A DNA stretch of 37,026 bases, from the IMG/VR virus record IMGVR_UViG_3300009168_000079, positions 1 through 37,026 of that record. One strand, given 5' to 3'. Origin of the DNA: a virus. Position 1 is the first letter of the stretch. Each line of letters starts with the position of its first letter. This document shows positions 1 through 37,026 of this stretch, one piece after another. Both the position numbers and the translations under genes were made by a program. The notes beneath the pieces are model-generated. The model did not search any database and had not been told where the DNA came from. It worked only from the letters and a program-made list of their open reading frames with translations.

Positions 1-121
1 CGTCGGTGTCGTCGTTGAAATACTGGCCGAGCTTGGCCCCGGTGAACCAGCCTTCGGCCATGCCGCGAAACATAATGCGAGCAGCAACAAGGCTATCAAG
101 GGCAAGCTCGGGATGAATGAC
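1..121. repeat. Terminal direct repeat, left copy (circular assembly overlap)
   Basis: These bases are identical to the last 121 bases of the window. The repeat lies wholly inside the endolysin reading frame, and joining the two copies restores a 190-codon gene. This is what a contig closed on itself by an assembler overlap looks like. A true packaged terminal repeat is possible but less likely, because it would cut a lysis gene. Confidence 0.93.
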
Positions 122-466
122 GAGATCACGATCGTCGACCAGACCCAGCGCGGCAGACGCATTGCGGTAATTCTCCTCCCACGTCAGCTGCACGTAGCCC
201 CTGCCGATGTAGGGGTAATACGATTTGCCGGTCAGGTAGGCCTGGTCGCCGTACTCGGTGACCGGCCACATCTTGGTGGCGGTCTCATGGTAGGTGGTCG
301 CCAGCATGTAGGCCAGCCACCGTTCGTCGTCCATCGGCGTGCCGCCGGCGTCGTGCTCGAACAGCGCCAGGATCACCGACTGCCCGTCGACCTGCTGCTG
401 CGTGAGCGCGCCCTCGAACAGCGTGTCGCGGACGTGGTCGAAGTAGGTGTCGCGGTCGAACCTCAT
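1..466 (-). CDS. GH19-like endolysin (5' part; gene continues at the right end of the window)
   Basis: This is the N-terminal 155 codons of a 190-residue cell-wall hydrolase; codon 156 spans the join and the C-terminus is at 36799-36905. ATG at 464-466 overlaps the stop of the DUF3309-like gene in the arrangement ATGA. The motif TTYHETA gives a likely catalytic Glu61, with a second acid at Glu71 (PVTEYG), and YIGRGYVQLTW (about 86-96) is the substrate-cleft signature shared by GH19 chitinase-like phage lysins. There is no signal peptide, so release would depend on a holin; two small membrane proteins lie directly upstream. The predicted role is cleavage of the peptidoglycan glycan strand at the end of infection. 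The family is clear from motifs; bond specificity is inferred. Confidence 0.88.
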   Translation of the reverse strand, partial: MRFDRDTYFDHVRDTLFEGALTQQQVDGQSVILALFEHDAGGTPMDDERWLAYMLATTYHETATKMWPVTEYGDQAYLTGKSYYPYIGRGYVQLTWEENYRNASAALGLVDDRDLVIHPELALDSLVAARIMFRGMAEGWFTGAKLGQYFNDDTD

Positions 467-621
467 ATCCGTCCAGCCAGCAGCAGGATCAGCACCACGA
501 TCAGCACGATGCCGAGGATGCTGACCGGGTACGGTCCCCAGTCCCGCGAGTAGGGCCACGCGGGTGCCGCGCCTATCAAGATGACGATCAAAATGATGAC
601 CAGTATCATGGTCGTCGACAT
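463..621 (-). CDS. DUF3309-like two-TM small protein, candidate holin
   Basis: This is a 52-residue protein with two hydrophobic segments (about 4-19 and 33-50) separated by a short turn containing APAWPYSRDWG. That turn and the terminal GRI match the DUF3309 family of very small alphaproteobacterial proteins of unknown function. The gene starts at ATG 621, sharing a base with the upstream stop (TGATG), and its own stop overlaps the endolysin ATG. Two TM segments, very small size and coupling to the endolysin fit a class II holin topology. That function is inferred from position only, because DUF3309 itself has no established role. The upstream one-TM protein is the alternative holin. Confidence 0.8.
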   Translation of the reverse strand: MSTTMILVIILIVILIGAAPAWPYSRDWGPYPVSILGIVLIVVLILLLAGRI

Positions 622-797
622 CAGCGTGCCTCCTTGCAGGCTTCGATCAGCGCCAGCTCACGCTCCTGCACGCGCTCGGCGTTGGCAGTCGAGATGAAAT
701 ATATCATGGCCATGGTCGCCATCTGCAGCAGCACGATCGCCAGCAGGCCGGGCGAGCCCTTGAGATCTCCAACTGCACTGGTGAGGGTGTGGATCAT
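621..797 (-). CDS. Small one-TM protein of the lysis cassette
   Basis: This 58-residue protein has a single membrane segment (about 17-36, GLLAIVLLQMATMAMIYF) and a charged C-terminal helix rich in Glu, Arg and Ala (about 40-58) with one Cys. The start is ATG at 795-797, ten bases after the tail fibre stop, with a weak GAGGA upstream. It is followed by the DUF3309-like gene with a one-base overlap. No lipobox is seen, so an o-spanin or u-spanin is not supported, and it is far shorter than usual i-spanins. Position suggests a holin or holin modulator. I do not recognise the family. Confidence 0.75.
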   Translation of the reverse strand: MIHTLTSAVGDLKGSPGLLAIVLLQMATMAMIYFISTANAERVQERELALIEACKEAR

Positions 798-806
798 GGC
801 AGATCG

Positions 807-3428
807 TCACATCCTCGAGCTACCGATGAGATTTACGCTGTAGAAAAAAGCACCATTGACCGTGGCATTGGCGGTGCGCGCTTCCCGGAAGCCTTCCAAC
901 GTGCCGAGTAACGTCCCGACCGTCGCGGGAAATCCACTTTGGTTCCCCGCAGTAGCAATGACAGTCGGTGTTGATCTCTTAGCTACCTTCCAGTAACCCC
1001 AAATATAGTACAGCACGCCCGTTGTAACCATGCCGGAAAAGTGGTTTGCATAGACGCCGCCAGTACCAACAAGCTCGTAGTACCGCTGGCAGGCGCGCAG
1101 TTCCTCGGCCTCGTCGGGCATCTGCCACGGCGGCGCAAGCCCAGTGTTGTCGGGGTCGAGGTAGAGACCGACATCGAACAAATCGAAAAAGACACCAGTG
1201 GCAGCCAGACCGTTGGTGTTGGACGCTGTCCGGTAGAACAAGCCCGACTGCCAGCCCGCGACACCATTGGCTGCACCCGACGCCAGCACGAATTGCAGGA
1301 TAATCCCAGCGCTGTTGTCGGTCGCCCACGTTCCGGTCACGTCGCCGGGGATGACCAGCGTGTACATCGCTTCCGTCATGGCCACAGCGACCGTGAAGTT
1401 GGCGACGTAGCTGCGGTTGCTTGCAGCGTTGCCGATCCGCACCGAATAAGTACCAGCCGGACCAAGGAACCCAAAGCGCAGGACGGCCTGCCGTGCGGAG
1501 GCCGCTCCCCATTTGAAGTCGGCAACCCTGATGCCTTCCAAAACGGTCTTGATGAACCAGATATCGCCCGCCGCAAGAGAGGTATCGGCGGTGGTGATTG
1601 CGGCGCGGATGCGGTTGACCGAGCCATTGGGTGTGATCGCCTGAACGCGCTGCGCATAAGTCACGCCAGCCGTGGACACTCCCATCTGGAACTGGTCCAC
1701 CGGCCAGAAGTCATTGGCACCCGACGACGTGTTGCCGTTCTCCTGACTGATCTGCATCGCGCCGTTGACGATGCGGTTGCGCGCCTCGGCAGTCTTTGGT
1801 GCCTTGAGCGCTAGGTCGTCGGTTGTCGCGAGATGCTTCCATGCACCCCACGTCCCGCTGAACCGGCCCCGATACCAGATGCCGGCGGCGATGCTGGCGC
1901 TCACTGAATAGGGGTAGGCGATCTGCGTGATGTTGGTGGCGCTGAACAGCAGCGTCTGGCAGTAGTAATACTGGGTGGCGTCGGGGGCGTTGGCGTTGCC
2001 GGGGCCAAGTATCTTCGGGTGCCAGCCCGCTACCGCCGGGATGGTGTCCCAGTCGATGGTGTCCACACCGGCAGTGACATTGGGGACAACAGGCGTTGCG
2101 CCAGTAACCAGCTTAACGAACTCCGTTGTGGCCGCGCTAGTATCGTTGTCGGTGACGGGCTGCGTCGGGAACGTCACGGCTCCAGACGCCGACAAGTCGG
2201 TGAAGGCCCCGGTGTTGGGCGTCGTCGCCCCGATCTTGCCCTGCACCCCGGTGCCGGTGATGGCTGCGCCGACGGTGTTGTTGGCGACGAGGTTGAGGGT
2301 GGATGCTGTGACGCTGATGCCGTAACCGGCGGTGTGCAGTTGAAGATGCCGCGTCAGCGTAGTGGGCGTGGCGGCGGTTGCCGCACCGAACGTCATGCCG
2401 ACCGAACCCAGCACGCCGGTCATGGTGTCGCCGGCCTTGGCGACCTTCTCGGTGTCGAGCTCCTGTATCGCCGCCTGCACGTCGGTGGCTGCGACGTTGC
2501 CGGCGGGCGCGAACGTGGTGCCCGATGCGGTGCCGCCGCCGCCGCCGCCGGGCGGCACTGCCCAAGTCTTGTCGCCGCGCAGGAAGTTGGAGGTGGTGCC
2601 GCCAGCTGGCAGCGATGGTTCCTTGGCGGCGAGGTCGGCGACCAGATTGGTCACGTCGGCCTGTGCGTGGGTGTGCGTGGCATTGGCCTTCAATGCCATG
2701 TTGGCCTGCACGAACGCCGTGGTCGCGGCCTTGGTGCTGCTGTCCGCCGTGGCCTGCGTCGGCGCGGTGAGGCTGGTGGTGAACGCACCGCTGGCCAGCG
2801 TCAGCAATCCCGCCGCCGTCAGCGTCATGATGTCGGCGCCGGCCTGGCTGTCGGCGTTGACCAGCGGCACGTTGAGCCAGCGGAAGCCGCCGACCAGATC
2901 GCCCATGAACACAGCGCCGGCCTTGCCACGCGTCCTGAACGTATTGCCCGCGGTGCCGTGCTCGGCGTTGAACGCCACGAACGGTTGTCCGGTCGTCGCC
3001 CACGCGCCGATCGTGCTGCCGAAGCCTGCGGTATTGGAGTGGCCGAACTCGTAGCTGTTGCCGGCGAACCGTGCCTGCACGGCGGCGTTCGACTGCCCCG
3101 CGCCCTTGACGGACAGCGGGCCGGTCATGGCGTCGCCGGTCACGTTGACATAGCGCAGATCGGCATCCGCCTGCGTCAGCTCGCCGGCAGGACCAGGCGG
3201 GCCTGCAGGACCGGGCACCGTCGAGGCGGCGCCGGTGGGTCCGGGCGGGCCGGGATCACCCTGTTCCCCCTGCGCTCCCTGCGGACCCATCGGTCCGGGC
3301 GGACCCTCTATCCCGAACGGCACCGGCACCTTGCGCCAGGCGCCGTTGTCGTAGACGTAGACCTGCCCGCTCGGCGACGACCAGCGCTGGTTCTCGAACG
3401 GATTGGCCGGGAAGTCATACGTCGTCAT
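807..3428 (-). CDS. Tail fibre protein with collagen-like segment and fibre-tip domain
   Basis: This is an 873-residue fibre. Residues 1-38 form a short module ([10 protein letters not shown] ... [11 protein letters not shown]) that is paralogous to the start of the upstream 81-residue gene. Residues about 39-83 are collagen-like Gly-X-Y repeats rich in GPP and GPxG. A long low-complexity stalk follows, with repeated TxxFVxxxM-type helices, a LxxKE linker and a poly-Gly hinge (about 294-299). The C-terminal third begins with [15 protein letters not shown] and contains LRACQRYYE, the signature of a widespread phage fibre-tip domain thought to bind surface glycans. The gene starts at ATG 3428, overlapping the 81-residue gene by 14 bases. 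It is probably a receptor-binding or side fibre working alongside the tailspike at 3670-6201. Confidence 0.88.
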
Positions 3429-3660
3429 GAGACTTCACCCGCTCCACCTCGGCGGCGAGCTCGGCCAGCAGCTGGTTGATGCGGCTCGGTGGCGCCGTCT
3501 CCTCGACCGGCGGCGGCGTCAGCTGCGGCGGCATCAGCTTGACCATGGTCGAGACAGGGGCCTCGCGCAGCGTCCGCCATGCGCCGGCCGAATACATGTA
3601 GCCCGGGCCTTCGATGAAGATCTGGCCCTCGAAGGGATGCGACGGGAAGTCGAAAGCCAT
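3415..3660 (-). CDS. Short tail protein with the same N-terminal module as the tail fibre
   Basis: This 81-residue protein begins DFPSHPFEGQIF ... GYMYSAGAWRTL, clearly related to the first 35 residues of the downstream fibre ([12 protein letters not shown] ... [11 protein letters not shown]). The remainder is a Pro-rich linker followed by a short amphipathic helix (INQLLAELAAEVERV). The start has a strong GGAGGA ribosome site eight bases upstream, and the gene follows the tailspike stop directly. It is probably a tail or fibre-associated structural protein, or an adaptor sharing the fibre's attachment fold. The helical C-terminus could be a trimerisation or docking element. Function is inferred from context. 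Confidence 0.75.
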   Translation of the reverse strand: MAFDFPSHPFEGQIFIEGPGYMYSAGAWRTLREAPVSTMVKLMPPQLTPPPVEETAPPSRINQLLAELAAEVERVKSHDDV

Positions 3661-3669
3661 TGCTTCCTC

Positions 3670-6201
3670 CTACAGGAACAGCAGGCGGAACTCGCCATTG
3701 ACAAGGCTCAGCGCCGCACCGCTGTTCTGGAACACGACGACCGTCAGCTGGTCGCCCGGCGTGACCGGGAACTCCGCGACCCCGTGCTGCTGCACGTTGC
3801 CACTCGGATTGTCGACGGCCGCCATGGCGTGCTTGGCTCCTGTCTCGGCGCCGTTCAGCATGACCCGCATCATGCGGGTGCCGGTCGCATTCTGGTTCCA
3901 TGTGATACGGCAGAATATCCGCACCCCGGTCGCCCATACCGGCACCGTCACGGCGGTGCCCGCGGTGGAGAATACCTGGTCGGGATCGCGCGCCTCGGAC
4001 CAGTTCAGCGTGTGCAGCACCCCGCTGGCGATGGACACCGAACCGACTGTCAGCAGCGCCCACTTCTGGGTGATCCACCAGTTGGTCGACAGCGTCAGGT
4101 GGTATCGCGCCTCGGTCGGCAAAGGGAAGAACAGGTCGCCGGCCTCGACCACGCCGATGCGGTTGGCGCCGGCCAGCAGCAGCACCGCGCGCGCCCCGTT
4201 GTAGTAGCTGTTCGGGCCGACCACGCACTCGAGCGAGGTGTCCTCGGCGACGAAGCCGATGTAGGTGGACGTCGTGTCGGCCGCCACGAAGTGGTTGTTG
4301 TGGACGCGCACGCCGCGGGTTCCCCTGCCGACCCTGACGCCGGTGACGTTGGCCCCGGTGACGAAGCTGCGCATGTCGTTGTCATGGATCGCGCCGACGC
4401 TGCCGCCGTACAGCTCGATGAACTGGAAGAACTGCTCCGTGGAGTCGGGATTCTGGAACAGGTTGCAGTCGCCGACGAACAGCTCGGTGAAGATGTCGGC
4501 GTAGACCGTGCCGTGATAGCAGTTGGCGTGGCAGTGGATCATGCCGATCTGCATGCCGATGTCGGTCGAGCGCCCCTCGGCCCACACCGCATGGCCGACA
4601 TTGAGGAAGGTCATGTTGGAAAAGCTGATGCCCTCGACCGTGTCCCAGTAGGTGGCGACCATGCGGTTGTAGTAGCCGAACTCCGCGCCTGTGCAGCGCA
4701 GGTCGGATGACGTCATCTTGCCCGTCAAAAAAATTCCGATGTCGCAGATGGTGTTGTCGGTGGGGATGTTGGGGATCTGGTTGGCCCCGACGCCGAAGAT
4801 GTAGCCGTTGATCTGCGACGCCTGCCAGCCGGACAGCCAGATGGCGTTGCGGAATCCGCAGTTGCCGTTGACGCCGCGGATGACGGCGCCGGCCTCCATC
4901 AGGAACGACGGGAACTGGCGGCCGACGACGAAGCCGGAATCGTACCAGCCGAGCGCGAAGGCGCGGCCCTGGTTGCGCTGCGTCGTCAGGATCTGAACGC
5001 CGGTGCCGACGATCACCCGCGAGAAGGCGGGCAGCGTGCCGACAGTCGGGTTGATGCGATAGCACTTGACGTCGACGGTCTGGCCGGCGGTCGCGGCGGT
5101 GTTGAAGATGATGGTCAGCGTCGATACGTTGTGCGCCGCCCTGTAGGTTCGGGGATCCTTGAAGACGCCATTGACGTAAACCTCGATGAAGCTCGAGGTG
5201 TACGGGTCGGAATGGGCGAACGAGACCTGGCTGGCCACGGCGACGAAGCTGTAGGTGAGCAGGTCGATCTGGCAGCCCTGGAACAGATTGCCGGTGCCGG
5301 TGTAGGTGATGATGCCGTTGCCGGCCAGGTGCATGCCGCCCTGCGGCACCGTGATGGTGCTGGTGATCTTGATGTTCAGCCCGTCGATCCACACCACGCG
5401 GCCGTCGGCGGCGTCGAGCATGGTCTGGAACTCGGCGGTGTCGTCGGCGACGCCGTCGCCCGTCACGTCGTACCATTTCGGGTTGATCAGGTGGCTGACG
5501 TCGGGCGTGCCGCCACTGCCGGCCGAGACCTCGACCCACTGGCCGCTGTCGACGTCGACATAGAACATGTGCAGCGCACCGGTGTCGCTCTCCCACCACA
5601 GATCGCCGTCCTGCCACGGCTGCGGTGGCGGCCCGTCGCCGGTCCAGTGCTGGTTGGTATTGCCGACGCCGTCGCCGACGCCACCGCCGCCCCCGCCCGC
5701 CGGGTACATGGTCGGCTGCCCGTCATTGTCGAAGCCGAGCACCTTGCCGGCGCGTCCCGCCCGGTTGGGGATCCTGTTGAGCGGATGCACGAAGTCGTTG
5801 ACCGCCATGCCAAGCGTGCGCTCCTGCACGTTGATCTCGGTCTGCTGGATCATGGCGGCCTGGTTGTCGAAGGTGTCGTTGAGCGTGGCGACCGGGAACA
5901 CGCCGGAGGTCGGCAGGTCGGAGGTGCGCGCGATCGGCATGTCGCGGAAGATGATGACATGGTCGTTGACCGTGCGGCCGGGCGCACCGAAGGTGATCGA
6001 GCCGCCGGCGCTGGTGCCGACGCCCGTCGTCGAATAGTGCATGCTGTCGAGCGGCGGCGCGTCGAACACGCACAGCACCTCGTTGACGTAGACCTTGAGA
6101 TGCGTGTCCGCGGTCCACGCGAACGGAACCGTGAACACGGTCTGTCCCTGCGTTGCCACATGGTGGACCCGCGGGCTGACATCATTGACGACGATGCTCA
6201 T
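3670..6201 (-). CDS. Tailspike: T7-type fibre N-terminus plus right-handed beta-helix
   Basis: This 843-residue protein starts with a T7 gp17-like attachment domain (about 5-90; VFTVPFAWTADTHLKVYVN is diagnostic) and a short coiled segment (about 105-135). A Gly-rich hinge (169-174) and a WQDGDLWWESDTGALHMFYV domain (about 196-226) follow. The pectate-lyase-type entry motif DVTGDGVADDTAEFQ (about 245-259) opens a long parallel beta-helix. A second copy-like segment resembling the N-terminal fold is embedded at about 316-383 (FIEVYVNGVFKDP). Such spikes usually bind and often degrade capsular or O-antigen polysaccharide; no catalytic residues can be assigned here. ATG at 6201 overlaps the preceding stop (ATGA). 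Confidence 0.88.
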   Translation of the reverse strand: MSIVVNDVSPRVHHVATQGQTVFTVPFAWTADTHLKVYVNEVLCVFDAPPLDSMHYSTTGVGTSAGGSITFGAPGRTVNDHVIIFRDMPIARTSDLPTSGVFPVATLNDTFDNQAAMIQQTEINVQERTLGMAVNDFVHPLNRIPNRAGRAGKVLGFDNDGQPTMYPAGGGGGGVGDGVGNTNQHWTGDGPPPQPWQDGDLWWESDTGALHMFYVDVDSGQWVEVSAGSGGTPDVSHLINPKWYDVTGDGVADDTAEFQTMLDAADGRVVWIDGLNIKITSTITVPQGGMHLAGNGIITYTGTGNLFQGCQIDLLTYSFVAVASQVSFAHSDPYTSSFIEVYVNGVFKDPRTYRAAHNVSTLTIIFNTAATAGQTVDVKCYRINPTVGTLPAFSRVIVGTGVQILTTQRNQGRAFALGWYDSGFVVGRQFPSFLMEAGAVIRGVNGNCGFRNAIWLSGWQASQINGYIFGVGANQIPNIPTDNTICDIGIFLTGKMTSSDLRCTGAEFGYYNRMVATYWDTVEGISFSNMTFLNVGHAVWAEGRSTDIGMQIGMIHCHANCYHGTVYADIFTELFVGDCNLFQNPDSTEQFFQFIELYGGSVGAIHDNDMRSFVTGANVTGVRVGRGTRGVRVHNNHFVAADTTSTYIGFVAEDTSLECVVGPNSYYNGARAVLLLAGANRIGVVEAGDLFFPLPTEARYHLTLSTNWWITQKWALLTVGSVSIASGVLHTLNWSEARDPDQVFSTAGTAVTVPVWATGVRIFCRITWNQNATGTRMMRVMLNGAETGAKHAMAAVDNPSGNVQQHGVAEFPVTPGDQLTVVVFQNSGAALSLVNGEFRLLFL

Positions 6202-9200
6202 TTCTTGGTCCCTTCAAAAGCGCCACCGGCTCCATTGGCCATCTCCCGGAAGATGCGCTCCCACCATACGACATTGTTGTAGGGGATGGCCTTGCGAATG
6301 AGCTGCGCGCGTTCGGTCGCCGTCACCGACGAATCCCAGAAGGCGCGCGAGATATCGTAGAAATAGCCGGGCGCCACGCCGAACGCGCTGGCGACGCCCT
6401 GGTCCACCCGCTTTTTGTCGAAGTCGGTCTTGATGCCGGCCAGCGGGCGCAGGCCGAACTTGCCGCTCGAGGCGCGCTCGATCTGGGTGTTGAGCCCGGA
6501 GAACCAGAAGCCGCCGATGCCGGATGCATCGAAGCCGTCGGCGATCATCTCGTCGTAGCCCTTGTTCATCCAGACCTTGCTGTCGGTCCTGAACCATTCG
6601 GCGAACATGCCCATCAGCAGCGCATAGAACATGCCGAGCACCAGCGTGTGGTCGCGGCCCTGCAGCCCGGAGATCAGCATCGCGTTGTGGGCGCCCATGC
6701 CGTAGGACAGGAACTGCATCGGGATGGTCATGATGTCGGATTCGAAGACCTTCTTGCCCTTGTGTGTCCACACGCCGTTGAAGATGGTCGAGCGGTCGCC
6801 GACCGATGGCGTCACGATGGTGCGCCGCATCTCGGCGTGGATGCCGTTGAGCAGGATCTCGCGCGCGCGGCGGCCGTTGGCCTTGCTGCCCCAGCCGTCG
6901 ACCGCGGGCAGGATTAGGCTGCCGCCCTGGTAGCGCTCGATCGGCATCTCGCTGAGCAGCATGGCGTCGCGCACGTTGATGCCCATGGCGTTGAGCTTGA
7001 GCACCATCTTCGGGTCGGGGATCCCGCCCGCCCGCAGCGCCTCACCGACGGCGATCGCCTGGCTCATCACCGAGTGCTGCGCCGCCAGACCGGAGATGGT
7101 CTTCTGCCACGTCGTCAGGCTGGTCAGTCCGGAGATCTTGTAGAGATTGGGGACCTGGTCGTTGATCAAATTCTCCAGCCACGTCCCGCCGAGCGTCGGT
7201 TCGCCGTCCTGAATGGTCACGGCCTGGATGTGCATCTGTTTGGAGGCAAGGTCGAACAGCTCGCCGGTCAGTTCGTTGAGCTCGGTGTTGCCGCGCAGCG
7301 ATTCGAGGTCGCCGATGTACTTCTGCAGGATGACGTTGAACTGGGTGCCGTAGCCGTTGACCATGCCGGGCCGCAGGATTTCCGGGACCGACGCGAACGC
7401 CACCTTGCCCATCACGCCGAACGTCGACAGCGATTGCAGCAGGCGGCCGATGCGGTTGTCCACCCGTTGCGGATCGACGGTACGCAGGGTACCGGCGACA
7501 GTGTCGTAGGCCAGCTGCTGCTCGGCCTGGATCTCGTTGATCCACTGGATGATGCCGGGCTTGTCGGCGTCGGCGGCCGGCTCCCAGTAGGTGGCCATCA
7601 AATATTCGCGCTGCTCGGCGAAGGCCTGCCTGATGCCGCCGGGCCCGAACATCTTGGCCGATTCGACGATGACGCCGGCCCGCTTGGAATAGTGCTCGGC
7701 GATCGCCGTGACGCGCTTGTCGATGAAGTCGGACACCTTGATGGTGCCGAACTCTGGATCCTCGATCGACCACGAGTTGGGGATGTTGAGGGTGCGCTGG
7801 CGCAGCGGGCTCATGCCGAGCGTGGCGGTGCCGGCAATCTCGGTGCTGTCGTTGAGGATGTTGTCGATCGCCAGCTCGGCGCGCTGGCGGGCGCCGTCGG
7901 GATTGTCGCGTTCGAACCATTTGGTGAACAGGCGGGTCAGCTGCTCGCGCTCGGTGGCGCCCTTGGACTTGTCCCACACCCGGTGGAACCACGGCTCCGG
8001 CTTGCCATTGGCGTCGAGGAACTGGTGCGGCGTCTCGGTCACGGTCTTGAGGTCGGCCTGGGTCTTTGCCAAGTACTCCTGCGCCTCGAGCAGTGCGCCC
8101 GCCCGCTCGTCGAAGATGCGCTTCTGCTCCGGCGACATCGCGCGCACCCGCTGGTCCATCGCGTCGGCGACGTTGACGAACTGCGGCGCCGGTCCCTCCA
8201 TCGCCTTGACACCTGGCGCCAGCTCGCCGGTCAACAGCGGCTGCTGCATCTCGGTGTAGCGGGAGATCACGTCGAACAACTGCTCGATCTGCAGTTGGTC
8301 GGCGCGGGTCGGGACTTCCTTGCCGGTCAGTCGCAGGTACAGGTCGACAATCTCGTCCCACAATGTCTGGATCGCGCCGCGCGGACGGCGCGCCGGGGTC
8401 GCCTGCAGGAACGCCTTGAACTGCGGCTGCGTCGTCGCATAGGTCAGGAACTCGTGGATGTCGTCCTTGGCCAGCTTGAGCCGGAAGTCGACTTCCTGCC
8501 GGCCAGCCAGGTCCATGCCGGCGACCAGCCGCTCGCGATCGCGCTCGGCCAGTGTGAAGAACTCGTCACGCAGTCCCTCGAGCTCGTCGAGCATCGCCGA
8601 GTAGGGCGTGGTGCGGCCGAGCCTCTTGTCGAGAATGCCCTGCTCGATACGCCGGTTGGTGGCGGCGTGCACCGCTTCGTGAGTGATGACGACCGGATTG
8701 GCGCCCGACATGTCGCCGATCTGGCCGCGGATCCTTGTCACGTTCTCGACCGGATCGAAGGTGCCGAGTGCGCCCCGCGCCAGCATGCCGTCCTCGGCAC
8801 CTATGGCGATCGCCGCATCCATGGTCGCTTCGTCGACGACATGTAGCGGGATGTCCTTGACGTCCTCGAAGATCCTGCCGATCAGCTCATTGTAGGCGGT
8901 GCCGAACTCCCCGGTGTTGTCGCGGATGTAGCTGAGCACCTCGCCCAGCGACTTGAACCCGGCGATCTGCGGATCGAACGAGAACGGGTCTATGTCCATC
9001 ACCGAAGCAGCCATCGGCTTCGGCTGGAACAGCCCCATCTCCTTGGCTATGTTGGAGATGACGGTCTTGGTCAGCGCCGCATGCGCTGCGATCTCCTCCG
9101 GCGTGGCGGTGCCGTCGTTGACCAGCTTGGCCAGCCGGTTCCATTCCGCCTCCTGCTCGGCAGCGGCGCGCACACCCGCCTCGAGGGAGGCGGGGGCAGG

Positions 9201-11477
9201 CGGACCGGGAACAGGAGCGGGACCGGGAGGCAGACCCATCTGCTGCTCGCCAGCCCAGCCGAGATAGGCTTCCGGGTTGGCTTCGAATAGCGCCTCAAAT
9301 TCGGGATGGCGCAGGATCATCTGCTCGACGGCCTGGGTGTGCTCGCCAGCACTGATGATCTCGTCGCCATATTTGACGGCTGCCGTCATGCCGCCGTCGC
9401 GTATGTCTCTTTCCGTCTGCAATACGAATTGCCGCGGCGGCAGTACCTCGTCGGGAAAATCGTCGGGAATCGGCGCCGGCGCGGCCTTGGCAGCGGGTGC
9501 CTCACGATATGTGTAGCCGTAGTCGTTCGCTGTGAGCTGCTCCGACAGCGCGATGCCGTCGTCGCCGAGCTCGTCGATCATGTTCTGGATCGCCTCGTCG
9601 TGGCTGGTCCCGGTGAAGATCCGCTCGGTCCCGCCCTCAAGCAGGCCGGGCTCCCTCACCCTTATCGCGTGCTGCAGGTTGGCCGGTCTGCCTTCCCTCC
9701 CCCACAACCATTCCATCACCCGGTTCTGGTGGTAGACGATCTGGCGGTTCCAGTGCTTGAGGTCGCGCGCCAGGTTCTTTTGGTCCTTGAAGGCGCCGCT
9801 GGCCCGCAGCAGGTCGTCGTACTCCTGCGCCATGCGGGTGAACGCCTTGGCGGCAGCACGGGCGTTCTCGTTGACCGGGAAGCCGCGCACCTCGAAGTCG
9901 TTGGGGTTGAACACCGCCTCGGCGACCATCTCCTCGAAGTCGGCATGCGTCATGCCCTGCGCGCCGCCGCCCCTGCGCAGTCCGCGCTTCAGCTTGTAGG
10001 CGGCGGCTGAAACATTGAGTCCTTGAAAAGTACGGCCGCCGTAGTTCTGGTCGCCGCCGGCATACTTGACCCACTCCGCTTCGAACTCGTTGAGGAAGCG
10101 GTGGTAGCGCGGCGTGTGCTGCCGCATCGAATTGAGGATCAGCGACGGCGGCGTCGACCAGCGCGTCTGGTTGCCCTCGATCGCCCACTTGTAGTCGCCG
10201 CCGATATTCAGCGACAGCTCGGCCACCCGGTTGTCGCCCCTGGCCAGGCGGATTGCCTTGACCACCGGCGAGAAGTTCATGCGGCCGAGCATCTGCGCGA
10301 GGAAGCCGGCATAGTCGCCGCCCTGCTGCGAGCCGCGGTACTCGCGCATCGCCTCCTGACCGACCCGCTGCCGCCACGCTTCGGGCGTCTCGCCGGCCAG
10401 CTTCGGCAGGCTGCGCTCGTAGATGTGCTGGTAGTGGCGGAAGTTGTAGTAGTCGTTGGCGTCCCTGACGACGTGGCGGACGTTGGCGCCGCCGTCGATG
10501 TAGCTCTGCAGCTCGTCGTGCCACTGGCCCTTGTTGAACTCCTGCCTGACGCGGACCTCGTCGCCCTTCTGCACCAGCTCGCGGATGGGCGTGGGCTGGC
10601 CGAGATGCTCGGCGATGTCGTCGCTGACCGCCAGCGGCCCGGCGCGTCCTTCTTCAGCTGCGGTAGTCCAGTTTAATCCGTCCTCGCTGACATAGGTGAC
10701 GCCGTCGACCGTCTTTGGCTCGTAGCCGATGGTCTCTTCGACCTGGGCGAACAGAGGATAGGTGCCGTCGGCCGCGCGCGGGGGGCGGGCGCTCTCAAAG
10801 CGCAATCCCGGCTGCGACCGTGGACGCAGCGAGTGGAACGGGCTGTCGACGTTGCCGAGATCCGCCTCGAAGGCGCGGATGGCGCGCTCCGAGCGGGCGG
10901 CGCGCGCGCCCCACATGCCGACCGGGGCGCCGACGATGCCGCCGAGCAGCGAGGCCAGCGCGATATTGCCGGGCATCTCGCTCCACTGGGCGGTCGGATC
11001 GGCGTTGATGCGGGCGACCTCGGTGCCAGCGGCAAGTGCGCCGAACGCCGCGCTGGTGTAGAGCGCGCTGCGCACCAGGCCGATGCCCTTGACCCACGGC
11101 ATCGGGACGAGGTTCGACGGATCGAAGGTGCCGGCGATGAGGTCGCCGAGCAGACCGAGCTCACCGGATGCGGCGGTCTGCTGGTCCTGCTTGTTCCGGT
11201 CGATCAGCCGCTTGAGCGCGTCGGTCTCGCTCTTGGAGCGGGAGCGCGACAGCGTCGAGGCATAGGGCTCGTAGCCCTTCATGTCCTGCCACGGACGATA
11301 GCCGGGATCGGGCGGCGGCTGGATCAGTGTGCGCTGCAGGGTCTGGTTGGCCCAGCCCAGCCGGATCTTGGCTCTCAGCTCTTCTTCGGGATTCGCGTGG
11401 AATGCACCGGCCGGCTCCGGCTGGAGCAGCGGCGTGCCCGGCTGGATCCCCGGCTGTGGCTCGAGAGGCTCAGGCAC
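6198..11477 (-). CDS. Giant internal virion protein (T7 gp16-like position) with a metallopeptidase motif
   Basis: This 1,759-residue protein is the largest in the genome, third of the internal virion genes and directly before the tailspike, the place of T7 gp16. Residues about 105-195 are Gly/Ala-rich and partly hydrophobic, and another hydrophobic stretch lies near the C-terminus (LVLGMFYALLMGMF), as expected for a protein that leaves the capsid and enters the envelope. An HEAVH zinc motif is at 933-937, with a downstream HEFLTYA whose Glu1009 could be the third ligand. This arrangement is typical of metallopeptidase domains in large polyvalent phage proteins. The start is GTG at 11477, overlapping the previous stop by eight bases. 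Role: ejectosome component, possibly cutting an envelope or host protein (inferred). Confidence 0.85.
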   Translation of the reverse strand: MPEPLEPQPGIQPGTPLLQPEPAGAFHANPEEELRAKIRLGWANQTLQRTLIQPPPDPGYRPWQDMKGYEPYASTLSRSRSKSETDALKRLIDRNKQDQQTAASGELGLLGDLIAGTFDPSNLVPMPWVKGIGLVRSALYTSAAFGALAAGTEVARINADPTAQWSEMPGNIALASLLGGIVGAPVGMWGARAARSERAIRAFEADLGNVDSPFHSLRPRSQPGLRFESARPPRAADGTYPLFAQVEETIGYEPKTVDGVTYVSEDGLNWTTAAEEGRAGPLAVSDDIAEHLGQPTPIRELVQKGDEVRVRQEFNKGQWHDELQSYIDGGANVRHVVRDANDYYNFRHYQHIYERSLPKLAGETPEAWRQRVGQEAMREYRGSQQGGDYAGFLAQMLGRMNFSPVVKAIRLARGDNRVAELSLNIGGDYKWAIEGNQTRWSTPPSLILNSMRQHTPRYHRFLNEFEAEWVKYAGGDQNYGGRTFQGLNVSAAAYKLKRGLRRGGGAQGMTHADFEEMVAEAVFNPNDFEVRGFPVNENARAAAKAFTRMAQEYDDLLRASGAFKDQKNLARDLKHWNRQIVYHQNRVMEWLWGREGRPANLQHAIRVREPGLLEGGTERIFTGTSHDEAIQNMIDELGDDGIALSEQLTANDYGYTYREAPAAKAAPAPIPDDFPDEVLPPRQFVLQTERDIRDGGMTAAVKYGDEIISAGEHTQAVEQMILRHPEFEALFEANPEAYLGWAGEQQMGLPPGPAPVPGPPAPASLEAGVRAAAEQEAEWNRLAKLVNDGTATPEEIAAHAALTKTVISNIAKEMGLFQPKPMAASVMDIDPFSFDPQIAGFKSLGEVLSYIRDNTGEFGTAYNELIGRIFEDVKDIPLHVVDEATMDAAIAIGAEDGMLARGALGTFDPVENVTRIRGQIGDMSGANPVVITHEAVHAATNRRIEQGILDKRLGRTTPYSAMLDELEGLRDEFFTLAERDRERLVAGMDLAGRQEVDFRLKLAKDDIHEFLTYATTQPQFKAFLQATPARRPRGAIQTLWDEIVDLYLRLTGKEVPTRADQLQIEQLFDVISRYTEMQQPLLTGELAPGVKAMEGPAPQFVNVADAMDQRVRAMSPEQKRIFDERAGALLEAQEYLAKTQADLKTVTETPHQFLDANGKPEPWFHRVWDKSKGATEREQLTRLFTKWFERDNPDGARQRAELAIDNILNDSTEIAGTATLGMSPLRQRTLNIPNSWSIEDPEFGTIKVSDFIDKRVTAIAEHYSKRAGVIVESAKMFGPGGIRQAFAEQREYLMATYWEPAADADKPGIIQWINEIQAEQQLAYDTVAGTLRTVDPQRVDNRIGRLLQSLSTFGVMGKVAFASVPEILRPGMVNGYGTQFNVILQKYIGDLESLRGNTELNELTGELFDLASKQMHIQAVTIQDGEPTLGGTWLENLINDQVPNLYKISGLTSLTTWQKTISGLAAQHSVMSQAIAVGEALRAGGIPDPKMVLKLNAMGINVRDAMLLSEMPIERYQGGSLILPAVDGWGSKANGRRAREILLNGIHAEMRRTIVTPSVGDRSTIFNGVWTHKGKKVFESDIMTIPMQFLSYGMGAHNAMLISGLQGRDHTLVLGMFYALLMGMFAEWFRTDSKVWMNKGYDEMIADGFDASGIGGFWFSGLNTQIERASSGKFGLRPLAGIKTDFDKKRVDQGVASAFGVAPGYFYDISRAFWDSSVTATERAQLIRKAIPYNNVVWWERIFREMANGAGGAFEGTKK

Positions 11478-14400
11478 TGGTGCGGCCTATCCGCGCCATG
11501 CCCTGCCGGATGCCGTCGGTGAACCATTTGGGGCCGGTCGACCACTTGCTGTCGACACCGGGCTTGTGCCGCCACCAGCCGGCGAAGTTGCCGCGCAGGT
11601 CGAGGTGGATGGTGCCCTTGCCGTCGCCGGCGCCGTAGCCGCCGATGCCGGTGTAGCCCATGGCGACCGCCGTCGCGATCAGCCGGGTCTTCTCGGCGTC
11701 GGTGTAGTCGTCGACATAGAAGTCGAGCGCCGTCTTGGCATGGTGCTGGCTGGTCGACTTGCGAGCGTCGGGCTGGGTGCCGCCGTGCGGGGTGACGCGC
11801 AGCGGCTTGCCGAACGCGGCCGACAAACGCAGCGCGGATGTCTGCGTCATCGGCAGCGTCGCCGTGAAGTTGGCGGGATAGACGTTGCCCTGCATGTCGG
11901 TGACGGCGCCGGGACCGCCGGCGTCGAGCACCAGGCCGCGGGTCGCAGCCTGCGCCGGCGTGACGATCAGCGCCCCGGCATTGGCCGCGAACTGTTCCGC
12001 CATCTCGAGGGTCGCCCCCGGATTGTACCAGGCAGTCCAGTAGCGGGCCTGTTCCTCGTGGTCGTTGGCGTCCGGCACTTCCTCGGAGGCGCGCGACAGG
12101 TACATGCGGGTGGCCAGCACCGCGACCAGCGGCTTGTCGAGATCGCGGGAGGTGAGCTGCGTCACGTCGATGCCGAATGCGGCCTTGGCCTTCTCGTTCA
12201 TCTCGTAGACTTCGGAGCCGGGAATTGCAGCGAGGCGCTGCACCTCGACCCAGCCGCTTTCGGTGTTCATCTGGGTAAGGCCGCGGTCGCCGATCTCGCG
12301 GAAGGTCCCGTCCACCGCCCCGAACTTGGTCTCCTGGCTGGCGATCGCGGCAATCAGCTGGCGCATGTCGATGTCGTCGCCGAACAAGTCGCCGACCCGG
12401 TTGATCGAGCCGAGCACCACGCCCTTGCCGGTCGCCTTCGGCAGCATCAGAGTCTTGTCGTCGAGCTCCATCTCTTGGATGGCCTGCGGCGGCGCCTCGT
12501 AATACTGCTTGCCCTCGCTGGCGATGAAGTCGCGGCGGTCCTGCTCGTTGTCGAGGAACAGCTGCCTGATCTCCGGCGACTGGTCGGTGAGCCACTTCTC
12601 GCGCTGCACCGGATTGTCGATGACACGCAGCGCCATGTTGCCGGCGTCGAGATTGCCCTTGCCTTCCTCGATCCTGATGATCTCGCGGATCGTCGCTGCC
12701 TTGGCGTCCGCGGTCGCCTTCTGCATGTTCTCGAAGGATTTCTGGCGGCCCTCGATGTTGGAGCGCACGGTGTGGGGGTCGACCAGCAGCGGCACCGAGG
12801 CGCCATCCTTGCGGAACACCTTGATCTTCTGCTGCGAGGCGCCGTCGATGTCGACCCACACCTCGTACTTGTTGCCGGGCACCGGCACCAGCATCAGGCC
12901 GTTGCCGAGCGGCATGGTGTTGCCAGCCGCCAGGATGGTGTTGAGCGCATTGCGCAGTTCGCCGTTGGGACCGTCGCTGCGGAAGTCGATCTTGTCCTTG
13001 ACCAGATGGTTCATGACCACCTTGGAGACCATGTCGCTGGTCCACTGGTAGGGCTTGGCGGTGAACTGCCGGCGCTCCCCCGGATGCAGCGGTGTCACCG
13101 GAGCGGCATAGTTGTGCGGATTCCAACTGAGATCGTCGCCCCTGGTCCAGCCGTCCCTGTAGATCTTCGACGACTGGTAGCCCTGTGCCACCGAGTTGAA
13201 GCTCTCCTCGAGCATCTTGGTATCGTCGGCACCGGGATTCAGGGACTTGTTGATCTGATATGTCTTGGCCACCTCCTCCTGGAACTCGGGCGGCACGGAG
13301 TACATCGGCCGGTCGCGGCTCGAATAGAAGTCGATGAACAGCCCCTGCACGGCGCCGCTGAAGTCGGTCTTGGTATTCTCCTGATATTCCCTGACATGGG
13401 CTTCGACCGTGTTGGCTGGATCGGCCAGCTTGTCCATGGTCGAGCGGTACATCTGCTCCTGCTTGGCGGGATCCTGTGTCGTGGCCATGACCCGCGCCAT
13501 GACGTCGCGGGCATTGTCGAACAGCGCCACGTCTGGCTTGTTCATCTCCTTCTTGATCATGTCGCCGATGCGGACGTCGCCGTCGCGGCTGTCGACGATC
13601 GACACCCACATGGCGATCACTTCCCTCGCCTTGTCGGGCGTCGAATTGAGCCTGAGCCTCATGTTGTCGACGAGGTCCGGCGTCATCACCTTGGTCAGCC
13701 TGACCATGCCGGCGACGGTCGCGCGACCATCCGGATCGTCGAGCGCCTTCAGGTCGTTTATCCACTGGCTCACCAGCTTCTGGTAGGCGGGCTCGTCCTT
13801 GTGCGGGATGCGGGTGTTGGGGCCTGCCGTCTTCAGGTACTTCTCGACCTCGAGCATCGGCAAATTGGCGTTGGCCGCCGACTGCATGGCGTTGACCAGC
13901 TGCCGCAGGTTCGACGACACCGCCTTGACCGCCGCCTCGTCGGGGAACAGCTTGCGCAGCTCGCCGGTCGAGATGATCTTGCGCTTGGGCGCCGGCGGAT
14001 CCGACAGCTCCGGGTGCAGCGACTTGGGTGCGGGGCCGGCGTCGATCGAGATCGTCGCCTCGCCGCCGACATCGAGCACCTCGACGAACTCGTTGAGCTC
14101 GGACAGCGCGATCTTGCCCTTGCGGGCGCCGGTGGCGATCTGCTCCTGCGTCGCCGACGAGATGACGTAGCCGGCGATCGCCGCCTTGTTGTTGTCGGCC
14201 TTGATCTGGTCCTGCAGGTTCAGCCCGACCAGCTGGTCCTCGATCTTGTAGGCGCGCTGCGTGAAGTCGGTGTAGTCGCCGCCGGCCGCCGCGATCGAGA
14301 TCGCCTTCTTGATGGCGGTCTCCTTGCTGGCCAGCATGCCGTCGACAAGGATCTTCTGCTGCTGCTCGGCCTCGGCCGCCACCATCTGGTTGACGCGCTG

Positions 14401-14910
14401 CGAGCTGTCCCTGTCCAGCACGATGCGGGCCGCGCCCTTGTAGAGCGGGTCGACCGTGTCGAGGATGCCCGCCTTCGCCCCCTCCAGCAGCGCAGTCTTC
14501 TGCGCCGCCGTCTTGTCGAACATGACCTGGATTTCGCCGGCCCGCTTCTCGTACTGGGCGGCAATGTCGCTGAGCGCCTGGTCCTGCAGGGCGTTGTGGA
14601 CGGATGCACGGTACTCGGGACTACCCTGGACGACCGGCGCGCGCGAGAACGTGCCATCGGGATTCTTGGCGACTTCGGCGTCACGCCACGCATTGACGTC
14701 GACGACGCCCTGGAGCTTGTCGTCGATACGCTTGTTGGCCTCGGCGTCGGCGTCGCCCTTGGCCTGCTTGGCCAGCAGCGCGTTGGTGAAGGCGGAGAAC
14801 GAGTTGCTGATGTCGGGGCTGCGGACGCCCTCGCCCGATGCCTTCGGCAGCTGCTGTCCGCCGATCAGCGATGTGCGCGGCGTCTGGATCTGAAGCGGCT
14901 GCAGCGCCAT
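11470..14910 (-). CDS. Internal virion protein with transglycosylase-like and M15-peptidase-like domains
   Basis: This 1,146-residue protein occupies the T7 gp15 position. The N-terminal 800 residues are mostly helical with Ala- and Gln-rich stretches. Near residue 860 an SLT-type lysozyme fold is indicated by SQETKFGA (candidate catalytic Glu) followed by DRGLTQMN. The last 100 residues resemble an M15 (VanY-like) peptidase: TSQHHAKTALD fits SxHxxxxAxD (His about 1056, Asp about 1063), and IHLDLRG supplies the C-terminal HxD (about 1102-1104). Together these could cut both glycan and peptide parts of peptidoglycan as the genome channel crosses the wall. ATG at 14910 shares a base with the upstream stop; a GTG codon lies just upstream. 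Domain calls are by motif, with activity inferred. Confidence 0.83.
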   Translation of the reverse strand: MALQPLQIQTPRTSLIGGQQLPKASGEGVRSPDISNSFSAFTNALLAKQAKGDADAEANKRIDDKLQGVVDVNAWRDAEVAKNPDGTFSRAPVVQGSPEYRASVHNALQDQALSDIAAQYEKRAGEIQVMFDKTAAQKTALLEGAKAGILDTVDPLYKGAARIVLDRDSSQRVNQMVAAEAEQQQKILVDGMLASKETAIKKAISIAAAGGDYTDFTQRAYKIEDQLVGLNLQDQIKADNNKAAIAGYVISSATQEQIATGARKGKIALSELNEFVEVLDVGGEATISIDAGPAPKSLHPELSDPPAPKRKIISTGELRKLFPDEAAVKAVSSNLRQLVNAMQSAANANLPMLEVEKYLKTAGPNTRIPHKDEPAYQKLVSQWINDLKALDDPDGRATVAGMVRLTKVMTPDLVDNMRLRLNSTPDKAREVIAMWVSIVDSRDGDVRIGDMIKKEMNKPDVALFDNARDVMARVMATTQDPAKQEQMYRSTMDKLADPANTVEAHVREYQENTKTDFSGAVQGLFIDFYSSRDRPMYSVPPEFQEEVAKTYQINKSLNPGADDTKMLEESFNSVAQGYQSSKIYRDGWTRGDDLSWNPHNYAAPVTPLHPGERRQFTAKPYQWTSDMVSKVVMNHLVKDKIDFRSDGPNGELRNALNTILAAGNTMPLGNGLMLVPVPGNKYEVWVDIDGASQQKIKVFRKDGASVPLLVDPHTVRSNIEGRQKSFENMQKATADAKAATIREIIRIEEGKGNLDAGNMALRVIDNPVQREKWLTDQSPEIRQLFLDNEQDRRDFIASEGKQYYEAPPQAIQEMELDDKTLMLPKATGKGVVLGSINRVGDLFGDDIDMRQLIAAIASQETKFGAVDGTFREIGDRGLTQMNTESGWVEVQRLAAIPGSEVYEMNEKAKAAFGIDVTQLTSRDLDKPLVAVLATRMYLSRASEEVPDANDHEEQARYWTAWYNPGATLEMAEQFAANAGALIVTPAQAATRGLVLDAGGPGAVTDMQGNVYPANFTATLPMTQTSALRLSAAFGKPLRVTPHGGTQPDARKSTSQHHAKTALDFYVDDYTDAEKTRLIATAVAMGYTGIGGYGAGDGKGTIHLDLRGNFAGWWRHKPGVDSKWSTGPKWFTDGIRQGMARIGRTSA

Positions 14911-15398
14911 CACTGAATCCTGTTGGTGGCCGTGCTCGCCGTGCTGCCTGTATTGGCTTTGACAAAGCCGCCGGCGATCGTGCCGAGGCTATCGAAGCCG
15001 GCCTGCACGAAGCCCGACACCGCGGTGGCCTTGGCCTTCCACTTGGCGACGCCGATCTCGTACTTCTTGCGGCCGACGACCTGGTCGCTGTTGAAGATCG
15101 TTCGCCCGATGTCGTTACCGGCGACCTGCATGTTGAACGGCACGATGCCCTGCGTGTAGCTGACGTTCTCGTCGAGGCCGGAGGCCGACAGCGCAGCCAT
15201 GTTCATGGCCTCCGACTTGCGCAGCTCCATCAGCCGGTCGGTGGTGTCGCCGATCGACTTGATGCGCTCGTTCTCCATTTCGACCCTGAGCTGGCTCTGC
15301 TCGATCTCCGCCTGCTGCTTGGCCATCTGCGCGCCCATGGCGGCAGTGGCCAGCGAGCTGACGACGGAAAGGACGATACCGACAATGGGGCCGCACAT
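14910..15398 (-). CDS. Small internal virion protein (T7 gp14-like)
   Basis: This 162-residue protein has a hydrophobic N-terminus (about 5-25, IVGIVLSVVSSLATAAMGA) followed by a long Gln/Glu/Arg helix (about 26-65). It is Ala- and Gly-rich at the C-terminus. Size, the membrane-seeking N-terminus and position between tail tubular protein B and the large internal proteins match T7 gp14, which forms the outer-membrane part of the ejection channel. ATG at 15398 uses the last base of the preceding stop (TGATG). Sequence similarity to gp14 itself cannot be tested here, so the call rests on architecture and order. Confidence 0.75.
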   Translation of the reverse strand: MCGPIVGIVLSVVSSLATAAMGAQMAKQQAEIEQSQLRVEMENERIKSIGDTTDRLMELRKSEAMNMAALSASGLDENVSYTQGIVPFNMQVAGNDIGRTIFNSDQVVGRKKYEIGVAKWKAKATAVSGFVQAGFDSLGTIAGGFVKANTGSTASTATNRIQ

Positions 15399-17662
15399 CA
15401 GACTGACACCTCGTGGATCATGCCGAGCACGACCAGCGGTCCCGGATTTGGCTGGGTGATGACGATGGTCGGATCGGTGCCGTAGCCGAGATGGCGGATG
15501 CGGCGCTTGCCGGTGACCTTGACCGGCGGCAGGCTGGGATCCTGGCCGATGGTGAAGCCGAGCTGCTCCTTGCCGTTGACCGCGGCGCTGACCGACTGGT
15601 GGAAATGCAGGTTGCTGGACACGATGCGCCGCTTCTCGCCGGTCATCGAGCCGTCAGTCATTTCCTTGTCGGGCGGATTGGGGATCAGCTCGACGCCGTA
15701 GTCCGAACCGATGATCGGATTGGCGACTGGCATCGGGGTCTGGAACTGGCCGCTCGCATTGGTGGTGTAATTGCCGTCGGCAGCAGCGGGATCCGGCGTG
15801 AGCGTGCCATAAATCAGGGCGCCGGGCGTATTGCCGATCTTGTAGCCGCCGGCCATGACAGTGATCACCCTGTTGATATAGCCGGTGCCGGCAGTCCACA
15901 CATTGGTGGTGCCGGAAAGCTGCTTGGCGCCGTCGAGCCAGATGTCGGTGGCGTCGAGCTCGAGGCGCTCGAGGTAGTAGACGCCGGAGCGCAGCACGGA
16001 GAAGAACACCTGGCTGCCGACCACGACGACGCTATCGAAGTGGCCGCCGCCGCCGCTCACGAAGCGGGTCCAGCCAGTGAACTCTTCCGAGCGGATCGAG
16101 TGGAAGCAGGCGACGGTGCCGTTGGTCGCGGCCGTGGCGTTGACGAAGAAGGCATACTGCTCCGGGCGGGTCGGCGTGCCGAGCAGCACGGCGGCGTCGT
16201 TGGGCCTGTCGATCATGTGGCTGGCGAGGATCGAGATCGGCGGCGCGACCTGGGCGTCGGTGTTGAAGTCGTAGATCAGCTCGCGGATGTTCTTGCCGTT
16301 GCGCTGCGCGAAGATGGTGGCGCCATCGAAGATGCGCGGCCGCACGTTCGGGTCGGATCCGTAGGCGGTGTGGTTGATGACCTTCATCGAGCCGGGCGTG
16401 ATCGGTTCGCCGTTCTGGGTCTCGACCACCGCCTCGCCGCCTTCGCAGAAGATCTGCAGCTGCTTGTGCGAGACCAGGTGGACGACGCGGGTGAGCGACG
16501 AGATGGTGCCCTGCACGCTCTCGTCATCGAGGCCGTCGCGCGCGTTGAAGTCGTAGTAGTCGCCGACGGCCGAGCCGCCGATGAAGGTGGGGGCGCCGGT
16601 CGAGCCGCTCATCCAGATGCGGTTCTCGTGCAGGGTGATGGCGCCGGGCCAGCCGAGGCGATCGGACCATATCTGCTCGGACCAGTCGCGCACCCGCGTC
16701 GGCGAAACCGGCTGCACGGTGACGTTGGCGCCGCCGCCGTCGCCGCCCTTCGAGGTGCCGCTGGCGACGATGAAGTAATACTCGTCGGGGCCGTTGATGG
16801 TGATCGTGTGGGTGCCGTTGAGCATGGCCGCGGTCATGTCGAAAGTGTCGATCGCGCCGGCGATGACGACGGTGGCGGTCGGGCCGACGATGCCGTGATT
16901 GACATGGGTGACGAAGACCTCGGTGTCGCCGGCCGAGACACGGAACGGCGCCGGCGCCAGATCGGCCTTGATGTGCTGGTTGACGGTCACGGTGGCGCTG
17001 GTGCCGCTGGCCACGGCATTGATGGTGACCTCCTTGTTCCAGATGCGGATGCGCTCGCCCACCCAGTCGCTGGTCAGGAAGCTGGTGCTGCTGGTCAGGG
17101 TGCGCGGCGAGCCTTTCGTCCAGGCGCTGAGCCCGATCGGGTAGTCGAGGCCGGTGCCGCGCCTGATATAGGGCTGGTTGAGGACGTTCTCGCCGCTGTC
17201 GGTCGAGAAGGCCAGCGTGGTCAGCTGGAAGCTGTTCAGCCCGGTGCGGCGCAGCCGCCGCATCTTGAACGACGGATGCACGAACAGCATCACATCCAGC
17301 TTCTGGATGATGTTGATCTCCCAGACGGTCGTGATGTTCCACGGGCCGGTGTTGGGCGTGACGGTGCAGGGCGTGCCGGCGGCGGTCCAGACGTAGACGT
17401 TGCCGGCGCCGAAGCCGACGATGTACTTCTCGTTGAAGTCGAACTCGAACTCGAACAGCCGCACCCGCTCCGGCAGGGCCAGCATGTTGCGGGTTCCCGG
17501 ACGGCGCGAAGCGCCACCGGAGAAGTGCAGCATCATGTTCTTCATCGAGCGTGCGCCGGACAAATAGGCCTTGGCGTCGACCCGCATCGCCATCATCGGG
17601 TCGACCTCGCCGTAGCGCCAGTCGACCTTGATGTCGCGCAGCGGCGCCCGGTAGTTGCTCAT
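15398..17662 (-). CDS. Tail tubular protein B-like nozzle protein (T7 gp12-like)
   Basis: This 754-residue beta-rich protein starts SNYRAPLRDIKVDW and contains FSGGASRRPGTRNM (about 44-57), a segment typical of podoviral tail-tube B / tail stabilisation proteins. Further hallmarks are the RDWSEQIWSDRLGWPGAITLHENR-type blade (about 355-378) and the ISSLTRVVHLVSHKQLQIFCEGGEA region. In the virion it would form the tail nozzle below the gatekeeper, holding the spikes. ATG at 17662 overlaps the stop of protein A (ATGA). The frame stays open upstream, but that part overlaps the protein A gene and has no protein-like composition, so it is excluded. Confidence 0.87.
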   Translation of the reverse strand: MSNYRAPLRDIKVDWRYGEVDPMMAMRVDAKAYLSGARSMKNMMLHFSGGASRRPGTRNMLALPERVRLFEFEFDFNEKYIVGFGAGNVYVWTAAGTPCTVTPNTGPWNITTVWEINIIQKLDVMLFVHPSFKMRRLRRTGLNSFQLTTLAFSTDSGENVLNQPYIRRGTGLDYPIGLSAWTKGSPRTLTSSTSFLTSDWVGERIRIWNKEVTINAVASGTSATVTVNQHIKADLAPAPFRVSAGDTEVFVTHVNHGIVGPTATVVIAGAIDTFDMTAAMLNGTHTITINGPDEYYFIVASGTSKGGDGGGANVTVQPVSPTRVRDWSEQIWSDRLGWPGAITLHENRIWMSGSTGAPTFIGGSAVGDYYDFNARDGLDDESVQGTISSLTRVVHLVSHKQLQIFCEGGEAVVETQNGEPITPGSMKVINHTAYGSDPNVRPRIFDGATIFAQRNGKNIRELIYDFNTDAQVAPPISILASHMIDRPNDAAVLLGTPTRPEQYAFFVNATAATNGTVACFHSIRSEEFTGWTRFVSGGGGHFDSVVVVGSQVFFSVLRSGVYYLERLELDATDIWLDGAKQLSGTTNVWTAGTGYINRVITVMAGGYKIGNTPGALIYGTLTPDPAAADGNYTTNASGQFQTPMPVANPIIGSDYGVELIPNPPDKEMTDGSMTGEKRRIVSSNLHFHQSVSAAVNGKEQLGFTIGQDPSLPPVKVTGKRRIRHLGYGTDPTIVITQPNPGPLVVLGMIHEVSV

Positions 17663-18267
17663 GACAGGCGCGCCTCCATGATGGAGTTGCGGCCGCGCAG
17701 CTTGAACTTGCGGGTGGTCTGCTGGCGGCTGTCGGCATTCTTGGCCCAGCGGAACAGCGGCTCGACCGACTTCTCGAGATCGGTGCGCAGGTCGAGCTTG
17801 CCGGCCAGCGCGAACGACAGCTTGGCGGCGAACGCATGGACCATCAGCTCGACGAAGTAGCCGGGCCACCACTGGATCGGCGGCTCGTAGGTGTAGACGG
17901 CGTAGACGGTGTTGGTCGCGGTGGCGTTGCAGAACACCTTGTTCTCGAAGCGGTCGAACGGCATGTCGCGGCCATCGAGGTCGATGCGGATGTACTGCAG
18001 CGCCTTCATGTCGGGGGGCGCGGTGTAGACAGCTTGCCAGCCGACCGGCTTGAGGGGGTTGAAGCCGTCCTCGTGGTCACGCGGCATCTGCGCGGTGCGG
18101 GTGGCGAAGCGCCAGGGATAGAGGCTGATCCAGTGGTCGACGCAGGGCTGGTAGAGATGCTGGCAGGCGATCTCCTCGACGCTGGTCGCCGAGCCGAACG
18201 AAGACACCGGGTTGGCGCCGATCATGACCAGCGCGGACGAGGCGATGTCGAACTTGGTGAGCGCCAT
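17659..18267 (-). CDS. Tail tubular protein A-like gatekeeper (T7 gp11-like)
   Basis: This 202-residue protein begins ALTKFDIASSALVMIGANP, the characteristic start of podoviral tail tubular A / adaptor proteins, and carries the expected LYPWRFATR segment (about 49-57). It forms the ring that connects the portal to the nozzle. The start ATG lies 14 bases below a strong terminator and is preceded by GAGGG. The stop overlaps the protein B start. The arrangement capsid, terminator, gp11-like gene is the same as in T7. Confidence 0.88.
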   Translation of the reverse strand: MALTKFDIASSALVMIGANPVSSFGSATSVEEIACQHLYQPCVDHWISLYPWRFATRTAQMPRDHEDGFNPLKPVGWQAVYTAPPDMKALQYIRIDLDGRDMPFDRFENKVFCNATATNTVYAVYTYEPPIQWWPGYFVELMVHAFAAKLSFALAGKLDLRTDLEKSVEPLFRWAKNADSRQQTTRKFKLRGRNSIMEARLS

Positions 18268-18280
18268 GGCGACCCTCGTG

Positions 18281-18309
18281 GAAAAAGGGGGAGGGCCGAG
18301 ACCCTCCCC
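18281..18309 (-). terminator. Rho-independent terminator after the capsid genes
   Basis: On the minus strand an eight-base perfect stem GGGGAGGG / CCCTCCCC (18302-18309 with 18288-18295) and a six-base loop are followed by CTTTTTC. It sits between the 80-residue gene and tail tubular protein A. It should end or attenuate the capsid transcript and so lower expression of tail genes relative to capsid. Confidence 0.88.
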
Positions 18310-18341
18310 AGTCGAATCCGGCCGGGGTTAGAAGCCGGAAA

Positions 18342-18584
18342 TCAGGTAGCGACGACGACGGTGACGACCGGGGCGCCGGTTGCCGAAGTGACGAGCAAGT
18401 CTTGCAACACCGAATTGGCGGTCATCGCTGCATGGATGGTGTCGCCCTGGTGCAACCTGCCGGTGATGGCGTTGAAGTAGCCGGCACCGAGAACAGTGGC
18501 CGCTGCGTCGGCAGCAGAGTTGTAGCTATGGATCTGGCGGCCACCGCCTGAGTTGGTGTGAAACTTCGATGGATCGAGTGCCAT
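18342..18584 (-). CDS. Small capsid-associated protein (possible decoration protein)
   Basis: This 80-residue protein begins ALDPSKFHTNSGGG and ends in a beta-like hydrophobic run (TGAPVVTVVVAT). It lies directly after the major capsid gene and before the terminator, so it is expressed with capsid. ATG at 18584 has AAGGGA eight bases upstream; an in-frame upstream extension lacks a good start. High expected expression, small size and Gly/Ala/Val composition fit a head decoration or minor head protein. I do not recognise the family, and that role is inferred. Confidence 0.75.
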   Translation of the reverse strand: MALDPSKFHTNSGGGRQIHSYNSAADAAATVLGAGYFNAITGRLHQGDTIHAAMTANSVLQDLLVTSATGAPVVTVVVAT

Positions 18585-18602
18585 GTTGATTTTCCCTTGT
18601 TG

Positions 18603-18664
18603 ACGCAAAATTATTCTACGAATCGCTGCGCATGCATGCGGCCGAACGCAAAATTATTCTACGA
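18603..18664. repeat. 19-base duplication of the capsid gene 3' end flanking a 12-base palindrome
   Basis: The 19 bases at 18646-18664 cover the last codons and stop of the major capsid gene. They recur exactly at 18603-18621, 43 bases away, repeating the stop codon context. The spacer holds the perfect palindrome CGCATGCATGCG. The copy sits in the capsid-to-80-residue gap. Confidence 0.85.
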
Positions 18665-19472
18665 TATGTACCTCATAGACGCCGATCGGGTCGATCAGGC
18701 CGGCGCCCTGCGACATGTAGCTGGTGGCAAGGTGGGCGACCCGCTGCGGCACGTAGTTGATCTCGCTCTTGACGTCCTGCCCGGAAGCGAAGCCGACAGC
18801 ACTCTTGTGATAGAAGAACTGGGTGCGGTCGGCAGGGGTGCCGGGCAGCCCTGAGAACTCGAACCACGTAAAGCTCATCCAGCGCTTGGCCGACATGCCG
18901 CCCTTGTAGGGGAGCTGGTCGTTGCCGATGAAGTCGGCGCTGGAAAAGGCGGTGATCGGCAGCAGGTCGACCCAGCCGGCGGCCGAGATGGCAGCGAATC
19001 GGTTGCCGTCGTCGGGGATGGAGTTGTTGCCGAACCAGGTGAACACCGTCTCGATCTTGGCCTGCGTCAGCCCGGTGCCGCCGTGGGCGATGACGTTGGT
19101 GGTGGTGTCGAGCGCGGTGGTGATCAGCTCGTCGGACTTGCGGCCGAGTGCGTAGGCGCCGGCATCGGCTGCGACCTGGCGCTCGTCGATGTTGATCTTG
19201 AGCTCGTCCAGCTTGTCGATGTAGTCGCCGGCGTACCAGTCCTGCAGCACCACCTCGACGGGATCGTGCGGCACTTCCATGGTGCTGATCTCGGCGTGGC
19301 GGGCCTTCTGGACGGCGACGCCGGTGCCGACCTTCTGGAACGTGGTCGAGCTGCCGTGGACGTTGGACTTGGTGCGGACGGTGTTGCGCAGCTTGGAGCC
19401 CATGCGCTGGTAGGCGACATGAACATCCGATTCGTACTGCTTGATGAAGGCGTCGGAAACTTCCTGTGACAT
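18654..19472 (-). CDS. Major capsid protein
   Basis: This 272-residue protein contains VRTKSNVHGSSTTFQKVG near the N-terminus, KARHAEISTMEVPHDPVEVVLQDWYAGDYID-type strands (about 57-87) and QVAADAGAYALGRKSDELI (about 99-117). These are features of the podoviral major capsid family found in Bordetella BPP-1-like and related phages, expected to have an HK97 fold. It follows scaffold and the GNAT-like gene. ATG at 19472 has AAGGA seven bases upstream. An 86-base leader precedes it, one of the few gaps in this arm, and contains a direct repeat. The 3' end is duplicated just downstream. Confidence 0.87.
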   Translation of the reverse strand: MSQEVSDAFIKQYESDVHVAYQRMGSKLRNTVRTKSNVHGSSTTFQKVGTGVAVQKARHAEISTMEVPHDPVEVVLQDWYAGDYIDKLDELKINIDERQVAADAGAYALGRKSDELITTALDTTTNVIAHGGTGLTQAKIETVFTWFGNNSIPDDGNRFAAISAAGWVDLLPITAFSSADFIGNDQLPYKGGMSAKRWMSFTWFEFSGLPGTPADRTQFFYHKSAVGFASGQDVKSEINYVPQRVAHLATSYMSQGAGLIDPIGVYEVHIVE

Positions 19473-19501
19473 GGTTCAATCCTTCGGTTGGGGTTTCGAA
19501 G

Positions 19502-19555
19502 GTTGTTCCGTCGAAGTCACGGGCTCAGGTGAGTTGTTCCGCGCAGATCACGGGC
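19502..19555. repeat. Imperfect direct repeat in the capsid gene leader
   Basis: Two 23-base units (19502-19524 and 19533-19555) share GTTGTTCCG and TCACGGGC at the same spacing around six variable bases, with a period of 31. They fill the gap between the GNAT-like stop and the capsid start. Equal spacing suggests a binding site or promoter element for high capsid expression, but no sigma-70 consensus is visible. Confidence 0.7.
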
Positions 19556-19558
19556 CTG

Positions 19559-20026
19559 TCAGCGCGATTTGATAACACCATAATATCCGCGTTGGTAGCC
19601 CATGCGTTCGTACAGCCGGACGATCAGCTTGTCGGCGATGCCGCTGGACACGCCGAGCGAGATGTCCACCGCCTTCATCTGGCCGAACGCCCAGCTTTCC
19701 AGCATCTGCAGCATCTTCCGCACGATCTGCATGCTGCGATAGTCTTCCATAATATAGAATCCAAGATCAGAAACAGTCCTTTCGTGGTTGAAGTAATGCT
19801 CATGGCACACGCCCAGCAGGTAGCCCTGCATGCGATCGGTCACGGCGTCGACCGCGAGGATGGCGAAGTGGTCGTCGCGGGTCATGGTCGAGACGAACAG
19901 CGCGTCGATCTTGTCGAGGGACAGCGGCTGGTCGCGGTAGGCGCTGTCCTGGTGGAACGCCTTGGCGATGCGGAAGACGTCGGCGAGATCGTGCGGCAGC
20001 GGCCGCCTAAGCCGAACGCTTGGCAT
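19559..20026 (-). CDS. GNAT-like acyltransferase-fold protein in the head module
   Basis: This 155-residue protein has the GNAT layout: an N-terminal RPLPHDLADVFRIAKAF helix, the strand FAILAVD, motif A at about 86-106 (SDLGFYIMEDYRSMQIVRKML) and motif B YERMGYQRGYYG near the end. The acetyl-CoA pyrophosphate loop, normally RxxGxG/A, reads RSMQIV and lacks the glycines, so CoA use is uncertain. It overlaps the scaffold gene by 20 bases and lies immediately before the major capsid. It may modify a virion or host protein, or have become structural. The fold call is good; activity is open. Confidence 0.8.
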   Translation of the reverse strand: MPSVRLRRPLPHDLADVFRIAKAFHQDSAYRDQPLSLDKIDALFVSTMTRDDHFAILAVDAVTDRMQGYLLGVCHEHYFNHERTVSDLGFYIMEDYRSMQIVRKMLQMLESWAFGQMKAVDISLGVSSGIADKLIVRLYERMGYQRGYYGVIKSR

Positions 20027-20789
20027 CCGGATAGAGCTTCTGGTAGCCCTCCTCGACCTGCTTGACCAAAGCCGGGTCGCGACGCGCCGAATCCCAGTAG
20101 CGCGGGTCCTGCTGCATGGCGCGCAGCTGCTCGAGCGTCACCGCCGGCTGCACATGCGCGGGATCGTCGGCGGCCATGGTGCCGCTCAGCCCGGCCAGCC
20201 TTTCCATCAGGCGGATGCCGGCCGGCGAGGTGCCGATCGACCGGAAGGCGTCCATCTCGGCGTCGTCCTTGGCGGTCTTCTGGGCCCATGCGTCGACCGC
20301 GGCGATGCGCTGCTTGAAGCTGTCGCCGAGCTCGGCCTTGAGGGTGTCCTCGGGGATCGCCTGCGGCTGCACCGCCTCGATGTACTTCTCGACCGCCTTG
20401 GCGAACTTGTCCTGCGGCAGCCCGGCGCTGAACGCCTCGTCGCGCCACCACGCCACCATCGGATGCTCGGCCAGCTCCTTCTCGTCGATGCCGGCGATCT
20501 TGGGGATCTGGTACTCGGTCGCCGCCTTGGGCCGGTTGGTCGCCTGTTCCTCGGCGATCTGCCGCTTCAGCTCCTCGGTCTTGGTGTTGAAGCGGGTCTC
20601 GAGCTCGCCGTAGGAATTGACGAAGGCGGAGAGGTCGGGCTTGCCGTCGCGCTTGAACTTGTCGGGGAAGGCGATGCCGGCGAACGGGTCCGGCGGCGAT
20701 TCGAACCGCTTGTTCTCACTCGCCGACGCGGGTAACGGGGCGGGAGCGGGGGACGGTGCTGCCGGTGGGGACGGTGACGGTTCCGCCAT
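20007..20789 (-). CDS. Scaffolding (capsid assembly) protein
   Basis: This 260-residue acidic, helical protein has a Pro/Ala/Ser-rich N-terminus (about 2-26) followed by DPFAGIAFPDKFKRDGKPDL and a coiled helix (YGELETRFNTKTEELKRQ). A basic C-terminal helix follows (about 235-260, ending YPDAKRSA). This is the usual composition of a podoviral scaffold, placed between portal and capsid genes. ATG at 20789 has AAGGAG at good spacing and lies 74 bases inside the preceding gene. The longer in-frame extension is discarded because it lacks a ribosome site and overlaps further. Confidence 0.8.
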   Translation of the reverse strand: MAEPSPSPPAAPSPAPAPLPASASENKRFESPPDPFAGIAFPDKFKRDGKPDLSAFVNSYGELETRFNTKTEELKRQIAEEQATNRPKAATEYQIPKIAGIDEKELAEHPMVAWWRDEAFSAGLPQDKFAKAVEKYIEAVQPQAIPEDTLKAELGDSFKQRIAAVDAWAQKTAKDDAEMDAFRSIGTSPAGIRLMERLAGLSGTMAADDPAHVQPAVTLEQLRAMQQDPRYWDSARRDPALVKQVEEGYQKLYPDAKRSA

Positions 20790-21054
20790 GTTGCTGCTCC
20801 TTGTGATGTGCAGCGATGCGCTGCGATATGACGCCGACGATGAAGCGCATGCCCTCGAGGTGGCGCAGCTCGCCGTCGCCGACATGCGGGCCGCACGCCC
20901 GCTCGATCGAGATCGACCTCAGATAGTCGAGAGCGGCTTTCCCTACCTCGCCCTTGAAGGTGATGGCGAGAACCTCGTTGATGCGCTTGTGCTCGTCGGG
21001 CGAGCGGACGATGCCGTCCGGCCCGGCCGGATTGTCCCTGAGATCACGCTGCAT
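20716..21054 (-). CDS. Bbp19-like protein
   Basis: This 112-residue protein has a central domain (VLAITFKGEVGKAALDYL ... HLEGMRFIVGVISQRI, about 28-80). It matches the Bbp19-like phage family: an N-terminal region near a DNA-gating position, then a helix ending in ExxRxxVxxI. In Bordetella phage BPP-1 and relatives this small protein is encoded beside the portal; its role is not settled. The C-terminal 25 residues are Thr/Pro/Arg-rich and encoded entirely in the overlap with scaffold. ATG at 21054 lies 11 bases inside the portal gene end. Confidence 0.72.
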   Translation of the reverse strand: MQRDLRDNPAGPDGIVRSPDEHKRINEVLAITFKGEVGKAALDYLRSISIERACGPHVGDGELRHLEGMRFIVGVISQRIAAHHKEQQHGGTVTVPTGSTVPRSRPVTRVGE

Positions 21055-22681
21055 TAGCTGCGACCGGCATGGCTGCTGCCGCGCCGGCCGCGCCGCCCAT
21101 TGGGCCTGATGCGCCCGGAGGCGCTCCGCCCGTCAGGGCAGACAGATCGGGCATGCCCATCTCGCCGGTCAGGCCGGGAACCTGCGATCCCTGCTGGCTG
21201 ACCTGCTCGACGAAGCCCTGGATCTCGGCCGCCTTGCGCACGAAGCGCGAGGGCACGCCGAGCTTGTCGCCGACATAGGGCGTGACGTCCTCGCCCTTGA
21301 TGAAGATGTTGACCATCTGCGGCCCGAAGTTCTTCTGCACGAACACGATCAGCCGGTCGACGTTGGAGATGTCCTCCTGATCCTGCGCGCGCGCCAGCGG
21401 CGAAGTGGCGACCACTTTCACTTCGCGGCCGTTGACCACCGGCAACTTGATGGCGCCCAGATCCTTGAGGATGAACACCACCCGCTGCATGACCGGGAAG
21501 ATGAACTCGCCCATCAGGCGTCCGAAGGCGGATCCGATCTGTCGGGACAGATCGGCCATTCGCTCAGCCACTTCCGTAGCTGACATGGGCGTCCGATTGG
21601 GATTGCCAAGCATGTCGTTGTAGAGAGCGCGCTTGATATTTGCTCTCTGCTCATCGAGGACCAGGGAGGCAACATTAAAATTGCCGCCAGCCTGCACGGC
21701 TTCAACGCCGCGGCTTCCGGGTGTTCTTGGAATGATCGTTCCCGGCACCAGTTCAATGGTATCGACGTTGACTGTCCCATCGTCATCCATGTTGTAGAGG
21801 CCGGCGATCGACATCTGGGCGTTCTCGAGCACCATCTGCACCACCAGATTGCAGGTCTTGATAGCCGGCATGGCGTTCATCAGCGGGCCGCGGCCCCATA
21901 CGGAACCAGCCTCTTTCCCCCACCGGAAGCAGATGATCGGGCAGGAGCCCGTGCCCTTGTATTCCTGCTGGAATACGATCTCGGAATCCATCTCGCGGCA
22001 AAGGAGACTACGGTAATGGCATTCTTCGTTCGGTTCGGACCAATCACGCATCACCGCATCAACAAAGTTGTATGGCTTGCCCGACTTTTTCCACTCGGTC
22101 AGCTTTTCCGCGCTTACCGTATGGCCGGGGTACTTCACTTCGAACTGGTCGGGCGTGTAGGTGCGGACGCGGAAGAACTGATCCAGTGCATCGAATGGCC
22201 CGTTGGCAACATACAGTTCGTTTATCGGGATGGCGTTGAACCGGAGTGGCTGGACGACGGTGCCTTTCTCAACCTCCATGGCTCCCAGGGTTACCGCGAG
22301 GTCCATGAACGCCTCGGCGCTCTCCTGTGGAAAGTTCGAGGCATTGAGCACATCAAACACAAACTCGGTGACGCCTTCGAGATCGCGGTTGACTTCCTCC
22401 GCGTCGACAGCGTCGATGTCGAGGCCGGCCGAAAGCTTGGCCCAGCGGGTGAAGTTGGGCGTGATGCCCGCCTGCAGCCGTGACGCGAACTCCTGCGTCG
22501 CGACGATCGCCGTCTCGTCGAAGATGTCGTCGATCTCCGTGTCGGCGTTCGACCCGAAGAACGCGCCGCGACCGGGCATGGCGTAGCGCATGGCCTGGTC
22601 GAAGCGCGCTTCCTTCGGGGCACGCAGGGATCGCGCCCGTTCGAACGCCCTGACCACCTTGTCTCGATCGGGATAGGCCAT
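21044..22681 (-). CDS. Portal (head-to-tail connector) protein, T7-type
   Basis: This 545-residue protein begins AYPDRDKVVRAFERARSLR and contains ETAIVATQEFASRLQAGITP, NELYVANGPFDALDQFFR, RGPLMNAMPAIKTCN and TPMSATEVAERM. All are characteristic of the podoviral head-tail connector family. It forms the dodecameric DNA entry and exit pore and the dock for terminase. The C-terminal 45 residues are Gly/Ala/Pro-rich. ATG at 22681 overlaps the upstream stop (ATGA). An upstream in-frame extension overlaps the 63-residue gene and has no protein-like character. Confidence 0.93.
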   Translation of the reverse strand: MAYPDRDKVVRAFERARSLRAPKEARFDQAMRYAMPGRGAFFGSNADTEIDDIFDETAIVATQEFASRLQAGITPNFTRWAKLSAGLDIDAVDAEEVNRDLEGVTEFVFDVLNASNFPQESAEAFMDLAVTLGAMEVEKGTVVQPLRFNAIPINELYVANGPFDALDQFFRVRTYTPDQFEVKYPGHTVSAEKLTEWKKSGKPYNFVDAVMRDWSEPNEECHYRSLLCREMDSEIVFQQEYKGTGSCPIICFRWGKEAGSVWGRGPLMNAMPAIKTCNLVVQMVLENAQMSIAGLYNMDDDGTVNVDTIELVPGTIIPRTPGSRGVEAVQAGGNFNVASLVLDEQRANIKRALYNDMLGNPNRTPMSATEVAERMADLSRQIGSAFGRLMGEFIFPVMQRVVFILKDLGAIKLPVVNGREVKVVATSPLARAQDQEDISNVDRLIVFVQKNFGPQMVNIFIKGEDVTPYVGDKLGVPSRFVRKAAEIQGFVEQVSQQGSQVPGLTGEMGMPDLSALTGGAPPGASGPMGGAAGAAAAMPVAANAA

Positions 22682-22872
22682 CAGCTGAGATATCCGCCGG
22701 GCGGCGTGGCCGGCGACAGCAGGGAGCGGACGCCGGAGCGGCCGACGGCGCGGCGCTGCTGCTGCGTGACCTGCTTCTTGGTCTCGGCCAGCCGGTCGAG
22801 CTCCTCCTGCTTGCGCTGGGCCTGGTCGATGGCGACCTGCGGATCCTGCTTCGGGGCTTTCGGGAAGCACAT
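22681..22872 (-). CDS. Small charged helical protein upstream of portal
   Basis: This 63-residue protein begins CFPKAPKQDPQ, followed by a Gln/Glu/Lys/Arg helix (about 14-42) and a C-terminal SGVRSLLSPATPPGGYL. ATG 22872 is chosen because AGGA lies eight bases upstream. The ATG nine bases earlier overlaps the preceding stop and is the alternative. Its start resembles the start of the neighbouring 97-residue protein (MC-F/G-G/P) and both end with an RSLL motif, so the two may be related head proteins. Function is unknown. Confidence 0.75.
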   Translation of the reverse strand: MCFPKAPKQDPQVAIDQAQRKQEELDRLAETKKQVTQQQRRAVGRSGVRSLLSPATPPGGYLS

Positions 22873-22877
22873 GGGCG

Positions 22878-23171
22878 TCATCCTAGCAGGGAGCGGGTGC
22901 CGATGCCGCGGCTGCGCCGGTTGCTGGCATATTCGCGGCGCACCGTGTCGGGGGCCGGCTGGGCGTCGGGGTAGACGGGATCGCGCTGGCTGGGAACGGC
23001 GCCGGCCGGACCGCGGAAGGGGGCGGGAGCCCACTGGCCGGGAGCCGAGCGGCGATACTGTGGGCCGGGGCGGTCCTGCTTGCGATCGAGCAGGTTGGGA
23101 ACACGCTCGCGGCTGGGTCCGCCCTTCTGGCCGCCCGAACGCGATCCTGCACCACCGCCAAATCCACACAT
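22878..23171 (-). CDS. Small Gly/Arg-rich protein between terminase and portal
   Basis: This 97-residue protein begins CGFGGGAGSRSGGQKGG and continues with a basic, Pro-rich middle. It ends DTVRREYASNRRSRGIGTRSLLG. Composition suggests a disordered, nucleic-acid- or capsid-interacting protein. It sits 19 bases after the large terminase stop and is followed by the 63-residue gene. No strong ribosome site is seen (CCGGAG is 13 bases away). I recognise the arrangement as common in podoviral head modules but cannot give a function. Confidence 0.68.
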   Translation of the reverse strand: MCGFGGGAGSRSGGQKGGPSRERVPNLLDRKQDRPGPQYRRSAPGQWAPAPFRGPAGAVPSQRDPVYPDAQPAPDTVRREYASNRRSRGIGTRSLLG

Positions 23172-23190
23172 GGGCGCACCATACTCCGGA

Positions 23191-24708
23191 TTACCAGTTC
23201 TTCAATGCCACCTTGCGCTTGCGCTGTGTCAGGGCGTGCGCGAACACGTCGAATCGGTGCGGCGCCTGCACCGCCTTCATCGGCTGCGCTCCGTTGACGA
23301 GCATCCTGCCCTCCCCCCCTCCCAGCACCATGTATTGCATGGCGTCGTGGACGTGGGAGAAGCGGTTCTTGTTGGGCCGGTCCTCGAACCGCTCGGCGCC
23401 GACGACCGCCATGCGCTTGTAGTGGTAGCCGCCCTCGAATCCCGCGATCAGCGTCTTGCAGGACGGGTCGATGACGATGCCGGCGTTGCGCTCGACCAGG
23501 CGCTCGAGCGTCGCGGTCACCGCCTCGATGCGAAGGGCAGGATCGTTGGTGGCGGTGGGCCGGATCTGGATGCCCTGTCGCTTGAGGACGCGGTACGGCG
23601 TGTCTTCATCCGTTCCAACGCGGCTATCACCTGTGGGATCTCCCCAGACGGAGTAGCTTCCACCCAGGTCTGCCATGGTTTCGCGAAGCAGGCGGGAGAA
23701 CCGCACCATTCCCATGTCGGTCGTAACCAGCTCTCGAAGCACGACCCAGCGGCCGCGCACCTTCTGCCCGAAGACCGCCGCCGGCGTGAGCCCGAAGTCG
23801 ATGCCGACATAGATGTCATGTCCTGGATATGGTCTGATCCGTTCCGGCGAGACATGGATCAATTTATCGAAAGAGGGATAGACCGGCTTGCCGTCTGTCA
23901 GTGTGCCATATTGGTTGCAAACGTAAACGTTGATCCAGCCGTGGGTCTTGCCGGCGACCATGCGCTGGTAGTAGTCGGACCCGATCCCCTGCTGGTTCTC
24001 TCTGGCCCCATTCATCACGTAACCCGTGACCTTGCCGCCCTGCTTTTCGGCCAGCATCGCGCCCGGCTGCGAGAAAAATTCCCAGTTGGCGGGACGCACC
24101 AGCTGCTTGATCTCCTCCTCGCCCATGAAATCCGGGGCCACGACGTCGCCGGACATGATCGCCCACCAGTGGTCCTCGTCGGGCGCGTTAGTATCCATGA
24201 TCACGCCGGACCAGCTGGGTCCACCGTCGCGCTGGCCCGGATAGCGCCCTACCCGCATGGTGACCGCGTCGAGCACTGGCTTCGGGATTTCACGCGCCTC
24301 GTTGATGAAAGCGCCCGTCAGCTCGAGCGACAGCAGCTTCTTGACATCTTCCGCCTTGTCGAGGGCGAGGAAGATTACCTCGCAGTCCACGTCGCCTTTT
24401 CGTATCCGGTGCGTAAATGGCGGTGACCAGTTGAGCTTGCCGTACTGGTGCTCGGGTAGCCAGTCGAGCCAGGTCTTGATGGTGGTGGTGCGCAGCTCGG
24501 GCTGGGTGTTCCTGATGACCGCCCACCGTGTCTTGCGCTTGCCGTCGATCGGGCTCTTCGCCTGGCTGGTCGCCCTGCGGAACAGCTCGATGCAGCAGGC
24601 GACCGACTTGCCGCTGCCGACCGGGCCGCGAAGGCCGCGAACGAACGCCGTGCTGGCAAAGAACGCTTCCGCGACCTTGCCGTCGACGTGATACTTAAAG
24701 GCTGCCAC
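23191..24708 (-). CDS. terL: Terminase large subunit
   Basis: This 505-residue packaging motor has a Walker A GPVGSGKS at about 29-35, a Walker B region with the catalytic acid in FINEARE (about 134-140), and an RNase H-like nuclease domain beginning at YVGIDFGLTPA (Asp304). A later acid in VWGDPTGDS belongs to the same domain. The preferred start is GTG at 24708, because the frame upstream to 24786 is Arg/Ser/Pro-rich and overlaps the 48-residue gene. The stop of that gene overlaps this start by about 13 bases. TerL translocates DNA through the portal and cuts it; genes immediately downstream encode head proteins. Confidence 0.92.
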   Translation of the reverse strand: MAAFKYHVDGKVAEAFFASTAFVRGLRGPVGSGKSVACCIELFRRATSQAKSPIDGKRKTRWAVIRNTQPELRTTTIKTWLDWLPEHQYGKLNWSPPFTHRIRKGDVDCEVIFLALDKAEDVKKLLSLELTGAFINEAREIPKPVLDAVTMRVGRYPGQRDGGPSWSGVIMDTNAPDEDHWWAIMSGDVVAPDFMGEEEIKQLVRPANWEFFSQPGAMLAEKQGGKVTGYVMNGARENQQGIGSDYYQRMVAGKTHGWINVYVCNQYGTLTDGKPVYPSFDKLIHVSPERIRPYPGHDIYVGIDFGLTPAAVFGQKVRGRWVVLRELVTTDMGMVRFSRLLRETMADLGGSYSVWGDPTGDSRVGTDEDTPYRVLKRQGIQIRPTATNDPALRIEAVTATLERLVERNAGIVIDPSCKTLIAGFEGGYHYKRMAVVGAERFEDRPNKNRFSHVHDAMQYMVLGGGEGRMLVNGAQPMKAVQAPHRFDVFAHALTQRKRKVALKNW

Positions 24709-24841
24709 TGCCGGGGCGCTTCGGCAGTGGCTTGGAAGGCGCGGCCGCCGCCTCGATCGCCCTGACCAGCGCATCGAGGCGGGCATTGAGCGCCGCCATC
24801 GCGGCCGCGAAGTCTTCCGCCGTGACCGGACCGCCCGGCAT
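24695..24841 (-). CDS. Small helical protein upstream of large terminase
   Basis: This 48-residue protein has one Ala/Leu-rich amphipathic helix (about 7-34, FAAAMAALNARLDALVRAI) and a basic Pro/Gly tail. ATG at 24841 overlaps the stop of the Ig-like gene (ATGA), and the stop overlaps the large terminase start. This tight coupling and the coiled-coil pattern support a real gene. It could be an oligomerisation peptide linked to the packaging motor, but no family is recognised. Confidence 0.65.
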   Translation of the reverse strand: MPGGPVTAEDFAAAMAALNARLDALVRAIEAAAAPSKPLPKRPGSGSL

Positions 24842-25299
24842 CAGTAGGGCACGCCCTTGCGCGCCATCTCGGCGAGGATCGCGGCATAGGTCTCGTCGTA
24901 CATCTTCTCGATGCGCGCGCCCTCGACATCGGCCCACGCCTTGAACTCGGTGCGGACCCAGTTGAGCTCCGCCGCCGGCGTTCCCGCCAGCTTCGAGGTG
25001 TCGCCGGTCTTCAGCGCCTCGAGGCATTCCTCGGCGGTGTATTCCGGCGAAACGGCCTCGAAGGAGACGGCGTTGGTATCCCCGTCGCCGCACCTGACCA
25101 GCACGTCGTGCGGGCCCGGGTCGATCGGCGTGACGGAAGCCGTCAGGCTGGTGGCGTCGACGAAAATGGTGTCGAGATCCTCGATGCCGTAGGCGATGAT
25201 GTCGCCGTCGACGAAGCCGGTGCCGGTGGCGGTCAAGGTGACCGCCGTCCCGGTTTCGCCAGTGGTCGGGCTGATGCCCGTCAGCACCGCTGCGGTCAT
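24841..25299 (-). CDS. IPT/TIG Ig-like domain protein
   Basis: This 152-residue protein has an N-terminal beta domain (about 1-85; VLTGISPTTGETGTAVTLT ... GPHDVLVRCGDGDTN). It matches the IPT/TIG immunoglobulin-like fold common on phage surface proteins. The C-terminal half is helical (ECLEALKTGD ... TYAAILAEMARKG). Its place between the terminase genes is unusual for an Ig-like virion decoration. It may be a head surface protein expressed early in the morphogenetic operon. Start and stop overlap both neighbours. Confidence 0.75.
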   Translation of the reverse strand: MTAAVLTGISPTTGETGTAVTLTATGTGFVDGDIIAYGIEDLDTIFVDATSLTASVTPIDPGPHDVLVRCGDGDTNAVSFEAVSPEYTAEECLEALKTGDTSKLAGTPAAELNWVRTEFKAWADVEGARIEKMYDETYAAILAEMARKGVPY

Positions 25300-25661
25300 G
25301 CCGTCACCGGGATCGTCAGGGTGCGCCGCGGCGAGCCGTCGGCCAGCGTCTCGTTGGTCGGCTGCGGGCCGCTCGGCACCACCGGCGCGTTGACGTCCGA
25401 GCCGATCTCCTCCTGCAGCTGCGCCTTCTTCGCCGCATAGTCCTCGCGCAGCTTTGTCACGGCCGCCTCGAACTCCAGCTGCATCTTCGACAGCTCGGTC
25501 TTGACCTCGGAGATGCGCTCCGGCGTGGCCTTCTCCTTGAGCTTGCCGAGCCGCTCGCGATCCCGGCGCTCGTCTTCCTTGCGCTGGTCGTCCCAGCTGA
25601 GACCCGCATATTCCTTCTTCATCGCCTCGTTGTTCTCAACGGGCTTCGCTTCCTTGGCCAT
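25296..25661 (-). CDS. Coiled-coil protein of unknown function
   Basis: This 121-residue, highly charged protein has a long heptad-like helix at about 30-92 (RDRERLGKLKEKAT ... LREDYAAKKAQLQEE) and a short Pro/Thr tail. ATG at 25661 has GGAG eight bases upstream, and the stop overlaps the next ATG. Composition suggests an oligomeric helical rod or assembly factor. It lies between the two terminase genes but has no sign of ATPase or DNA-binding motifs. Confidence 0.72.
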   Translation of the reverse strand: MAKEAKPVENNEAMKKEYAGLSWDDQRKEDERRDRERLGKLKEKATPERISEVKTELSKMQLEFEAAVTKLREDYAAKKAQLQEEIGSDVNAPVVPSGPQPTNETLADGSPRRTLTIPVTA

Positions 25662-25663
25662 GG

Positions 25664-25897
25664 CTATTTCTCCAGCGCCCGCCGAATGAGATAGGCCGCC
25701 GTGCCGGGGGCAATCACGTCGATCATCCTATCAGCCTGCAAGTCGGTGATCAGTTCCGCCGGATGATGCTTCATATGCACCTTTTTCACAATGGAGCGCA
25801 GCTTGAGCCGGTCCGGCCACGACAGCGAGGTGCTGAATCCGCCCTGCCTGTCGATCAAATCGCTCAAATTCCAGTCGATGGGGAGGCGTTCAGCCAC
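25664..25897 (-). CDS. Small unknown protein
   Basis: This 77-residue protein begins with GTG at 25897 and ends RRALEK. The GTG shares a base with the stop of the zinc-ribbon peptide (TAGTG), implying coupled translation. It is mixed helical, with RLKLRSIVKKVHMKHHPAELI (about 30-50) as the most basic part, and might bind nucleic acid. The family is not recognised. Confidence 0.68.
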   Translation of the reverse strand: MAERLPIDWNLSDLIDRQGGFSTSLSWPDRLKLRSIVKKVHMKHHPAELITDLQADRMIDVIAPGTAAYLIRRALEK

Positions 25898-26019
25898 TAT
25901 GGAAGCTCCATCACCCTGTCACAGTCCGGACAACGCTTGCCATGCACCGAAATGTCCCACCGTGCATGGCTGCAACCCCCAGTTGGTCGAAAAATCGACC
26001 TCACCCACCGAAAAATCAA
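25897..26019 (-). CDS. 40-residue zinc-ribbon peptide
   Basis: This short frame begins with TTG at 26019, preceded by GAGG six bases away. It encodes a basic amphipathic N-terminus (IFRWVRSIFRP) and then a C-x-H-x11-C-x2-C pattern (GGCSHARWDIS ... GKRCPDCDRV). Four metal ligands in 40 residues and one-base coupling to the next gene argue for a real zinc-binding peptide. The start codon is uncertain (GTG at 26004 is possible). It may bind nucleic acid; function is unknown. Confidence 0.58.
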   Translation of the reverse strand: MIFRWVRSIFRPTGGCSHARWDISVHGKRCPDCDRVMELP

Positions 26020-26039
26020 CCCAATCCTCACCAAAACCA

Positions 26040-26067
26040 CCCCTTTCCCCCAACACCCCCATACCCC
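26040..26067 (-). other. Canonical four-tract G-quadruplex motif after the small terminase gene
   Basis: On the minus strand this reads G4-TAT-G5-TGTT-G5-AAA-G4: four runs of at least four G with loops of 3, 4 and 3. It is in the gap just after the small terminase stop, so it would be present in both the coding strand and the mRNA. Stability is predicted from the pattern only. Confidence 0.8.
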
Positions 26068-26094
26068 GCTACCCTCTAGACGGTCTGCGACAGG

Positions 26095-26619
26095 CTAACG
26101 GGTCTCCTGCTCCCCCTCCCAAGGGAAGATGACGGCTTCTTCGAACTCCGGAGGGCTTTTTCCCGTGTGGGGGACAGTGACTATCTCAGTCACTGCGCTT
26201 TTCGAGACCCCCTCGGTGCTCAGAACCAGCTCGACAGTCAGTGACTGATCACTGCCTGCCTCGCGTCGCTCAGGAGGCAAATACCCTGCACGATCAAGGA
26301 GATCGCGGGCAGCTTCGAGCTTCACATAATCGGAGCGAGCGTGGTCAACCAAACGGATCACCTGTGCGAGAGCAGGCACCGCGGACAGCCCGATGGCTGT
26401 CAGCGTTTCCCGCACGATCGCTTGCTGCACCATGGGGTTTCGCACCAGGTTCGACCCGACTGTCGCTGCCGAGTTGCTGGCATAGCCAGCTTTCTCGGCT
26501 GCTTCCGTCTGGTTGCCTCCGTTCGCCAACAGCTCCTTGACGAAGCGCTGCTGCTTCGCTGTCAGCTGCCGCTTCGGTTCAGCGAACACGTCCTTGTGCA
26601 GCTGGGGGAGGGCTCGCAT
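26095..26619 (-). CDS. terS: Terminase small subunit
   Basis: This 174-residue protein has an N-terminal helix-turn-helix of the Terminase_2 type: LTAKQQRFVKELLANGGNQ, then TEAAEKAGYASNSAATVGSNLVRNP (about 19-62). A middle oligomerisation region and an acidic C-terminal tail (FEEAVIFPWEGEQE) follow. It recognises the packaging site and delivers it to the large subunit. It is the first clear gene of the leftward arm. No good ribosome site precedes ATG 26619. The 3' half contains two inverted repeats built on CAGTGACT. Confidence 0.88.
   Translation of the reverse strand: MRALPQLHKDVFAEPKRQLTAKQQRFVKELLANGGNQTEAAEKAGYASNSAATVGSNLVRNPMVQQAIVRETLTAIGLSAVPALAQVIRLVDHARSDYVKLEAARDLLDRAGYLPPERREAGSDQSLTVELVLSTEGVSKSAVTEIVTVPHTGKSPPEFEEAVIFPWEGEQETR
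26175..26254. repeat. Two CAGTGACT-based inverted repeats inside the small terminase gene
   Basis: At 26175-26195, CAGTGACT and AGTCACTG form a perfect eight-base inverted repeat around a five-base loop. At 26239-26254, CAGTGA and TCACTG pair around four bases. The same GTGACT core recurs at 26793, 26806 and 27652 around the control region. These could be protein binding or packaging-recognition sites. Confidence 0.6.
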
Positions 26620-26653
26620 GGCGTCTTGACGTCTTGGTCCGTGATTGTCGTGG

Positions 26654-26815
26654 TCAAACGACTGTGCAAGGCAGGGGGGTAGTAGGGGGGGTTATGCACA
26701 GCCGTGTCAAGGCATGGGATTCCAACTGTGGCGCCGGAACGCGGGTGTTAACCTCGTTCAGGTTAATTCTCGCCGTGGATTCGACGCACTCGGTGACTGG
26801 ATCCAGTGACTGCAT
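26654..26815 (-). CDS. Possible 53-residue leader ORF
   Basis: This frame begins at ATG 26815, in a context that is an inverted imperfect copy of the leader and start of the rightward gene at 27094 (GGGAGTTAC ... CGAAATG). The ribosome site is 12 bases away, four more than in the other copy. The product (start QSLDPVTECVESTARINL, end TPPTTPLPCTVV) has no recognisable fold and its last part is read from a G/C homopolymer region. It may be a leader peptide or non-coding. Confidence 0.3.
   Translation of the reverse strand: MQSLDPVTECVESTARINLNEVNTRVPAPQLESHALTRLCITPPTTPLPCTVV
26674..26691 (+). other. Paired long G runs in the divergent control region
   Basis: Six G, TAGTA, then seven G lie on the plus strand just upstream of the small terminase gene. 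Each run is long enough to supply two G tracts, so a quadruplex is possible but less canonical than the one at 26040-26067. Confidence 0.55.
26748..26766. promoter_or_regulatory. Perfect 7-base inverted repeat (operator-like) in the control region
   Basis: TTAACCT and AGGTTAA form a perfect dyad around a five-base centre, in the most AT-rich part of the divergent region. It has the size and symmetry of a repressor operator. No clear -35/-10 pair surrounds it, so its promoter association is unproven. Confidence 0.5.
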
Positions 26816-27096
26816 TTCGAAGTGTAACTCCCTTCGGTTGCCGCACCTGCTGTCTCGGTCCGCCATCGCCTGACACGGCTGGCTCAGGATGCAACGGCTG
26901 GCGCCGTTCCCCTCCTCCCTGCAGACGGTGGCAGTGGTGGTCCTGCGGGGTGCGGTGGGCAGCCGTTCGGTCCTCCGCCTGGCGGCGTCGTCCCTCTCTC
27001 GAATCCGTCTTCAGTCGTCGGTGCATCCTGCTCCAGCCATGTCTTGCGGGCGGGACCGGACAGCAGGTCCGGCAACCAAACGGAGTTACCGAAATG
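26813..27096. repeat. Inverted pair of leader sequences (divergent control region)
   Basis: The left arm (about 26813-26893) is an imperfect inverted copy of the right arm (about 27022-27096). Shared blocks, read in the direction of each transcript, are TGCATCCTG, CCAGCC, ACAGCAGGT, GCGGCAACC/CCGGCAACC, GGAGTTAC and the start ATG. In the right arm CCGGAC/GTCCGG can form a hairpin around AGCAG. About 130 bases without coding sequence separate the arms. Both arms probably encode structured 5' leaders of divergent transcripts. No sigma-70 promoter is evident between them. Confidence 0.75.
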
Positions 27097-27585
27097 ACTG
27101 AGATCCAGAAGTTCACCAAGTACCTCGAAGGCATCGCAGCGATCTACTTCGAAGCATACGAGCACACCGACCGCGACGGCGTCGTCACCGAGCGCAACCG
27201 CAAGGGCTTCGTGCAGGACAAGCTCCTGAACGGCATCTGCTACCAGCTGGCGAACGCCATCGACTACTCGTCCAACAAGACGCTGCCGCAGGCGAAGGCC
27301 GCCGTGCAGCGGACCATGCGGGCTCACGACGGCACCGAGATCTCGGAGCTGAACCTGCAGCGGTCGGTCGAGTGGGTGCAGCGCCTCAACGAGCAGCTCG
27401 CCTTCGACCAGGCGATGCTCGACGCGGCCAAGCGGGTGTACACCAAGGCCACCGGCAAGGACTTCGCCTACGGCCGCACGGGACGCCCGAACGAGGACGT
27501 CGCCGAGACGCCGGCGATGGCGGCGGCCAAGGCGCTGGGCATCGTCACCAACGTGGCGCCTGGCCACAACAGCAACGCCGCGTGA
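27094..27585 (+). CDS. Unknown early protein, single-gene transcription unit
   Basis: This 163-residue protein begins TEIQKFTKYLEGIAAIYFEA. It is helical throughout, with an acidic middle (ISELNLQRSVEWVQRLNEQ) and a C-terminal segment FAYGRTGRPNEDVAETP followed by an Ala-rich tail. ATG at 27094 has GGAG eight bases upstream. The frame is open far upstream, but that part is the leader repeat and is excluded. It is the first rightward gene, with a long structured leader and its own strong terminator. This suggests high, separately controlled early expression, as for a host-takeover or DNA-binding protein. I do not recognise it. Confidence 0.8.
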   Translation: MTEIQKFTKYLEGIAAIYFEAYEHTDRDGVVTERNRKGFVQDKLLNGICYQLANAIDYSSNKTLPQAKAAVQRTMRAHDGTEISELNLQRSVEWVQRLNEQLAFDQAMLDAAKRVYTKATGKDFAYGRTGRPNEDVAETPAMAAAKALGIVTNVAPGHNSNAA

Positions 27586-27592
27586 GCGGCAC

Positions 27593-27622
27593 GGGGGAGG
27601 GCTTCGGCTCTCCCCTTTTTTT
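27593..27622 (+). terminator. Rho-independent terminator after the first rightward gene
   Basis: A nine-base-pair stem (27594-27602 with 27607-27615, one wobble) closed by a C-TTCG-G tetraloop is followed by seven T. It starts eight bases after the stop codon. This is the strongest terminator in the genome and isolates the 163-residue gene from the operon beyond. Confidence 0.93.
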
Positions 27623-27796
27623 GGGCTCCGCCAGGGGTGGAGGTGACGGCGGTGACTGGTTGGTCACTGCCCTCACTGCAGTAGAGGCGGAGCCTCAGTC
27701 ACGGTGCCCCGATCGGCGAGGGCTGGGGCCAGGGCTGGACGGGAAGGGGGTGGGTGAATGGGAGGGGGGAGGCGGAGCGGCAGGCGAGGCGGGCCG
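27623..27796. other. Non-coding stretch with an inverted repeat
   Basis: No convincing gene is present. GGCTCCGCC (27624-27632) and GGCGGAGCC (27686-27694) form a nine-base inverted repeat. It encloses a smaller one, GTGAC (27652-27656) with GTCAC (27663-27667). The rest is purine-rich. It lies between a terminator and a promoter candidate. Confidence 0.55.
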
Positions 27797-27829
27797 CTGA
27801 AAATTTCAACGGGCTTTCTAAAATTTCAA
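27797..27829 (+). promoter_or_regulatory. AT-rich sigma-70-like promoter candidate with a 20-base-period repeat
   Basis: CTGAAA (27797-27802) and TAAAAT (27819-27824) are separated by 16 bases and match the -35 and -10 consensus at 4/6 and 5/6. The ten-mer AAAATTTCAA occurs at 27800 and 27820, exactly 20 bases apart, as expected for a protein binding one face of the helix. This is the most AT-rich spot near the start of the rightward operon. A transcript would start near 27831. Confidence 0.5.
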
Positions 27830-27840
27830 ATCAATCCGTG

Positions 27841-27966
27841 CCTGCGTCGGGCGTCGATGCACCGGACCACGCCCTGCGTTCAGTGCAAGGCTGCCCTTCG
27901 GCTCGCTTCGCTCGGCCTTGCACTGCCCGCTTAGGGCGCGGTCGATCGGTGCACGCCCGTCGCAGG
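27841..27966. other. 126-base imperfect hairpin (structured leader or palindromic element)
   Basis: Successive paired blocks are 841-853 with 954-966 (12 of 13), 858-864 with 947-953 (7), 865-868 with 940-943 (4), 871-875 with 933-937 (5), 876-878 with 928-930 (3), and 881-891 with 915-925 (11 perfect), each number plus 27000. That gives about 42 pairs with a 23-base loop. It lies between the promoter candidate and the ribosome site at 27982, so it would be the 5' end of the operon mRNA. Confidence 0.82.
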
Positions 27967-27994
27967 CGTGATGGATTCAACAAGGAGAACGGCG

Positions 27995-28270
27995 ATGAAA
28001 GTGAAGGACGGATTGGCCCTGCTGCAGCTGGTCGAGCAGCAGCGTGTGCAGATCGGCGAGATGCAGGCCCAGCTCGAACGGGCAGAGGAGGATCTTCAGC
28101 TGATAGCCAGCGCGCTGGTCAAGACAGCCGAGTTCGACGAGTGGCTGATGGACCAGGATCTGAGCTGTGCCCACCAGCGCAAGCCATCGGACGACGTGAA
28201 GCGGGTGCAGGTTGAAGGCGCGACGGACCTGACGCTGGCCGTCGCCTATGCAGGGAGAGCGCAGTCATGA
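27995..28270 (+). CDS. Small coiled-coil protein, first gene of the long rightward operon
   Basis: This 91-residue protein has an N-terminal heptad-patterned helix (GLALLQLVEQQRVQIGEMQ, continuing to about 40) and a more polar C-terminal half. ATG 27995 has AAGGAG seven bases upstream; the ATG at 27968 lies at the foot of the hairpin without such a site. It follows the 126-base hairpin, so its translation may be affected by that structure. The stop overlaps the next ATG. Family unknown. Confidence 0.75.
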   Translation: MKVKDGLALLQLVEQQRVQIGEMQAQLERAEEDLQLIASALVKTAEFDEWLMDQDLSCAHQRKPSDDVKRVQVEGATDLTLAVAYAGRAQS

Positions 28271-28485
28271 GCGACTTCGAACCCGGCGAGAGCCACGACA
28301 TGGTCCGCATGCGGGGCATGGGACTGCGCATCATGAGGGAACAGGACCTCGAGGATCAGATCTTCGATGTGGATCCGCAGCGTGCGGCACGAGCGGTCGA
28401 CTGGCTGGCATCGCAGCGCATGCAGGAACAGGAAGTGAAGCGCTTCAAGCGGTTGAGGAGGATCAAATGCCTTCAGCTCGCATGA
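28267..28485 (+). CDS. Small unknown protein
   Basis: This 72-residue protein, starting SDFEPGESHDMVRMRG, has an acidic N-terminus and a strongly basic C-terminus (QEVKRFKRLRRIKCLQ). ATG overlaps the preceding stop. The charge pattern hints at nucleic-acid binding; no family is recognised. Its 3' end overlaps the next start by 19 bases. Confidence 0.7.
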   Translation: MSDFEPGESHDMVRMRGMGLRIMREQDLEDQIFDVDPQRAARAVDWLASQRMQEQEVKRFKRLRRIKCLQLA

Positions 28486-28655
28486 TGATCGTCGTCGCCA
28501 CCATCACGGGCGCACTGCTTGCCCTGCTGCCGTGGCCCACGCCCATCAGGATCGTAGATGCGGAGGACCAGTGCGCCGACAACTGGCTGGTCGACCGCAC
28601 CGAGTACGGGCTGGTGTGCCTGATCGAGTACGGTCCGGCGGAGGACAGGCAATGA
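28467..28655 (+). CDS. Small membrane-anchored protein with two cysteines
   Basis: This 62-residue protein has an N-terminal hydrophobic segment (about 6-24, MMIVVATITGALLALLPWP) that could be a signal anchor. A short domain with Cys36 and Cys51 (DQCADNWL ... GLVCLIEYG) follows and may form a disulfide in the periplasm. ATG at 28467 has GAGGAG six bases away. The following gene encodes another membrane peptide with C-terminal cysteines, so the two may act together in the envelope. Function unknown. Confidence 0.72.
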   Translation: MPSARMMIVVATITGALLALLPWPTPIRIVDAEDQCADNWLVDRTEYGLVCLIEYGPAEDRQ

Positions 28656-28780
28656 ACGAGTTCAGCTGGCTGAAGCCAGTGATTGCCGTCTGGTTCCTGC
28701 TGTTCATGTGGTTCGTGGTGCTGAACGGCAGCCCGTCCGTCGAGGAGGATTGCTATACCCACAAGGGAGGCAGCTGCTGA
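28652..28780 (+). CDS. Single-TM peptide
   Basis: This 42-residue peptide has one TM helix (about 9-25, PVIAVWFLLFMWFVVLNG) and a short tail with Cys34 and a terminal Cys. ATG overlaps the previous stop (ATGA), and the stop overlaps the next ATG (TGATG). It pairs with the upstream membrane protein. Superinfection exclusion is possible by analogy with other early phage membrane peptides but is not shown. Confidence 0.7.
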   Translation: MNEFSWLKPVIAVWFLLFMWFVVLNGSPSVEEDCYTHKGGSC

Positions 28781-28995
28781 TGGCTGACAAGCCGGTATTG
28801 AAAGCAGCGCTGCATGCGCTGGCCACCATCGATGCGATCTACCAGTGGGTCGACAGGGTCGACGCCGCCGGCGGAGCGACCAGCCTGAGCGGCATCGCCG
28901 CGTGCAACGCCATGCTCAAGAGCCTGCGGCAGAACAGGCCGCGCATCGAGGCGGACATCATCGCACCGCTGCGCAAGGCAATGAAGGATGGCTGA
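28780..28995 (+). CDS. Small helical protein of unknown function
   Basis: This 71-residue protein, starting ADKPVLKAALHALATIDAI, consists of two or three helices (about 5-27, 36-52 and 56-68). AGGGAGG lies about nine bases before ATG 28780. It overlaps the next gene by eight bases. No family is recognised. Confidence 0.7.
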   Translation: MADKPVLKAALHALATIDAIYQWVDRVDAAGGATSLSGIAACNAMLKSLRQNRPRIEADIIAPLRKAMKDG

Positions 28996-29311
28996 GTTCG
29001 ACGAGCTCGAGTGGATTCGAGACCAGCTGCAGATAGACGTGGATGACTGGTCCGAGGTGATGGACACGATGGTGCAGAGATGCGACAAGTGTCGCAGTGT
29101 TGCACCATCAAGGAGTATCACCGTGATCCAGACCTATGCGCAGCAGCTCAAGGCCATGGCCGAGGCCGAGAAGGTGGACCTGCTCGATGCCTGTCTGCAT
29201 GCGGGCGTGCCACGCTCCACCTATTACCGCACCTTCTCGCAAGGCAAGTCGATCACGCAATCGACGGCCGAGCAGATAGCGAAGGCGATCCAGGAACTCG
29301 GCATTCGCTGA
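28988..29311 (+). CDS. Helix-turn-helix regulator with an internal start
   Basis: The full frame encodes 107 residues. The C-terminal 62 form a helix-turn-helix protein (LKAMAEAEKVDLLDACLHAG, PRSTYYRTFSQGKS, then a recognition-like helix to IQELGIR), resembling small Cro-like or AlpA-like phage regulators. The N-terminal 45 residues are acidic and contain CDKC. In-frame GTG at 29123 has AAGGAG seven bases upstream, and immediately before that lies the nested dyad at 29071-29106. Two products, long and short, are possible, with the short HTH form likely autoregulated. It is the only visible DNA-binding regulator near the start of this operon. Confidence 0.75.
   Translation: MAEFDELEWIRDQLQIDVDDWSEVMDTMVQRCDKCRSVAPSRSITVIQTYAQQLKAMAEAEKVDLLDACLHAGVPRSTYYRTFSQGKSITQSTAEQIAKAIQELGIR
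29071..29106. promoter_or_regulatory. Symmetric nested dyad before the internal HTH start
   Basis: GGTGCA-N4-TGCGACA-N2-TGTCGCA-N4-TGCACC: a 36-base structure with two perfectly matched, co-centred inverted repeats (6 and 7 bases). The ribosome site AAGGAG begins four bases later. It could be an operator for the HTH protein or an RNA hairpin controlling its internal start. Confidence 0.8.
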
Positions 29312-29862
29312 TGCCGGCCGGACCCAAGGACCTGAGCAAGGTCGCCGTGCGCCGGCGGGCACGGGAGAAGGCGATCCGCCAGCTGGGGCACAAGAAGGAT
29401 GGCACCTTCAAGGTGTCGAAGCGCAATAAGTACAACGCCGCCGGCCGCTGGGTCGACGGCCGCTTCTTCCACTCCGCCATCGAGGCGACCCGCTACGGGC
29501 AGCTCAAGGAGATGGTCGCGCGCGGCATGATCGACCAGCTCGAGTGCCAGTACCCCATCAAGTGCGTCGTCAACGGTGTGCTGGTCTGCACCTACCTCGC
29601 CGACTTCCGCTACCGGGTGAAGCCCGGCCAGTTCGGCCAGCGCATGGTCATCGAGGAGGTGAAGGGCCAGGTGCTCGATGTCTATCGCATCAAGCGCGCC
29701 CTGATCCGTGCCCTGCATCCCGAGATCGAGATCTTCGAGCTCAAGCTGGGCCGCAGCAGGGGCAGGACCAGCAGCATCAACGACTATCGGTTCCTGACGG
29801 CAGACCAGTTCGGTGTGCCCGAGAAAGGACAGCCTCAAACCCATGTCAAGGCACGAGCTTGA
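29311..29862 (+). CDS. DUF1064-type PD-(D/E)XK nuclease-like protein
   Basis: This 183-residue protein contains KRNKYNAAGRWVDGRFFHSAIEA (about 38-60, written here in part), the DUF1064 entry motif. The nuclease-fold residues follow: Glu58, Asp98 in YLADFRY and Glu116-x-Lys118 in IEEVKG, then VYRIKRALIRALHP. DUF1064 proteins are common in phage replication and recombination clusters and are thought to be endonucleases, possibly acting on branched DNA. ATG 29311 shares a base with the preceding stop. The C-terminus overlaps the next start by about 20 bases. Confidence 0.85.
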   Translation: MPAGPKDLSKVAVRRRAREKAIRQLGHKKDGTFKVSKRNKYNAAGRWVDGRFFHSAIEATRYGQLKEMVARGMIDQLECQYPIKCVVNGVLVCTYLADFRYRVKPGQFGQRMVIEEVKGQVLDVYRIKRALIRALHPEIEIFELKLGRSRGRTSSINDYRFLTADQFGVPEKGQPQTHVKARA

Positions 29863-30253
29863 CCGGATCGCCGCCCTCGAAAGACGGGTCGCCGAGCTGG
29901 AACGAAGACTGTCGTCACCATCGGTGCAGGTGGGGACCGGCAGGATGCAGCGCCTGCCCGAACAGTGGACGCCGGCGATCGAGACGCTGGCCTGGAGCAA
30001 GGAGAAATTTCCAGATGTCGACGAAGCCCACGAGCGGGAAAAATTCCGCGACTACTACGGCAGCAAGGGAGAAAGCCGGCGCGACTGGGAGGGCGCTTAC
30101 CGCAACTGGATTAGGAGAGAGGCCGACTTTGCCAAGGCTCGCCCCAGGCCAGGCCCCAACGGACCCGTATCTCGAGCTACTTCCATTGATAAGGCCAATC
30201 GTGAGCGCATCGACCGCGTCACTGCTAAGCTGGATGAGGCATGGCGAAGGTGA
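29843..30253 (+). CDS. Replication-initiator / primosomal-like protein
   Basis: This 136-residue protein has an N-terminal leucine-rich coiled coil (LDRIAALERRVAELERRL, about 6-22). The middle carries AIETLAWSKEKFP and then EREKFRDYYGSKGESRRDWEGAYRNWIRR; the FRDYxxxKG...DWxxxxRNWxR pattern recurs in phage replication initiators and DnaT-like proteins. It would mark the origin or load the host helicase with the next gene product. ATG 29843 is preferred over GTG 29813, which overlaps the nuclease more. The family is assigned by motif pattern only. Confidence 0.6.
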   Translation: MSRHELDRIAALERRVAELERRLSSPSVQVGTGRMQRLPEQWTPAIETLAWSKEKFPDVDEAHEREKFRDYYGSKGESRRDWEGAYRNWIRREADFAKARPRPGPNGPVSRATSIDKANRERIDRVTAKLDEAWRR

Positions 30254-30623
30254 TCTCGACCAGCACCTGATACCGCAGGCTGTCGATGATCTTCAGCGGC
30301 TCGAGTGGGACCTGTCGCACCTCGCTGCCCCGTCGGATGCAAAGGACATCGGCAAGATCCTCGCCATGATATCCGGCGTGGTGCAGGTCGACGTGCCCGA
30401 GGACATGGGGCTCGAGGCATACGTCCAGTTGCTGCGCCCGCTGCCGCTGCATGTGCTGCGCGCCGCCGCTCTCGAGATCCTGGGCACCCACACCTACCGC
30501 ACCATGCCGCTGCCCGCCGAGTTCCTTCAGTCGCGGGCAGCCAGGGAATGGAAGGCAGTCATCGACCACTTCATCCCGATGCTGCGCAGGCACCGCCTCG
30601 CCCTGTTGAAAACCCCACGATAA
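30234..30623 (+). CDS. Possible helicase-loader-like replication protein
   Basis: This 129-residue protein has a C-terminal part (LRPLPLHVLRAAALEILG ... YRTMPLPAEFLQSRAAREW) that resembles the helical domain of phage replication P-like and helicase-loader-like proteins, where an Lxx-AL-x-W/H-x-P-P-AE pattern recurs. It overlaps the initiator-like gene by 20 bases, matching an O/P-type pair. GTG at 30201, with AAGG six bases upstream, is an alternative start giving 140 residues. No ATPase motif is present. The function is an inference from pattern and position. Confidence 0.5.
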   Translation: MRHGEGDLDQHLIPQAVDDLQRLEWDLSHLAAPSDAKDIGKILAMISGVVQVDVPEDMGLEAYVQLLRPLPLHVLRAAALEILGTHTYRTMPLPAEFLQSRAAREWKAVIDHFIPMLRRHRLALLKTPR

Positions 30624-30652
30624 TTCGAATTACACGGTGCAATCCCGCACCG
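30621..30652. promoter_or_regulatory. AT palindrome and hairpin before the recombination genes
   Basis: TAATTCGAATTA (30621-30632) is a perfect 12-base palindrome overlapping the upstream stop codon. CGGTGC (30635-30640) and GCACCG (30647-30652) then pair around AATCCC. An AAGGAGG ribosome site follows. It is one of the few gaps in this operon and may be an operator or an RNA control element. Confidence 0.55.
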
Positions 30653-30669
30653 GAAAAGGAGGTAGGAAC

Positions 30670-30897
30670 ATGTCCAGATTCAGGGCGGCGAGCGAGCTGT
30701 CCTACCATTTGGCGCAAGCCACTCGCCACGCCAACCAGCTCGAGACCCACCTCGTGCACGGCATCGACACGTCGGACATCCTGCTGATGCTGGTCGCCGA
30801 CTTCGACAAGGCGGCCGAGGCGTTCACCGACTACCGCAACTCAGCCGTCAAGGCACGGCAATCACAGGAGAAGATCGTTGACGATGTCCCGTTCTGA
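30670..30897 (+). CDS. Small helical protein upstream of the exonuclease
   Basis: This 75-residue protein, starting SRFRAASELSYHLAQATRHA, is largely helical and ends in an acidic VDDVPF tail. That tail resembles the SSB-type C-terminal tip (DDEIPF in this phage's SSB) and could contact the same host partners. ATG 30670 has the strong site AAGGAGG. It overlaps the next gene by 20 bases. Family unknown. Confidence 0.7.
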   Translation: MSRFRAASELSYHLAQATRHANQLETHLVHGIDTSDILLMLVADFDKAAEAFTDYRNSAVKARQSQEKIVDDVPF

Positions 30898-31669
30898 TTA
30901 TGTCGGCTCGTCCGACGCCAAGCGCATCCTCGATGGAGACTGGCTCGCGCTCTATCAGGAGAAGATCGGCGAGCGCCCGCCCGAGAACCTCGACCACAAT
31001 TTCCAGGTGCAGCTCGGCATCCTGACCGAGAAGTTCCACATCCACTGGCTCAACAAGCACTGCGACTTCGACATCGTGCCGCAGCCGGCGCTGATGCGGA
31101 TGCCCGGACACCAGCCGATCGGCGCCCACCTCGACGGCTTCGACCGGGTGCGCAACACCTTCGTCGAGGTCAAGCACAGCAACGCGCGCGCCAGCCGCGA
31201 GACCATGGTCGACTGGTACCAGCCGCAGATCGCTCACCTGTGCAACGTCGAGGAGAAGGACGGCGGCGTGCTGTCGTTCATCGCCGGCAACGAGGCGCCG
31301 CAGTGGTTCATGATGGAGCCGAGCAAGGCGTACCGCGCCGCCCTGCTGGAGATGGAGCTGGCGTTCTGGTGGCACGTCGCCAACCGCGAGCCGCCCAACG
31401 TGCTGATGATGGAGCCCAAGCTCGAGCAGCTGAAGAAGGCGGCGAAGGATGTGCGCCTCGACGGCATGCGCGCGGTCGACATGAACATGAGCAACGAGTG
31501 GGCGACACATGCCACCGACTACCTGCTCAACAAGGGCGCGGCCGAGATCTTCGAGAAGGCGAAGAAGGGGCTGAAGGAAATGGTGGCGCCCGACGTGCGC
31601 GAGGCCAGCGGCTTCGGCATCTGCATCAAGCGGTCGAAGTCCGGCTCGCTGCTGATCTCGGAGGCGTGA
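30878..31669 (+). CDS. YqaJ-like PD-(D/E)XK exonuclease
   Basis: This 263-residue protein begins with TTG at 30878, which has AGGAG seven bases upstream; ATG 30884 is the alternative. YqaJ/lambda-exonuclease core residues are visible: Glu51 in LGILTEKF, Asp86 in GAHLDGF, and Glu97-x-Lys99 in FVEVKHSN, with QIAHLCN as the downstream helix. It would resect double-stranded ends to give single strands for the ERF annealing protein encoded 600 bases downstream, forming a Red-like pair. The product is cytoplasmic and probably used in replication by recombination. Confidence 0.85.
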   Translation: MTMSRSDYVGSSDAKRILDGDWLALYQEKIGERPPENLDHNFQVQLGILTEKFHIHWLNKHCDFDIVPQPALMRMPGHQPIGAHLDGFDRVRNTFVEVKHSNARASRETMVDWYQPQIAHLCNVEEKDGGVLSFIAGNEAPQWFMMEPSKAYRAALLEMELAFWWHVANREPPNVLMMEPKLEQLKKAAKDVRLDGMRAVDMNMSNEWATHATDYLLNKGAAEIFEKAKKGLKEMVAPDVREASGFGICIKRSKSGSLLISEA

Positions 31670-31670
31670 G

Positions 31671-32009
31671 GTGAAGCACCCCTATCCCGAGAACCCCGGA
31701 TGGAAGGACGCGACGGTCTCGAAGGATAACGCCGAGGCCAACCGCGTCCGCTTCAACCGCATGCAGGCGCGGGTGCTGCGGCTCTACTACGCCGGCTTCA
31801 TCGGCACTGCCGACGAGGCAGCGGTCCGCCTCGGCATCTCGCTCCTGTCCTCCCGCCCCCGCTGCACCGAGCTCGTCAAGATGGGCTACCTGCAGAAGGC
31901 GAAGAGAGACCGCTCGAGGCCGGGCCGCCATGCCTGGATCCTCGCCGCCACGCTGGCGCCGCTCGATCTCGACGACCTGTTCAGCAATGCGGAGGACGCC
32001 GATGCCTGA
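31671..32009 (+). CDS. Winged-helix DNA-binding-like protein
   Basis: This 112-residue protein has a central RVLRLYYAGFIGTADEAAVRLGIS, then SRPRCTELVKMGYLQKAKR: a winged-helix pattern with recognition helix and wing (about 35-82). Such domains are common in small phage regulators and replication accessory proteins. The start is GTG 31671, one base after the exonuclease stop. An acidic tail (DLDDLFSNAEDADA) ends the protein. Confidence 0.72.
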   Translation: MKHPYPENPGWKDATVSKDNAEANRVRFNRMQARVLRLYYAGFIGTADEAAVRLGISLLSSRPRCTELVKMGYLQKAKRDRSRPGRHAWILAATLAPLDLDDLFSNAEDADA

Positions 32010-32193
32010 CAAGTGCAGCAACTGCGGCGGCCACGGCCTGGTGCTCGGCAATGCCGGCGAGCCGGACGACTGCAGGGAATGCGGCGGCACTGGCTGGGTG
32101 CGCAAGCGCAACAGCAAGGGTCGCTTCGTCAAGGAAGACGACGGCCAGCCCGACGAGCAACAGGAGTGGCACGACTATGACCCCGACTGCTGA
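32002..32193 (+). CDS. DnaJ-type zinc-ribbon peptide
   Basis: This 63-residue protein has two CxxCxGxG units (CSNCGGHG at 5-12, CRECGGTG at 24-31), the same as the zinc-binding repeats of DnaJ. A basic linker and acidic C-terminus follow. It may stabilise or chaperone a replication protein, or bind single-stranded DNA. The start overlaps the preceding stop by eight bases. It is clearly a zinc protein; function is unknown. Confidence 0.78.
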   Translation: MPDKCSNCGGHGLVLGNAGEPDDCRECGGTGWVRKRNSKGRFVKEDDGQPDEQQEWHDYDPDC

Positions 32194-32221
32194 AGCAGTC
32201 ACAACCAAGGAGAGAACTATC

Positions 32222-32845
32222 GTGGCAGAAAAAATCAGGACGCTTTTGCAGCGGCTCGCCGCCGTGCAGGGCGAGGTCGACTACATCCAGAAGGAGAAGA
32301 AGGCGGGCATGCGCTACTCGATCGTCAGCCATGACGCCGTCACCGCCAAGGTGCGGCCGCTGATGGTCAAGCACGGGGTGCTCTACTACCCCGTCTTCCT
32401 CAAGACAGAACAAGTCGGCAACCGCACGCAAGCCATGATGATCATGCGCTTCGTCAGCGTCGATGATGCGCAGGACTACATCGAGGTGCATACCGCCGGC
32501 TACGGCATCGACGACCAGGACAAGGGGCCGGGCAAGGCGATCAGTTACGCCGTCAAGTACGCCCTGCTCAAGACGCTCGGCCTCGAGAGCGGCGACGATC
32601 CCGACGAGGATCAGGACACCGTCCACGTCAACCCTGCCGACGAGCACAACCTGGCCATGGCCGCGTTCGAGGCGGACATCGCGCTGGCCGACGACGTCGT
32701 GCTGCTCGAGATGACGGCGGCCAAGCACAAGGTGGCGATCGAGAAGGCGACCGCCGTCAACAAGGCGCGCGTGCTGCTGGCAAGGCAGGCCTACGCCCAG
32801 AAACTCAAGGTCCTGAAGGACCAGCTGAAGGAGAAGACACAATGA
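32222..32845 (+). CDS. ERF-family single-strand annealing protein
   Basis: This 207-residue protein has YIQKEKKAGMRYSIVSHDAVTAKVRPL (about 21-46, in part) and then YYPVFLKTEQVGNRTQ. GPGKAISYAVKYALLKTLGL, preceded by GYGIDDQDK, is the defining ERF core. The C-terminus is helical and charged. It anneals complementary single strands made by the YqaJ-like exonuclease. GTG 32222 is preferred because AAGGAG lies nine bases upstream; the ATG at 32177 overlaps the zinc-ribbon gene. SSB follows with an ATGA overlap. Confidence 0.88.
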   Translation: MAEKIRTLLQRLAAVQGEVDYIQKEKKAGMRYSIVSHDAVTAKVRPLMVKHGVLYYPVFLKTEQVGNRTQAMMIMRFVSVDDAQDYIEVHTAGYGIDDQDKGPGKAISYAVKYALLKTLGLESGDDPDEDQDTVHVNPADEHNLAMAAFEADIALADDVVLLEMTAAKHKVAIEKATAVNKARVLLARQAYAQKLKVLKDQLKEKTQ

Positions 32846-33291
32846 GCGGCGTCAACAGGGTCACGCTGATCGGCAGGCTGGGCAAGGATCCCGAGTCCAA
32901 GCAGACCAGGGCAGGCAAGGAGTTCTGCAGCTTCTCGATGGCCACGTCGAAGAAGATCGGCGAGGAGGAGAAGACCCAGTGGCACAACGTGGTGGTGTGG
33001 TCGGAGCACAACGCCAAGTACCTCGTCGACTTCGCCGTCAAGGGCACGATGGTCTACATCGAGGGCGAGATCGAGTACCGCAAGTACACCAAGCAGGACG
33101 GCAGCGACGGCTACGCCACCGACATCATCGTCGGACAGTACGGCGGCACCGCGCAGATCCTGTTCGACGGCAAGGGGAGGGCGGGCAACGAGCCCGCCAC
33201 CACCAGGCCGAGCGCAAGAACCAAGACGGCGCCGCCCAAGCAGGCGGACACCACCTACGCCGAGGATCTCGACGACGAGATCCCGTTCTAA
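32842..33291 (+). CDS. ssb: Single-stranded DNA-binding protein
   Basis: This 149-residue SSB has a standard OB fold: VNRVTLIGRLGKDPE at the start, FSMATSKK, WHNVVVW and VKGTMVYIEGEIEYRKY. A linker (about 115-140) and the conserved acidic tip DDEIPF follow, which in host SSB binds recombination and replication partners. It protects single strands for the ERF protein and the host replisome. ATG overlaps the ERF stop. Confidence 0.95.
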   Translation: MSGVNRVTLIGRLGKDPESKQTRAGKEFCSFSMATSKKIGEEEKTQWHNVVVWSEHNAKYLVDFAVKGTMVYIEGEIEYRKYTKQDGSDGYATDIIVGQYGGTAQILFDGKGRAGNEPATTRPSARTKTAPPKQADTTYAEDLDDEIPF

Positions 33292-33334
33292 AAACCGCGA
33301 TTAAACTGGACTACCCAACGAAGGAGAAATGTGC

Positions 33335-33580
33335 ATGCCCGACGAAATGGAAGACGCCATCGGCAAGGCGATAGCCGACATGAAGGAGGATGGGCCGCGA
33401 CAGAAACAGCCGGCCAACCTGATCGAGCACAACATTGCGCAGGTGCAGCGCATCATCGCCAACCTCGACGGCCAGCGTGACCAGCTGGAGACCGAGATCG
33501 CCGAGCGCACCACTCGGCTGCGCCATGTCCGCGCTTCGCTCGAGGCGTTCGGCTTGGCCATCGAAAGGCTGCGGCCATGA
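33335..33580 (+). CDS. Coiled-coil small protein
   Basis: This 81-residue protein, starting PDEMEDAIGKAIADMKE, has a long helix of heptad character at about 28-70 (VQRIIANLDGQRDQLETEI). ATG 33335 has AAGGAG at eight bases; ATG 33329 is too close to that site. The stop overlaps the next ATG. It probably forms a dimer; function is unknown. Confidence 0.75.
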   Translation: MPDEMEDAIGKAIADMKEDGPRQKQPANLIEHNIAQVQRIIANLDGQRDQLETEIAERTTRLRHVRASLEAFGLAIERLRP

Positions 33581-33888
33581 GCAACTTTCCGATCGTCAAC
33601 ATCAACGGCGACAGCGTGGAGACGCTGCTCGCCCAGCACCACGCCGTCTACAAGCAGGCGCTGCTGCTGAAGGAGGCGCTGTCGAAGGCGTCTCCGCACG
33701 GCCGCAACTACCAGACGGTGGAGTGGAGCCGCTACGCTAAGGCCCGCGACGAGTGGCTCTACCTCAACAACCTCGCCGACGAGATCAAGGTGTGGGCCGA
33801 CACCACCCTCAACGACCTGATGCGGCAGGCGCACGGGCGCATGTCGAGCCAGAAGGTGGGCGAGATCGCCCTGCGGGTGATGAAGTGA
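33577..33888 (+). CDS. Small helical unknown protein
   Basis: This 103-residue protein, starting SNFPIVNINGDSVETLL, is mostly helical with basic patches (KEALSKASPHGRN, RQAHGRMSSQKVG). Start and stop overlap both neighbours (ATGA and GTGA). No family is recognised. Confidence 0.75.
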   Translation: MSNFPIVNINGDSVETLLAQHHAVYKQALLLKEALSKASPHGRNYQTVEWSRYAKARDEWLYLNNLADEIKVWADTTLNDLMRQAHGRMSSQKVGEIALRVMK

Positions 33889-34064
33889 TCGGCCCGCTGT
33901 ACCTGGGCGACGGCGTCTACGCCACCACTGACGGCTACTCGATCGAGCTCAGGCTCAACAGCCACAACGATCAGGTCGTCGTCTACCTCGAGCCGAGCGT
34001 GATGGATGCGCTGGTCCTCTACTACGAGCAGCTCAAGAAGGCACACAAGGAGGCTGGCCGATGA
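33885..34064 (+). CDS. Small beta-helix-beta protein of unknown function
   Basis: This 59-residue protein, starting with GTG, carries GPLYLGDGVYATTDGYSIEL followed by VVVYLEPSVMDALVLYY. This is a pattern I recognise as a recurrent small phage protein of unknown role. The GTG overlaps the previous stop, and the stop overlaps the next ATG. Confidence 0.78.
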   Translation: MIGPLYLGDGVYATTDGYSIELRLNSHNDQVVVYLEPSVMDALVLYYEQLKKAHKEAGR

Positions 34065-34150
34065 GCCCCATGATGTCGTTCGCCCTATTCATCGGCTTTG
34101 TAACGGCCGTTGGCATCACAGCCATAATGGTCGTTGGAGTGCTGCCATGA
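34061..34150 (+). CDS. 29-residue membrane peptide
   Basis: This frame is almost entirely one TM helix (FALFIGFVTAVGITAIMVVG). It overlaps both neighbours in the ATGA arrangement, which supports real translation despite its size. It lies directly before the antirestriction gene. Function unknown. Confidence 0.62.
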   Translation: MSPMMSFALFIGFVTAVGITAIMVVGVLP

Positions 34151-34974
34151 ACCAGCTGATCGAGCGCACGCTCGAAGACCTGGTCGAGCGGATCGAGAAG
34201 GGTACTGGCGACTGGATCCGTGACTGGGTTTCGGGGGGCGTGCCACGGAACTACACGACCAGTCGCCAATATCATGGAGTGAACATTCTCCTGCTGTGGG
34301 CAGCGAAGGAGAGGTCCGGCTACCCATCGAACGAGTGGGCAACTTACAAACAGTGGGCTGCGTCGGGCTTGCAAGTCAAGGCCGGCGAGAAGTCGAGCAC
34401 GATCTTCATCAGCAAGGATGCGCTGAAGAAGGGCGGCGATCGCGACAACCCCGACGACCACTACCGCCTGCTGCGCTGCGCCTTCGTGTTCAATGCGGCG
34501 CAGTTACTTGTCCCGCCGGACAGGGTGACAGAAGCTGTCACCTCGGTGCAACGTGACGAGGCATGCGAACGGCTGATCACAGCCACCGGCGCCGCGATCG
34601 CCGAGGGAGAGCAGCCGTTGTACAGGCCAGCGGCCGACACGATCCTCTGCCCTCCTCCCGAGAAGTTCGTGTCGGTCGAGGCATACTACGCCACGCTGTT
34701 CCACGAGCTGGTGCACTGGACCGGGCACAAGACCCGGCTCGCCCGCATCGAAACCTACGCCGACGAGGAGCTGGTCGCCGAGTTCGGGGCGGCGTTCGCC
34801 TGTGCCGAGCTACATGTAACTTACAGTAGCGACAACTTCGCAGCCTACCTCCGTGGTTGGCTGTCGAAGACCAAGGACAGGGGCGCCGCGCTGATGAAGG
34901 CGGCATCGCTCGCCTCGAAGGCGCACGAGTACATCATGTCCCACCAACAGAAGGAGGACGCCATCGCAGCATGA
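34147..34974 (+). CDS. ArdC-like antirestriction protein with zincin domain
   Basis: This 275-residue protein begins with an ArdC-type single-strand DNA-binding domain (IEKGTGDWIRDW, YHGVNILLLW, WATYKQWAASGLQVKAGEKSS; about 17-84). It ends with a zinc metallopeptidase domain containing HELVHWTGH (186-194) and the supporting EELVAEFGAAF (207-217). In plasmids ArdC protects incoming DNA from restriction and coats single strands. In this phage it could defend injected DNA or replicating single strands. ATG overlaps the preceding stop. There are multiple candidate dyads in the gene, but none is convincing as a regulator. Confidence 0.88.
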   Translation: MNQLIERTLEDLVERIEKGTGDWIRDWVSGGVPRNYTTSRQYHGVNILLLWAAKERSGYPSNEWATYKQWAASGLQVKAGEKSSTIFISKDALKKGGDRDNPDDHYRLLRCAFVFNAAQLLVPPDRVTEAVTSVQRDEACERLITATGAAIAEGEQPLYRPAADTILCPPPEKFVSVEAYYATLFHELVHWTGHKTRLARIETYADEELVAEFGAAFACAELHVTYSSDNFAAYLRGWLSKTKDRGAALMKAASLASKAHEYIMSHQQKEDAIAA

Positions 34975-35007
34975 CCGCAAGGTCGAACGACTACTGCATT
35001 TCGATAG

Positions 35008-35033
35008 CGGGGAGGTTGGAGCCTCCCCGTTTT
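35008..35033 (+). terminator. Rho-independent terminator or attenuator before the ParB-like gene
   Basis: CGGGGAGG (35008-35015) and CCTCCCCG (35022-35029) form a perfect eight-base stem around six bases, followed by TTTTCATTT. It lies between the ArdC-like stop and the ParB-like start and should reduce ParB-like expression from the long operon. Confidence 0.82.
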
Positions 35034-35057
35034 CATTTCAAGAAGGAGACGATCGCA

Positions 35058-36821
35058 ATGATCAACGTTCCACTGAAGTCACTGATCTTCGGTGGCGAGA
35101 TCGACAGTCGCACCGAGCAGACTGACATCACGTCGCTGACCAAATCCATCGAGGCACTCGGCCTCATCCTGCCGCTGTCGGTCATGCAGGTCGGTGACAA
35201 GTACCGTGTCATCGACGGCAACCGCCGTCTCGCCGCCCTCAAGATCGTGCACAAGGGGAAGAAGAATGTCGAGGTGCCGGTGCATCTCCAGGATGCTGAC
35301 ATTGACCAGTCGACAGCAAGAGCTCTGTCTCTCGCAGCCAACATCGAGCGGCTGCCGCTGCACCCGGCTGACCAGTACCAGGCCTTTGCGAAGATTGCCG
35401 CGGACGGCAAGGCGCTGGCTGAGATCGCCTCCATCTTCGGCATATCGGAAAGGGCGGTGAAGCAGCGCATGGCGCTGGGCTCGCTGCGCTTCGAGGTGCT
35501 CGACGCCTACCGCGCCGGCAGCCTGAGCCCTAAGCTGGCGCAGTTGATGACCCGCATCACGCCGGATCAGCAGTGGGAGGTCATGCTCACCGGCGAGAGC
35601 GACTGGCAGATGATCAACCGCATCCAGGCCATGACGAACACCGAGGCGCTGGCGCCGACCTGCGGGCTGGCCCGCTATATCACACGGGAAACCTACGAGG
35701 CGGCGGGCGGCACCTTCGTCACCGACCTGTTCGTCGAGGAGGGCAACGAGCTGTGGGCCGATCCGCAGCTGGCCAGTGCACTCGCCGACCAGATGCTAGT
35801 CGATGTGCAGCTCAAGACAGTCGACGAGGGCTGGCAGTTCTTCGAGCGCACCGACGAGTGGGTCGGGCAGAACTACATCCTCGAGGATCCGGCCGGCGAG
35901 CCGGTGCTGCTGGACGAGACGCAGATCGCCCGCGCCAACCTGCTGCGCAGCCAACTCGACGAGTTCGAGAAACTGTGGGCCGACGAGGAACGCGACGTAA
36001 CCGACGACGAGCGGCGTGAGATGAACGCTGTCGAGCACGAGCTGAACGGTCTCGAGGACGAGGTCCGTAGCTGGACCGACGAGCAGAAGGGCAGGCTCGG
36101 CGTGGTGGTCGACGCCCACTACACCGTCCACTATGGGGCGAAGCACAGGGAGGGGGCGAAGTCGGATAGTCAGTTATCATCCGTCGCTGACAAAGAGGAC
36201 AAGGCGCAGGCCCAATCCACCGCCGTGATGATGGAGCTGGACGCGCACCTGACCAACGGCGTGCGTGGTGCCTTGGTCGATCGGCCTGACATCGCGGTCC
36301 GCCTGCTCGCCCTCACCTTCCTGTCCGATTACTTCCTGCTCGACGACAAGCTGCGCCCCTTGCATGCGGGCGTCGGCATTCGCTGCGACTTCAGCGGCAA
36401 CGTGCTGCCGGCCAGCGAGTACGGGCTGCAGGACATACTCGATATCGCCAAGGCATCGGGACTTCTGAAGGCAAAAACTTTCGAGGCCAAGATGGTGTGC
36501 ACGACGAAGATGAGCGACCACGATATCAAGAAGATCATCACGTTCTTCGTGGCCCGCTCGATGATGAAGCAGCACCGCGGCAGCGACCTGGTCCTCTACC
36601 TCGACAAGGTCAAGGCACTGAAGATCCGGGACCACTTCACGCCGACGGTCGACAACCTGTTCGGTCGGCTGACCAAGGCGCAGCTGCAGCTGGTGATGAA
36701 GGAGGCCGGGCTGGCCGACGACATCTCCGACATGAAGAAGAAGGAGGCAGCCGAGTTCGTCGCTGCGCGGCTGCCCGCCGACTGGATCCCCGAGGCGATC
36801 AGGCCGACGAAGCCGACCTGA
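35058..36821 (+). CDS. Large ParB-like protein
   Basis: This 587-residue protein has the ParB N-terminal fold: SLTKSIEALGLILPLSVMQ, then YRVIDGNRRLAALK, where GNRR (54-57) matches the CTP-binding box of ParB/Spo0J. NIERLPLHPADQYQAF and a helix-turn-helix at about 118-139 (ALAEIASIFGISERAVKQRM) follow. The remaining 430 residues are unusual, being acidic and helical with a charged coil (about 300-345), and are not found in ordinary 300-residue ParB. ATG 35058 has AAGGAG at good spacing; an in-frame ATG at 34971 would require reading through the terminator. No ParA is present. The stop overlaps the endolysin 3' end on the opposite strand. Confidence 0.85.
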   Translation: MINVPLKSLIFGGEIDSRTEQTDITSLTKSIEALGLILPLSVMQVGDKYRVIDGNRRLAALKIVHKGKKNVEVPVHLQDADIDQSTARALSLAANIERLPLHPADQYQAFAKIAADGKALAEIASIFGISERAVKQRMALGSLRFEVLDAYRAGSLSPKLAQLMTRITPDQQWEVMLTGESDWQMINRIQAMTNTEALAPTCGLARYITRETYEAAGGTFVTDLFVEEGNELWADPQLASALADQMLVDVQLKTVDEGWQFFERTDEWVGQNYILEDPAGEPVLLDETQIARANLLRSQLDEFEKLWADEERDVTDDERREMNAVEHELNGLEDEVRSWTDEQKGRLGVVVDAHYTVHYGAKHREGAKSDSQLSSVADKEDKAQAQSTAVMMELDAHLTNGVRGALVDRPDIAVRLLALTFLSDYFLLDDKLRPLHAGVGIRCDFSGNVLPASEYGLQDILDIAKASGLLKAKTFEAKMVCTTKMSDHDIKKIITFFVARSMMKQHRGSDLVLYLDKVKALKIRDHFTPTVDNLFGRLTKAQLQLVMKEAGLADDISDMKKKEAAEFVAARLPADWIPEAIRPTKPT

Positions 36822-37026
36822 CAGCGTCGAGGAAATCCTCGTGATAGCCGGCGATCAGCTCGTCGCAGTCGTGCCCGTTGATGATGGTGCGGGCGCCGAG
36901 CGGATCGTCGGTGTCGTCGTTGAAATACTGGCCGAGCTTGGCCCCGGTGAACCAGCCTTCGGCCATGCCGCGAAACATAATGCGAGCAGCAACAAGGCTA
37001 TCAAGGGCAAGCTCGGGATGAATGAC
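36799..37026 (-). CDS. GH19-like endolysin (3' part; 5' part is at the left end)
   Basis: This carries the C-terminal portion of the endolysin (AEGWFTGAKLGQYFN, LGARTIINGHDCD, stop at 36799-36801). It includes 121 bases that duplicate the left end of the window. The 3' end overlaps the ParB-like stop by 23 bases in convergent orientation, leaving no room for an intergenic terminator. The NDDTDDPLGARTIINGHD-type turn is usual for GH19-like lysins. Confidence 0.88.
   Translation of the reverse strand, partial: VIHPELALDSLVAARIMFRGMAEGWFTGAKLGQYFNDDTDDPLGARTIINGHDCDELIAGYHEDFLDAVRSASSA
36906..37026. repeat. Terminal direct repeat, right copy
   Basis: Exact second copy of bases 1-121. Removing one copy gives a circle of 36,905 bp with all genes intact. 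Confidence 0.93.

Follow-up and report, generated by a model that had tools for sequence, protein, structure and literature searches.

Two long hairpins directly ahead of early genes in a podovirus-type virus record, and gene-length inverted repeats in its relatives

The stretch analysed here (the window) is a virus record of 37,026 nucleotides, of podovirus type judging by its gene content. A leftward set of genes comprises the structural genes, the portal and the terminases, and the rightward early genes encode RusA-like, RecE-like, Erf-like, SSB, replication-initiation-like, ArdC-like and ParB-like products. The neighbour of the ArdC-like anti-restriction protein is a large ParB-like protein that weakly matches sigma-70 region 4 (window 34006-36821). 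Among relatives with full context, contig 3300045042_000094 is nearest, its terL being 75% identical to that of the window. The junction reads terS (leftward), H1, pre, a terminator, a G-rich block, a promoter-like site, H2, e1 and e2, so that two long hairpins, H1 and H2, each lie directly ahead of early genes. The features are as follows:

26095-26619, minus strand: terS, terminase small subunit (Pfam Terminase_2, E 7.7e-14)
26704-26709, minus strand: TTGACA of a weak leftward promoter-like site (TTGACA..CCTACT), ~91 bp upstream of terS, a consensus match only
26824-27089, plus strand: H1, 61 Watson-Crick pairs (-157 kcal/mol, z -8.45)
27094-27585, plus strand: pre, the first early gene (163 aa), with its true start at 27094
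27593-27622, plus strand: intrinsic terminator of pre, dividing H1-pre from H2-e1
27720-27769, plus strand: G-rich block of two adjacent G-quadruplex motifs, before the promoter-like site and H2
27797-27824, plus strand: sigma-70-like promoter-like site CTGAAA-16-TAAAAT, a consensus match only
27800-27809 and 27820-27829, plus strand: direct repeat AAAATTTCAA, copies 20 bp apart
27829-27977, plus strand: H2 in full extent, 48 Watson-Crick pairs, 3 G:T and 2 A:C, apical loop at about 27892-27914
27982-27987, plus strand: AAGGAG, ribosome site of e1 by sequence
27995-28270, plus strand: e1 (91 aa, no known family), ATG at 27995
28267-28485, plus strand: e2, the next gene after e1

A sequence-only reading of this DNA had described a long imperfect stem at 27841-27966. 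The stem is there and is somewhat longer than described, the limits of H2 coming from a stem alignment in which G:T and A:C mismatches receive equal scores. Folded as RNA, 27841-27966 has an MFE of -84.5 kcal/mol and holds up well against shuffled controls (z -8.31, with none of 200 shuffles equally good); the same segment gives z -8.36 as DNA and z -9.69 on the opposite strand. The stem score of H2 is 42, against maxima of 26-34 in mono-shuffled windows, and ties second among the inverted repeats of the window. H2 is also the strongest local fold of the window in a 150-nt scan, and occurs there as a single copy. It reached no family's gathering cut-off in Rfam 15, and BLAST against phage and plasmid records returned no match covering it. 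A more permissive stem scoring was abandoned for the stricter one used here, as it yielded long GC-driven alignments even in shuffles, and nesting depth failed to discriminate hairpins. Elsewhere in the window, an inverted repeat at 5433-5689 equals the score of H2 with 24 paired bases and arms ~205 nt apart, and sits within a large leftward gene (3670-6201). A near-perfect 42-nt hairpin at window 29068-29109 (GATGGTGCA..TGCACCATC, inner TGCGACA/TGTCGCA) lies within the ORF 28988-29311.

The stem had been placed between a promoter candidate and a ribosome site, and the spacing is indeed tight: the last base of the promoter-like site, 27824, is 5 nt ahead of the stem, and the first base of AAGGAG, 27982, is 5 nt past it. 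One sigma-70-like site was found upstream of H2 where 0.1 were expected in shuffles, and the transcription start predicted from it coincides with the base of H2. The AAAATTTCAA repeat forms an AT-rich island that overlaps the promoter-like site. As for H2 standing at the head of the main rightward operon, it does occupy the leader of e1, but the rightward genes begin one gene earlier, at 27094. The same reading, correct about the presence of H2, overlooked a similar but stronger hairpin at 26824-27089. This is H1, which lies directly before pre and pairs the ribosome site of that gene within its base. A longer ORF from 26806 is a misreading of the start of pre, the H1 palindrome happening to be open in that frame. 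Compensated pairs in H1 number 14 in comparison with L006 and 12 with L004, against 3.4 and 2.5 expected (pairs times the squared substitution rate, divided by 3, with sites assumed independent).

The record of H2 itself is more mixed. Two related contigs, L082 and L083, carry a homologue (73% identical) after e1 and directly before the next gene; the e1 homologue thus lies upstream of the hairpin there and downstream of it in the window. In L082 the gene directly following the hairpin is in the position of e2 and resembles it by eye, unpaired by BLAST. In L006, e1 comes directly after the terminator of pre and is followed by a comparable G-rich block at the contig end. Because the arrangements in the window, in L082/L083 and in L006 differ, the block with H2 and e1 have swapped order between lineages. 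Random breakage of the stem in relatives had been named as an argument against function, and the outcome is divided: among 52 comparable Watson-Crick pairs between the window and L082, 34 are unchanged, one is compensated (1.7 expected, hence no excess) and 17 are no longer Watson-Crick, yet the fold of the L082 homologue remains more stable than those of shuffles (z -3.5 and -4.4, one value per strand). A further contig, L045, has a hairpin with the apical motif of H2, other stem letters and a similar layout (z -7.3) directly before its first early gene, which has at most weak similarity to pre (31% over 35 residues, E 0.1). The apical motif CAAGGC..TCGCTNCGCTC.GCCTTG does not mark a widespread element, as the unrelated hairpins of L384 and L385 that contain it are not above shuffles (z -0.8 and -1.8). 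Selection on H2 itself is likely, though unproven; its support is moderate because the compensatory changes in the L082/L083 homologue stay within chance.

Much longer structures occupy the position of H1, beside terS, in relatives. The survey covered relatives whose sequence continues for 1.3 kb or more past terS (48 loci in 31 sequence clusters); in about a dozen of the clusters the best inverted repeat is clearly above shuffles, and those repeats nearly always span the first early gene or occupy the space separating it from terS. In L006, L004, L018, L051, L031, L071, L070 and L043 the repeat contains 317-480 Watson-Crick pairs. One arm covers 80-96% of the first early gene (for L006 this was read from the gene start); the other repeats it in inverted orientation, with reading frames that in most lineages are broken or carry internal stops. 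The window lineage is without the outer arms present in L006 and L004. Three of the repeats are placed as follows:

L006, 409-1716: gene-length repeat in the interval between terS and the first early gene
L004, 3472-4787: gene-length repeat in the same interval
L388, 3324-4032: inverted repeat of about 260 pairs in the cultured Pelagibacter phage EXVC031P Hodr (OQ414635), spanning the divergent early/late junction

Close relatives in three independent lineages show 33 (3.9 expected), 31 (3.3), 12 (1.5) and 11 (0.3) compensated pairs, at least 8-fold over expectation in the three lineages, where the expectations treat sites as independent and related loci inside one cluster are not. Mismatches are as dense near compensated pairs as elsewhere (0.29 vs 0.26, 0.33 vs 0.26 and 0.32 vs 0.21), which makes tract-wise gene conversion between the arms unlikely; this scatter of compensated pairs among mismatches therefore favours selection on pairing. 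Divergent paralogous genes do not explain the arms either, with the second arm broken in most lineages and no full-length similarity in GC-rich lineages, and an assembly artefact was rejected on account of the mismatches and bulges throughout the arms and of the repeat in the cultured Hodr. The paired gene has dN/dS values of 0.51-0.78, with one distant pair at 1.55 and another pair protein-identical. Such low synonymous relative to amino-acid change is as expected if the nucleotides are constrained, and a fast-evolving protein would look alike.

The mismatches of these long repeats are not symmetric between strands. On the early strand A:C exceeds G:T in 10 of 11 independent long-repeat clusters (for example 52:9, 27:1, 23:1 and 41:10), and read on the leftward strand the long repeats favour G:U, U:U and G:G, with C:C rare, which is the spectrum of a tolerated duplex. 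The A+C content of the early genes is 0.50-0.56, and a mutational skew large enough for the A:C excess is therefore not suggested. The pattern suggests that, in the long forms, selection acts on a leftward RNA or on leftward single-stranded DNA. The difference in MFE between the strands was set aside as strand evidence, since ordinary coding stretches differ similarly. TTGACA-type leftward sites are found 64-91 bp upstream of terS in L071, L074, L051, L018, L070, L043 and L006, and no such site is among the top-scoring ones in L028 and L004; the site is probably the late promoter.

What could H2 do? The reading we prefer, to which we would give slightly less than an even chance, is that H2, encoded by the phage, acts in cis as a leader hairpin of the early operon and is probably a site for RNase III or a determinant of mRNA stability. 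Transcription from the site at 27797-27824 would start at the base of the stem, and the early mRNA would thus begin as a closed duplex. The duplex might shield the 5' end from decay, or RNase III might cut the stem, and H2 would thereby set the stability and translation of e1 and of the genes after it. Related phages would take the principle to an extreme, with hairpins enclosing the whole first early gene. RNase III cleavage or 5'-end protection would be the most economical use of the stem. The fold of H2, the promoter-like and ribosome sites that flank it, the homologues placed before genes, the hairpin of L045, the covariation of H1 and the long hairpins near terS in about a dozen of the 31 clusters all speak for such a leader, and of the roles first proposed for the hairpin, a phage-encoded structured RNA or RNase-processing element retains its support, as do its non-coding nature and leader position. 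Against it stand the lack of a compensation excess in H2 and the A:C excess of the long relatives, which favours folding of the opposite strand and therefore fits a purely rightward leader poorly. A role at the 5' end cannot be general either, because the L082 homologue is intercistronic and has no visible promoter before it.

The selected molecule might instead lie on the opposite strand, as an RNA that runs leftward, folds on itself and is antisense to the first early gene or genes; we consider this possible but unlikely. Its full form would then be seen in the long repeats of relatives and short forms in H1 and H2; the full form might serve as a 5' leader for the late operon or as an RNA neutralising its own antisense sequence. 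The A:C excess would correspond to G:U pairs on such an RNA, and the base skew of the early genes is too small to account for it. H2, however, is unbiased (3 G:T, 2 A:C), no consistent leftward promoter is found to the right of the repeats, strand-biased mutation is possible, and the same bias would equally favour single-stranded DNA of that strand.

A DNA-level element is more doubtful: a replication start, packaging or recombination site that forms a cruciform or single-strand hairpin and is perhaps a substrate of the RusA-like resolvase. The fold is equally strong as DNA, terS lies nearby, and RusA, RecE-like, Erf-like, SSB and replication-initiation-like proteins are among the early products. 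Nonetheless, a DNA site has no need to adjoin ribosome sites, as these stems do, or to extend across a coding gene, as they do in relatives, and the mismatches of the long forms are strand-asymmetric. A telRL-type protelomerase site in particular is very unlikely: PF16684 is absent from the seven genomes or records searched, several of them fragments, and in place of a near-perfect palindrome there are mismatches and bulges throughout.

Less probable again is that H2 is a displaced and decaying relic of a longer inverted repeat with no present function. The missing outer arms, the different sides of e1 on which the hairpin lies in the window and in L082, and the compensation at chance level would all suit a relic, but shuffles fold far worse than either homologue, and a relic would not need the regularity that the window copy shows. 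Least credible is a captured host repeat, as was also first suggested, or a miniature mobile palindrome: the position relative to e1 has changed and the apical motif recurs in a few unrelated viral contigs, but two of those hairpins fold no better than shuffles, the motif occurs in only 1 of 369 and 0 of 385 genomes of two bacterial classes (which may not be the host's), the same as a reversed-pattern control, H2 is a single copy without a covering BLAST match, and matches of the stem base in the genome collection are scattered over phyla, as by chance.

Several known systems invite comparison. The hairpins of the lambda N leader and of T7 early mRNAs are cut by RNase III. Like them, H1 and H2 are, by sequence, long stems in an early-mRNA leader that adjoin or cover the ribosome site of the first genes, and the leader is untranslated if the predicted transcription start is right. 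The stems here are longer and share no common sequence with those of lambda and T7, their cleavage by RNase III is a prediction, and in relatives they take in an entire gene, whose inverted, non-coding copy lies upstream. Stem-loops of the ompA type stabilise mRNAs from the 5' terminus; the stem of H2 likewise begins close to the predicted transcription start, whereas its homologue in L082 is intercistronic. Bacterial palindromic repeats such as REP/REPIN (PMC3733652) are, like H2, GC-rich imperfect palindromes in intergenic space; H2 is far longer, single copy and unrelated to the repeats of the two bacterial classes tested, and a host repeat is unlikely. GOLLD and ROOL are large phage-associated structured RNAs, ornate and multi-branched (PMC12286853). 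The hairpins described here resemble them as large non-coding RNA structures occurring in phages, but they are single rods without an Rfam match.

Taken across the lineage, it is possible, if somewhat short of probable, that these phages share one element: the first early gene beside terS would form one arm of a giant hairpin and a non-coding inverted copy the other, with complementarity kept by selection while the sequence, and even the encoded protein, change, the antisense strand probably being the one selected and H1 and H2 being short forms. We know of no comparable phage element, and the literature consulted, which included few subscription journals, holds no report of these repeats. If true, a selected duplex holding a whole coding gene would be a new viral way to regulate or protect RNA, and long double-stranded RNA would be present in bacteria during infection. 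A shorter version of the repeat, that of Hodr, occurs in a cultured phage of Pelagibacter, an abundant ocean bacterium.
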